IMG/VR virus record: IMGVR_UViG_3300027782_000238
Span: 1-31,996 of that record
Length of the DNA: 31,996 nucleotides
Origin: a virus
Strand: one strand, 5' to 3'
Of the stretch, positions 1-31,996 are shown piece by piece. Every line of letters begins with the position of its first letter. Within the stretch, counting starts at the first letter, position 1. The position numbers and the translations under genes are program-made. The notes below the pieces were generated by a model. That model searched no databases, was not told where the DNA came from, and saw only the letters and a program-made list of their open reading frames with translations.

Positions 1-99
1 CTCCTAGCAGAAAAACAAGCATACCTATTGGTAGCTTTCCTGTTCCTCCTGTACCTATGGATGGTAATAGGTCTGGTAACCAAGATTGGGAGAGCGTAA
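1..99 (+). CDS. 3' part of the gene that starts at 31661 (transmembrane C-terminus)
   Basis: Frame 1 from the first base is open for 32 codons and stops at TAA 97-99. It encodes a strongly hydrophobic stretch (AYLLVAFLFLLYLWMVIGLV) followed by a short basic tail (TKIGRA). It has no start of its own and is in phase with the frame that leaves the window at 31996, so I read the two pieces as one 144-residue gene across a circle junction. The stop overlaps the ATG of the next gene by one base (TAATG), the same coupling used elsewhere in this genome, for example at 12893 and 16198. This supports both the gene and the circular topology. Confidence 0.7.
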   Translation, partial: LLAEKQAYLLVAFLFLLYLWMVIGLVTKIGRA

Positions 100-269
100 T
101 GGGTTGGATTGCCGCTTGTGTTCTTTTGGTTATGCTCCTACCCTTATTGGGTACGTTATACGTAGACGTGTTGCAAACCAAGCATGAAGCTAAACAACAG
201 GTTGAGAAGGTCGAGAAACTGAGAAGGCAAGTTGAACAGCAACAAAAGAAAGGAAGCAAGGATGAGTAA
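99..269 (+). CDS. Small membrane protein with C-terminal coiled coil
   Basis: A 56-residue protein. Residues 3-25 form one hydrophobic segment (WIAACVLLVMLLPLLGTLYV). The rest is a charged, Gln/Lys/Glu-rich helix with heptad character, ending KKGSKDE. I choose the ATG at 99 because it overlaps the upstream stop as TAATG; an in-frame ATG at 57 would add a Gly/Asn-rich extension with no ribosome site. Its end overlaps the next gene by 8 bases. A single N-terminal membrane helix followed by a coiled coil, next to a holin candidate and the spanins, suggests a lysis or holin-accessory role. I do not recognise a named family. Confidence 0.65.
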   Translation: MGWIAACVLLVMLLPLLGTLYVDVLQTKHEAKQQVEKVEKLRRQVEQQQKKGSKDE

Positions 270-588
270 GCAACTAGAGAAAGATTCAGAGTACGACAAG
301 TTTGATACTGACCACGATGGTGTAGTGACAGACGCTGAATTGGCAAAGTCTGAGCGCATGATTCAGATTGAAAACCTTGACAAGATGGCTGACCAGCAGA
401 GGGTTATGGCTTGGGCGGCTTTAGGCGCACCCCCTGTTTTAATTGCATTCCTTGCTTCTGCTTGGGTAACGCTAGAAAAAGTCAATGCTTTGGCAGGACT
501 TACCACTACTTATTGTGCGGCTATGGGTACGATTGTTGTTGCTTTTATGGCGGCACAAGCCTATGTTCGTGGAAAGACAAGCGAATGA
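262..588 (+). CDS. Holin candidate with EF-hand calcium-binding loop
   Basis: A 108-residue protein with two parts. Residues 15-26 (DTDHDGVVTDAE) are a canonical 12-residue EF-hand loop: Asp at 1, 3 and 5, Gly at 6, a hydrophobic at 8, Thr at 9 and Glu at 12. After a short helix come two membrane segments at about 49-71 (Ala/Pro/Leu-rich) and 79-101. Small size, two helices and the position directly before Rz/Rz1 fit a class II holin. The EF-hand suggests that calcium could affect assembly or timing, which is inference. The ATG at 262 is preceded by AAAGGAAG; a TTG at 232 would add ten charged residues and is less likely. It ends in an ATGA overlap with the i-spanin gene. Confidence 0.7.
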   Translation: MSKQLEKDSEYDKFDTDHDGVVTDAELAKSERMIQIENLDKMADQQRVMAWAALGAPPVLIAFLASAWVTLEKVNALAGLTTTYCAAMGTIVVAFMAAQAYVRGKTSE

Positions 589-1058
589 GCCTGTTTAATC
601 CTTGGGTTTTGTTGGGTATCTTGATGGCGGTGCTATCTGCTGCTGGTAGTGGATACTATAAGGGTCAGCATGATGAGAATACCCGTCAACAAGTAGAGAT
701 TGCAGCCTTGAATGCCAAGGCTAGGGACACTGAGCAAGCAATGGCTAAAGTAGCTGAAACGTATGGACAAACACTAAGAAAGGCAAATGATGTTGCAAAG
801 GTTAAAGAAGCTAAGTTACGCAATGATGTTGTGTCTGGCAAGCTACGGCTGTTCATTCCTGTCAAAGCCCCCGACTGCCCCTTACAAGCCGCCCCAGATG
901 CCCCCGTTGCCGTTGGAGATAACAGCGGAGAAGCATCAGCCGAACTTACTGGACAGGCTTCTGAAGACCTTATCGCCATCGCCAGTGAAGGAGATGCCGC
1001 CATCAGAAAACTCAACTCCTGTATTGAATCCTACGAAACCTTGAGGAACATGAAATGA
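585..1058 (+). CDS. Rz: Rz-like inner-membrane spanin (i-spanin)
   Basis: A 157-residue protein with an N-terminal signal-anchor (residues about 6-24, WVLLGILMAVLSAAGSGYY). It is followed by a long periplasmic helix rich in Ala, Lys, Glu and Gln that can form a coiled coil (about 30-90), then a Ser/Ala/Pro-rich region and a C-terminal helix with Cys and Tyr. Length and topology match Rz proteins, which span the periplasm together with an outer-membrane lipoprotein and fuse the two membranes at lysis. The decisive evidence is the nested Rz1-type lipoprotein frame at 787-1044. The start overlaps the holin-candidate stop as ATGA; the end overlaps the next gene the same way. Confidence 0.85.
   Translation: MSLFNPWVLLGILMAVLSAAGSGYYKGQHDENTRQQVEIAALNAKARDTEQAMAKVAETYGQTLRKANDVAKVKEAKLRNDVVSGKLRLFIPVKAPDCPLQAAPDAPVAVGDNSGEASAELTGQASEDLIAIASEGDAAIRKLNSCIESYETLRNMK
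787..1044 (+). CDS. Rz1: Rz1-like outer-membrane spanin lipoprotein (o-spanin), nested in Rz
   Basis: An 85-residue frame lying wholly inside the i-spanin gene in another frame. It begins with a short basic N-terminus and a hydrophobic segment ending in LASYGC, a lipobox-type site with Cys at about residue 22. The mature part is very proline-rich (KPPTAPYKPPQMPPLPLE), as in Rz1 proteins. Embedded architecture, signal-peptidase II site and Pro content together are diagnostic of an o-spanin, although the lipobox is imperfect (Tyr at -2, Ser at -3). Two tandem ATGs (787, 790) can start it. The product should be lipidated, sit in the outer membrane and bind the C-terminus of the i-spanin. Confidence 0.85.
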   Translation: MMLQRLKKLSYAMMLCLASYGCSFLSKPPTAPYKPPQMPPLPLEITAEKHQPNLLDRLLKTLSPSPVKEMPPSENSTPVLNPTKP

Positions 1059-1297
1059 CTATTTACATTCCATTGCTTTACATTTGCGTAGCGATGGAAT
1101 GTAAATTTTTTCAGTCAGAGATTTACACTTTAGATAAGCAGAAATGTGAACAAGAAATAGCCCAACAGAAAATTGAAATTACCAAGCAGGGCAATACAGT
1201 TGAGGTAATTTGCATAGATATGGAAATTAAACTAGAACAAAATAATAGAAAAGCAGATTTATACAACACTGTTTATCAAACTTCAAACAATAAATAA
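1055..1297 (+). CDS. Small cysteine-containing protein of unknown function
   Basis: An 80-residue protein that starts in an ATGA overlap with Rz, so it is translationally coupled to the lysis cassette. The N-terminus is hydrophobic (IYIPLLYICVAMEC), followed by Cys at about 11, 16, 31 and 53. The rest is Gln/Glu/Lys-rich with two short beta-like stretches (NTVEVICIDMEI). The hydrophobic start and even spacing of Cys suggest an exported, disulfide-bonded protein, but no signal cleavage site is clear. I do not recognise a characterised family. Base composition is more AT-rich than the spanin gene. Confidence 0.65.
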   Translation: MTIYIPLLYICVAMECKFFQSEIYTLDKQKCEQEIAQQKIEITKQGNTVEVICIDMEIKLEQNNRKADLYNTVYQTSNNK

Positions 1298-1319
1298 GAA
1301 TTTACATTAAGATTCATTG

Positions 1320-1366
1320 AGTTGTCATTGATATAGGTTACTTTCAGACAACTTCATTGGAGTTGT
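1320..1366 (+). promoter_or_regulatory. Possible translational switch masking the ribosome site of the phosphoesterase gene
   Basis: Three segments can pair in competing ways: AGTTGTC (1320-1326), GACAACT (1347-1353) and AGTTGT (1361-1366). Pairing of 2 with 3 makes a hairpin with a 7-base loop that includes most of the Shine-Dalgarno GGAG (1359-1362) just before ATG 1368. Pairing of 1 with 2 would free it. The complementarity is seen directly; regulation is inference. Confidence 0.4.
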
Positions 1367-1367
1367 T

Positions 1368-2327
1368 ATGTCTGGAAAACCTGTTTATAGTGATGCGGAA
1401 TTCATTGAACTTTGGAAAACGCACGAGTCAGGCAGCGCAATGGCAAAAGCTGTTGGAATGGATTTGCGTAATATTCTCAGACGCAAAAACAATTTAGAGG
1501 TTAGATATGGTACGCAACTAAAATCCAAACATAGCCCTCAGCAAAGTGTTAAAGAAAATCCAGCAAAGAAAATGTTGGGCATTGAAAATGGCTGCATACT
1601 GGTTTTTTCAGACGCTCATTTTCACCCAAGCATTCATACTACTGCTTACAAAGGTCTGCTTTGGGCGATTAAAGAGTTTCAACCAAAGGCTGTTATTGCT
1701 AACGGAGATGTTTTTGATGGAGCAAGCATTTCTCGCTATGACCGCCACGGATTTTCTTCAGTACCAACAGTTGTAGAAGAATTAAAAGCCTGTGAGTTGG
1801 CAATGGGCGAGATAGAAGAAGCCGCCAAGAAAGCACGGCACAATGTAAACCTAATATGGACACTTGGTAACCATGACGCTAGGTTTGAGAATAGATTAGC
1901 TTCCAATGCACCTCAATATGAACACGTTAAAGGGTTTTCCCTTAAAGACCATTTCCCTGCATGGCATCCTTGTTGGGCTTGTTGGGCAACTGATGACGTA
2001 GTCATCAAACACCGATGGAAAGGCGGTGTACACGCTACACACAATAACACTGTTAACTCTGGCGTTACGATGGTTACAGGGCATCTACATAGCCTTAAAG
2101 TCACCCCTTTTAATGACTATAACGGCACTCGTTATGGGGTAGATACAGGGACTTTAGCGGATACAGATGGGGTACAGTTTGAAAACTACTTGGAACTGTC
2201 CCCAACTAACTGGCGCTCTGGATTTGCATTACTCACATTCCATAATGGAAGATTACTTTTTCCTGAGTTAATAATGAAGTATGCTGAAGGTCAAGTTGAG
2301 TTTAGGGGGAAAGTTTATGACGTCTGA
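1368..2327 (+). CDS. Calcineurin-like metallophosphoesterase
   Basis: A 319-residue protein with the metallophosphoesterase metal-binding blocks in order: SDAH (Asp82, His84), NGDVFDG (Asp114), GNHD (Asn168-His169), a His-rich strand VHATH (His222) and GHLH (His239, His241). The first 50 residues are separate: an acidic/basic helical segment with helix-turn-helix character (SGSAMAKAVGMDLRNILRRK), so the protein may bind DNA before cutting phosphodiesters. The substrate cannot be told; phage relatives of this fold include nucleases, phosphodiesterases and protein phosphatases. Its ribosome site GGAG lies in a possible hairpin switch. The end overlaps the next gene by 11 bases. Confidence 0.85.
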   Translation: MSGKPVYSDAEFIELWKTHESGSAMAKAVGMDLRNILRRKNNLEVRYGTQLKSKHSPQQSVKENPAKKMLGIENGCILVFSDAHFHPSIHTTAYKGLLWAIKEFQPKAVIANGDVFDGASISRYDRHGFSSVPTVVEELKACELAMGEIEEAAKKARHNVNLIWTLGNHDARFENRLASNAPQYEHVKGFSLKDHFPAWHPCWACWATDDVVIKHRWKGGVHATHNNTVNSGVTMVTGHLHSLKVTPFNDYNGTRYGVDTGTLADTDGVQFENYLELSPTNWRSGFALLTFHNGRLLFPELIMKYAEGQVEFRGKVYDV

Positions 2328-2529
2328 TTTGGTAAGCTATCTCAAGTCTGAGATAAAAGAACTGCATAACATATTGCATGAGACTCAGCTTGCTTTAGCG
2401 CAAGCAAATGACAGGTTAAGCCGCCGATCTGAACCCTTAACTGAGGAGCGTATATACACGCTTTACCGCCGTAGTCTTGATTGGCGACAGTTAGCTAGAG
2501 ACATAGAAGCAGATCACGACATTCAATAA
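2317..2529 (+). CDS. Small helical protein of unknown function
   Basis: A 70-residue protein. I choose ATG 2317 because AGGGGGA (2304-2310) sits at good distance; an upstream start at 2281 would lie deeper in the phosphoesterase gene. The N-terminal half is a coiled-coil-like helix (LVSYLKSEIKELHNILHETQ). The C-terminal half has the pattern LTEERIYTLYRRSLDWRQLARDIEADH, which resembles a short helical tail seen in many small phage proteins of unknown role. A minus-strand terminator follows directly, so this gene marks the end of the rightward unit before a leftward gene. Confidence 0.6.
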   Translation: MTSDLVSYLKSEIKELHNILHETQLALAQANDRLSRRSEPLTEERIYTLYRRSLDWRQLARDIEADHDIQ

Positions 2530-2554
2530 AAAAAGGGGAGTCCTAAGACCCCCC
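2528..2554 (-). terminator. Intrinsic terminator for the minus-strand acidic-protein gene
   Basis: On the minus strand the RNA reads GGGGGGUC-UUAG-GACUCCCC followed by seven U (complement of A 2528-2534). The 8-bp stem includes one G-U pair on this strand; on the plus strand the same place is an A-C mismatch, and the plus strand lacks a T run after the stem. The direction is therefore leftward, ending transcription of 2578-2886. Confidence 0.75.
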
Positions 2555-2577
2555 TGCAAGTAACAACTGCACCTGAA

Positions 2578-2886
2578 TTATGACACACGAACCCAAGTTA
2601 CTCCATCTTCGTCTTCAACCATCTCTCCGATTTCGTATTCTTCGACTTCTTCGTCTTCATACTCTTCGTCTTCGTCAACTTCTTCTTCGCTGACTTCTTC
2701 TTCTTCTTCATCGCACTGGTTGTAAAGATATTCGTCAGTTACGTCATAGTCAACAGCCCATCCATGCAACTGCTGGAATTCAATGAATTCTTGGATGATT
2801 GCAATCTTCTCAAAATCATCTGTCTCAATAGTCACTGAGTCATTTCCAAAATCCCATTCTGCAATGTTAATCTCAATCTTGTACAT
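2578..2886 (-). CDS. Highly acidic small protein
   Basis: A 102-residue protein on the minus strand. Residues 1-55 look folded (MYKIEINIAEWDFGNDSVTI and DFEKIAIIQEFIEF, beta then helix). About residues 58-85 are almost only Glu and Asp with Val/Tyr spacers. A short strand (DGVTWVRVS) closes it. AAGGGGA precedes the ATG, a promoter-like pair lies upstream and an intrinsic terminator follows, so it is a one-gene unit between rightward genes. Strongly acidic phage proteins often mimic DNA or bind basic host proteins (anti-restriction or histone-like decoys); that is a hypothesis here. A low-complexity structural tail is the alternative. Confidence 0.75.
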   Translation of the reverse strand: MYKIEINIAEWDFGNDSVTIETDDFEKIAIIQEFIEFQQLHGWAVDYDVTDEYLYNQCDEEEEEVSEEEVDEDEEYEDEEVEEYEIGEMVEDEDGVTWVRVS

Positions 2887-2991
2887 GATATTCCCCTTGG
2901 TTATGGCACGATTGCCAAGTAAAATGCTATCTCCAATTCATGACAATCGCCAGCAATAATCATCCATTTTCTACTACGAAAGGTTAAATAA
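2887..2991. promoter_or_regulatory. Candidate divergent promoter region between acidic-protein gene and endolysin
   Basis: Leftward: TTGTCA (2946-2941), 17-base spacer, TTTACT (2923-2918), then 32 bases to the acidic-protein start. Rightward: a poor -35 TTGGTT (2897-2902), 17-base spacer, TAAAAT (2920-2925), for the endolysin. The two -10 elements overlap, so both could not be used at once. The leftward candidate is the better match; both are sequence-only calls. Confidence 0.4.
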
Positions 2992-3456
2992 ATGAACTTA
3001 TCAGCCAATTTTTCTTTGAAAGAACTGACGAAATCTGACACTGCTACCCGTCTTGGTATAGACAATACACCTAATCAGGAAACCATTGACAACCTGAAAA
3101 TGTTGTGTCAAAAAGTGCTTCAGCCAGTGCGTGAGCATTTTGGTAAGTCTGTGACTGTTAACTCAGGTTATCGTAGCCCTGAGTCCAATGCCGCTGTTGG
3201 CGGGTCTAAGACCAGCGACCATTGCAAGGGTCAAGCAGCAGACATTGAGATTGCTGGCGTTGCCAATGCTGAACTCGCCCAATGGATTATGGATAATTTG
3301 GACTATACACAACTAATCCTAGAGTTCTACACACAAGGTATTCCTGATTCGGGTTGGGTTCATGTCAGCTATGACCCTAAAAACCTCAAGAAACAAGAAT
3401 TGACTGCTGTTAAGGTTGCGGGGAAGACTCAGTATCTCCAAGGATTACAGGCTTAA
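2992..3456 (+). CDS. Endolysin, M15-family zinc peptidase
   Basis: A 154-residue protein with the peptidase M15A signature. It has the conserved VNSGYRSPESNAAVGGSKTS lead-in, then zinc ligands His77 and Asp84 (SDHCKGQAADIEI), a catalytic-type Glu near 111 (LILEFY) and the third ligand His124 (GWVHVSY). Enzymes of this family cut D-Ala/meso-diaminopimelate or L-Ala/D-Glu bonds in peptidoglycan. There is no signal peptide or membrane segment, so release would need the holin. Its 3' end overlaps the tail of a minus-strand gene by 47 bases. It is separated from the holin/spanin cassette by the phosphoesterase and acidic-protein genes. Confidence 0.9.
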   Translation: MNLSANFSLKELTKSDTATRLGIDNTPNQETIDNLKMLCQKVLQPVREHFGKSVTVNSGYRSPESNAAVGGSKTSDHCKGQAADIEIAGVANAELAQWIMDNLDYTQLILEFYTQGIPDSGWVHVSYDPKNLKKQELTAVKVAGKTQYLQGLQA

Positions 3457-3613
3457 TAAGCCGCCTACAGAAGTGTTTAGGGGTGAGGTGTTCATATAAG
3501 ATCACCTCACCACACTTCTCACATAACCATGCTACGCCATGATCTACAGTGGTTACCTTGCTCCCATGTTGACCATTTCTTTTGCCGTAGAAGGTTCTGA
3601 TCTTACGAATCAT
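3410..3613 (-). CDS. Small zinc-finger-like protein, last gene of the minus-strand operon
   Basis: A 67-residue protein with a possible zinc site: CEKC, then His in EHLTPKH and a Cys in HFC, i.e. CxxC-x8-H-x4-H-x-C. The N-terminus is basic (MIRKIRTFYGKRNGQHGSK). The ATG at 3613 overlaps the stop of the upstream 59-residue gene as ATGA, which supports this start and expression as part of the operon. Its C-terminus runs 47 bases into the endolysin gene on the opposite strand. Function unknown; a nucleic-acid-binding adaptor is possible. Confidence 0.6.
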   Translation of the reverse strand: MIRKIRTFYGKRNGQHGSKVTTVDHGVAWLCEKCGEVILYEHLTPKHFCRRLIKPVILGDTESSPQP

Positions 3614-3789
3614 TTACTCGGTTTAGCCTTTGAGTAGACATTGACTTGCTGCTTGTCATGCAAGCACATTTTAGCTTGTGCAGCCTGACCCCATGCTTTG
3701 CCTTGGGCGTGTAGGCGCAACTCCTTGTCTCTTGTCCAGATTGAGGGAGTGCCATCTTTCCAGTCAAATACAGTTTTAGGTTTGTTCAT
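3610..3789 (-). CDS. 59-residue basic protein of unknown function
   Basis: A short gene reading M-N-K-P-K-T-V-F-D-W-K-D-G and ending VYSKAKPSK. It is basic, with one Cys and a central Gln/Ala helix. AGGA (in AGGATTAATAC) precedes the ATG at 3789, and its stop shares ATGA with the next gene. It fills the gap between two zinc-ribbon-type genes exactly, leaving 3 bases before and a 4-base overlap after, so it is very likely a real member of the operon. No family recognised. Confidence 0.6.
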   Translation of the reverse strand: MNKPKTVFDWKDGTPSIWTRDKELRLHAQGKAWGQAAQAKMCLHDKQQVNVYSKAKPSK

Positions 3790-3792
3790 GTA

Positions 3793-4017
3793 TTAATCCT
3801 GTGGTGGTGTGCAAGTGTGAATCGTGGTCAAGTCTGCTGTGCGTTTGCCGCATCGTGAACAGAAGTTTTGCTCTGTGCGCTGTGGTGGGGTGGTGTAGGT
3901 CTGCCCACAGTTGTGGCATTGCACAACGCCGTTAAGGGGATTCCACTTAACTGCACTTGCATCCGTGTAACCGCAACAAGGCAACGCCACAGGCTCTTGG
4001 CTTTCATCTTGTGTCAT
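3793..4017 (-). CDS. Double zinc-ribbon protein, Lar-like
   Basis: A 74-residue protein with two Cys clusters. The first is LPCCGYTDASAVKWN...VVQCHNCGQ, which resembles the small zinc ribbons of Lar-type restriction-alleviation proteins (paired Cys, a W or K strand, then CxxCG). The second is FCSRCGKRTADLTTIHTC, a short zinc ribbon with Cys, Cys, His, Cys often found at the end of small phage proteins. The start at 4017 overlaps the upstream stop as ATGA. Anti-restriction by similarity to Lar is a suggestion only, because such ribbons are generic; the zinc-binding call itself is solid. Confidence 0.65.
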   Translation of the reverse strand: MTQDESQEPVALPCCGYTDASAVKWNPLNGVVQCHNCGQTYTTPPQRTEQNFCSRCGKRTADLTTIHTCTPPQD

Positions 4018-4208
4018 TTCTTAATCTCCTTTTGAATCCCTAAACTCATGCGGAAGAACATCCGCAGCCACTTAATACCCCCCAATCTCTGATATTCCTG
4101 CCATTCGGATTGAGTCAGGCGCAGGGTGATGGCTCTACCCTGTTCTGTCTTCTCTTTTGATATGGCACGTTTGCGCCATAGACTCTGCTTCTCATCCTCA
4201 TCTGTCAT
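4014..4208 (-). CDS. Small basic protein, possible ribbon-helix-helix DNA-binding protein
   Basis: A 64-residue protein. After a charged N-terminus it reads RAITLRLTQSEWQEYQRLGG, a short strand followed by a helix-turn-helix, then an amphipathic helix with Trp, Met and Phe. A strand with alternating hydrophobics (AITLRL) followed by two helices is the pattern of ribbon-helix-helix (Arc/MetJ-like) proteins. AAGGGT lies before the ATG at 4208. Its first 11 bases overlap the upstream gene and its end overlaps the next by ATGA. It could regulate this operon; that is inference. Confidence 0.6.
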   Translation of the reverse strand: MTDEDEKQSLWRKRAISKEKTEQGRAITLRLTQSEWQEYQRLGGIKWLRMFFRMSLGIQKEIKK

Positions 4209-4521
4209 GTTTTACCCTTTTCTTAATTTGAGTCGCAAGAATGATTCTTTCAATCTTCTTGCACATATAGCGGTTGTCAGGTGTTCTAGTCCACTCGCAA
4301 TCTGGACACTTCACTACTCGTCTTGTTCCTTGTTTAGTAGATACAACACAAACCCGATGCAGACGCAAATTCCCAATGCGAACCCTGTAAGTCCCATTAC
4401 GGCTACCCAAATGGCTGTTTCCCACATTTGTTTTCTCCTTTGGTTTGTTATCTAAGGAATCAAAGTACATCAAAGCCACAGCACAAGCAGCGGCAATGAC
4501 AAACTTGATGAGCGTATTCAT
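4198..4521 (-). CDS. Membrane-anchored small protein with C-terminal Cys motif; overlaps a nested gene
   Basis: An open frame of 107 residues starting in an ATGA overlap with the upstream gene. It has an N-terminal hydrophobic helix (LIKFVIAAACAVALMYF), a charged linker, an Arg-rich middle and a CPDCEWTRTPDNRYMC motif near the C-terminus. The middle third (4314-4427) carries a separate, better-looking membrane gene in another frame, so this may really be two genes: a short N-terminal membrane protein and a 38-residue zinc-motif protein starting at GTG 4314 (TAGTG overlap). The absence of a stop in the middle keeps the single-gene reading open. Confidence 0.5.
   Translation of the reverse strand: MNTLIKFVIAAACAVALMYFDSLDNKPKEKTNVGNSHLGSRNGTYRVRIGNLRLHRVCVVSTKQGTRRVVKCPDCEWTRTPDNRYMCKKIERIILATQIKKRVKHDR
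4314..4427 (-). CDS. Tiny membrane protein, 37 residues, nested
   Basis: A short gene with a strong ribosome site (AAAGGAG, 7 bases before ATG 4427). It reads M-W-E-T-A-I-W-V-A-V-M-G, then continues hydrophobic to LYLLNKEQDE: one transmembrane helix with a short acidic tail. Its stop TAG overlaps a possible GTG start (4314) of the C-terminal Cys-motif segment of the surrounding frame. The clear ribosome site and membrane-helix composition argue that it is real although it lies inside a longer open frame. Confidence 0.6.
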   Translation of the reverse strand: MWETAIWVAVMGLTGFALGICVCIGFVLYLLNKEQDE

Positions 4522-4784
4522 TTACTAGCCGCCACTAACAGATCAAGTTCAAGGGACTTCATCTGTTCTTTAATGATGGTCATTTCCTGCTCCATCAATT
4601 CAAGTTTCTTCTCCATACGCTTTCTGGTCATGACCTCGCCATGAATCCAGCCGATAGCAACGGCATCATTGGCAACCTTGTCAATGAGTTGAATGATCTC
4701 GTTACGGCTCATAAAGCCGCCAGCAATGCCTTTAGCTGGCGCTATGCGGTTTATCAATTCGGTGATTTCTGATGCGATGCTCAT
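4518..4784 (-). CDS. Helical coiled-coil protein of unknown function
   Basis: An 88-residue protein, all helical by eye. Residues 1-55 contain IASEITELINRIAP and NEIIQLIDKVANDAVAIGWI; the remainder is a charged coiled coil (KRMEKKLELMEQEMTIIKEQ). I choose ATG 4784 because it makes an ATGA overlap with the tiny membrane gene upstream; an ATG at 4796 would lie inside that gene without a ribosome site. Its stop overlaps the next gene as ATGA. No family recognised; the coiled coil suggests an oligomer or a protein-binding role. Confidence 0.65.
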   Translation of the reverse strand: MSIASEITELINRIAPAKGIAGGFMSRNEIIQLIDKVANDAVAIGWIHGEVMTRKRMEKKLELMEQEMTIIKEQMKSLELDLLVAASK

Positions 4785-4867
4785 GATGACCACCATGAAG
4801 CTAAGAGGACTGCAAAGCCAACGCCGATAGCAATGGCGGTGAGAATGTCGAGGATTGTTTCTTTCAT
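4781..4867 (-). CDS. 28-residue membrane micro-protein
   Basis: Reads M-K-E-T-I-L-D-I-L-T, then AIAIGVGFAVLLASWWSS: one transmembrane helix and almost nothing else. The ribosome site GGAG (in AAAGGAGCAATCCC) is well placed before ATG 4867, and the stop overlaps the next start as ATGA. This exact fit between neighbours, plus the composition, makes a real gene likely. Such single-helix micro-proteins can modulate host membrane proteins or assist holins; the role here is unknown. Confidence 0.65.
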   Translation of the reverse strand: MKETILDILTAIAIGVGFAVLLASWWSS

Positions 4868-4879
4868 GGGATTGCTCCT

Positions 4880-5158
4880 TTAATAGTCTTGACCAGAACG
4901 GGCGGGTTGTGCGCCGAGGAACTCAGCGTTATAGGGTGCGTTGTAATTAAATGATGCTTTACGCATTACTGCTGCAGCTATTGCATCGCACTTGTCAGAA
5001 TCAATTTCAGGGAAATTGCATTCAATGTTGTAGCCAAGGCTTTCAACATCCCATCCGCTAGATGACTCTAAACAATTTTCTGCATGAGCAACCGCATTGC
5101 GGGTTATCGCAAATGCGTCAATTCGTGCTAAGTAGGCTTTGCTTTGGTTTGCATTCAT
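4880..5158 (-). CDS. Small soluble protein of unknown function
   Basis: A 92-residue protein with start at ATG 5158, eight bases after GGAG; an in-frame TTG six bases upstream is too close to that site. Composition is balanced, with a helical N-terminal half (NANQSKAYLARIDAFAITRN), two Cys in the middle and an Asp/Glu-rich helix (FPEIDSDKCDAIAAAVMRKA) before a Tyr/Asn-rich tail. Nothing identifies a family. The second gene of the leftward operon, it follows a short hairpin (5187-5200). Confidence 0.6.
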   Translation of the reverse strand: MNANQSKAYLARIDAFAITRNAVAHAENCLESSSGWDVESLGYNIECNFPEIDSDKCDAIAAAVMRKASFNYNAPYNAEFLGAQPARSGQDY

Positions 5159-5186
5159 TTTCAATTCTCCTTTAAGGTTGAAAGAT

Positions 5187-5200
5187 GGGGCTTGCGCCCC
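5187..5200 (-). other. GC-rich hairpin with GCAA tetraloop between operon genes
   Basis: The minus-strand RNA reads GGGGC-GCAA-GCCCC, a perfect 5-bp stem with a GNRA loop, followed by AUCUUUC with no long U run. It lies between the first and second genes of the leftward operon. It could stabilise or process the transcript or be a weak attenuator; it lacks the U tract of a full terminator. Confidence 0.45.
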
Positions 5201-5206
5201 GTTGGG

Positions 5207-5395
5207 TTAAGAGTAGGACAAGCCTTGAAACTCAAAAGAGTCGGCAAGGTCTGGCGCAGCAGACTTACGCATCTCAACAGAAATGCAACCCACGCCATAG
5301 CGTTCTGCTAAATATTCTTTAGCGGCAGAAGTATTAGCAACCACCAAAATAGTTGTAGAACAAAAAAGTGCGGGAGAGAAAGTGAAATCGGTCAT
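5207..5395 (-). CDS. First gene of the leftward operon, small protein of unknown function
   Basis: A 62-residue protein behind the best ribosome site in this operon (AGGAGG, 4 bases before ATG 5395) and directly downstream of a strong leftward promoter. It should be the most highly expressed leftward product. It has an N-terminal mixed hydrophobic stretch (FSPALFCSTTILVVANTS), then AAKEYLAERYGVGCISVEM and an acidic end. Strand-helix-strand order suggests a compact alpha/beta fold. The first-in-operon position is typical of early host-takeover proteins; that is inference. Confidence 0.65.
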   Translation of the reverse strand: MTDFTFSPALFCSTTILVVANTSAAKEYLAERYGVGCISVEMRKSAAPDLADSFEFQGLSYS

Positions 5396-5434
5396 AAGAC
5401 CTCCTAAAAGTTAAGTTGCTTGCTGATGGAGTGA

Positions 5435-5462
5435 ATCATATCAGGTTTGACTATCTAGTCAA
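5435..5462 (-). promoter_or_regulatory. Leftward sigma-70 promoter overlapped by a perfect operator-like dyad
   Basis: Leftward -35 TTGACT (5462-5457), 16-base spacer, -10 TATGAT (5440-5435). The -35 lies inside a perfect inverted repeat TTGACTA-TC-TAGTCAA (5447-5462). A dimer of the adjacent helix-turn-helix protein bound here would block the promoter. Both strands of the dyad contain TTGACT, so it also presents a -35-like hexamer to the right. Confidence 0.6.
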
Positions 5463-5515
5463 CCCCTACTTATTTAATCCCACACATTCCAGTAGGGTAT
5501 TTAATCAGATAGCAC

Positions 5516-5553
5516 TTGACTTATTAATCCAATGTTCCCTAGAATCCTTGTCT
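5516..5553 (+). promoter_or_regulatory. Rightward sigma-70 promoter giving a leaderless transcript
   Basis: -35 TTGACT (5516-5521), 18-base spacer, -10 TAGAAT (5540-5545). The ATG of the regulator gene is at 5554, only 8 bases after the -10, so transcription should begin at or within a base or two of the start codon. No Shine-Dalgarno is present between. The TTGACT hexamer repeats the half-site of the dyad at 5447-5462, which suggests possible autoregulation. Confidence 0.6.
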
Positions 5554-5781
5554 ATGAACACTCCAACCATGCAAACCATTGAAAACATTAGGGAAAAGGC
5601 TGAGAAAGCTGGCTACACCATCACCGATGTTGCCCGTCATGCTGGCTTTGACCCCTCTCAGGTATCTCGTTATGCCACTGGTAGAACCATACCATTGGTG
5701 ACTTCAATACAACGGCTTGAGGAATCAGTAGATTCCCTAATCCAGCAGCGTCTGATGGCTTTAAATGGGGGTACAGAATGA
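5554..5781 (+). CDS. Small helix-turn-helix transcription regulator (Cro/CI-like)
   Basis: A 75-residue protein with one helix-turn-helix of the XRE/Cro type: AEKAGYTITDVARHAGFDPS then QVSRYATGRTIPLV, where the second part is the recognition helix. It is short for a CI repressor and has no cleavage or dimerisation domain beyond a C-terminal helix, so it is closer to Cro or a plasmid-type regulator. I choose ATG 5554 because of the promoter spacing; a longer frame from 5416 would run through the promoters. The mRNA appears leaderless, as for lambda cI made from PRM. Its likely target is the dyad at 5447-5462. The end overlaps the resolvase start as ATGA. Confidence 0.75.
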   Translation: MNTPTMQTIENIREKAEKAGYTITDVARHAGFDPSQVSRYATGRTIPLVTSIQRLEESVDSLIQQRLMALNGGTE

Positions 5782-6275
5782 CAGTTGTCAATCAAGTGTT
5801 TACACCAAGGCGCATCATTGGCATTGACGTTGGATTAAATGGCGCTATAGCGATGATGCAGGGCGAGACTCTGACAGGTGTAGTCGATATGCCAACAGTC
5901 ACCTTAGATCGCAATGGCAAAGCCAAGAGGCAGATTTCCATCCCTGAACTGATTGAAATCCTTGATCTGTTTAAGCCTGAAGAAGCGTACATCGAGAAGG
6001 TGTTTGCAATGAGTGGGCAGGGGGTAACAAGCGTGTTCTCATTTGGGCGCTCTCTAGGGGCTATAGAAGGCGTTATAGCGGCTAGATCAATCAAGTCTAC
6101 TCTCGTTACTCCACAGACTTGGCAGAAAGCTATGGGAGTGTCAGGCGGTAAGGATGGCGCTAGGGCTAGAGCAATGGAAGTCTTCCCGTGGAATGTTGAC
6201 CTGTTCAAGCGTGTTAAAGACGATGGTCGTGCTGATGCGGCTTTAATTGCTGCTTGGGGGTTAAGGCATGGATGA
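5778..6275 (+). CDS. RuvC-like Holliday junction resolvase
   Basis: A 165-residue protein with the RuvC/RNase H fold signature: IIGIDVGLNGAIA (Asp17), a second acidic residue in YIEKVFAMSGQG (Glu73), the FSFGRSLGAIEG loop, TPQTWQKAMGV, and the C-terminal acidic pair in KDDGRADAALIAAWG (Asp149, Asp153). These four acids bind the metals that cut four-way junctions. In phages such enzymes resolve branched replication intermediates before packaging. The start overlaps the regulator as ATGA and the end overlaps the next gene by 8 bases. Length is normal for RuvC. Confidence 0.88.
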   Translation: MTVVNQVFTPRRIIGIDVGLNGAIAMMQGETLTGVVDMPTVTLDRNGKAKRQISIPELIEILDLFKPEEAYIEKVFAMSGQGVTSVFSFGRSLGAIEGVIAARSIKSTLVTPQTWQKAMGVSGGKDGARARAMEVFPWNVDLFKRVKDDGRADAALIAAWGLRHG

Positions 6276-6492
6276 CAAAGAACGGCAAACCTTGCGTGAG
6301 CATATTGTTTGGCTAGGCTCACAGCTTGACCAAGAGCGTAGACAGAACCAGCAGACTGTAGTCTTCATTAAGCGTCTACTTGACCCTGAAGATTTGGGTC
6401 ATGCAGTCTCAAATGAGATACGCCAATTAGCCTATCAACTACTCATTGAAAACCATCACATTGAAAGAGCATCATGGCAATCAAACAACTAA
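6268..6492 (+). CDS. Small helical protein between resolvase and nuclease
   Basis: A 74-residue charged, fully helical protein (LREHIVWLGSQLDQERRQNQ followed by VVFIKRLL and a C-terminal helix with paired His). It overlaps the resolvase by 8 bases and the nuclease by 19 bases, so translation is coupled. No domain is recognisable. Constant company with DNA-processing genes suggests a partner or adaptor of the nuclease or resolvase; that is inference only. Confidence 0.6.
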   Translation: MDDKERQTLREHIVWLGSQLDQERRQNQQTVVFIKRLLDPEDLGHAVSNEIRQLAYQLLIENHHIERASWQSNN

Positions 6493-7562
6493 ACCTTAGA
6501 GCATCAGCGGCATCCCGATGGATTGCCTGTCCCGCCTCTGCCAGACTCTCAGCACTCATGCCCTATGTGGAAGGCGGCGAGGCGGCAAAGATCGGGACTG
6601 CCATTCATGCCTTGGCAGAGACTTGCTTTCAGTTGGACTCTGACCCTATGAAATCTATAGGTACAGTCGTGGAAGGTATCACCATGACTGAAGAAAACTG
6701 TGCGATGGCGCTTGAACATCTGAAAGCTATTTGGGCTATTGAGGATGAACTAGGTAAGGGTAGCGTAACAGTTGAGAAGTTCCTGCCTTATCAAGACACA
6801 AAGAAGGTCAAGGTAGGCGGTACTACAGACGTAATCGGCATCAGCAAACAGAAACGTAAACTCATCATTGCAGACTTGAAAACTGGTAGAGGTTATGTCT
6901 CTGAAGACAATGACCAGTTGCGTCTTTACGCATTGGCTGCACTGGAAGGTGAACAACTCTACAAAGACATTGATACTGTCGAGTTATGGATTATCCAACC
7001 CCATCATGGTGAGACACGCAAGCACTCAATGACAACTCAGGAGTTGGTAGATTGGGAGCATTACGTTCTAGTTCCTGCCATTGACAATGCACTCAATCCC
7101 CTGTTCCAGCCCGTACCCTCGGACTCTGCTTGCCAATACTGCAGCGCTAGAACTATTTGCCCTGCACAAGCAAACATTGCTGAAGTTGTAGCCACTGCAC
7201 CGCCTGTAGAGATGCTCACAGAGGGTCAAATCAGCGTCTTGCTGACTAAGTTTGACATGGTTGAGGGCTACATCAAGGCGGTGAGAGATCATGCCTTAAA
7301 ACGCATGGAATCAGGCTCTGTCATTGATGGTTGGCAACTGCAGCCTAAGAGAGCGTTGAGGTCTTGGACTGATGAGAAAGAGGCTTATGCTGGACTCTTA
7401 GCCTTGGGGCTTGACGCTCGCCAAGTAACAAAGACTGAAATCATCACCCCTGCACAAGCTGAGAAACTGCTAACAAAAGACCAAAGACTTGGACTTGAAG
7501 CGTTAACTTCCCGCATATCTAGCGGATTAACGCTTGCAAGGGATAAAGGTTTGACCCAATAA
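6474..7562 (+). CDS. DUF2800 / Cas4-like PD-(D/E)XK nuclease with four-cysteine cluster
   Basis: A 362-residue protein with the RecB/Cas4 nuclease motifs in order: GTAIH (Gly41-His45), GGTTDVIG (Asp119), LIIADLKTGRG (Asp134-x-Lys136) and the QLRLYA helix (148-153). Four Cys are placed as in Fe-S nucleases of the AddB/Cas4 type: Cys19 near the N-terminus and CQYCSARTIC (220, 223, 229) after the nuclease core. The C-terminal 120 residues are helical. It probably degrades or processes double-strand ends, alone or in phage recombination together with the downstream SSB-like protein. The Fe-S assignment comes from Cys spacing only. Confidence 0.85.
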   Translation: MAIKQLNLRASAASRWIACPASARLSALMPYVEGGEAAKIGTAIHALAETCFQLDSDPMKSIGTVVEGITMTEENCAMALEHLKAIWAIEDELGKGSVTVEKFLPYQDTKKVKVGGTTDVIGISKQKRKLIIADLKTGRGYVSEDNDQLRLYALAALEGEQLYKDIDTVELWIIQPHHGETRKHSMTTQELVDWEHYVLVPAIDNALNPLFQPVPSDSACQYCSARTICPAQANIAEVVATAPPVEMLTEGQISVLLTKFDMVEGYIKAVRDHALKRMESGSVIDGWQLQPKRALRSWTDEKEAYAGLLALGLDARQVTKTEIITPAQAEKLLTKDQRLGLEALTSRISSGLTLARDKGLTQ

Positions 7563-7587
7563 TCACTACCCCGAATCCCCCAACCCT

Positions 7588-7605
7588 GTGGCATCAGCCA
7601 CTTTT
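7588..7605 (+). terminator. Weak terminator-like hairpin after the nuclease gene
   Basis: GTGGC-ATCA-GCCAC (7588-7601) followed by TTTT. A 5-bp stem with four T is weak as an intrinsic terminator; it may lower read-through or protect the upstream message. Confidence 0.4.
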
Positions 7606-7632
7606 CATTTAACTTTAAACAGGAAAAATCAA

Positions 7633-8223
7633 ATGAACCTTAACCTCTCAAACTCTGGCGGCTCTGGCAACTACATCAGATTCAGCCCACAAGCTAACGC
7701 TTGGTCTAACCAAGATGGTGAATTCAACCTTGAGAAATTCGTCTTTGACTACGAGAACTTGCAAACTGGATGGATGTTGATTGCAACTGGCATCTTTGAA
7801 TTCCAACCTGATGAGTCTCTTGGTCGTAAAGGCGCTCAACCTACTCCCGAATTCAAGCGTGGCTTTAAGGCTACGTTTTACAACAAGACTATGGGAGTAG
7901 CAGAGTTCTCAGCTAACGGGGCAGGGGCTAACATGGGCTTGGAATCCCTGTACAAGCAAGTGCAAGCACAAGCTGGCGCTAATGCTGGTAAGTTGCCCGT
8001 TGTCGAGTACACGGGTTCACGCCCCGAAAAGGTTGGCAAGGGCAGCACTCGTGTACCTGAGTTCACTGTCACAGGTTGGGTAGCTAGACCAGCGGCTTTG
8101 CAAGAAGGTGCAGCGGCAGAACCTGAGTTCTCTGCGCCAGCACCAACTGCTAAACCCGCACCTAGCAAACCTGTCCCCTCAAAGCCAGCACCATCACTTG
8201 ATGACGATGAGATGTTTAGCTAA
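7633..8223 (+). CDS. Single-stranded-DNA-binding-like protein with acidic C-terminal tail
   Basis: A 196-residue protein. The first 145 residues are beta-rich (NYIRFSPQANAW, FVFDYENLQTGWMLIATGIF, GFKATFYNK, FTVTGWVARP). A Pro/Ala/Lys linker (APAPTAKPAPSKPVPSKPAP) follows, and the very end is LDDDEMFS. A beta-barrel core, flexible linker and acidic tip ending in Phe are the architecture of SSB and of T7 gp2.5-type proteins, whose tail recruits replication partners. The ATG at 7633 follows AGGA by 8 bases. The neighbours are a recombination nuclease and the primase-helicase. An intrinsic terminator follows. The call is by architecture; no diagnostic sequence motif is visible in the core. Confidence 0.65.
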   Translation: MNLNLSNSGGSGNYIRFSPQANAWSNQDGEFNLEKFVFDYENLQTGWMLIATGIFEFQPDESLGRKGAQPTPEFKRGFKATFYNKTMGVAEFSANGAGANMGLESLYKQVQAQAGANAGKLPVVEYTGSRPEKVGKGSTRVPEFTVTGWVARPAALQEGAAAEPEFSAPAPTAKPAPSKPVPSKPAPSLDDDEMFS

Positions 8224-8242
8224 CCCCTAGCACTCCACAGCA

Positions 8243-8273
8243 CCAGAGTTTCGGGGGAGACTCTGGTTTTTTT
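8243..8273 (+). terminator. Intrinsic terminator after the SSB-like gene
   Basis: CCAGAGTTTC (8243-8252), loop GGGG, GAGACTCTGG (8257-8266), then seven T (8267-8273). A 10-bp stem with one G-U pair and a full T tract: a strong rightward terminator. The primase-helicase ATG is only 22 bases beyond, so that gene depends on read-through or on a promoter hidden in or before the hairpin. Confidence 0.85.
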
Positions 8274-8295
8274 GTCCCTTTAATAAAGATACCTA

Positions 8296-10314
8296 ATGTC
8301 AGCACAAGAAATAGCGTCCATACTGGGTAACGCAAAGAAAGTAGGCGGTGGTTACCTTGCTAGTTGCCCCGTACCCTCGCATGGTCAAGGTAATGGAGAC
8401 AAGCACCCAAGCCTGTCCATAACTATGTCAGATGATGGCAACCCCCTGTTCAAGTGTCATGGCGGCTGTGACCAGCATACAGTCTTCTCAACTATCAAAG
8501 AGATGGGACTTTTGCCAGCGTTACCTGACAGACCAGACTACCTCGACAGTATCAAGCCAATGAAACCAATCCCATTGATCTCTACGCCTGTGCTAGAGCA
8601 TGAGTGGCATTACACCGATGAAGATGGCATCAGCCTATTCATCAAGCAAAGATTCAAGACCTTTGACTCTAAAGGCAAGACATACAAGACCTTGAGAGTC
8701 ATGCCTGATGGCACAAGAGTTGGCAAGTTGGGAGATTGCAGAATAGTCCCCTACAAGCTGCCCGATCTGCAACAGGCTACTGCCGCTGGTAGGGTTGTCT
8801 ACATAACAGAAGGTGAGAAAGCGGCAGATGCCCTAGGCAGCTTGGGCGTGGTAGCTACGACAAGTCACGCTGGCGCTGGTGGTTGGAATGATGAGTTAAA
8901 CCAATACTTTAAAGATGCCAATGTGGTAATCGTGCCAGATAATGATCTGGTAGGTTGGCATTACGCCTCAAAGGTCACTGAGGCACTCATACCATTTGCC
9001 AAAAGCGTCAGGGTCTTAGACTTGAACCTAAGTAACCCCAAAGAAGACGCTTACGAGTGGGTCAATAGATACGATGGCAGCAGAACCTTGCTGGCGCAAA
9101 TAGCCAAAGCCTGTCCCGTTGTGGAGTCAATAGCCGAGGTTCACACTCCACAAAGATTGTTGGAGAGTCCTGAGACTCCGCAAGAAGAAGAAGCCTCAAA
9201 GTCTAGATTCCTTGTCGAGTCTTGGGATTCCATAAAGGATGAACCAGTAGAGTGGCTCATAGAGTCCATCATCCCAAAGAGGGCATTTGTAGCACTGTAT
9301 GCACCGCCAGCATCATTCAAGTCATTCATTGCGCTAGATATTGCAGAAGCAGTAGCAACTGGCAGGGAATGGATGGGCTACAGAGTACCCAAGAAAGGCG
9401 CAGTCCTGTACATAGCTGGTGAGGGACACGGCGGTATGGGCGCTAGGGTGAAGGCTTGCAAGATACAGAACAACTCACCAGATGGCGCTAACTTATACGT
9501 AATACGTGCTCAGATTAACATCAGATCAAGCCAAGAAGACTTTGATGCACTGGTTGCAGCCATCAACGAACTCATAGCGCAAATAGATGAACCCTTAGAA
9601 CTCATCATCCTAGATACCTTGATGCGTATGTCAGGCGGCGGCTTTAACGAGAATTCCTCGGAAGATATGGGCGGTTTCATCACCCAAGCTGGCAAGATAC
9701 AAGCGATATACCTCTGCGCCATGCTCCTGATTCACCATAGCGGTAAAGACATAACCAAGGGACTGCGAGGACATAGTTCTCTGCTTGGTGCTGTAGACAC
9801 TGAACTTGAGATACAAAGGCAGGATTCGGTCATCAACTCGGCAGATACGTCAGTTGTAGGTAATGCAATCCTCACAGTGACAAAGCAAAAGGATGGTGCT
9901 GACTCCATAACTGTAGGTATCGAAGTGGTGAATGTTGAGGTGGGAGAGTCAGCCTTGGGGTTCGAAACCATCACTTCATTAGCCATTAGGCATAACCAAG
10001 ACATAGCGGGTAGCAATTCCCAAGGGAACAAAAACAACGCTGGTAGCGGTGGAAATCAGAAGATTGAGATGGATTCGCTAATGAAAGTAATTAAAGCTAA
10101 AGGCTCATATCGTGAAGTAGATGGTACTAGTAGGTATGGAGTGGCTTTAGACGATTGGAGAGCAGAGTTTTGGGGTATGAAAGGCTGTACAGAGGATGAT
10201 AAAGCAGCCTTTAAGAAAGCATGGCTACGAGCAAGGGAGAGACTTGTAGCCGTAAACAAGATCGTCATAGGCTCTGGTTGGGTATGGTTGAAGTCCAGTT
10301 CAGAGGCTTTCTGA
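8296..10314 (+). CDS. Primase-helicase (zinc finger, Toprim, RepA-like AAA ATPase)
   Basis: A 672-residue replication protein. Residues 24-58 hold a zinc-finger pattern (CPVPSH with Cys24 and His29, then CHGGC with Cys54 and Cys58), as in bacterial and phage primases. About 165-235 is a Toprim domain: TEGEKAADAL (Glu172, Glu174) and VIVPDNDLVG (Asp215, Asp217). About 325-500 is a RepA/AAA_25-type helicase ATPase: an atypical P-loop APPASFKS (336-343, Lys342), Walker B LELIILD (Asp440) and LLIHHSGKD. The C-terminal 100 residues look like a winged helix. It would unwind DNA and make primers; no phage polymerase is present, so host Pol III would extend them. The ribosome site is poor. Confidence 0.88.
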   Translation: MSAQEIASILGNAKKVGGGYLASCPVPSHGQGNGDKHPSLSITMSDDGNPLFKCHGGCDQHTVFSTIKEMGLLPALPDRPDYLDSIKPMKPIPLISTPVLEHEWHYTDEDGISLFIKQRFKTFDSKGKTYKTLRVMPDGTRVGKLGDCRIVPYKLPDLQQATAAGRVVYITEGEKAADALGSLGVVATTSHAGAGGWNDELNQYFKDANVVIVPDNDLVGWHYASKVTEALIPFAKSVRVLDLNLSNPKEDAYEWVNRYDGSRTLLAQIAKACPVVESIAEVHTPQRLLESPETPQEEEASKSRFLVESWDSIKDEPVEWLIESIIPKRAFVALYAPPASFKSFIALDIAEAVATGREWMGYRVPKKGAVLYIAGEGHGGMGARVKACKIQNNSPDGANLYVIRAQINIRSSQEDFDALVAAINELIAQIDEPLELIILDTLMRMSGGGFNENSSEDMGGFITQAGKIQAIYLCAMLLIHHSGKDITKGLRGHSSLLGAVDTELEIQRQDSVINSADTSVVGNAILTVTKQKDGADSITVGIEVVNVEVGESALGFETITSLAIRHNQDIAGSNSQGNKNNAGSGGNQKIEMDSLMKVIKAKGSYREVDGTSRYGVALDDWRAEFWGMKGCTEDDKAAFKKAWLRARERLVAVNKIVIGSGWVWLKSSSEAF

Positions 10315-10330
10315 TATGTGTATTTATACA

Positions 10331-10446
10331 GTGACAAAGGGGACAAACGGGGACAAATGTCCCAAATGTCCCCCGTAGGAAGAGGGGACAAACCACCCCT
10401 TGTATATAAACAAGGGGTTTGTCTCCTGTCGGTTTGTCTCTTTGTC
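10331..10446. repeat. GGGGACAAA repeat cluster with large hairpin; origin-like or regulatory
   Basis: GACAAA occurs at 10333, 10342, 10352 and 10387, three of them as GGGGACAAA, with the first units 9-10 bases apart. The inverse TTTGTC occurs at 10418, 10433 and 10441. GGGACA-AA-TGTCCC (10350-10363) is a perfect palindrome. CCCCTTGT (10396-10403) and ACAAGGGG (10410-10417) form an 8-bp stem over an AT loop, extended outward by GACAAA pairing with TTTGTC around a 3-base bulge. About one helical turn per repeat, next to the primase-helicase, suggests iterons of a replication origin or an operator. No gene lies in 10315-10468. Confidence 0.65.
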
Positions 10447-10468
10447 TTTTGATTAAAGGAAATTTAAA

Positions 10469-11125
10469 ATGGTTAGATCAAGGTCAAGAAAAGATGTTCC
10501 AGATGTTCAAGTGCCGAAACGTCAGGCAACGCAGTGGGAGATTCAATCTAACGCTGTGCTGGTCGAACTTGAGAGAAAAAAGAGTCAGCACTACGACAAA
10601 TGGGGAGTTGACCGATTGATTACTTTAGTTGACATTGAGTTTAGGGCTAAGTTTTGGGTGCAGATGGGTAGAGTTTGGGATGCCGTGGACTTGGGTGACA
10701 TTGATAGGCTGCATAAAGCTGTGCATGGAATGTGCAAGGGTTTCGATGCGCTGGAGACTTGGGCTTTGGAAAATGAGATTGAACCTAATCCAGCCATCCA
10801 GTTCCTTGAGTGGAAGTCAGTCCGAGGTGTACCGATGGTAGTGGTCAGGACTGAGAACGATGCGGTTGAACTCCAGACCCACCGCAAAGACATAAACAAC
10901 GGCAACATCTGGACTTTGGAAGAACTTGAGGTATTTCTGCAAGAGCCACAGGTTCAGACCATCATCAAGGCTAAAGCACTGTCGCCAACGGCAAGAGTTA
11001 CCAAGTTCACGCCCAAAGAAGGTTTTGGTCAGGGTTCAGGGTTTGATGACATGGAAGAAGACCTAGATGCGATCTTCTCTGGTGAGCCTTATGAACCCAA
11101 GTACAAGCCGATTGGTCATGGCTAG
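10469..11125 (+). CDS. Protein of unknown function after the primase-helicase
   Basis: A 218-residue protein starting at ATG 10469 behind AAAGGAA. The N-terminus is basic (MVRSRSRKDVPDVQVPKRQA). A helical core follows (TQWEIQSNAVLVELERKKSQ, then LITLVDIEFRAKFWVQMGRV), with one small central beta segment (VPMVVVRTENDA). An acidic tail (GFDDMEEDLDAIFSGE) precedes the end. A basic head with an acidic, Phe-containing tail fits a DNA-replication accessory protein such as a loader or nuclease inhibitor, but I recognise no family. It ends in an 8-base overlap with the next gene. Confidence 0.75.
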   Translation: MVRSRSRKDVPDVQVPKRQATQWEIQSNAVLVELERKKSQHYDKWGVDRLITLVDIEFRAKFWVQMGRVWDAVDLGDIDRLHKAVHGMCKGFDALETWALENEIEPNPAIQFLEWKSVRGVPMVVVRTENDAVELQTHRKDINNGNIWTLEELEVFLQEPQVQTIIKAKALSPTARVTKFTPKEGFGQGSGFDDMEEDLDAIFSGEPYEPKYKPIGHG

Positions 11126-11324
11126 ACCCCCGACTACAACCACAGTCCAGTTCAGGCGCAAGCTGACTGATGCCGACAGGACAATCCTGCTTTGTGCTGG
11201 TAAGGGAAACATCAGCAATGGTTTTAAGAATGTCTTGGATTGCTATGCAATCTTGTGGGAACTAGGATACCGCCCTAAAGCCGATCTTAGGGATTTCTTA
11301 GGGGTAGACAAGGATAACCAATAA
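11118..11324 (+). CDS. Small DNA-binding-like protein of unknown function
   Basis: A 68-residue protein. ATG 11118 is inside ATGGCTAG, overlapping the upstream stop, and gives MARPPTTTTVQFRRKLTDAD. The rest is helical (RTILLCAGKGNISNGFKNVL, then a Tyr/Trp-containing helix) and ends DFLGVDKDNQ. A longer reading from 11067 lies inside the upstream gene and is less likely. The Arg/Pro/Thr tail followed by helices would suit nucleic-acid binding; function unknown. It is the last gene before the 650-bp non-coding region. Confidence 0.65.
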   Translation: MARPPTTTTVQFRRKLTDADRTILLCAGKGNISNGFKNVLDCYAILWELGYRPKADLRDFLGVDKDNQ

Positions 11325-11333
11325 AACGGCTTT

Positions 11334-11352
11334 AAGCCTTGTTTTAAGGCTT
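11334..11352 (+). terminator. Hairpin at the end of the replication gene block
   Basis: AAGCCTT (11334-11340), loop GTTTT, AAGGCTT (11346-11352). It begins 10 bases after the stop of the last replication-region gene. An alternative pairing, AAAACGGCTT with AAGCC/GTTTT, shares the same arm. There is no long T run, so it is a weak or Rho-assisted terminator at best. Confidence 0.4.
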
Positions 11353-11552
11353 CCTAGCGGTATTGCCATGACGATCTTTAGCGTAGCTTTGGTAACTAAT
11401 TATTGAATGCGAATGCGAGTGATTCTCATCTACAATTACAATGTCATCCAAACCGCATTACGATGACAATGCTCCCCCGATAAAGCACCACCCGCCTCTC
11501 TCCCTCTCCAGCAGCCGCCCAGAAATCCTTTTCAGAATGCGAAATATAAAAG

Positions 11553-11785
11553 TTATCCACAGGTTATCCACAGATCGGACAGGAAGTTATCCACAATTTG
11601 CCTATCTGGTTTCATTTCCTGTCACAGTTTGCAGATGCCTGTACTACTTTTAGATATTTAAAGTTAACATAATGGATGTTGTATAAAACCGATTTTGTAA
11701 GCGATCTGTAAGCATAGAAAAAATGTCTAGCAAAATCAATGACTTGCAGAAGTTATCCACAGAATCCACAGTTGCCTGTGGATAA
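11553..11785. other. DnaA-box cluster, candidate phage replication origin
   Basis: Five perfect TTATCCACA 9-mers: plus strand at 11553, 11564, 11587 and 11753, and minus strand (TGTGGATAA) at 11777-11785. The first two are spaced 11 bases apart, about one helical turn. An AT-rich segment (about 11645-11700, including GATATTTAAAGTTAACATAA) lies between the two groups and could be the unwinding element. This is the layout of a bacterial oriC and implies use of host DnaA. Confidence 0.8.
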
Positions 11786-11802
11786 CTCGGCGATTTTTAG
11801 AC

Positions 11803-11855
11803 GGGGGGGAGGGGGGTCGGTCGGTCGGTCAAAGTTGTGGGAGCATCCGACCCCC
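11803..11855. repeat. G-rich tract, TCGG tetranucleotide repeat and 9-bp hairpin upstream of small terminase
   Basis: Two G runs (seven and six G, 11803-11816), then GGTC repeated four times (11815-11830), then CCGACCCCC (11847-11855), which is the exact complement of GGGGGTCGG (11812-11820). A hairpin with a 26-base loop or slipped variants can form. Position close to the small terminase gene is typical of cos or pac sites; that is inference. Confidence 0.55.
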
Positions 11856-11912
11856 TGAAAAAGTGAAAATAGAAAAAAAGCCAACCCACCACTCCCCGCT
11901 ACGAAAAAAAAA

Positions 11913-11940
11913 GACTATTGACAAAGTATTTGCTATAGTC
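11913..11940 (+). promoter_or_regulatory. Extended -10 promoter for the late operon, inside an inverted repeat
   Basis: TGC-TATAGT (11931-11939) is an extended -10 element. A TTGACA (11918-11923) lies only 10 bases upstream, too close to act as its -35. GACTAT (11913-11918) and ATAGTC (11935-11940) form an inverted repeat around the element. The arms share GACTA/TAGTC with the dyad at 5447-5462, so the same regulator might act here. Confidence 0.5.
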
Positions 11941-11974
11941 CCCCCCTATCACGCCCACAAAGACAAGGACAATC

Positions 11975-12406
11975 GTGAAGATAGAGCAAATGGACAGTAT
12001 CCAAGACGAGGTAGACCAACCGACAACTGAGAAGAAGAAGGCTGGCAGACCCAAGGGGGTATTTGGCTTAAAGCGTCAGATACAGGAGTACGCAAGGAAT
12101 CCTGACCTAGCCCTACCCAAGACCGATAATCAAAGAATCAAAGACCTGAAGGATATGCTCATCAGGTCGAGTGGTAAGGATGTTGTCGAGAAGATGATCT
12201 CCATTGCGTTGAATGACAATCACCCCGCACAGATGGCAGCTATCAAGATGTGTGTAGACCGCACACTGCCCGTATCCATGTTTGAGAAGGATAAGAGCCA
12301 GAGGAGTGCAGTCACCATTAATATCACTGGCATAGGCGCACCAGTGGCAGCGACAGTTGAAGAAGAACCCAAAGACATAGAAGACATAGAGGTTAAGAAT
12401 GACTGA
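11975..12406 (+). CDS. Terminase small subunit-like protein
   Basis: A 143-residue protein just upstream of the large terminase and one intervening gene. It opens with a charged N-terminus and an AT-hook-like KAGRPKGVFG. A helical region follows (KDLKDMLIRSSGKDVVEKMI), then SIALNDNHPAQMAAIKMCVD, a pattern common in small terminase-type proteins, and an acidic tail. GTG 11975 has AAGGA at good distance; the ATG at 11990 is the alternative. It would recognise the packaging site, which may be the repeat/hairpin region just upstream. The end overlaps the next gene by 8 bases. Confidence 0.7.
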   Translation: MKIEQMDSIQDEVDQPTTEKKKAGRPKGVFGLKRQIQEYARNPDLALPKTDNQRIKDLKDMLIRSSGKDVVEKMISIALNDNHPAQMAAIKMCVDRTLPVSMFEKDKSQRSAVTINITGIGAPVAATVEEEPKDIEDIEVKND

Positions 12407-12893
12407 ATGGTTGAATGAATACCAAAAATTTTCTGCGACTCCTTGGAGTCCTACAACATTGAAACCATCGGAAGAACAGCAGTTTCGCAGTTGGCTGCAG
12501 GGAACTCAACTTTTTAACTCTATTAAGTCAGACATTGCGGCTGAACAAAAGATGCCTGTTAATAAGTTAGACAACCAGCGAGTTACAGAGATGATTCTTG
12601 AATCTCCTGACTATGACTACAGGGGAGCATGGAAAGCAGGAATAAAAGAAACTATCAGTCCTTATGACAATAGACCGCACTTTCCATCGTCTACCAAAAC
12701 AGGACAAATGCTAAAAGACCCAACTCATCCAACGGCATGGAAAGAGTTTTTTATGCGTCAGTATGGGACTGACCCTGATGCAATGGGACTTGACACTGTA
12801 GAAAAAGCAAAAAACTGGAGTCTTTCAAAACAAAAGGTAGAAACACCTTTTTATAAAGACCCATTTTCTGCACCTGACTACACAATCGAATAA
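12399..12893 (+). CDS. Conserved phage protein of unknown function between terminase genes
   Basis: A 164-residue protein. Two segments look like a widespread but uncharacterised phage protein: LKPSEEQQFRSWLQGT near the N-terminus, and DYDYRGAWKAGI followed by a HFPSSTKTGQ...DPTHPTAWKE block. The rest is hydrophilic. Its place between the terminase subunits and its TAATG coupling to the large subunit suggest a packaging or head function. Codon use is more AT-rich than in the small terminase gene just before. I can give no biochemical role. Confidence 0.7.
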   Translation: MTEWLNEYQKFSATPWSPTTLKPSEEQQFRSWLQGTQLFNSIKSDIAAEQKMPVNKLDNQRVTEMILESPDYDYRGAWKAGIKETISPYDNRPHFPSSTKTGQMLKDPTHPTAWKEFFMRQYGTDPDAMGLDTVEKAKNWSLSKQKVETPFYKDPFSAPDYTIE

Positions 12894-14152
12894 TGGCTGA
12901 CCTTAACTTTGCGCTACTGCCTTGGCAGCAGGAAGTCTATGCCGACAAGACGAGGTTCAAGGTTGTCGTTGCGGGTCGGCGATGCGGTAAGTCAAGACTT
13001 GCGGTTACCACTCTATTAATAGAGGGTTTGAGTTGCCCTGCAGGGTCTGCAGTTCTTTATGTTGCCCCGACTCAGGGACAGGCTAGACAGATTGTGTGGG
13101 ATGTACTGTTGGATGTTGGTCGGGAGATTATTCAGAGCAGCCATGTGAATAACATGGAAGTTACTTTGATTAACGGCGCAAAGATATATGTTCGGGGGAG
13201 TGACAGACCTGATACTTTGCGAGGAGTCTCCCTTACTTACGCTGTACTGGATGAGGTAGCTGACATTAAGCCTGAGACTTGGGAACAGGTAATACGAGCG
13301 TCTTTGTCAGACAAGAAGGGTAAAGCCATGTTTATCGGTACACCCAAGGGTAGGAACTGGTTCTACGACTTGTATAACTTAGGGCAAGAGGAGACAGATT
13401 CTGACTGGAAAAGTTGGCATTTCACCACCAAAGATAATCCTTTAATTGACCCTAGTGAAATCGAAAGTGCAAAGAAGACCCTTTCCAGCTTTGCTTTCAA
13501 GCAAGAGTATATGGCATCTTTTTCTAATGCTGGCTCAGATGTATTCAAAGAAGAATGGATTAAGTACGGGGAAGAACCTGAGTATGGTTCTTACTTTGTA
13601 GCTGTTGACTTGGCTGGATTTGAGGAAGTAGCTAGACAGGCGGCTAACTCTAAGAAAAGGCTAGACCAGACTGCTATTGCTGTGGTTAAGGTGACTGATG
13701 ATGGCAAATGGTTTGTCAAAGAGATTGTTTTTGGGCGTTGGGACATACGGGAGACTGCAGCGACTATTCTGCTAAAGATGCGGGAATACCGACCTTTGAG
13801 TGTTGGAATTGAGCGAGGTGCGTTAAAAAACGCTGTTTTGCCTTATTTGAGTGACCTAATGAGGAAAAATAATGTATATTCCCACATAGTTGACTTAACG
13901 CATGGCAACAGGAAAAAGACTGACAGAATTATCTGGAGTCTCCAAGGAAGGTTTGAGCATGGGCGTATTGTGCTGAACTCTGAGGAAGATTGGGATGAAT
14001 TCAAAGATCAACTCTTGATGTTTCCCGCCCAAGGTGTTCACGATGACTTGCCTGATGCTCTTTCCTACATTGACCAACTCGCTGTTACCTCATACTTCCA
14101 AGATGACCAAGAAGATGAGTGGCAACCGCTAGATATTATTTCGGGGATATAA
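12893..14152 (+). CDS. terL: Terminase large subunit
   Basis: A 419-residue DNA-packaging motor with both domains. ATPase: Walker A AGRRCGKS (27-34), Walker B YAVLDE (116-121) with catalytic Glu121, and coupling motif GTPKG (149-153). Nuclease (RNase H-like): YFVAVDLAG (Asp239), VGIERG (Glu307) and VHDDLPDALSY (Asp384, Asp385, Asp388). It translocates DNA into the prohead at the portal and cuts the concatemer. Length is short-normal for the family, with no apparent extra domain. The start overlaps the upstream stop by one base; the portal gene follows with no gap. Confidence 0.95.
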   Translation: MADLNFALLPWQQEVYADKTRFKVVVAGRRCGKSRLAVTTLLIEGLSCPAGSAVLYVAPTQGQARQIVWDVLLDVGREIIQSSHVNNMEVTLINGAKIYVRGSDRPDTLRGVSLTYAVLDEVADIKPETWEQVIRASLSDKKGKAMFIGTPKGRNWFYDLYNLGQEETDSDWKSWHFTTKDNPLIDPSEIESAKKTLSSFAFKQEYMASFSNAGSDVFKEEWIKYGEEPEYGSYFVAVDLAGFEEVARQAANSKKRLDQTAIAVVKVTDDGKWFVKEIVFGRWDIRETAATILLKMREYRPLSVGIERGALKNAVLPYLSDLMRKNNVYSHIVDLTHGNRKKTDRIIWSLQGRFEHGRIVLNSEEDWDEFKDQLLMFPAQGVHDDLPDALSYIDQLAVTSYFQDDQEDEWQPLDIISGI

Positions 14153-16198
14153 ATGGCAACAGATAAAGAAGTCAAGCTAGAACAAGGCGAGTTTTATGAG
14201 CCTACTGAGGCTGATAAAGAGTTGACCGATTTCATCACTAGTCACTGCGACAAGTGGAGAGATTGGCGAGATACAAACTTTCTCCCTGATTATCTAGAGT
14301 ACGAGCGCATCTTCCGTGGTCAATGGGCTTCTGAAGACAAGACCCGTGAGTCTGAGCGTAGCCGTATCGTTACCCCTGCTACCCAACAAGCCGTAGAGAC
14401 TCGCCATGCTGAGATCATGGAAGCTATCTTTGGGCAAGGTGACTTCTTTGACATTGAAGACAATATCCAAGATGTAGGTGGAAACCCTATAGATGTTGAG
14501 TTAATTAAGGCTCAACTGATGGAAGACTTCAAGAAGGACAAGATTAGAAAAGCTATCGACCAGATCGAATTGATGGCTGAAATCTATGGTACAGGCATTG
14601 GCGAGATCATTGTCAAGACCGAGAAAGAATACATCCCATCGACTCAGCCTATCCCTAATCAGATGGGTCAAGCGGCTATTGGCGTGATGGAGCGTGAGCG
14701 CATATCTGTAAAGATCATGCCAATCAATCCCAAGAACTTCTTGTTTGACCCTAATGGCACAAGCATTGATGACTGCATGGGCGTGGCTATTGAGAAATAC
14801 GTCTCAATTCACAAGATTGTAGAGGGAATCGAAAAAGGCATTTACCGCAAGGTAGACATCACGCCCACCTATGAAGATACTGACTTAGAGCCTACCCAAG
14901 AGGTTAGCCAGTACCAAGATGAAAAGGTATTGTTGTTGACGTACTACGGATTAGTACCCCGTGAGTATTTGAACAATCTTGAGGAAAACAAAGACATTGT
15001 TGAGTTGTTTCCTGAGAATTCAGCGGCTGAAGACTATACCGATATGGTTGAAGCTATTGTTGTGATTGCCAATGATGGTATGTTGCTCAAGGCTGAAGAA
15101 AACCCTTACATGATGAGGGATAGACCTGTTTTGTCTTACCAAGACGATACAGTTCCAAACCGCCTGTTGGGGCGAGGTACAGTGGAAAAAGCATTTAATA
15201 TGCAAAAAGCCATTGATGCTCAGACTCGTGCTCACTTGGATTCACTTGCTTTGACCACTGCCCCTATGGTTGCTATGGACGCAACAAGACTTCCAAGAGG
15301 TATGAAGTTTGAAGTCAAGGCTGGTAAGGCTATTCTTACCAATGGCAACCCAAGTGAGATTATTTACCCATTCAAGTTTGGTCAGAATGACCCAAATAAC
15401 CTAGCAACTGCCAAAGAATTTGAACGTATGTTGCTACAAGCTACTGGTACGCTGGACTCTAACGGCATGGTTTCACAGGCAAGCCGTGATGGTGGTGGTA
15501 TGTCGATGGCTGTTGCTTCCATCATCAAGAAATACAAGCGTACTTTGGTGAATTTCCAAGAAGATTTCTTGATTCCATTCATCAAAAAGGCGGCTTTCAG
15601 GTTCATGCAGTTTGACCCAGAGCGTTATCCCTCTGTGGACATGAATTTCATACCTACTGCAACCTTGGGCATCATTGCTAGAGAGTATGAACAACAGCAA
15701 TTCATTGGTTTGTTGCAAACTTTGGGTGCAAACACCCCTGTTTTGCCTATTTTGCTCAAAGGCATCATAGGAAACAGCAGTTTGACCAACAGAATGGAGT
15801 TGATTGCCAAGTTGGATGAGATGATGCAACCTAATCCTCAACAGCAGCAGATGCAACAGATGCAATCAGAGTTGGCAATGCAAGCGGCACAGGCTCAGAT
15901 TGCTGTTCAGACTAGCCAAGCTGAAGAAAACAAGGCAAATGCCATCAAATTGTCTGTCGAGGCGCAGTTGATGCCGCAAGAAATTCAGGCAAAGAACATG
16001 GCTTCAATCACCAAAAATCTGCCTAATGAAGATATGGCTTCTTCTCAAGAGTTTGACAAGCGGGTGAAGATTGCTGAGTTGATGTTGAAAGAAGCAGACA
16101 TTAAAAACAAGTCTAAAATCGTTGAATTACAGATGGCAGACAAGCAATCTAAGACTGAAAATGATTTTTTGGCTAGATTGTCAAGGGAACTTTCATAA
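14153..16198 (+). CDS. Portal protein
   Basis: A 681-residue portal (head-tail connector) of podovirus size. The N-terminal part (DKWRDWRDTNFLPDYLEYER then IFRGQW) and the block SRIVTPATQQAVETRHAEIM match large podoviral portals. The middle contains the long helical stem and wing region. About 560-640 is a Gln/Ala/Met-rich coiled coil (QQQQMQQMQSELAMQAAQAQ), likely the barrel-forming C-terminal helix. Twelve copies would form the vertex ring that docks the terminase and later the adaptor. The start abuts the terminase stop (TAAATG); the end overlaps the next start as TAATG. Confidence 0.9.
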   Translation: MATDKEVKLEQGEFYEPTEADKELTDFITSHCDKWRDWRDTNFLPDYLEYERIFRGQWASEDKTRESERSRIVTPATQQAVETRHAEIMEAIFGQGDFFDIEDNIQDVGGNPIDVELIKAQLMEDFKKDKIRKAIDQIELMAEIYGTGIGEIIVKTEKEYIPSTQPIPNQMGQAAIGVMERERISVKIMPINPKNFLFDPNGTSIDDCMGVAIEKYVSIHKIVEGIEKGIYRKVDITPTYEDTDLEPTQEVSQYQDEKVLLLTYYGLVPREYLNNLEENKDIVELFPENSAAEDYTDMVEAIVVIANDGMLLKAEENPYMMRDRPVLSYQDDTVPNRLLGRGTVEKAFNMQKAIDAQTRAHLDSLALTTAPMVAMDATRLPRGMKFEVKAGKAILTNGNPSEIIYPFKFGQNDPNNLATAKEFERMLLQATGTLDSNGMVSQASRDGGGMSMAVASIIKKYKRTLVNFQEDFLIPFIKKAAFRFMQFDPERYPSVDMNFIPTATLGIIAREYEQQQFIGLLQTLGANTPVLPILLKGIIGNSSLTNRMELIAKLDEMMQPNPQQQQMQQMQSELAMQAAQAQIAVQTSQAEENKANAIKLSVEAQLMPQEIQAKNMASITKNLPNEDMASSQEFDKRVKIAELMLKEADIKNKSKIVELQMADKQSKTENDFLARLSRELS

Positions 16199-17484
16199 TG
16201 GACATTCTTGACTTAGAGCGCAAGTTAGGCATTGATGGTATGTCTGCTGATGAGCAGATGGCTTTAATCGTTGCGTTGCAAAAGTCTGCTGAAGAAAAAG
16301 CCGAACAAGCCAGAGAAGAAACAATCGGCAAGAGTGCTGATTTGGTGATTCAAGGCTTAAAACGCATCAAATCTGACATTGAAACTAGGTTTTCTGAACT
16401 GAATTTAGCTATTCAAACAAAGTCATCTAGCTTGAAAAATGGCATTGATGGTAAGGATGGGCGTGATGGTAAAGACGGAAAAAATGGCAAAGATGGCTTA
16501 AAAGGCGACAGAGGTCTTGATGGGCAAGCTGGTCGTGATGGGATTGATGGAGTTGATGGTATATCGGTAGTCAACGCAAATATTGACTTTGATGGCTCTT
16601 TGGTCGTTACTTTGTCTGATGGTCGAGAGATCAATGTTGGTGAGGTTGTATCCCCTGATATTGCTGAAAAGATCAACGTCATCAGCACTATGTCTACTAA
16701 TGCGGCTATTGCTATCAAGGATGAAGGTACATCTATAACCAGTTCGGTTAAGAACATTAACTTTGTAGGTGCGGCAGTTACTGCTACCAACTCAGGGGAC
16801 GATGTAACTGTTAATGTGAGTGCTGGTACAGGCACAGTCACAAGTGTGGCGGCTACGGCTGGTACAGGTATCAGCGTCAGTGGTAGTCCAATCACAACCT
16901 CTGGCACTTTGACGATCACCAATACTGCACCAGATCAGACTGTAGTATTGACTGCTGGTACAGGCATTAATACAAGCGGAACTTACCCTAGCTTTACTGT
17001 TACCAATTCTGCACCAGATCAGACTGTTGCCTTGACCCAAGGCGGTACAACAACAATTACGGGTACTTACCCTAATTTCACTATCTCCTCTGCTGACCAA
17101 TTCCAAGGGACTGTGACTTCTGTATCGGGTACTTCTCCTGTTGCATCTAGCGGCGGCGCTACTCCTGCTATTTCATTGGCATCAGGTTATGGAGATACTC
17201 AGAACCCTTATGCCTCTAAAACTGCAAACTATGTCCTAGCCGCACCTAATGGTTCTTCTGGTGTCCCAACATTTAGAGCGATTGTTGCCGCTGATATTCC
17301 TACCTTAAACCAGAATACTACGGGTACAGCGGCATCTACCCCCAAGCTATTGACTACCAATTTCACTATTGAGGAATCAGGCGGTAAATTGCTATTTAAG
17401 AATGGTGCTACTACAATCGCATCAATGTCATCAACTGGAATCATTACATCTGCGGCTAATATTGTTGCAAATGGAACACCTTAA
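16198..17484 (+). CDS. Collagen-like fibre/virion surface protein
   Basis: A 428-residue protein with a helical, charged N-terminus (1-75), then about 13 Gly-X-Y triplets (residues 82-121, GIDGKDGRDGKDGKNGKDG and onward), which form a collagen-like triple-helical stalk. The remaining 300 residues are Thr/Ser/Gly/Val-rich beta repeats, including two copies of TN(T/S)APDQTV(V/A)LT whose DNA keeps an identical 17-base stretch about 85 bases apart. The C-terminus (LLFKNGATTIASMSSTGIIT then IVANGTP) resembles that of the small protein at 26135-26410. It is probably a trimeric fibre binding host surfaces or mucus. It is TAATG-coupled to the portal and lies among fibre genes. Confidence 0.8.
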   Translation: MDILDLERKLGIDGMSADEQMALIVALQKSAEEKAEQAREETIGKSADLVIQGLKRIKSDIETRFSELNLAIQTKSSSLKNGIDGKDGRDGKDGKNGKDGLKGDRGLDGQAGRDGIDGVDGISVVNANIDFDGSLVVTLSDGREINVGEVVSPDIAEKINVISTMSTNAAIAIKDEGTSITSSVKNINFVGAAVTATNSGDDVTVNVSAGTGTVTSVAATAGTGISVSGSPITTSGTLTITNTAPDQTVVLTAGTGINTSGTYPSFTVTNSAPDQTVALTQGGTTTITGTYPNFTISSADQFQGTVTSVSGTSPVASSGGATPAISLASGYGDTQNPYASKTANYVLAAPNGSSGVPTFRAIVAADIPTLNQNTTGTAASTPKLLTTNFTIEESGGKLLFKNGATTIASMSSTGIITSAANIVANGTP

Positions 17485-17497
17485 AGGAAGGTAAATT

Positions 17498-18754
17498 ATG
17501 GCAACGACAGTCACTCTTAAACCTAATGCAATTGATATTTCTGGCTCTACGTCAGGAACTACTACATTGCAAGCAACTGCTGTAGCTGGTACTACTACTC
17601 TTACGCTTCCAGCGGCTACAGATACATTGGTTGGTAAGGCTACAACCGATACGCTAACCAACAAGACTCTAACAGGTGCGGTAATGAACGGCACTGTAGG
17701 CGCAACTACACCGTCTACTGGCGCATTTACTACTTTGTCGGCTACAGGTGTTACAACCGTACAAGCTGGAACGGCAGCAGCCCCAGCCATCACTACATCA
17801 GGCGACACCAACACAGGTATCTTCTTCCCTGCCGCTGACACTATTGCTTTTGCTGAAGGTGGTGCGGAGGCTATGCGTATTGACTCCAGCGGCGGTGTTC
17901 GCATCAACAATACATCAAATGCAACATTTTCAGCGCAATTAAATACGCAATTTACTACTGCGTTTCAATGTGGGCAATACTTAAAAGTAACAGATACAAG
18001 CGCATCTCAAAGTATGTTTATATTTGGGAATTCCAGTAGCGATGCTGTTGGAAGTATTGCAACTAATGGTTCTGCAACTTCCTATAACACTTCAGCAACA
18101 TCGGGAGTGATTGGCATAGATGCAAGCACTATTGCAATTAATACTGCTTCATCAGAACGTATGCGTATCGACTCTAGCGGCGATGTAAGTATCGGTGCAA
18201 CAACAGTAAGTTCTTCTGCTAGATTAAATGTATACCAAGCAGATTCAGCCCAACGAGTTGTTCATTTTGAAAACACAAGAAATGTAAGCGGTGATGAAAA
18301 TTTACGTTTGGTGCTAGGTTCTAACTGTAATAACACCTCATCTTATCCTTTAATCGTAACAACTGGTGGTTCGCAAAAACTGGAAATATACGGCAATGGT
18401 AATGTTGCAAACGTAAACAATTCTTATGGCGCTCTTTCAGATATAAAGCTAAAAGAAAACATTGTTGATGCAACGCCCAAACTTGCAGACTTAATGCAAG
18501 TCAAAGTTCGTAACTACAACCTTATTGGTGACACAACAAAACAAATCGGTGTTGTTGCTCAAGAATTGGAAACTGTATTTCCTGCGCTAGTTGACGAATC
18601 ACCCGACAGAGATGGTGAAGGCGGTAATCTGAGTACAGTTACAAAGTCTGTGAAGTACAGCGTATTTGTCCCCATGCTCATCAAAGCCATCCAAGAACAA
18701 CAAGCCCTCATCACAGCCCTGACAGCACGAATCACAGCATTGGAGCAAGCATGA
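17498..18754 (+). CDS. Tail fibre/spike with C-terminal S74 self-cleaving chaperone
   Basis: A 418-residue fibre. The N-terminal third has Thr-rich repeats including DTLTNKTLTGAVMN, common in phage fibres. The middle is beta-rich with two copies of the motif (E/A)xMRIDSSG (about 125 and 221). From about 312 on it has the endosialidase-type intramolecular chaperone: SDIKLKENI with the cleavage Ser at 314, QIGVVAQELETVFPALV, and VKYSVFVPMLIKAIQEQQAL. This domain drives trimer folding and then cuts itself off. AAAGGAAGG precedes the ATG. The end overlaps the next gene as ATGA. Confidence 0.88.
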   Translation: MATTVTLKPNAIDISGSTSGTTTLQATAVAGTTTLTLPAATDTLVGKATTDTLTNKTLTGAVMNGTVGATTPSTGAFTTLSATGVTTVQAGTAAAPAITTSGDTNTGIFFPAADTIAFAEGGAEAMRIDSSGGVRINNTSNATFSAQLNTQFTTAFQCGQYLKVTDTSASQSMFIFGNSSSDAVGSIATNGSATSYNTSATSGVIGIDASTIAINTASSERMRIDSSGDVSIGATTVSSSARLNVYQADSAQRVVHFENTRNVSGDENLRLVLGSNCNNTSSYPLIVTTGGSQKLEIYGNGNVANVNNSYGALSDIKLKENIVDATPKLADLMQVKVRNYNLIGDTTKQIGVVAQELETVFPALVDESPDRDGEGGNLSTVTKSVKYSVFVPMLIKAIQEQQALITALTARITALEQA

Positions 18755-19038
18755 CAATCACTTGGACAATCAACCAACTTGACCGCCAAACCTCTGATGG
18801 CTTAGTGACTACTGCCCATTGGCGTGTAGACGCTGTTGATGGTGAACACTCTGCTGGCTCTTACGGCACAGTAGCCTTTGAGCGTGGTACGTCTTTCACG
18901 GCTTATGACTCTCTGACCGAGGCTCAAGTCATTGCTTGGGTCAAAGAAAAGCTAGAAGTGGTTGATATTGAAACAAACCTTGCCGCACAGATTGCCTTAC
19001 AGAAAGCCCCAGTAACTGCAACAGGAGTGCCTTGGTGA
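18751..19038 (+). CDS. Small protein following the tail fibre, possible fibre assembly factor
   Basis: A 95-residue protein with a beta-rich first half (TITWTINQLDRQTSDGLVTT then AHWRVDAVDGEHSAG) and a C-terminal helix (LTEAQVIAWVKEKLEVVDIE followed by TNLAAQIALQKAP). This strand-then-helix pattern is common in small genes directly behind fibre genes in freshwater and marine phages. ATGA coupling to the fibre suggests a chaperone or a fibre-tip component. No biochemical evidence is visible. Confidence 0.65.
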   Translation: MTITWTINQLDRQTSDGLVTTAHWRVDAVDGEHSAGSYGTVAFERGTSFTAYDSLTEAQVIAWVKEKLEVVDIETNLAAQIALQKAPVTATGVPW

Positions 19039-19274
19039 CCCCAGAACTACAAAAGTATTACGAATCCCGATTTGAAATGATGGGGATGGATGGTTGGAAG
19101 GATTTGTGCATAGATATTGACAATATGATAGAGTCACTCAATAATCTAAGCGTTATTCCTGATGAAAAAACCTTGATGTTCAAAAAAGGTGAACTTTCCA
19201 TCTTGACTTGGCTGAAAACCTTGAAAGAGGTCAGCGAAAGAGCCTACGAGGAATTGAATGAAAAGAATGTTTGA
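19035..19274 (+). CDS. Small helical phage protein of unknown function
   Basis: A 79-residue protein. I choose GTG 19035 (7 bases after AGGAG, GTGA overlap with the upstream stop) over TTG 19032, which is too close to the ribosome site. It begins MTPELQKYYESRFEMMGMDG then WKDLCIDIDNM, a recurrent start among small podoviral genes near the capsid block. A second helix (KGELSILTWLKTLKEVSERA) follows. Function unknown. The end overlaps the next gene by 17 bases. Confidence 0.65.
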   Translation: MTPELQKYYESRFEMMGMDGWKDLCIDIDNMIESLNNLSVIPDEKTLMFKKGELSILTWLKTLKEVSERAYEELNEKNV

Positions 19275-19491
19275 TTTTGCCTGTGCAAACGGGCATAAAA
19301 CCGAAAGACTTGTTGATTATGAGACAACAGGTTTTAAGTGTGAGTGCGGAGAAACAGCCAACCGCACTTTGTCTGCTCCTAACTTCAAATTAGAGGGGTG
19401 GTCTGGTTCTTTCCCATCAGAGCATGGGAAGTTCGAGAAAAAACACCTAGATCAACTAAAGTGGGAGCAAAAGCACAACTCACAAGCGTAA
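19258..19491 (+). CDS. FmdB-like zinc-ribbon protein
   Basis: A 77-residue protein. The first 40 residues are an FmdB-type zinc ribbon: FDFACANGHKTE, then FKCECGETANRTLSAPNFKL. Relatives have CxxC at both sites; here the first knuckle is C-x3-H, which can still bind zinc. The C-terminal part is charged and helical (KFEKKHLDQLKWEQKHN). Small ribbons of this kind sit just before the scaffold and capsid genes in many podoviruses; their role is unknown. ATG 19258 has GAGGA before it. Confidence 0.65.
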   Translation: MKRMFDFACANGHKTERLVDYETTGFKCECGETANRTLSAPNFKLEGWSGSFPSEHGKFEKKHLDQLKWEQKHNSQA

Positions 19492-19540
19492 GCCGAGTTG
19501 AATGTCCTAGAACCGATGAACGGCAGGAAAAGGAAGAAAT

Positions 19541-20296
19541 ATGTTGATTGACAATGATGATGAGACGCTAAGTGAGTTAGACGCAGTTGAGCAAAAGAAT
19601 CGACTACCTGAAGTAGCACCATTGTCCGAGATGCCTGAGAAATACAGGCAAAAATCTTTGGAAGAAGTGGTCAAAATGCACCAAGAAGCTGAGAAGCTAA
19701 TTGGAAAGCAAGCGCAGGAAGTTGGGGAAGTGCGAAAGCTGGCAGATGAACTTATCAAGCAAAACCTCTCCTCTAAACAACAACCTATTGAAAAAGAGCC
19801 AGAAGTAGATTTTTTCGAGAATCCACAAGAGGCAGTTCGTAGGACTGTTGATAACCATCCTGATGTACTTGCGGCTCGCCATGCGGGTCAGGAGTTCAAA
19901 AAGATGCAGATTCAGCAAAAGCTATCGCAAGAGCATCCTGATTTTGGTCAGATTGCTCAAGATACAGACTTTGTGAATTGGGTGAAATCTTCACCTATTC
20001 GCCTTGGTTTGTATGCAAAAGCTGATGGTGAGTTTGATTACGACAGTGCAAATGAATTGTTATCTACCTATAAGCAGTTGCGAGGAATTAAGGCTAAACA
20101 GACTTCAGATGCAGGGGAAACTCAGCGCAAGTCAAACCTTAAGGCGGCAAGTGTAGATGTAGGTGGAAGTGGGGAGTCTGGAAAGAGGGTCTACAGAAGG
20201 GCTGATCTAATTCGGCTGAAAATGACTGACCCAGATCGTTATGAAGCGTTAAGCGGAGAAATCATGCAAGCGTATCAAGACGGACGGGTCAAATAA
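19541..20296 (+). CDS. Scaffolding protein
   Basis: A 251-residue, highly charged, almost fully helical protein (KSLEEVVKMHQEAEKLIGKQ and VRKLADELIKQNLSSKQQ), directly upstream of the major capsid gene, which is the standard place for scaffold. A central block DNHPDVLAARHAGQEFKKMQ is followed by QQKLSQEHPDF, and a basic C-terminal helix ends it (VYRRADLIRLKMTDPDRYEA), which would bind the inside of the capsid shell. AAAGGAAG precedes ATG 19541. No protease signature, so scaffold release is probably by exit. Confidence 0.85.
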   Translation: MLIDNDDETLSELDAVEQKNRLPEVAPLSEMPEKYRQKSLEEVVKMHQEAEKLIGKQAQEVGEVRKLADELIKQNLSSKQQPIEKEPEVDFFENPQEAVRRTVDNHPDVLAARHAGQEFKKMQIQQKLSQEHPDFGQIAQDTDFVNWVKSSPIRLGLYAKADGEFDYDSANELLSTYKQLRGIKAKQTSDAGETQRKSNLKAASVDVGGSGESGKRVYRRADLIRLKMTDPDRYEALSGEIMQAYQDGRVK

Positions 20297-20325
20297 TTTA
20301 ACCTATCGTTTTTTGGAGATTTAAC

Positions 20326-21279
20326 ATGGCAACAGCATTTTCCCCTAGTAACTCAGTTACTGTAACCACAGGCGCAACATTCATCCCTGAAATTTGGAGT
20401 GATGAAATTGTAGCCGCCTACAAGAAAAACTTGGTTCTTGCGAACCTCATTATGAAGATGAACTTTAAGGGCAAGAAGGGTGATGTAATTCACATTCCCG
20501 CACCTACCCGTGGTTCTGCTTCTGCTAAAGCCGCTGAAACAGCAGTCACCTTGATTGCCGCTACAGAGTCTGAAGTTCAAGTTTCTATCAACAAGCATTA
20601 TGAGTATTCACGTTTGATCGAAGATATTGTCGAAGCCCAAGCCTTGAACAGCTTGCGTAACTTCTACACTTCTGACGCTGGTTACGCTTTGGCTAAACAA
20701 GTCGATACTGACTTGGTTCAGTTGGGTCGTTCAACCAATGGCGGTGCTGGTACTAATGCTTACGCAACTGGTGCGTTCATTGGTGGTGATGGTACTACTG
20801 CTTATGTTGCCGCAAACAACAATGAGTCAGCATTGACCGATGCCGCTATTCGCCGCACCATTCAGCGTCTTGATGACACTGATACCCCAATGGATCAGCG
20901 TTTCTTCTTGATTCCTCCCTCAAGCCGCAATACATTGATGGGTTTGGCTCGTTACACTGAACAAGCCTTTGTTGGTGGTACAAACAGTACTATTCGCACT
21001 GGTGAGATCGGTAACTTGTACGGAATCCCCGTATTTGTGTCTAGCAATTGCGACACAGGTTCAGGTAGCACCAATCCACGGGTTTGCTTGATGGGTCACA
21101 AGGACTCACTGGTTTTGGTTGAACAAATGGCTATTCGCTCACAAGTTCAGTACCAACAACCTTACCTTGCAACTCTGTATACAGCGGATACGTTGTATGG
21201 AGTGCAAATTCTTCGTGCGGCGGCAAGCACTGGTGCGGCTAAGTCTGCATCCATGTTTGCTTTGTTGGTTCCTGCCTAA
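20326..21279 (+). CDS. Major capsid protein (HK97-like fold expected)
   Basis: A 317-residue protein with the start pattern FIPEIWSDEIVAAYKKNLVL and GDVIHIPAPTRGSASAK, typical of the N-terminal and E-loop region of HK97-fold coat proteins. Later blocks are VSINKHYEYSRLIEDIVEAQ, RRTIQRLDDTDTPMDQRFFL, GEIGNLYGIPVFVSSNCD and MFALLVPA. The ribosome site GGAG sits well before ATG 20326. A terminator hairpin follows the stop, so this gene may be the end of one transcript segment and be expressed most strongly. No N-terminal propeptide is evident. Confidence 0.9.
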   Translation: MATAFSPSNSVTVTTGATFIPEIWSDEIVAAYKKNLVLANLIMKMNFKGKKGDVIHIPAPTRGSASAKAAETAVTLIAATESEVQVSINKHYEYSRLIEDIVEAQALNSLRNFYTSDAGYALAKQVDTDLVQLGRSTNGGAGTNAYATGAFIGGDGTTAYVAANNNESALTDAAIRRTIQRLDDTDTPMDQRFFLIPPSSRNTLMGLARYTEQAFVGGTNSTIRTGEIGNLYGIPVFVSSNCDTGSGSTNPRVCLMGHKDSLVLVEQMAIRSQVQYQQPYLATLYTADTLYGVQILRAAASTGAAKSASMFALLVPA

Positions 21280-21290
21280 TTGCAGTTGCG

Positions 21291-21321
21291 CCCCCTGCCT
21301 TAGTAGCGGGGGGACTTTTTT
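21291..21321 (+). terminator. Terminator after the capsid gene
   Basis: CCCCC-t-GC (21291-21298), loop CTTAGTA (21299-21305), GC-GGGGG (21306-21312), then AC and six T (21316-21321). One T bulge interrupts the GC-rich stem. It should stop part of the late transcription beyond the capsid gene, setting a high capsid to tail-gene ratio. Confidence 0.7.
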
Positions 21322-21343
21322 AACTTAATTAGGAGAAATCAAA

Positions 21344-21667
21344 ATGGCATCAGCAACAGCAGTTGTTTTAAACAGAGACAACGATTCTTTTCGGGGTTTG
21401 TTCAGTGATACATGGACAGTTACTTGCACTTTGGATTCTGCATCTGTTGCAGACCAAGCCGCTGGTACTGATACTGTGACTGTTTCGGGCGTTGCCCTTG
21501 GCGATATGGTTATTGGTATGTCTGCTGGTGTAGACGAGGCGGGTTTAGTTCGCCGTGCTTACGTTTCAGCGGCAAACACAGTGACTATTGCAACAACTAA
21601 TACAACTGGTGGGGCTGTTAATTTAGCTTCTACTACTGTTAAATTGGTTATTGCTCGAATGTTGTAA
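21344..21667 (+). CDS. Capsid-associated beta-rich protein, possible decoration protein
   Basis: A 107-residue, Ala/Thr/Val-rich beta protein (TWTVTCTLDSASVA, DTVTVSGVALGDMVIGM, AANTVTIATTNTTGGAVNLA, TVKLVIARML). TAGGAGAAATCAAA precedes the ATG, a strong ribosome site like that of the capsid gene. It sits alone between two hairpins directly after the capsid gene, the usual place of decoration/stabilising proteins. The compact all-beta composition fits such a role; the assignment is by place and composition. Confidence 0.6.
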   Translation: MASATAVVLNRDNDSFRGLFSDTWTVTCTLDSASVADQAAGTDTVTVSGVALGDMVIGMSAGVDEAGLVRRAYVSAANTVTIATTNTTGGAVNLASTTVKLVIARML

Positions 21668-21672
21668 AGATT

Positions 21673-21692
21673 GGGGGGCTAGTCCCCCCTTT
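21673..21692 (+). terminator. GC hairpin after the putative decoration gene
   Basis: GGGGGG (21673-21678), loop CTAGT, CCCCCC (21684-21689), then TTTCTC. The stem is strong, but there are only three T in a row, so it is an inefficient terminator or a 3'-end-protecting hairpin. Confidence 0.5.
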
Positions 21693-21708
21693 CTCATTTA
21701 AGGGTTTT

Positions 21709-21924
21709 ATGGCTACTTTTCGTTGTCTTCAGTCAGGTAACACTGTAACTTTTACATATCAGCATGATATTGACTCTATGGAGGGTCATCAGGGATATGT
21801 AAGGATTGATGAAGAAGAAGTAACCATAGAGTCACTTGATTCTGAGCGTACAGATACCGCATTTGCGCCTGTAATTCCATCAGTTAAGCGTATGGGAAGA
21901 CCCCGAAAGGTTGCAAATGTCTGA
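21709..21924 (+). CDS. Small protein with basic C-terminal AT-hook-like motif
   Basis: A 71-residue protein. The first half is beta-like with paired aromatic/His residues (ATFRCLQSGNTVTFTYQHDI), then an acidic stretch (RIDEEEVTIESLDSERTD), and the end is KRMGRPRKVANV with a GRPRK AT-hook-type motif. AAGGG precedes the ATG. The neighbours are a putative decoration protein and a membrane-anchored coil protein. Function unknown. Confidence 0.65.
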   Translation: MATFRCLQSGNTVTFTYQHDIDSMEGHQGYVRIDEEEVTIESLDSERTDTAFAPVIPSVKRMGRPRKVANV

Positions 21925-22120
21925 AATTGACGCAAGAGATTTTGGTAGGTTAGAGGCTCAAGTTGATTCTCTACAGGTTCAAGTATCTCAATTGAGTACA
22001 GATGTAAAAGCATTGCTTGAACTTGCTAACAAAGGTAAGGGTGGATTTTGGATGGGCATGACGATAGCTTCATTCATGGGCGGTGTCATTACTTTTATTG
22101 CTGATAAACTGTGGAAATGA
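21917..22120 (+). CDS. XhlA-like holin-associated coiled-coil membrane protein
   Basis: A 67-residue protein. ATG 21917 follows AAAGG by seven bases and overlaps the upstream stop; a TTG at 21911 is an alternative. Residues 8-42 are a coiled coil (FGRLEAQVDSLQVQVSQLST then DVKALLELANKGKGG), and 44-63 form one membrane helix (FWMGMTIASFMGGVITFIAD) with a basic end. Coil plus C-terminal membrane helix is the architecture of hemolysin XhlA and some holin-type phage proteins. It is distant from the main lysis cassette, so a second or accessory lysis or membrane-docking role is possible. Confidence 0.6.
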   Translation: MSEIDARDFGRLEAQVDSLQVQVSQLSTDVKALLELANKGKGGFWMGMTIASFMGGVITFIADKLWK

Positions 22121-22527
22121 AAGAAGGACTCTTATCAGGTAAGGTTTGCCCACTTCCTACTCAGGATATAGCGTTAAACCTCAAGAATCGCAACAATGCT
22201 TTCAAGAACTTTGGGTATGGTGCGCCTAACCCAAATGAACCTAATGAGGCATTTTGGCTGAAGAAAGCCAAGATGTATAACGCACCTACTGATGTGGTTA
22301 AAACCATGCTTTGCGGTAACTGTGCAGCATTTATTCAGACTCCCAAGATGATGGAGTGCATCAAAGGCGGCTTGGAAAAAGGCAAGGATTCAGAGAATGA
22401 ACTTGACTATGACCAGCAGTTTATTGATGCCGCTGATCTAGGTTTCTGTGAGTTGTTCCACTTCACTTGTGCGGCGGCTCGCACTTGTGATGCTTGGAAA
22501 TCTGGTGGTTCAATTAAAAAGGATTGA
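22117..22527 (+). CDS. Cysteine-rich protein, HiPIP-like Cys pattern
   Basis: A 136-residue protein starting at ATG 22117 (ATGA overlap). It has about seven Cys, most in the second half: MLCGNCAAF, MMECIKGG, GFCELFHFTC and RTCDAW. The order CxxC - C - C - C - C with Trp near the end resembles high-potential iron-sulfur proteins and is a recurrent, unexplained protein in freshwater and marine phages. It may bind an Fe-S cluster or zinc. There is no signal peptide. A role in virion or host metabolism is open. Confidence 0.65.
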   Translation: MKEGLLSGKVCPLPTQDIALNLKNRNNAFKNFGYGAPNPNEPNEAFWLKKAKMYNAPTDVVKTMLCGNCAAFIQTPKMMECIKGGLEKGKDSENELDYDQQFIDAADLGFCELFHFTCAAARTCDAWKSGGSIKKD

Positions 22528-22528
22528 T

Positions 22529-22681
22529 ATGAAAGCTAAACCCAAAACTCCCGCTAATGCCCCCAAAAAGGGTATTCCAGTATCTATCATGGTAGCTATT
22601 GGTAAACCCAAAATGCCAATGCCTATGAAGGGCAGTAGGACTGCTACCAACATGATGAAGAAATCTTCAAGAGGCAAATAA
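22529..22681 (+). CDS. Very basic 50-residue protein
   Basis: Lys/Pro/Met-rich with almost no acidic residues (MKAKPKTPANAPKKGIPVSI, then KPKMPMPMKGSRTATNMMKK). AAAAAGGA precedes ATG 22529, and the stop overlaps the next start as TAATG. It is the first of a series of small basic proteins in this segment. Such proteins could neutralise packaged DNA or sit inside the virion; no family is recognised. Confidence 0.6.
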   Translation: MKAKPKTPANAPKKGIPVSIMVAIGKPKMPMPMKGSRTATNMMKKSSRGK

Positions 22682-22965
22682 TGGCATCATTAACATCACC
22701 CATTACGCTTCTTAATGCCGTTGGTGCAACTGGCGCATCAATGGCAGTTCAAGTAGATGCTGGACAACCAGCGTTCTTGCAAGTTTCAGGCATTACATCA
22801 GCTACTGTTGTATTGCAAGGTAGCCTTGATGGAACAAACTGGTCAACTTTGGGTACTGCTTTGACTGCTAACGGCATCGTTACTGTCCAAAATGCACCAA
22901 CGTATTTGCGAGCAAATTGCACTGTTTTTGTCACAGGCACGATTACAGCCAAGATAATGTACTAA
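22681..22965 (+). CDS. Small beta-rich structural-type protein
   Basis: A 94-residue, Ala/Thr/Val-rich protein with a beta-sandwich look: AVQVDAGQPAFLQVSGITSA, TVVLQGSLDGTNWSTLGTAL, VTVQNAPTYLRANC, VFVTGTITAKIMY. The segment LQGSLDGTNWSTLG is a pattern seen in many phage minor structural proteins with a jelly-roll or immunoglobulin-like core. It is TAATG-coupled to the basic gene upstream. Probably a virion decoration or minor tail component. Confidence 0.65.
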   Translation: MASLTSPITLLNAVGATGASMAVQVDAGQPAFLQVSGITSATVVLQGSLDGTNWSTLGTALTANGIVTVQNAPTYLRANCTVFVTGTITAKIMY

Positions 22966-22976
22966 GGAGAAACCCT

Positions 22977-23138
22977 ATGAAAATGACTAAATCACAAAAG
23001 AAGGTCAAAAAGGTCATGGGGGAGTACAAGGAAGGTACTTTGCATTCAGGCAAGGGCGGCAAGGTTGTGACTAATCCCAAACAGGCGGTTGCCATTGCTT
23101 TATCTGAAGCTGGTAAAACCAAAAGGAAGATGAAATGA
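22977..23138 (+). CDS. DUF6496-like small basic protein
   Basis: A 53-residue protein. ATG 22977 has AAGGAGA in good position. After a Lys-rich N-terminus (MKMTKSQKKVKKVMGEYKEG) comes TLHSGKGGKVVTNPKQAVAI followed by ALSEAGKTKRK. The block LxSGxGGKVVxxxKQAxAIALSEAG is the signature of DUF6496, a family of unknown function found in phages and bacteria. ATGA overlap with the next basic gene. Confidence 0.75.
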   Translation: MKMTKSQKKVKKVMGEYKEGTLHSGKGGKVVTNPKQAVAIALSEAGKTKRKMK

Positions 23139-23293
23139 AAACTGGACTTTATGCCAATATTAACGCAAAACAGGCTCGTATCAAGGCAGGGTCTGGCGAG
23201 AAGATGCGTAAGGTAGGTAGCAAAGGTGCGCCTACTGCTGATGCGTTTAAACAGGCGGCAAAGACTGCAAAGAAGCCTAAAAAGGTGAAGTAG
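23135..23293 (+). CDS. 52-residue basic protein
   Basis: Reads M-K-T-G-L-Y-A-N-I-N-A-K-Q-A-R-I-K-A-G-S-G-E-K-M and ends KTAKKPKKVK. Start in an ATGA overlap with the DUF6496 gene; its TAG stop directly abuts the next ATG (TAGATG). Tight fit on both sides and the same Lys/Ala composition as its neighbours make it convincing although it is short. The pattern N-x-KQARIKAGSGEKMRKVGSKG recurs in small phage genes near DUF6496 proteins. Function unknown. Confidence 0.65.
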   Translation: MKTGLYANINAKQARIKAGSGEKMRKVGSKGAPTADAFKQAAKTAKKPKKVK

Positions 23294-23596
23294 ATGAAAA
23301 CACCCACTTGGCAAACAAAAGCTGGTCAAAATCCAAAAGGCGGCTTGAATGCCAAAGGTAGATCATCTTATAATGCGGAAACTGGTGGTAATCTGAAGCC
23401 TCCAGTAAAGTCGGGGGATAACCCTCGTAGAGCAAGTTTCTTGGCTCGCATGGGCAATAATGCTGGTGCAGAGTACAAGGATGGTGAACCAACAAGACTG
23501 CTTCTTTCGCTCAAGGCATGGGGTGCATCCTCAAAGGCTGACGCAAAGGCAAAAGCTAAAGCTATATCCGCAAGGAATAAGGCAAAAGCGAAATGA
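23294..23596 (+). CDS. DUF6321-like protein with Lys/Ala tail
   Basis: A 100-residue basic protein. The core TKAGQNPKGGLNAKGRSSYN then GGNLKPPVKSGDNPRRASFL and LARMGNN is the recognisable pattern of DUF6321-type proteins. It continues with EPTRLLLSLKAWG and a Lys/Ala repeat tail (ADAKAKAKAISARNKAKAK) that looks like a DNA-binding tail. The start abuts the previous stop and the end overlaps the next start as ATGA. Function unknown; basic tail and context suggest nucleic-acid contact inside the head. Confidence 0.72.
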   Translation: MKTPTWQTKAGQNPKGGLNAKGRSSYNAETGGNLKPPVKSGDNPRRASFLARMGNNAGAEYKDGEPTRLLLSLKAWGASSKADAKAKAKAISARNKAKAK

Positions 23597-23925
23597 GAGC
23601 ATTATCAGTTGGCGCAAATCTTACAGCAAATACGCTGACAACCCTCTATACAGTACCCAAAGGGTATTACGCAAGGGTCGTACTGCTACGAGCAGTTAAT
23701 ACAGGTTCGCAAAAACATATTTCTTTTTCTTGGACAGATACCTCTGCGTCTGTCACATATTCTCTTGTATTTGAAACTGCTTTAACTACTAAAACTACCC
23801 AAGATTGGGGCGGCGTATCCTATTTTGTAATGGAAGAAGGCGACATACTTAAAGCACAATCTGAGGCGGCATCTACATTTTCAGTAGTAGTTACCATTGA
23901 AGAAGAAGGATTGACTAGAACATGA
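23593..23925 (+). CDS. Small beta-rich structural-type protein
   Basis: A 110-residue protein with repeated strands: ALSVGANLTANTLTTLYTVP, GYYARVVLLRAVNTG, HISFSWTDTSASVTYSLVF, VSYFVMEEGDILKAQSEAAS, FSVVVTIEEEG. A jelly-roll-like composition and the place directly before the adaptor gene suggest a head-tail or capsid surface component. ATGA-coupled on both sides. Confidence 0.65.
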   Translation: MRALSVGANLTANTLTTLYTVPKGYYARVVLLRAVNTGSQKHISFSWTDTSASVTYSLVFETALTTKTTQDWGGVSYFVMEEGDILKAQSEAASTFSVVVTIEEEGLTRT

Positions 23926-24569
23926 CTTATCTTGAACTTATCAACGATGTTCTGATTAGACTCAGAGAACCTGTTGTTACTACTAACAATCAAACTACCT
24001 ATTCAACATTGATTGGAAAGTTTGTCAATGATGCAAAACGTCAAGTTGAAGATGCTTTTGCTTGGAATGCTTTGGGTCAAACTATTACAGTTAGCACTGT
24101 AGCGTCCACGCCAACTTATTCTTTGACAGGTGCTGGTCAGAAGTTTCAAGTGATGGATGTAATCAATACCACAAGTAATGTCGGACTGATAAACATCACT
24201 TTTGTGGACATGAACCGCAAACTAAACTTCACGCCGTTGGTCAATTCAATACCTACAGAATTTGCGTTTGATGGCGTTGATGCAAGCTATAACACTAAGG
24301 TAAATCTTTATCCAATACCTGATGGTGTTTATACAATCAAATTTGCCTTAACAGTGCCACAGGCTACGTTAGCCTCAGATGCAACTGTTGTGGCTGTACC
24401 TGATGTTTTAGTGGCTCAGAATGCTTATGCAAGGGCTTTGATAGAACGTGGTGAAGATGGTGGTACTTCATCATCAGAAGCGTATTTGCTTTACAAGTCG
24501 ATGTTGTCTGACCACATTGCTTTGGAAGGCACTCGTTATCCCGAGAACCAAGAATTTGTAGCTGTATGA
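23922..24569 (+). CDS. Head-tail adaptor protein
   Basis: A 215-residue protein with an N-terminal helix pair (MTYLELINDVLIRLREPV, then STLIGKFVNDAKRQVEDAFA), a central beta region (TPTYSLTGAGQKFQVMDVIN) and a C-terminal helix ending QEFVAV. This helix-beta-helix layout, with LIxxVLxRLRE and FVNxAKRxVEDA blocks, is that of podoviral adaptors (P22 gp4 and T7 gp11-like), which fit under the portal ring. It lies just before the nozzle-type gene and is ATGA-coupled to it. Size is normal. Confidence 0.75.
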   Translation: MTYLELINDVLIRLREPVVTTNNQTTYSTLIGKFVNDAKRQVEDAFAWNALGQTITVSTVASTPTYSLTGAGQKFQVMDVINTTSNVGLINITFVDMNRKLNFTPLVNSIPTEFAFDGVDASYNTKVNLYPIPDGVYTIKFALTVPQATLASDATVVAVPDVLVAQNAYARALIERGEDGGTSSSEAYLLYKSMLSDHIALEGTRYPENQEFVAV

Positions 24570-26125
24570 CGCAACCACTTCAATTATTTAGCATTTCAGC
24601 GCCAGCGTTTTTTGGTCTGAATACCCAAGACTCACCGCTAGATTTAGCGAGTGGTTTTGCGGCTATTGCTACTAATTGTGTGATTGACCAATATGGTCGT
24701 GTCGGTTCTCGCAAGGGTTTTTCAAGGGTAAATTCTTCAAGCGGCGCTTTAGGCGCTAACGATATAAAAGTTATCCATGAGTTAGTGCAACTTGATGGCA
24801 CTTTGACTGTATTGTTTGCGGGTAACAACAAGCTGTTTAAACTTGATGGAAGCAATGCTGTTGTAGAACTGACCTATGGGGGGGGTGGTACTGCACCTAC
24901 CATTACAGCAAGTAATTGGCAATGTGCATCCCTGAATGGAATTACATACTTCTTCCAATCAGGCTTTGACCCATTGATTTATGACCCTGCTGTAAGTACC
25001 ACTACATTCAGGCGTGTGTCTGAGAAGACGGGTTATACAGGCACAGTTCCTTTGGGAAACATTGTTATTTCTGCATTTGGTCGATTGTGGGTAGCTGATA
25101 CCACTACAGACAATGTAACTATCACCTTTTCTGACCTATTGGCAGGACATAACTGGACAGGTGGAACATCTGGAACTCTTGACGTTTCTAGGGTTTGGGC
25201 TAATGGTGCAGATCAGATCATGGGTTTGGGCGCACATAATAACTTCTTGGTTATCTTTGGTAAACGTCAGATATTGGTTTATCAGGGGGCAACAACTCCA
25301 TCCACAATGTCATTGTCTGACACTATAGGAAACATTGGTTGCCTATCTAGGGACTCTATTGCCTCTACTGGTTCAGACATTATTTTCTTATCAAACAGTG
25401 GTGTTCGTAGTCTGTTGCGTACTATTCAGGAGAAGTCAGCACCTTTGCGAGACTTGTCTAAGAATGTTCGTAATGACTTGATGACTAATGTGGCTGGTGA
25501 GACTGCATCAAACATTAAAGCTGTTTACTCTGAAGCTGATGCTTTTTATCTTTTAAATTTACCTGTAGCTAAACAGGTCTATGTGTTTGATACAAAGGCG
25601 CAACTACAAGATGGTTCTGCTAGGGTAACAACTTGGGACAGTATTGAACCTACTAGCTTTTACTCTCGGCGCAATGGTGATTTGTTGATTGGTAAGAATG
25701 GTTATGTTGGTAAGTATGGAACTTATCTTGACCATGCCTCTACCTATCGTATGCAGTATTTCACCAACTATTCAGACCTTGGTGATGCAAATGTTACTTC
25801 CATACTGAAGAAGATTTCTGTTGTTGTAATTGGTGGTTCTAATCAAGGATTTGTCATTAAGTGGGGATACGATTTTTCTGGTCAGTATTACTCAGATACA
25901 TTGCAAATTCCTGTTACCACTGTTGCTCAATATGGAATTGCTGAGTATGGTGCAAATGGTGTACCAGTTGCAAATTACTCTAGTGGTATTCAGTTAAGCA
26001 CATTGGTTGGTCAAGCAAGTGGATACGGCAAGGTTGTTCAAACAGGCTATGAAGTGCAGATCAATGGTTCACCTGTAAGCATTCAGAAGATTGAAATTCA
26101 AGCTAAAAACGGCAAAATGGCGTAA
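24566..26125 (+). CDS. Tail nozzle / stabilisation-type protein
   Basis: A 519-residue beta-rich protein with repeated blade-like segments: CVIDQYGRVGSRKGFSRVNS, LVQLDGTLTVLFAGNNKLFK, ASLNGITYFFQSGFDPLIY, NIVISAFGRLWVADTTTDNV, HNNFLVIFGKRQILVYQGAT, and a C-terminal domain after about 400. The pattern resembles the beta-propeller nozzle of P22 gp10 and of marine podoviruses. It would seal the tail tube below the adaptor. Order adaptor-nozzle is standard. Confidence 0.78.
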   Translation: MTQPLQLFSISAPAFFGLNTQDSPLDLASGFAAIATNCVIDQYGRVGSRKGFSRVNSSSGALGANDIKVIHELVQLDGTLTVLFAGNNKLFKLDGSNAVVELTYGGGGTAPTITASNWQCASLNGITYFFQSGFDPLIYDPAVSTTTFRRVSEKTGYTGTVPLGNIVISAFGRLWVADTTTDNVTITFSDLLAGHNWTGGTSGTLDVSRVWANGADQIMGLGAHNNFLVIFGKRQILVYQGATTPSTMSLSDTIGNIGCLSRDSIASTGSDIIFLSNSGVRSLLRTIQEKSAPLRDLSKNVRNDLMTNVAGETASNIKAVYSEADAFYLLNLPVAKQVYVFDTKAQLQDGSARVTTWDSIEPTSFYSRRNGDLLIGKNGYVGKYGTYLDHASTYRMQYFTNYSDLGDANVTSILKKISVVVIGGSNQGFVIKWGYDFSGQYYSDTLQIPVTTVAQYGIAEYGANGVPVANYSSGIQLSTLVGQASGYGKVVQTGYEVQINGSPVSIQKIEIQAKNGKMA

Positions 26126-26134
26126 GGAAAAAAC

Positions 26135-26410
26135 ATGGCAAATTACACAAAATCAACCAACTTTGCGGCTAAAGATTCTTTAGCTTCAGGCAATGCGGGT
26201 AAGGTTGTTAAGGGAACTGAGATTGATACTGAGTTCACTAACATTCAGACCGCCATTGCAACAAAGGTAGATGGTACTCTTACCAACTTTTCGTTTGTAG
26301 AGACAAGTAATGTCTTGTATATCTATAACTCATCTACTGCTGTTGCCAAGATCGATGCTTCAGGTAATTTGACTGTGCTTGGCAATGTTGTTGCCAACGG
26401 CACTATTTAA
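26135..26410 (+). CDS. Small fibre-related protein
   Basis: A 91-residue protein with two parts. The N-terminus (NYTKSTNFAAKDSLASGNAG then KVVKGTEIDTEFTNIQTAIA) is a pattern frequent at the start of phage fibre proteins. The C-terminus (VLYIYNSSTAVAKIDASGNL then TVLGNVVANGTI) resembles the end of the collagen-like protein at 16198-17484. AAGGAAAAA precedes the ATG. It could be a stand-alone fibre base to which other fibres attach, or a remnant whose fibre part was replaced. Confidence 0.65.
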   Translation: MANYTKSTNFAAKDSLASGNAGKVVKGTEIDTEFTNIQTAIATKVDGTLTNFSFVETSNVLYIYNSSTAVAKIDASGNLTVLGNVVANGTI

Positions 26411-26419
26411 GGGGTAAAC

Positions 26420-26782
26420 ATGAAAGCAACAGAAATCATACTGGCAGATGCACAAAAAAGAGGTGTAGATGCGAACAAGGCATTAGGCTTAATAAGCAAT
26501 GCTATCAAACAGAAAAAAGCTGTTTTGATGCAAGAAAATAACTCTGTCTTGTTGATTACAAAAATTAATGATGATGCTGCAGAAGTTCATTTGTTTACAC
26601 AAGATGGAATGATGACTCTTGCTAGATCGTTAAGTGCTTTCATAAGAAGGACAACTGATCTTGGCATCAAAACTGTTTATGGTAAAGCTGACAATCCTCA
26701 AATTGTTGAACTGCTTAAAAAAGTTGGTTTAAATGTTGTTGATTCTGATTTACCTCAATACAACTGGAAGGCTGACCTATGA
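26420..26782 (+). CDS. Acetyltransferase-like (gp13-type) protein of unknown role
   Basis: A 120-residue alpha/beta protein: ATEIILADAQKRGVDANKAL, then AVLMQENNSVLLITKIND, AAEVHLFTQDGMMTLARSLS, and GIKTVYGKADNPQIVELLKK then VGLNVVDSDLPQYNWKADL. The order of strands, the helix after HLFTQDG and the final G-KTVYGKADNPQIVELLKKVG block look like the reduced GNAT fold of internal virion proteins near podoviral ejection genes (T7 gp13 is an example). Catalytic activity cannot be judged. It is ATGA-coupled to the ejection-type gene that follows. Confidence 0.55.
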   Translation: MKATEIILADAQKRGVDANKALGLISNAIKQKKAVLMQENNSVLLITKINDDAAEVHLFTQDGMMTLARSLSAFIRRTTDLGIKTVYGKADNPQIVELLKKVGLNVVDSDLPQYNWKADL

Positions 26783-28308
26783 GATTCAATGATCGTAACT
26801 ATGCCTTGTTGGGCATTCCAGATTTACCAATCAATGCTTTTATGCACATTGGGGATAGAAAGATTAAGCCTCAAGGCGCTGTTTCATCTGTTGTTGATTC
26901 TTTCACTGGTGTTATTGATGATACTGTTAGTAGCGTATCTGATGTTTTAGCTGATGTTGATGACACTGTAAATGAAACAGTCGGTTGGCCTACTGTTATA
27001 GCACTTGCTACTGGAGGTTATCTTGCCGCAACAGCAGCTCCTGCCGCCGCTGGTACAGCGGCTACTACTGCTGGTACAGCGGCTACTACCACTGGAGGAA
27101 CATTAGCTGGCATGGGAACTGGTACAGCGGCTACTGCCGCCACTGCCGCCGCTACTGGTGCAACGACAGCATCATTAACTGGTTCGGCTATTGCAAGTCA
27201 AATTGCAACTCAAGGTGCAACACCAGCTTTGATACAGCAAGCGGCTCAATTTTTAGGTGTTCAACCATCTACTTTAGCTTCATTTGCGCCATCTGCAATT
27301 CAAGGATTATTGAGTGCTGGTGGTTCTTACTTGTTGTCTGAACAAGCTAAAGAATCTGCACAAACACAATCTGACGCACAAGTTCGTGCGGCACAGATTG
27401 CGGCTGATGCGGCTAGGTTTAGACCTGTTGGCGTAACTACTCGTTTTGGTTCTTCTAACTTTCAAACTGATGCGGCGGGTAATGTCATCAGTGCTGGATA
27501 TACACCAAGCCCTGAGATTCTTGGTTATCAAAACCGATTGTCTACATTGGCTGGTCGAGGTTTAACTGGTGCAGAGGGCGCTCAAGCGGCTTATGCTCCT
27601 CTAACTGGTGCGGCTCAGAATCTGTTTAGCCTTGGTCAAGGTTACCTTAAACAGACTCCTGAACAAGTTGCGGCTGACTACATTTCAAAGCAACAGGCAT
27701 TGCTTGCGCCTAGTCAAGAGAATCAACTTGCGTTGTTGCAGAACAAATTACAACAACAAGGTCGAGGTGGTTTATCTGTTGCTCAAGGTGGGACTTTGGG
27801 CGCTACAACGCCTGAAATGCAAGCCTACTACAACTCTATCGCACAAAGCAATTTGGCTCTTGCGGCACAGGCAGATCAAGAGGCACAAAACAGGATTAGG
27901 TTTGGTGCTGGTTTGTTTGATACTGGTGCTAACTTGCAGGGCAGATACTACACTGGTCAAACAGCGGCTTATGCACCATTTACCACTGCTATGGATGTAA
28001 CTACAGGGCTTGAAAACCTTGCACAAACACCATTAACTCTTGGCACTCAAATTGGCGCTAGAACTACTGCTGGTGCGGCACAAGCTGGAATGTTGACGGG
28101 TCAAGGCATCCTTAATGCGGCGGGGACAATGGCTCCAGCAAATGCTTATAGTGGAACTGGCAACCTTTTGGCTGGTATTGCAGGAAGTCCTGTTGTTACT
28201 GGCGCATTAAATAAAGCATTTGGCGTAACACCAGATCAATCAACAATTACACAACAGCAATTGATTAACATATTGCTTGGCAATAGACAACAACCTTTGG
28301 CAGTTTAA
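26779..28308 (+). CDS. Putative internal virion / DNA ejection protein 1
   Basis: A 509-residue protein. Residues about 70-135 are a hydrophobic Ala/Thr/Gly stretch (ALATGGYLAATAAPAAAGTA and onward) coded by an imperfect 21-base repeat. The rest is Gln/Ala-rich helix (SEQAKESAQTQSDAQVRAAQ; QALLAPSQENQLALLQNKLQ) with low-complexity Gly/Gln turns. A long, helical, Ala/Gln-rich protein after the nozzle gene and before two similar ones is typical of ejection proteins that leave the head and form a channel across the envelope. The hydrophobic stretch would insert in a membrane. Confidence 0.7.
   Translation: MRFNDRNYALLGIPDLPINAFMHIGDRKIKPQGAVSSVVDSFTGVIDDTVSSVSDVLADVDDTVNETVGWPTVIALATGGYLAATAAPAAAGTAATTAGTAATTTGGTLAGMGTGTAATAATAAATGATTASLTGSAIASQIATQGATPALIQQAAQFLGVQPSTLASFAPSAIQGLLSAGGSYLLSEQAKESAQTQSDAQVRAAQIAADAARFRPVGVTTRFGSSNFQTDAAGNVISAGYTPSPEILGYQNRLSTLAGRGLTGAEGAQAAYAPLTGAAQNLFSLGQGYLKQTPEQVAADYISKQQALLAPSQENQLALLQNKLQQQGRGGLSVAQGGTLGATTPEMQAYYNSIAQSNLALAAQADQEAQNRIRFGAGLFDTGANLQGRYYTGQTAAYAPFTTAMDVTTGLENLAQTPLTLGTQIGARTTAGAAQAGMLTGQGILNAAGTMAPANAYSGTGNLLAGIAGSPVVTGALNKAFGVTPDQSTITQQQLINILLGNRQQPLAV
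27052..27135 (+). repeat. Imperfect 21-base repeat coding Ala/Gly/Thr
   Basis: GGTACAGCGGCTACT occurs at 27052, 27073 and 27121. The first two are 21 bases apart, in frame, giving GTAATTA-type peptides within the hydrophobic part of the ejection-type protein. Copy number could vary by slippage in steps that keep the frame. Confidence 0.7.
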
Positions 28309-28320
28309 GGAGAAAAGACA

Positions 28321-30021
28321 ATGGCAAGCGAAATCTTAGGATTGTTCACTACTCCCGAACAGTACCAACAAAATCAGTTAGCACAGTTTCAGAGTCGTGC
28401 GGCTCAAGAAGTTCCAGTAAATCCTTTTCAACAAGCGGCTTTAGGTGCTAGGACTGCTGGTTATCAGTTGGGTCAAGCTATTGGCGGTGCTTTGGGTGGT
28501 GAAGACCCACAGTTAAAGCTGATTTCACAGCGTCAGCAAATCCTTGGGATGATTGACCCAACGAACCCTGATTCTTATGCTCAAGGTATTCAGATGGCAT
28601 TGCAAACTGGAGATACTCAAACTGCATTTATCTTACGCAATGAGATGATGAGGGCTAAACAGCAGACTCAACAAGATAGGGTAAGTGAAATGCAATATCA
28701 AGATGCTGCACTTCAACGTGGTCTGAATATAAAACAACGTGGCATGGAAGCGGCAGCATTAAGTGTAGCTAATGGCATTGACCCTGAAACTGGCTTGAGA
28801 GGTAAGTCAATATTGAATGAGCAAGGTGAGGTTATTGATACCCAAGCACTAAAGCCATTGATTGACCCAATAACCAACAAATTTAATCAGGATGTTGCGA
28901 ACACATTAATTTCTCAGTATGGGCAAGTTGGTGCAAATATTGTTAAACAAAGAATTGAGGGTGTTCAAGGTGTTCAATCATTGCAAACTCAAGAACTTGC
29001 TAGACAACTGTTTAATGAAGATGGTACTAGAAACCCTGAAATTGAGAAAAAATTGTCAGTTACTGTTGAGGGTCGTGACATTCTAAAGAAACTTGCGCCA
29101 GAAACTAAGGAACTCAAGAAAGGCGAAAAACTGCTTGAAAGACAACCAGATGGAACATGGAGTCTCATTACTCCAGCGGGTCAACCAGCACAAACAGTTA
29201 CATCTGATAATGCAGTTCAAGCATTGATAGCTGGTAGGGCAATACATCCAAGTGTTTTGCCTTACGCACAACAACTTGCTAAGAACTTTGCAAATCTTGA
29301 TTTTGAAGATCAAAATGTCTTGATGGAAAAATTGACAAGACTAAATAGCGATGCAAAAAACACAGAATCTAGTATGAATTTGAGACAAGATATTTTTGAG
29401 TCCAATCAGACTTTTAGAAGTGTCATGGCAAATAGTTCGGCTGGAATGAGGGAATTACAAAAACAACTTATCCAACTCAAAATCGATCAAGCAAAACAAG
29501 CTCAAGCTAAAGCCGCCGATGGTAAAGAAATTAAAATTGGTGAGTCAACTAAACTTTCAGATCAATCTGTAAAGGTTGATAAACTCGTTGATATATCACA
29601 AAAATTTCAGCCTAGATTTGCTGGCTATCCAACTAATGCCGCTGGTGATGTTGCTGTATGGGCGGCTAGTAAGTCAAGTGACCCTAATGATGTTGCTTTA
29701 GTCCAATGGTGGCAGAATTATCAAGAACACGTTAACACAGTCAGAAATGATTTGTTTGGTGCGGCTTTGACTGCACCAGAGAAAGCTGAGTTTGAAAAAG
29801 CAATGGTTACCAAGGGTATGAATCCCACTCAGGCACAAACTAACCTAAGACGTCAAGCAGATGCAGCTTTAAAAGCATATGACAAACTTGATAAGACTTT
29901 AAGATCTCAGGGTTACAGTAGATCTGCTTTGGACATTTTGAAGCCAGCAGGATTTGGAGAAACACCTCCAGCAGAAGTGCCTGTTGGTGTAACTGTAACT
30001 GTTAAGAAGAAGGGTGGCTAA
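28321..30021 (+). CDS. Putative internal virion / DNA ejection protein 2
   Basis: A 566-residue, mainly helical protein rich in Gln, Ala, Lys and Glu. It begins EILGLFTTPEQYQQNQLAQF then QSRAAQEVPVNPFQ, a start shared by ejection-type proteins of marine and freshwater podoviruses. It has long coiled segments (MNLRQDIFESNQTFRSVMAN; RELQKQLIQLKIDQAKQAQA) and a C-terminal Pro/Val/Lys tail (PPAEVPVGVTVTVKKKGG). AAGGAGAAAAG precedes the ATG. It probably forms part of the trans-envelope conduit with its two neighbours. Confidence 0.7.
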   Translation: MASEILGLFTTPEQYQQNQLAQFQSRAAQEVPVNPFQQAALGARTAGYQLGQAIGGALGGEDPQLKLISQRQQILGMIDPTNPDSYAQGIQMALQTGDTQTAFILRNEMMRAKQQTQQDRVSEMQYQDAALQRGLNIKQRGMEAAALSVANGIDPETGLRGKSILNEQGEVIDTQALKPLIDPITNKFNQDVANTLISQYGQVGANIVKQRIEGVQGVQSLQTQELARQLFNEDGTRNPEIEKKLSVTVEGRDILKKLAPETKELKKGEKLLERQPDGTWSLITPAGQPAQTVTSDNAVQALIAGRAIHPSVLPYAQQLAKNFANLDFEDQNVLMEKLTRLNSDAKNTESSMNLRQDIFESNQTFRSVMANSSAGMRELQKQLIQLKIDQAKQAQAKAADGKEIKIGESTKLSDQSVKVDKLVDISQKFQPRFAGYPTNAAGDVAVWAASKSSDPNDVALVQWWQNYQEHVNTVRNDLFGAALTAPEKAEFEKAMVTKGMNPTQAQTNLRRQADAALKAYDKLDKTLRSQGYSRSALDILKPAGFGETPPAEVPVGVTVTVKKKGG

Positions 30022-30022
30022 C

Positions 30023-31651
30023 ATGGATAAATTCACTTATGAGGTAAATATACCCAATAGCGGTGTTTATGTGGTTGAGTCAGATCGTGAATTGACTAAT
30101 GCACAAGCATATCAATATGCTTTGCAACAAGTATCTCCTACTGTTGTTACAAATCAACAAAAAACTTCTCAAGTACCACAACCTCAAAGACCAATGTCTC
30201 GTGGTGAAGTTTTAACTGGTGCAGTTATGAACTTTCCAAGTTCTTTGTATGAACAAGCATCTAATGTGGTTGGGGCTATTACAGACCCTATACAAGTTGT
30301 TAGAGATTTGGGTACTTTGTTCGTGGGTGCAACATCAAAGGTTCTTGGTGAGCCTTTGTTTGAGTCTCAAATAGGCAAGCAAATGAGACTTAAAGGAGAA
30401 AAATCTGTTGATCAAGTTGGACAGCAACTTATAAATGAATATGGAAGCGTTGAAGCCGCAAAAAGGACACTTGCTACAGACCCTGCTAAAGTTTTATCCG
30501 ACATATCCTTAATATTTACTGGTGGCGCTAGTCTTTTACCTAAAGCTAGTGCAGCATCAAAAATATTGTCAACAGCCGCAAAGGTTACAGACCCTTTAAG
30601 AATAGCCGCCGCACCAATAGCCTTGGCATCTAAATCTGTTGCTCCAACTTTAGGTATGACTACAGGTACTGGTGCAATGGCTATTCAAGAAGCCTATCAA
30701 GCTGGCAAACAAGGCGGTGTAAAGGCTAAATCTTTCACAGAAAACTTGCGTGATAAGGGTGACCAACTTCAAGTTCTTGAGGATACAAAGTCTAACCTAC
30801 AAGCAATGATTCAAGAACAACAGAATTTATATCGTTCTGGCATGGTTGATGTTAAAAATGATAAATCTGTTTTAAACTTTACTGATATAGATGATTCATT
30901 AGGAAAAGCGGCAGATAGGGTTTACTATAACGGCGTGATTCGTAGTGAAGATGCAGCAGGGTATGTTGCAAAAACACAAAAAATTATTAATGATTGGAGG
31001 TATAGAGATCCAGCACAGTTTCATACTCCTGAAGGTTTGGATGTACTCAAACAAAAAATCTATGATGATGTTTTATCTAATATCCCAATAAATCAAAAAA
31101 GCTCAATTGGAATCATTGGGGATATTTACAACTCTGTAAAGTCAACCATTCAAAAGCAAGCCCCTACTTATGCAGAAACAATGAAGGCTTATGCCAATAC
31201 AGCAGAGCAAGTTCGTGAGATTGAAAGGTCATTGTCTCAAGGTAAAAAGGCAAGTGCCGATGCTGGTTTGCGTAAACTTCAAACTGTATTGCGTGATAAC
31301 GCAAGCACAAACTATGGGCAACGAGTTAACTTAGTCAATCAACTTGAAGCTACATCACCTAGTTTGGGTGGTGGTATACCCATCAAGCCAGCACTTGCTG
31401 GTCAGGCTTTAAGTAAATGGACTCCTAGAGGTATTCAAGCTGCTGGTACTGTTGGAACTGCTGGACTTCTTAGCCAAGTCTCAAATCCATTAACAGGACT
31501 TTATTTGGCAGGGTCATCACCCCGATTAGTTGGTGAAGCTGCTTACCTAACTGGTCAGGGTAGTAGACAACTTGGTAAGGTTACTGGTCTATTCCCTGAA
31601 CTTGACTACCCATTGATGTTTAATCTGTTGTCAAAAACACAGACTGAATAG
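30023..31651 (+). CDS. Putative internal virion / DNA ejection protein 3
   Basis: A 542-residue protein. I choose ATG 30023, one base after the upstream stop, with AGGG before it; a GTG at 30014 is possible. The N-terminal 40 residues form a small beta/helix module (FTYEVNIPNSGVYVVESDRE then LTNAQAYQYALQQVS). Then come a Gln/Pro linker, hydrophobic helices (ISLIFTGGASLLPKASAASK; LRIAAAPIALASKSVAPTLG) and a long charged helical region, ending in Gly/Leu-rich segments (IQAAGTVGTAGLLSQVSNPL). The membrane-active middle and last position in the late operon fit an ejection protein. No transglycosylase motif is evident. Its TAG is followed in frame by the gene at 31661. Confidence 0.7.
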   Translation: MDKFTYEVNIPNSGVYVVESDRELTNAQAYQYALQQVSPTVVTNQQKTSQVPQPQRPMSRGEVLTGAVMNFPSSLYEQASNVVGAITDPIQVVRDLGTLFVGATSKVLGEPLFESQIGKQMRLKGEKSVDQVGQQLINEYGSVEAAKRTLATDPAKVLSDISLIFTGGASLLPKASAASKILSTAAKVTDPLRIAAAPIALASKSVAPTLGMTTGTGAMAIQEAYQAGKQGGVKAKSFTENLRDKGDQLQVLEDTKSNLQAMIQEQQNLYRSGMVDVKNDKSVLNFTDIDDSLGKAADRVYYNGVIRSEDAAGYVAKTQKIINDWRYRDPAQFHTPEGLDVLKQKIYDDVLSNIPINQKSSIGIIGDIYNSVKSTIQKQAPTYAETMKAYANTAEQVREIERSLSQGKKASADAGLRKLQTVLRDNASTNYGQRVNLVNQLEATSPSLGGGIPIKPALAGQALSKWTPRGIQAAGTVGTAGLLSQVSNPLTGLYLAGSSPRLVGEAAYLTGQGSRQLGKVTGLFPELDYPLMFNLLSKTQTE

Positions 31652-31660
31652 GAGTACGAA

Positions 31661-31996
31661 ATTGACCCAATCTCTATTTGTCTTCTTGCGGCTGGCTTGG
31701 TCAAAAACATCCAAGCTGGCTGTGACCTTTACAAGCAAGCTAAAGAGTCTTTTGTTGAAATCAGGAACACTGCTAATGAAGTTGTCGCTATTGGCAAAGA
31801 AGTTAAAGGATTTTGGGGTTCATTGCTTAAACTATTTGGCGGTAGTTTCAAGCCTGAAGCTACAAAGTCTGTGGCAAAAGCTAAAAGGTCTGACTACGTT
31901 GCTGTTGACGAAACTCAAGTCAAAGCTGACATCGTTAAGAACCTGAGTGAGTTTTTCAAGCTACAAGAACAGTTAGAAGCGCATATCAGGGAGTCA
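31661..31996 (+). CDS. Small membrane-anchored protein, 5' part (continues at base 1), ATT start candidate
   Basis: This open frame reads Y-E-I-D-P-I-S-I-C-L-L-A-A-G-L and on through a helical, Lys/Glu-rich protein to the last base of the window. The stop of the preceding gene (TAG, 31649-31651) is in the same frame, so the start must lie downstream of it. There is no ATG, GTG or TTG near the ribosome binding site AGGAG (31650-31654). The codon six bases after that site is ATT (31661), giving (M)DPISICLLAAGLVKN. From ATT to base 31996 there are exactly 112 codons, and the frame continues without a stop at base 1 for 32 more codons, adding a transmembrane segment (total 144 residues). Function is unknown; its place beside the lysis genes and its C-terminal membrane anchor suggest a role at the membrane. 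A TTG at 31662 opens another frame, but that product is low-complexity Leu/Lys/Ser and not convincing. Confidence 0.7.
   Translation, partial: MDPISICLLAAGLVKNIQAGCDLYKQAKESFVEIRNTANEVVAIGKEVKGFWGSLLKLFGGSFKPEATKSVAKAKRSDYVAVDETQVKADIVKNLSEFFKLQEQLEAHIRES

Follow-up and report, generated by a model that had tools for sequence, protein, structure and literature searches.

The two ends of the window, as we call the whole stretch of 31,996 bases analysed here, which is an entire virus record, lie within one and the same late gene, X, and the start codon of X overlaps that of a second open reading frame, Y, in the +1 frame. We consider it likely that the following explanation holds as a whole: the assembly stopped on both sides inside X, on a map that is circular, leaving a gap of 255 nucleotides, and X and Y share an overlapping start. 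We read the seam between the window ends as a gap in the assembly of a genome whose map is circular, which is in itself ordinary. X and Y look like overlapping genes with a common ribosome-binding site and the stronger start codon on Y, as judged from sequence comparisons. The features concerned are as follows.

31650 to 31654, plus strand: Shine-Dalgarno sequence AGGAG, common to X and Y, at a distance of 6 nt from ATT and of 7 nt from TTG.
31661 to 31996, plus strand: 5' part of gene X, 112 codons from ATT, running into 255 nt (85 codons) absent from the window.
1 to 99, plus strand: 3' part of gene X, its last 32 codons, with a C-terminal hydrophobic (membrane) helix and the stop codon TAA at 97-99.
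31662 to 31946, plus strand: ORF Y, in the +1 frame of X, from the TTG within ATTG, 94 codons plus stop.

A recount confirmed that the frame opened by the ATT at 31661 stays open for exactly 112 codons until it exits the window at 31996, and that base 1 extends it by 32 codons, which add the hydrophobic helix and end with a TAA overlapping the ATG at 99-101 (TAATG). Upstream, the preceding in-frame stop is the TAG at 31649-31651, with no ATG, GTG or TTG in between. From this continuity an earlier note had concluded that the ends abut and that the genome is complete at 31,996 bp. When the joined 144-residue protein was used as a query against IMG/VR, 572 relatives were retrieved, and in most of the best 80 of them the first-pass match ended at residue 112, which the final codon of the window encodes, an outcome that the note itself had listed against its reading. 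The matches end there because the homologues continue with sequence absent from the window: in translated relatives, EEKARTVV...RKERER follows residue 112, after which the sequence of the window resumes at LLAEKQAY. The distance between the two flanks is exactly 255 nt, i.e. 85 conserved codons, in all 72 IMG/VR loci that have both. Read from these relatives, a gap between the window ends is almost certain, and it is most simply seen as an assembly break. The seam is in frame because the missing piece is a whole number of codons, 255 being a multiple of three. For two open ends of one gene separated by a gap of unknown length, this amounts to a coincidence of about one in three, not the improbable event for which it had been taken, and an in-frame seam alone is no proof of a closed genome. 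The 144-residue protein is therefore an artefact of the joining, the actual X having about 229 residues, and about 255 nt (85 codons) of its conserved core are absent from the record.

That the ends truly abut, with a 31,996-bp circle carrying a 144-codon gene as a natural variant of X from which 255 nt were deleted in frame, seems to us very improbable. The continuity of the frame, the membrane helix and the TAATG coupling would all be accounted for, but all 72 relatives have the 255 nt, and a search with a degenerate pattern of the joined form gave no match among IMG/VR contigs. Such a deletion would also take out the core of X, as the most conserved stretch of the gene falls within the missing piece. 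Finally, assembled circles usually retain an overlap of their ends, as six relatives do, whereas the window has no terminal repeat or overlap longer than 3 nt.

As for the circular map, that part of the earlier proposal holds insofar as both window ends lie in one gene and are neighbours on the map of the relatives; the map is not closed, since 255 nt are absent. We regard the circular order as highly probable. One relative of 32,190 bp (G006) runs continuously through the seam of the window and has its own break inside the terminase gene, with a 35-nt end overlap, while the window is uninterrupted there.

12893 to 14152, plus strand: terminase large subunit (terL).

Altogether, six X-bearing relatives close on themselves, with overlaps of 35, 123, 123, 127, 127 and 228 nt: in addition to G006, they are G029 (127 nt, in the portal gene), G030 (123 nt, near 19.8 kb of the window), G012 (228 nt), G037 (123 nt) and G042 (127 nt). 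No exact end-to-end overlap was found in the remaining contigs tested. As the break points fall at different places of a common map, this map must be circular; yet assemblers circularise genomes other than circularly permuted (headful) ones too. The phage agrees with the SU10 type of tailed phages in having an SU10-like portal (PF23899, E 1e-18) and an SU10-like adaptor (PF24175, E 2e-12), each match exceeding the cut-off.

Breaks inside X recur. Among the right-hand contig ends of relatives, 15 of 72 fall 336-700 nt into X, nine of these at 608-649 nt, and base 1 of the window is nucleotide 592 of the gene. A 35.3-kb relative (G039) likewise breaks inside X, with a 127-nt shared block. Among the closest relatives X is about 90% identical and its flanks diverge, in an ungapped comparison of relatives that had been picked by X. 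A conserved stretch between variable flanks would fork a short-read assembly graph, which is probably the cause of the break here. More generally, a conserved gene amid variable neighbours can repeatedly break assemblies at one spot.

Joining the ends restores the gene order late operon - lysis, as had been noted earlier, with the following genes around X.

30014 to 31651, plus strand: late gene upstream of X, ending with the TAG at 31649-31651.
99 to 269, plus strand: 56-residue membrane protein, TAATG-coupled to X.
262 to 588, plus strand: 108-residue protein with an EF-hand-like DTDHDGVVTDAEL near its N-terminus (EF-hand match below cut-off) and two hydrophobic stretches.
585 to 1058, plus strand: Rz-like inner spanin (PF03245 above cut-off).

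The spanin gene downstream of X confirms that lysis genes come after it. By position and sequence, the 262-588 protein may be holin-like. The spanin gene itself seems to harbour a nested Rz1 outer spanin: its +1 frame holds an ORF of 85 codons (787-1044, plus strand) that has a lipobox-like LASYGC motif and is Pro-rich in part. Elsewhere, 136 nt of the window (3870-4005) are 97.8% identical to positions 4525-4660 of locus L093, on a 50.5-kb contig (G025) that is otherwise mostly different; the shared stretch falls in the region of a small minus-strand ORF (3793-4017) with a zinc-ribbon-like product.

X is the last gene of the late operon, with the lysis genes coming next, and would encode a helical protein that is about 229 residues long and carries a hydrophobic helix at its C-terminus. 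Its structure model consists of long helices (mean pLDDT 77) and has significant matches to unnamed phage proteins only. Neither X nor Y matches a Pfam family above cut-off or has a convincing sequence match in the PDB, and the PHROGs found are weak and unnamed. Homologues of X, none with an assigned function, are encoded by uncultured Caudovirales phages (among them A0A6J5N4E1). The Manatee Spring records MW202462 and MW202484, both circular entries in GenBank, encode near full-length ones of about 30% identity, in which Y is absent as a long frame and the annotated X begins further in. No X relative was confirmed in GTDB contigs, and the phage collection searched holds no isolated phage carrying X.

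The start codon of X is unusual and conserved. It is ATT in all 79 close relatives, in which codons 2-12 vary synonymously only, and in 78 of 78 IMG/VR homologues of a further search, down to about 61% identity. Loci selected by other genes gave the same picture, with ATT in 79 and ATC in one of 80. In three homologues a stop codon immediately precedes the ATT. Among 333 distinct homologues, X starts with ATT in 238, GTG in 94, ATC in one and ATG in none, and the GTG starts belong to the more distant ones. A pattern search that permitted either ATG or GTG as the start of X yielded 84 contigs, all with GTG. In the ATT-type set, a Shine-Dalgarno sequence is present in 195 of 204 genes, mostly at a spacing of 6-7 nt; a clear one is often absent in genes of the GTG clade. 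Two other starts were considered and rejected. The TTG at codon 13 (31697) is not invariant as a start, and codons 2-12 before it change only synonymously. As for a start in frame 0 upstream of the ATT, a stop is usually 0-5 codons away, and none of the 204 genes has a canonical start within 10 codons.

In every one of the 333 distinct homologues, a start codon in the +1 frame lies at position +1 (ATTG), -2 (ATGTG or GTGTG) or -5 relative to the start of X, i.e. all have two overlapping start codons in different frames a few bases apart, as expected of a dual-frame initiation site. GTG homologues mostly have ATGTG or GTGTG, so that Y opens 2 nt upstream of X; in six of them it does so at -5. 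The sole ATC homologue (L239), in which the TTG is lost, has an ATG for the Y frame at -5. One locus that seemed to lack the arrangement (L386) was dismissed as an exception, as it has an apparent one-base shift in the start region. In nearly all arrangements the usually stronger start codon is on Y and the weaker one on X; the exceptions are four genes with GTGTG and another five in which GTG stands at -5, where the start codon of Y is no stronger than that of X. In GTG-start subclades such as those of L447, L448, L473, L485 and L496, Y has 8-33 codons and the ATGTG or GTGTG start is retained, a hint that such starts might be of importance even where Y is short.

The Y frame was compared with a null model in which X was resampled synonymously, retaining its protein and the codon usage of the family, for 56 representatives less than 80% identical to each other; they are related, the counts are not independent draws, and the null takes no account of phylogeny. 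In 51 of the 56 representatives, Y runs for 70 codons or more without a stop, as against 2.7 expected. Stops in the +1 frame numbered 2 against 62 expected in codons 1-30, 10 against 76 in codons 31-60, 16 against 53 in codons 61-90 and 85 against 91 in codons 91-120. In codons 1-46 of 23 representatives there were none, with 45.8 expected. The +2 frame of X has no comparable deficit over that region, and 15 other genes of the window, taken as a control, had 322 stops for 325 expected. These comparisons show that constraint keeps the Y frame open. Y can nevertheless be lost or truncated, as indicated by the five representatives in which it has only 12-41 codons; some subclades have 8-41 codons with the overlapping start kept. 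Constraint on its residues is weak: the first-position N/S ratio is 0.44 in the overlap versus 0.73 in a control stretch, and differences at four-fold third bases are 0.286 versus 0.363. The charge of Y equals that expected from the codons of X, and Ser and hydrophobic residues are above the null. Low synonymous divergence of X relative to other genes had also been considered as a sign of dual constraint. It was withdrawn because the relatives had been selected by similarity to X itself; in loci selected by an endolysin or tail gene, the dS of X is ordinary.

An open +1 frame as a mere by-product of the amino acids and codon usage of X is most unlikely, the null retaining both. The composition of Y does mostly track that of X, and the sequences are related and not fully independent; against this, all 56 representatives are below 80% identity, the deficit stops near codon 90 inside the same genes, and the 15 other genes are at expectation. 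A less improbable, though still unlikely, alternative is that Y is not a working protein and that its UUG or AUG start is a decoy that limits initiation on X, the open frame sparing the message an early stop, restart and exposure. This would fit the survival of overlapping starts where Y has just 12-33 codons, the weak constraint on Y residues, a charge identical to the null and an X start that is always weak. Nevertheless, the openness spans about 90 codons with a sharp end, which is beyond the needs of a decoy, and the constraint on Y residues, weak as it is, exceeds that of the control. We favour Y as a frame that is probably translated. As for its role, the best candidate, albeit a doubtful one, is a small protein, basic and helical, whose synthesis would fall late, close to lysis. 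Its structure model is one long helix, which is weak evidence for a basic, low-complexity sequence. In a test for a small membrane lysis protein, no clear transmembrane segment was found in Y: the highest 19-residue hydropathy is 1.19 in L002, and values exceed 1.6 in just 3 of the 27 relatives shown.

Under the explanation that we favour, assembly of this single phage contig halted on either side inside late gene X, with the loss of 255 nt (85 codons), and a single Shine-Dalgarno sequence would position the ribosome on ATTG, where initiation could take place at AUU for X or one base later at UUG for Y. X would then start with ATT because its start codon overlaps that of Y. In more distant relatives the pair reads ATGTG, with ATG for Y and GTG for X. 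As the start of Y is the stronger one, we infer that competition between start codons yields more Y than X from one site, i.e. a Y:X ratio above 1 late in infection.

Overprinted genes are known in phages, for instance Rz1 within Rz and E within D of phiX174; each of these starts at a site of its own inside the host gene. As in those cases, Y would add a second protein to an older gene by way of its +1 frame, but it differs from them in that it begins within a few bases of the start of X. A conserved AUU start is also known for infC, where it is used for feedback by IF3. Unlike that of infC, the AUU of X accompanies an overlapping UUG, and GTG replaces it where Y starts upstream. Two-frame initiation at one site has been described in only a few bacterial cases: E. 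coli ribosomes can initiate in both frames at AUGUG and GUGUG (pqiA, tamA, narQ; Kohl et al. 2022, PMC9841429), and rnpA-rpmH of Thermus is an earlier example (PMC9841429). The X/Y arrangement shares with the E. coli sites overlapping start codons in different frames behind one ribosome-binding site, and the same motifs occur in the GTG clade; unlike them, it has been retained in hundreds of phage sequences, together with a second frame that is long. The AUUG form of the window, AUU and UUG offset by one, does not appear in the text of PMC9841429. Like X and Y, rnpA and rpmH are two genes in different frames with a single initiation site, but theirs is AUGGAUG with two AUG codons, and they are cellular genes of known function, the inner one fully nested (PMC9841429).

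The AUU start escapes gene callers limited to ATG, GTG and TTG as start codons, and such callers likely drop one of the two frames. There is a good, though not overwhelming, case that ambiguous initiation is in conserved use among these phages, also in an AUUG form that we did not find described in the literature searched. If so, competition between start codons would become directly testable, with overlapping starts in 333 distinct sequences and a long second frame in most of them. It is reasonably likely that a large family of environmental phages, many from freshwater, would make two proteins from a single initiation site, one in each of two frames, in a ratio set by how strong the start codons are (UUG over AUU, AUG over GUG).
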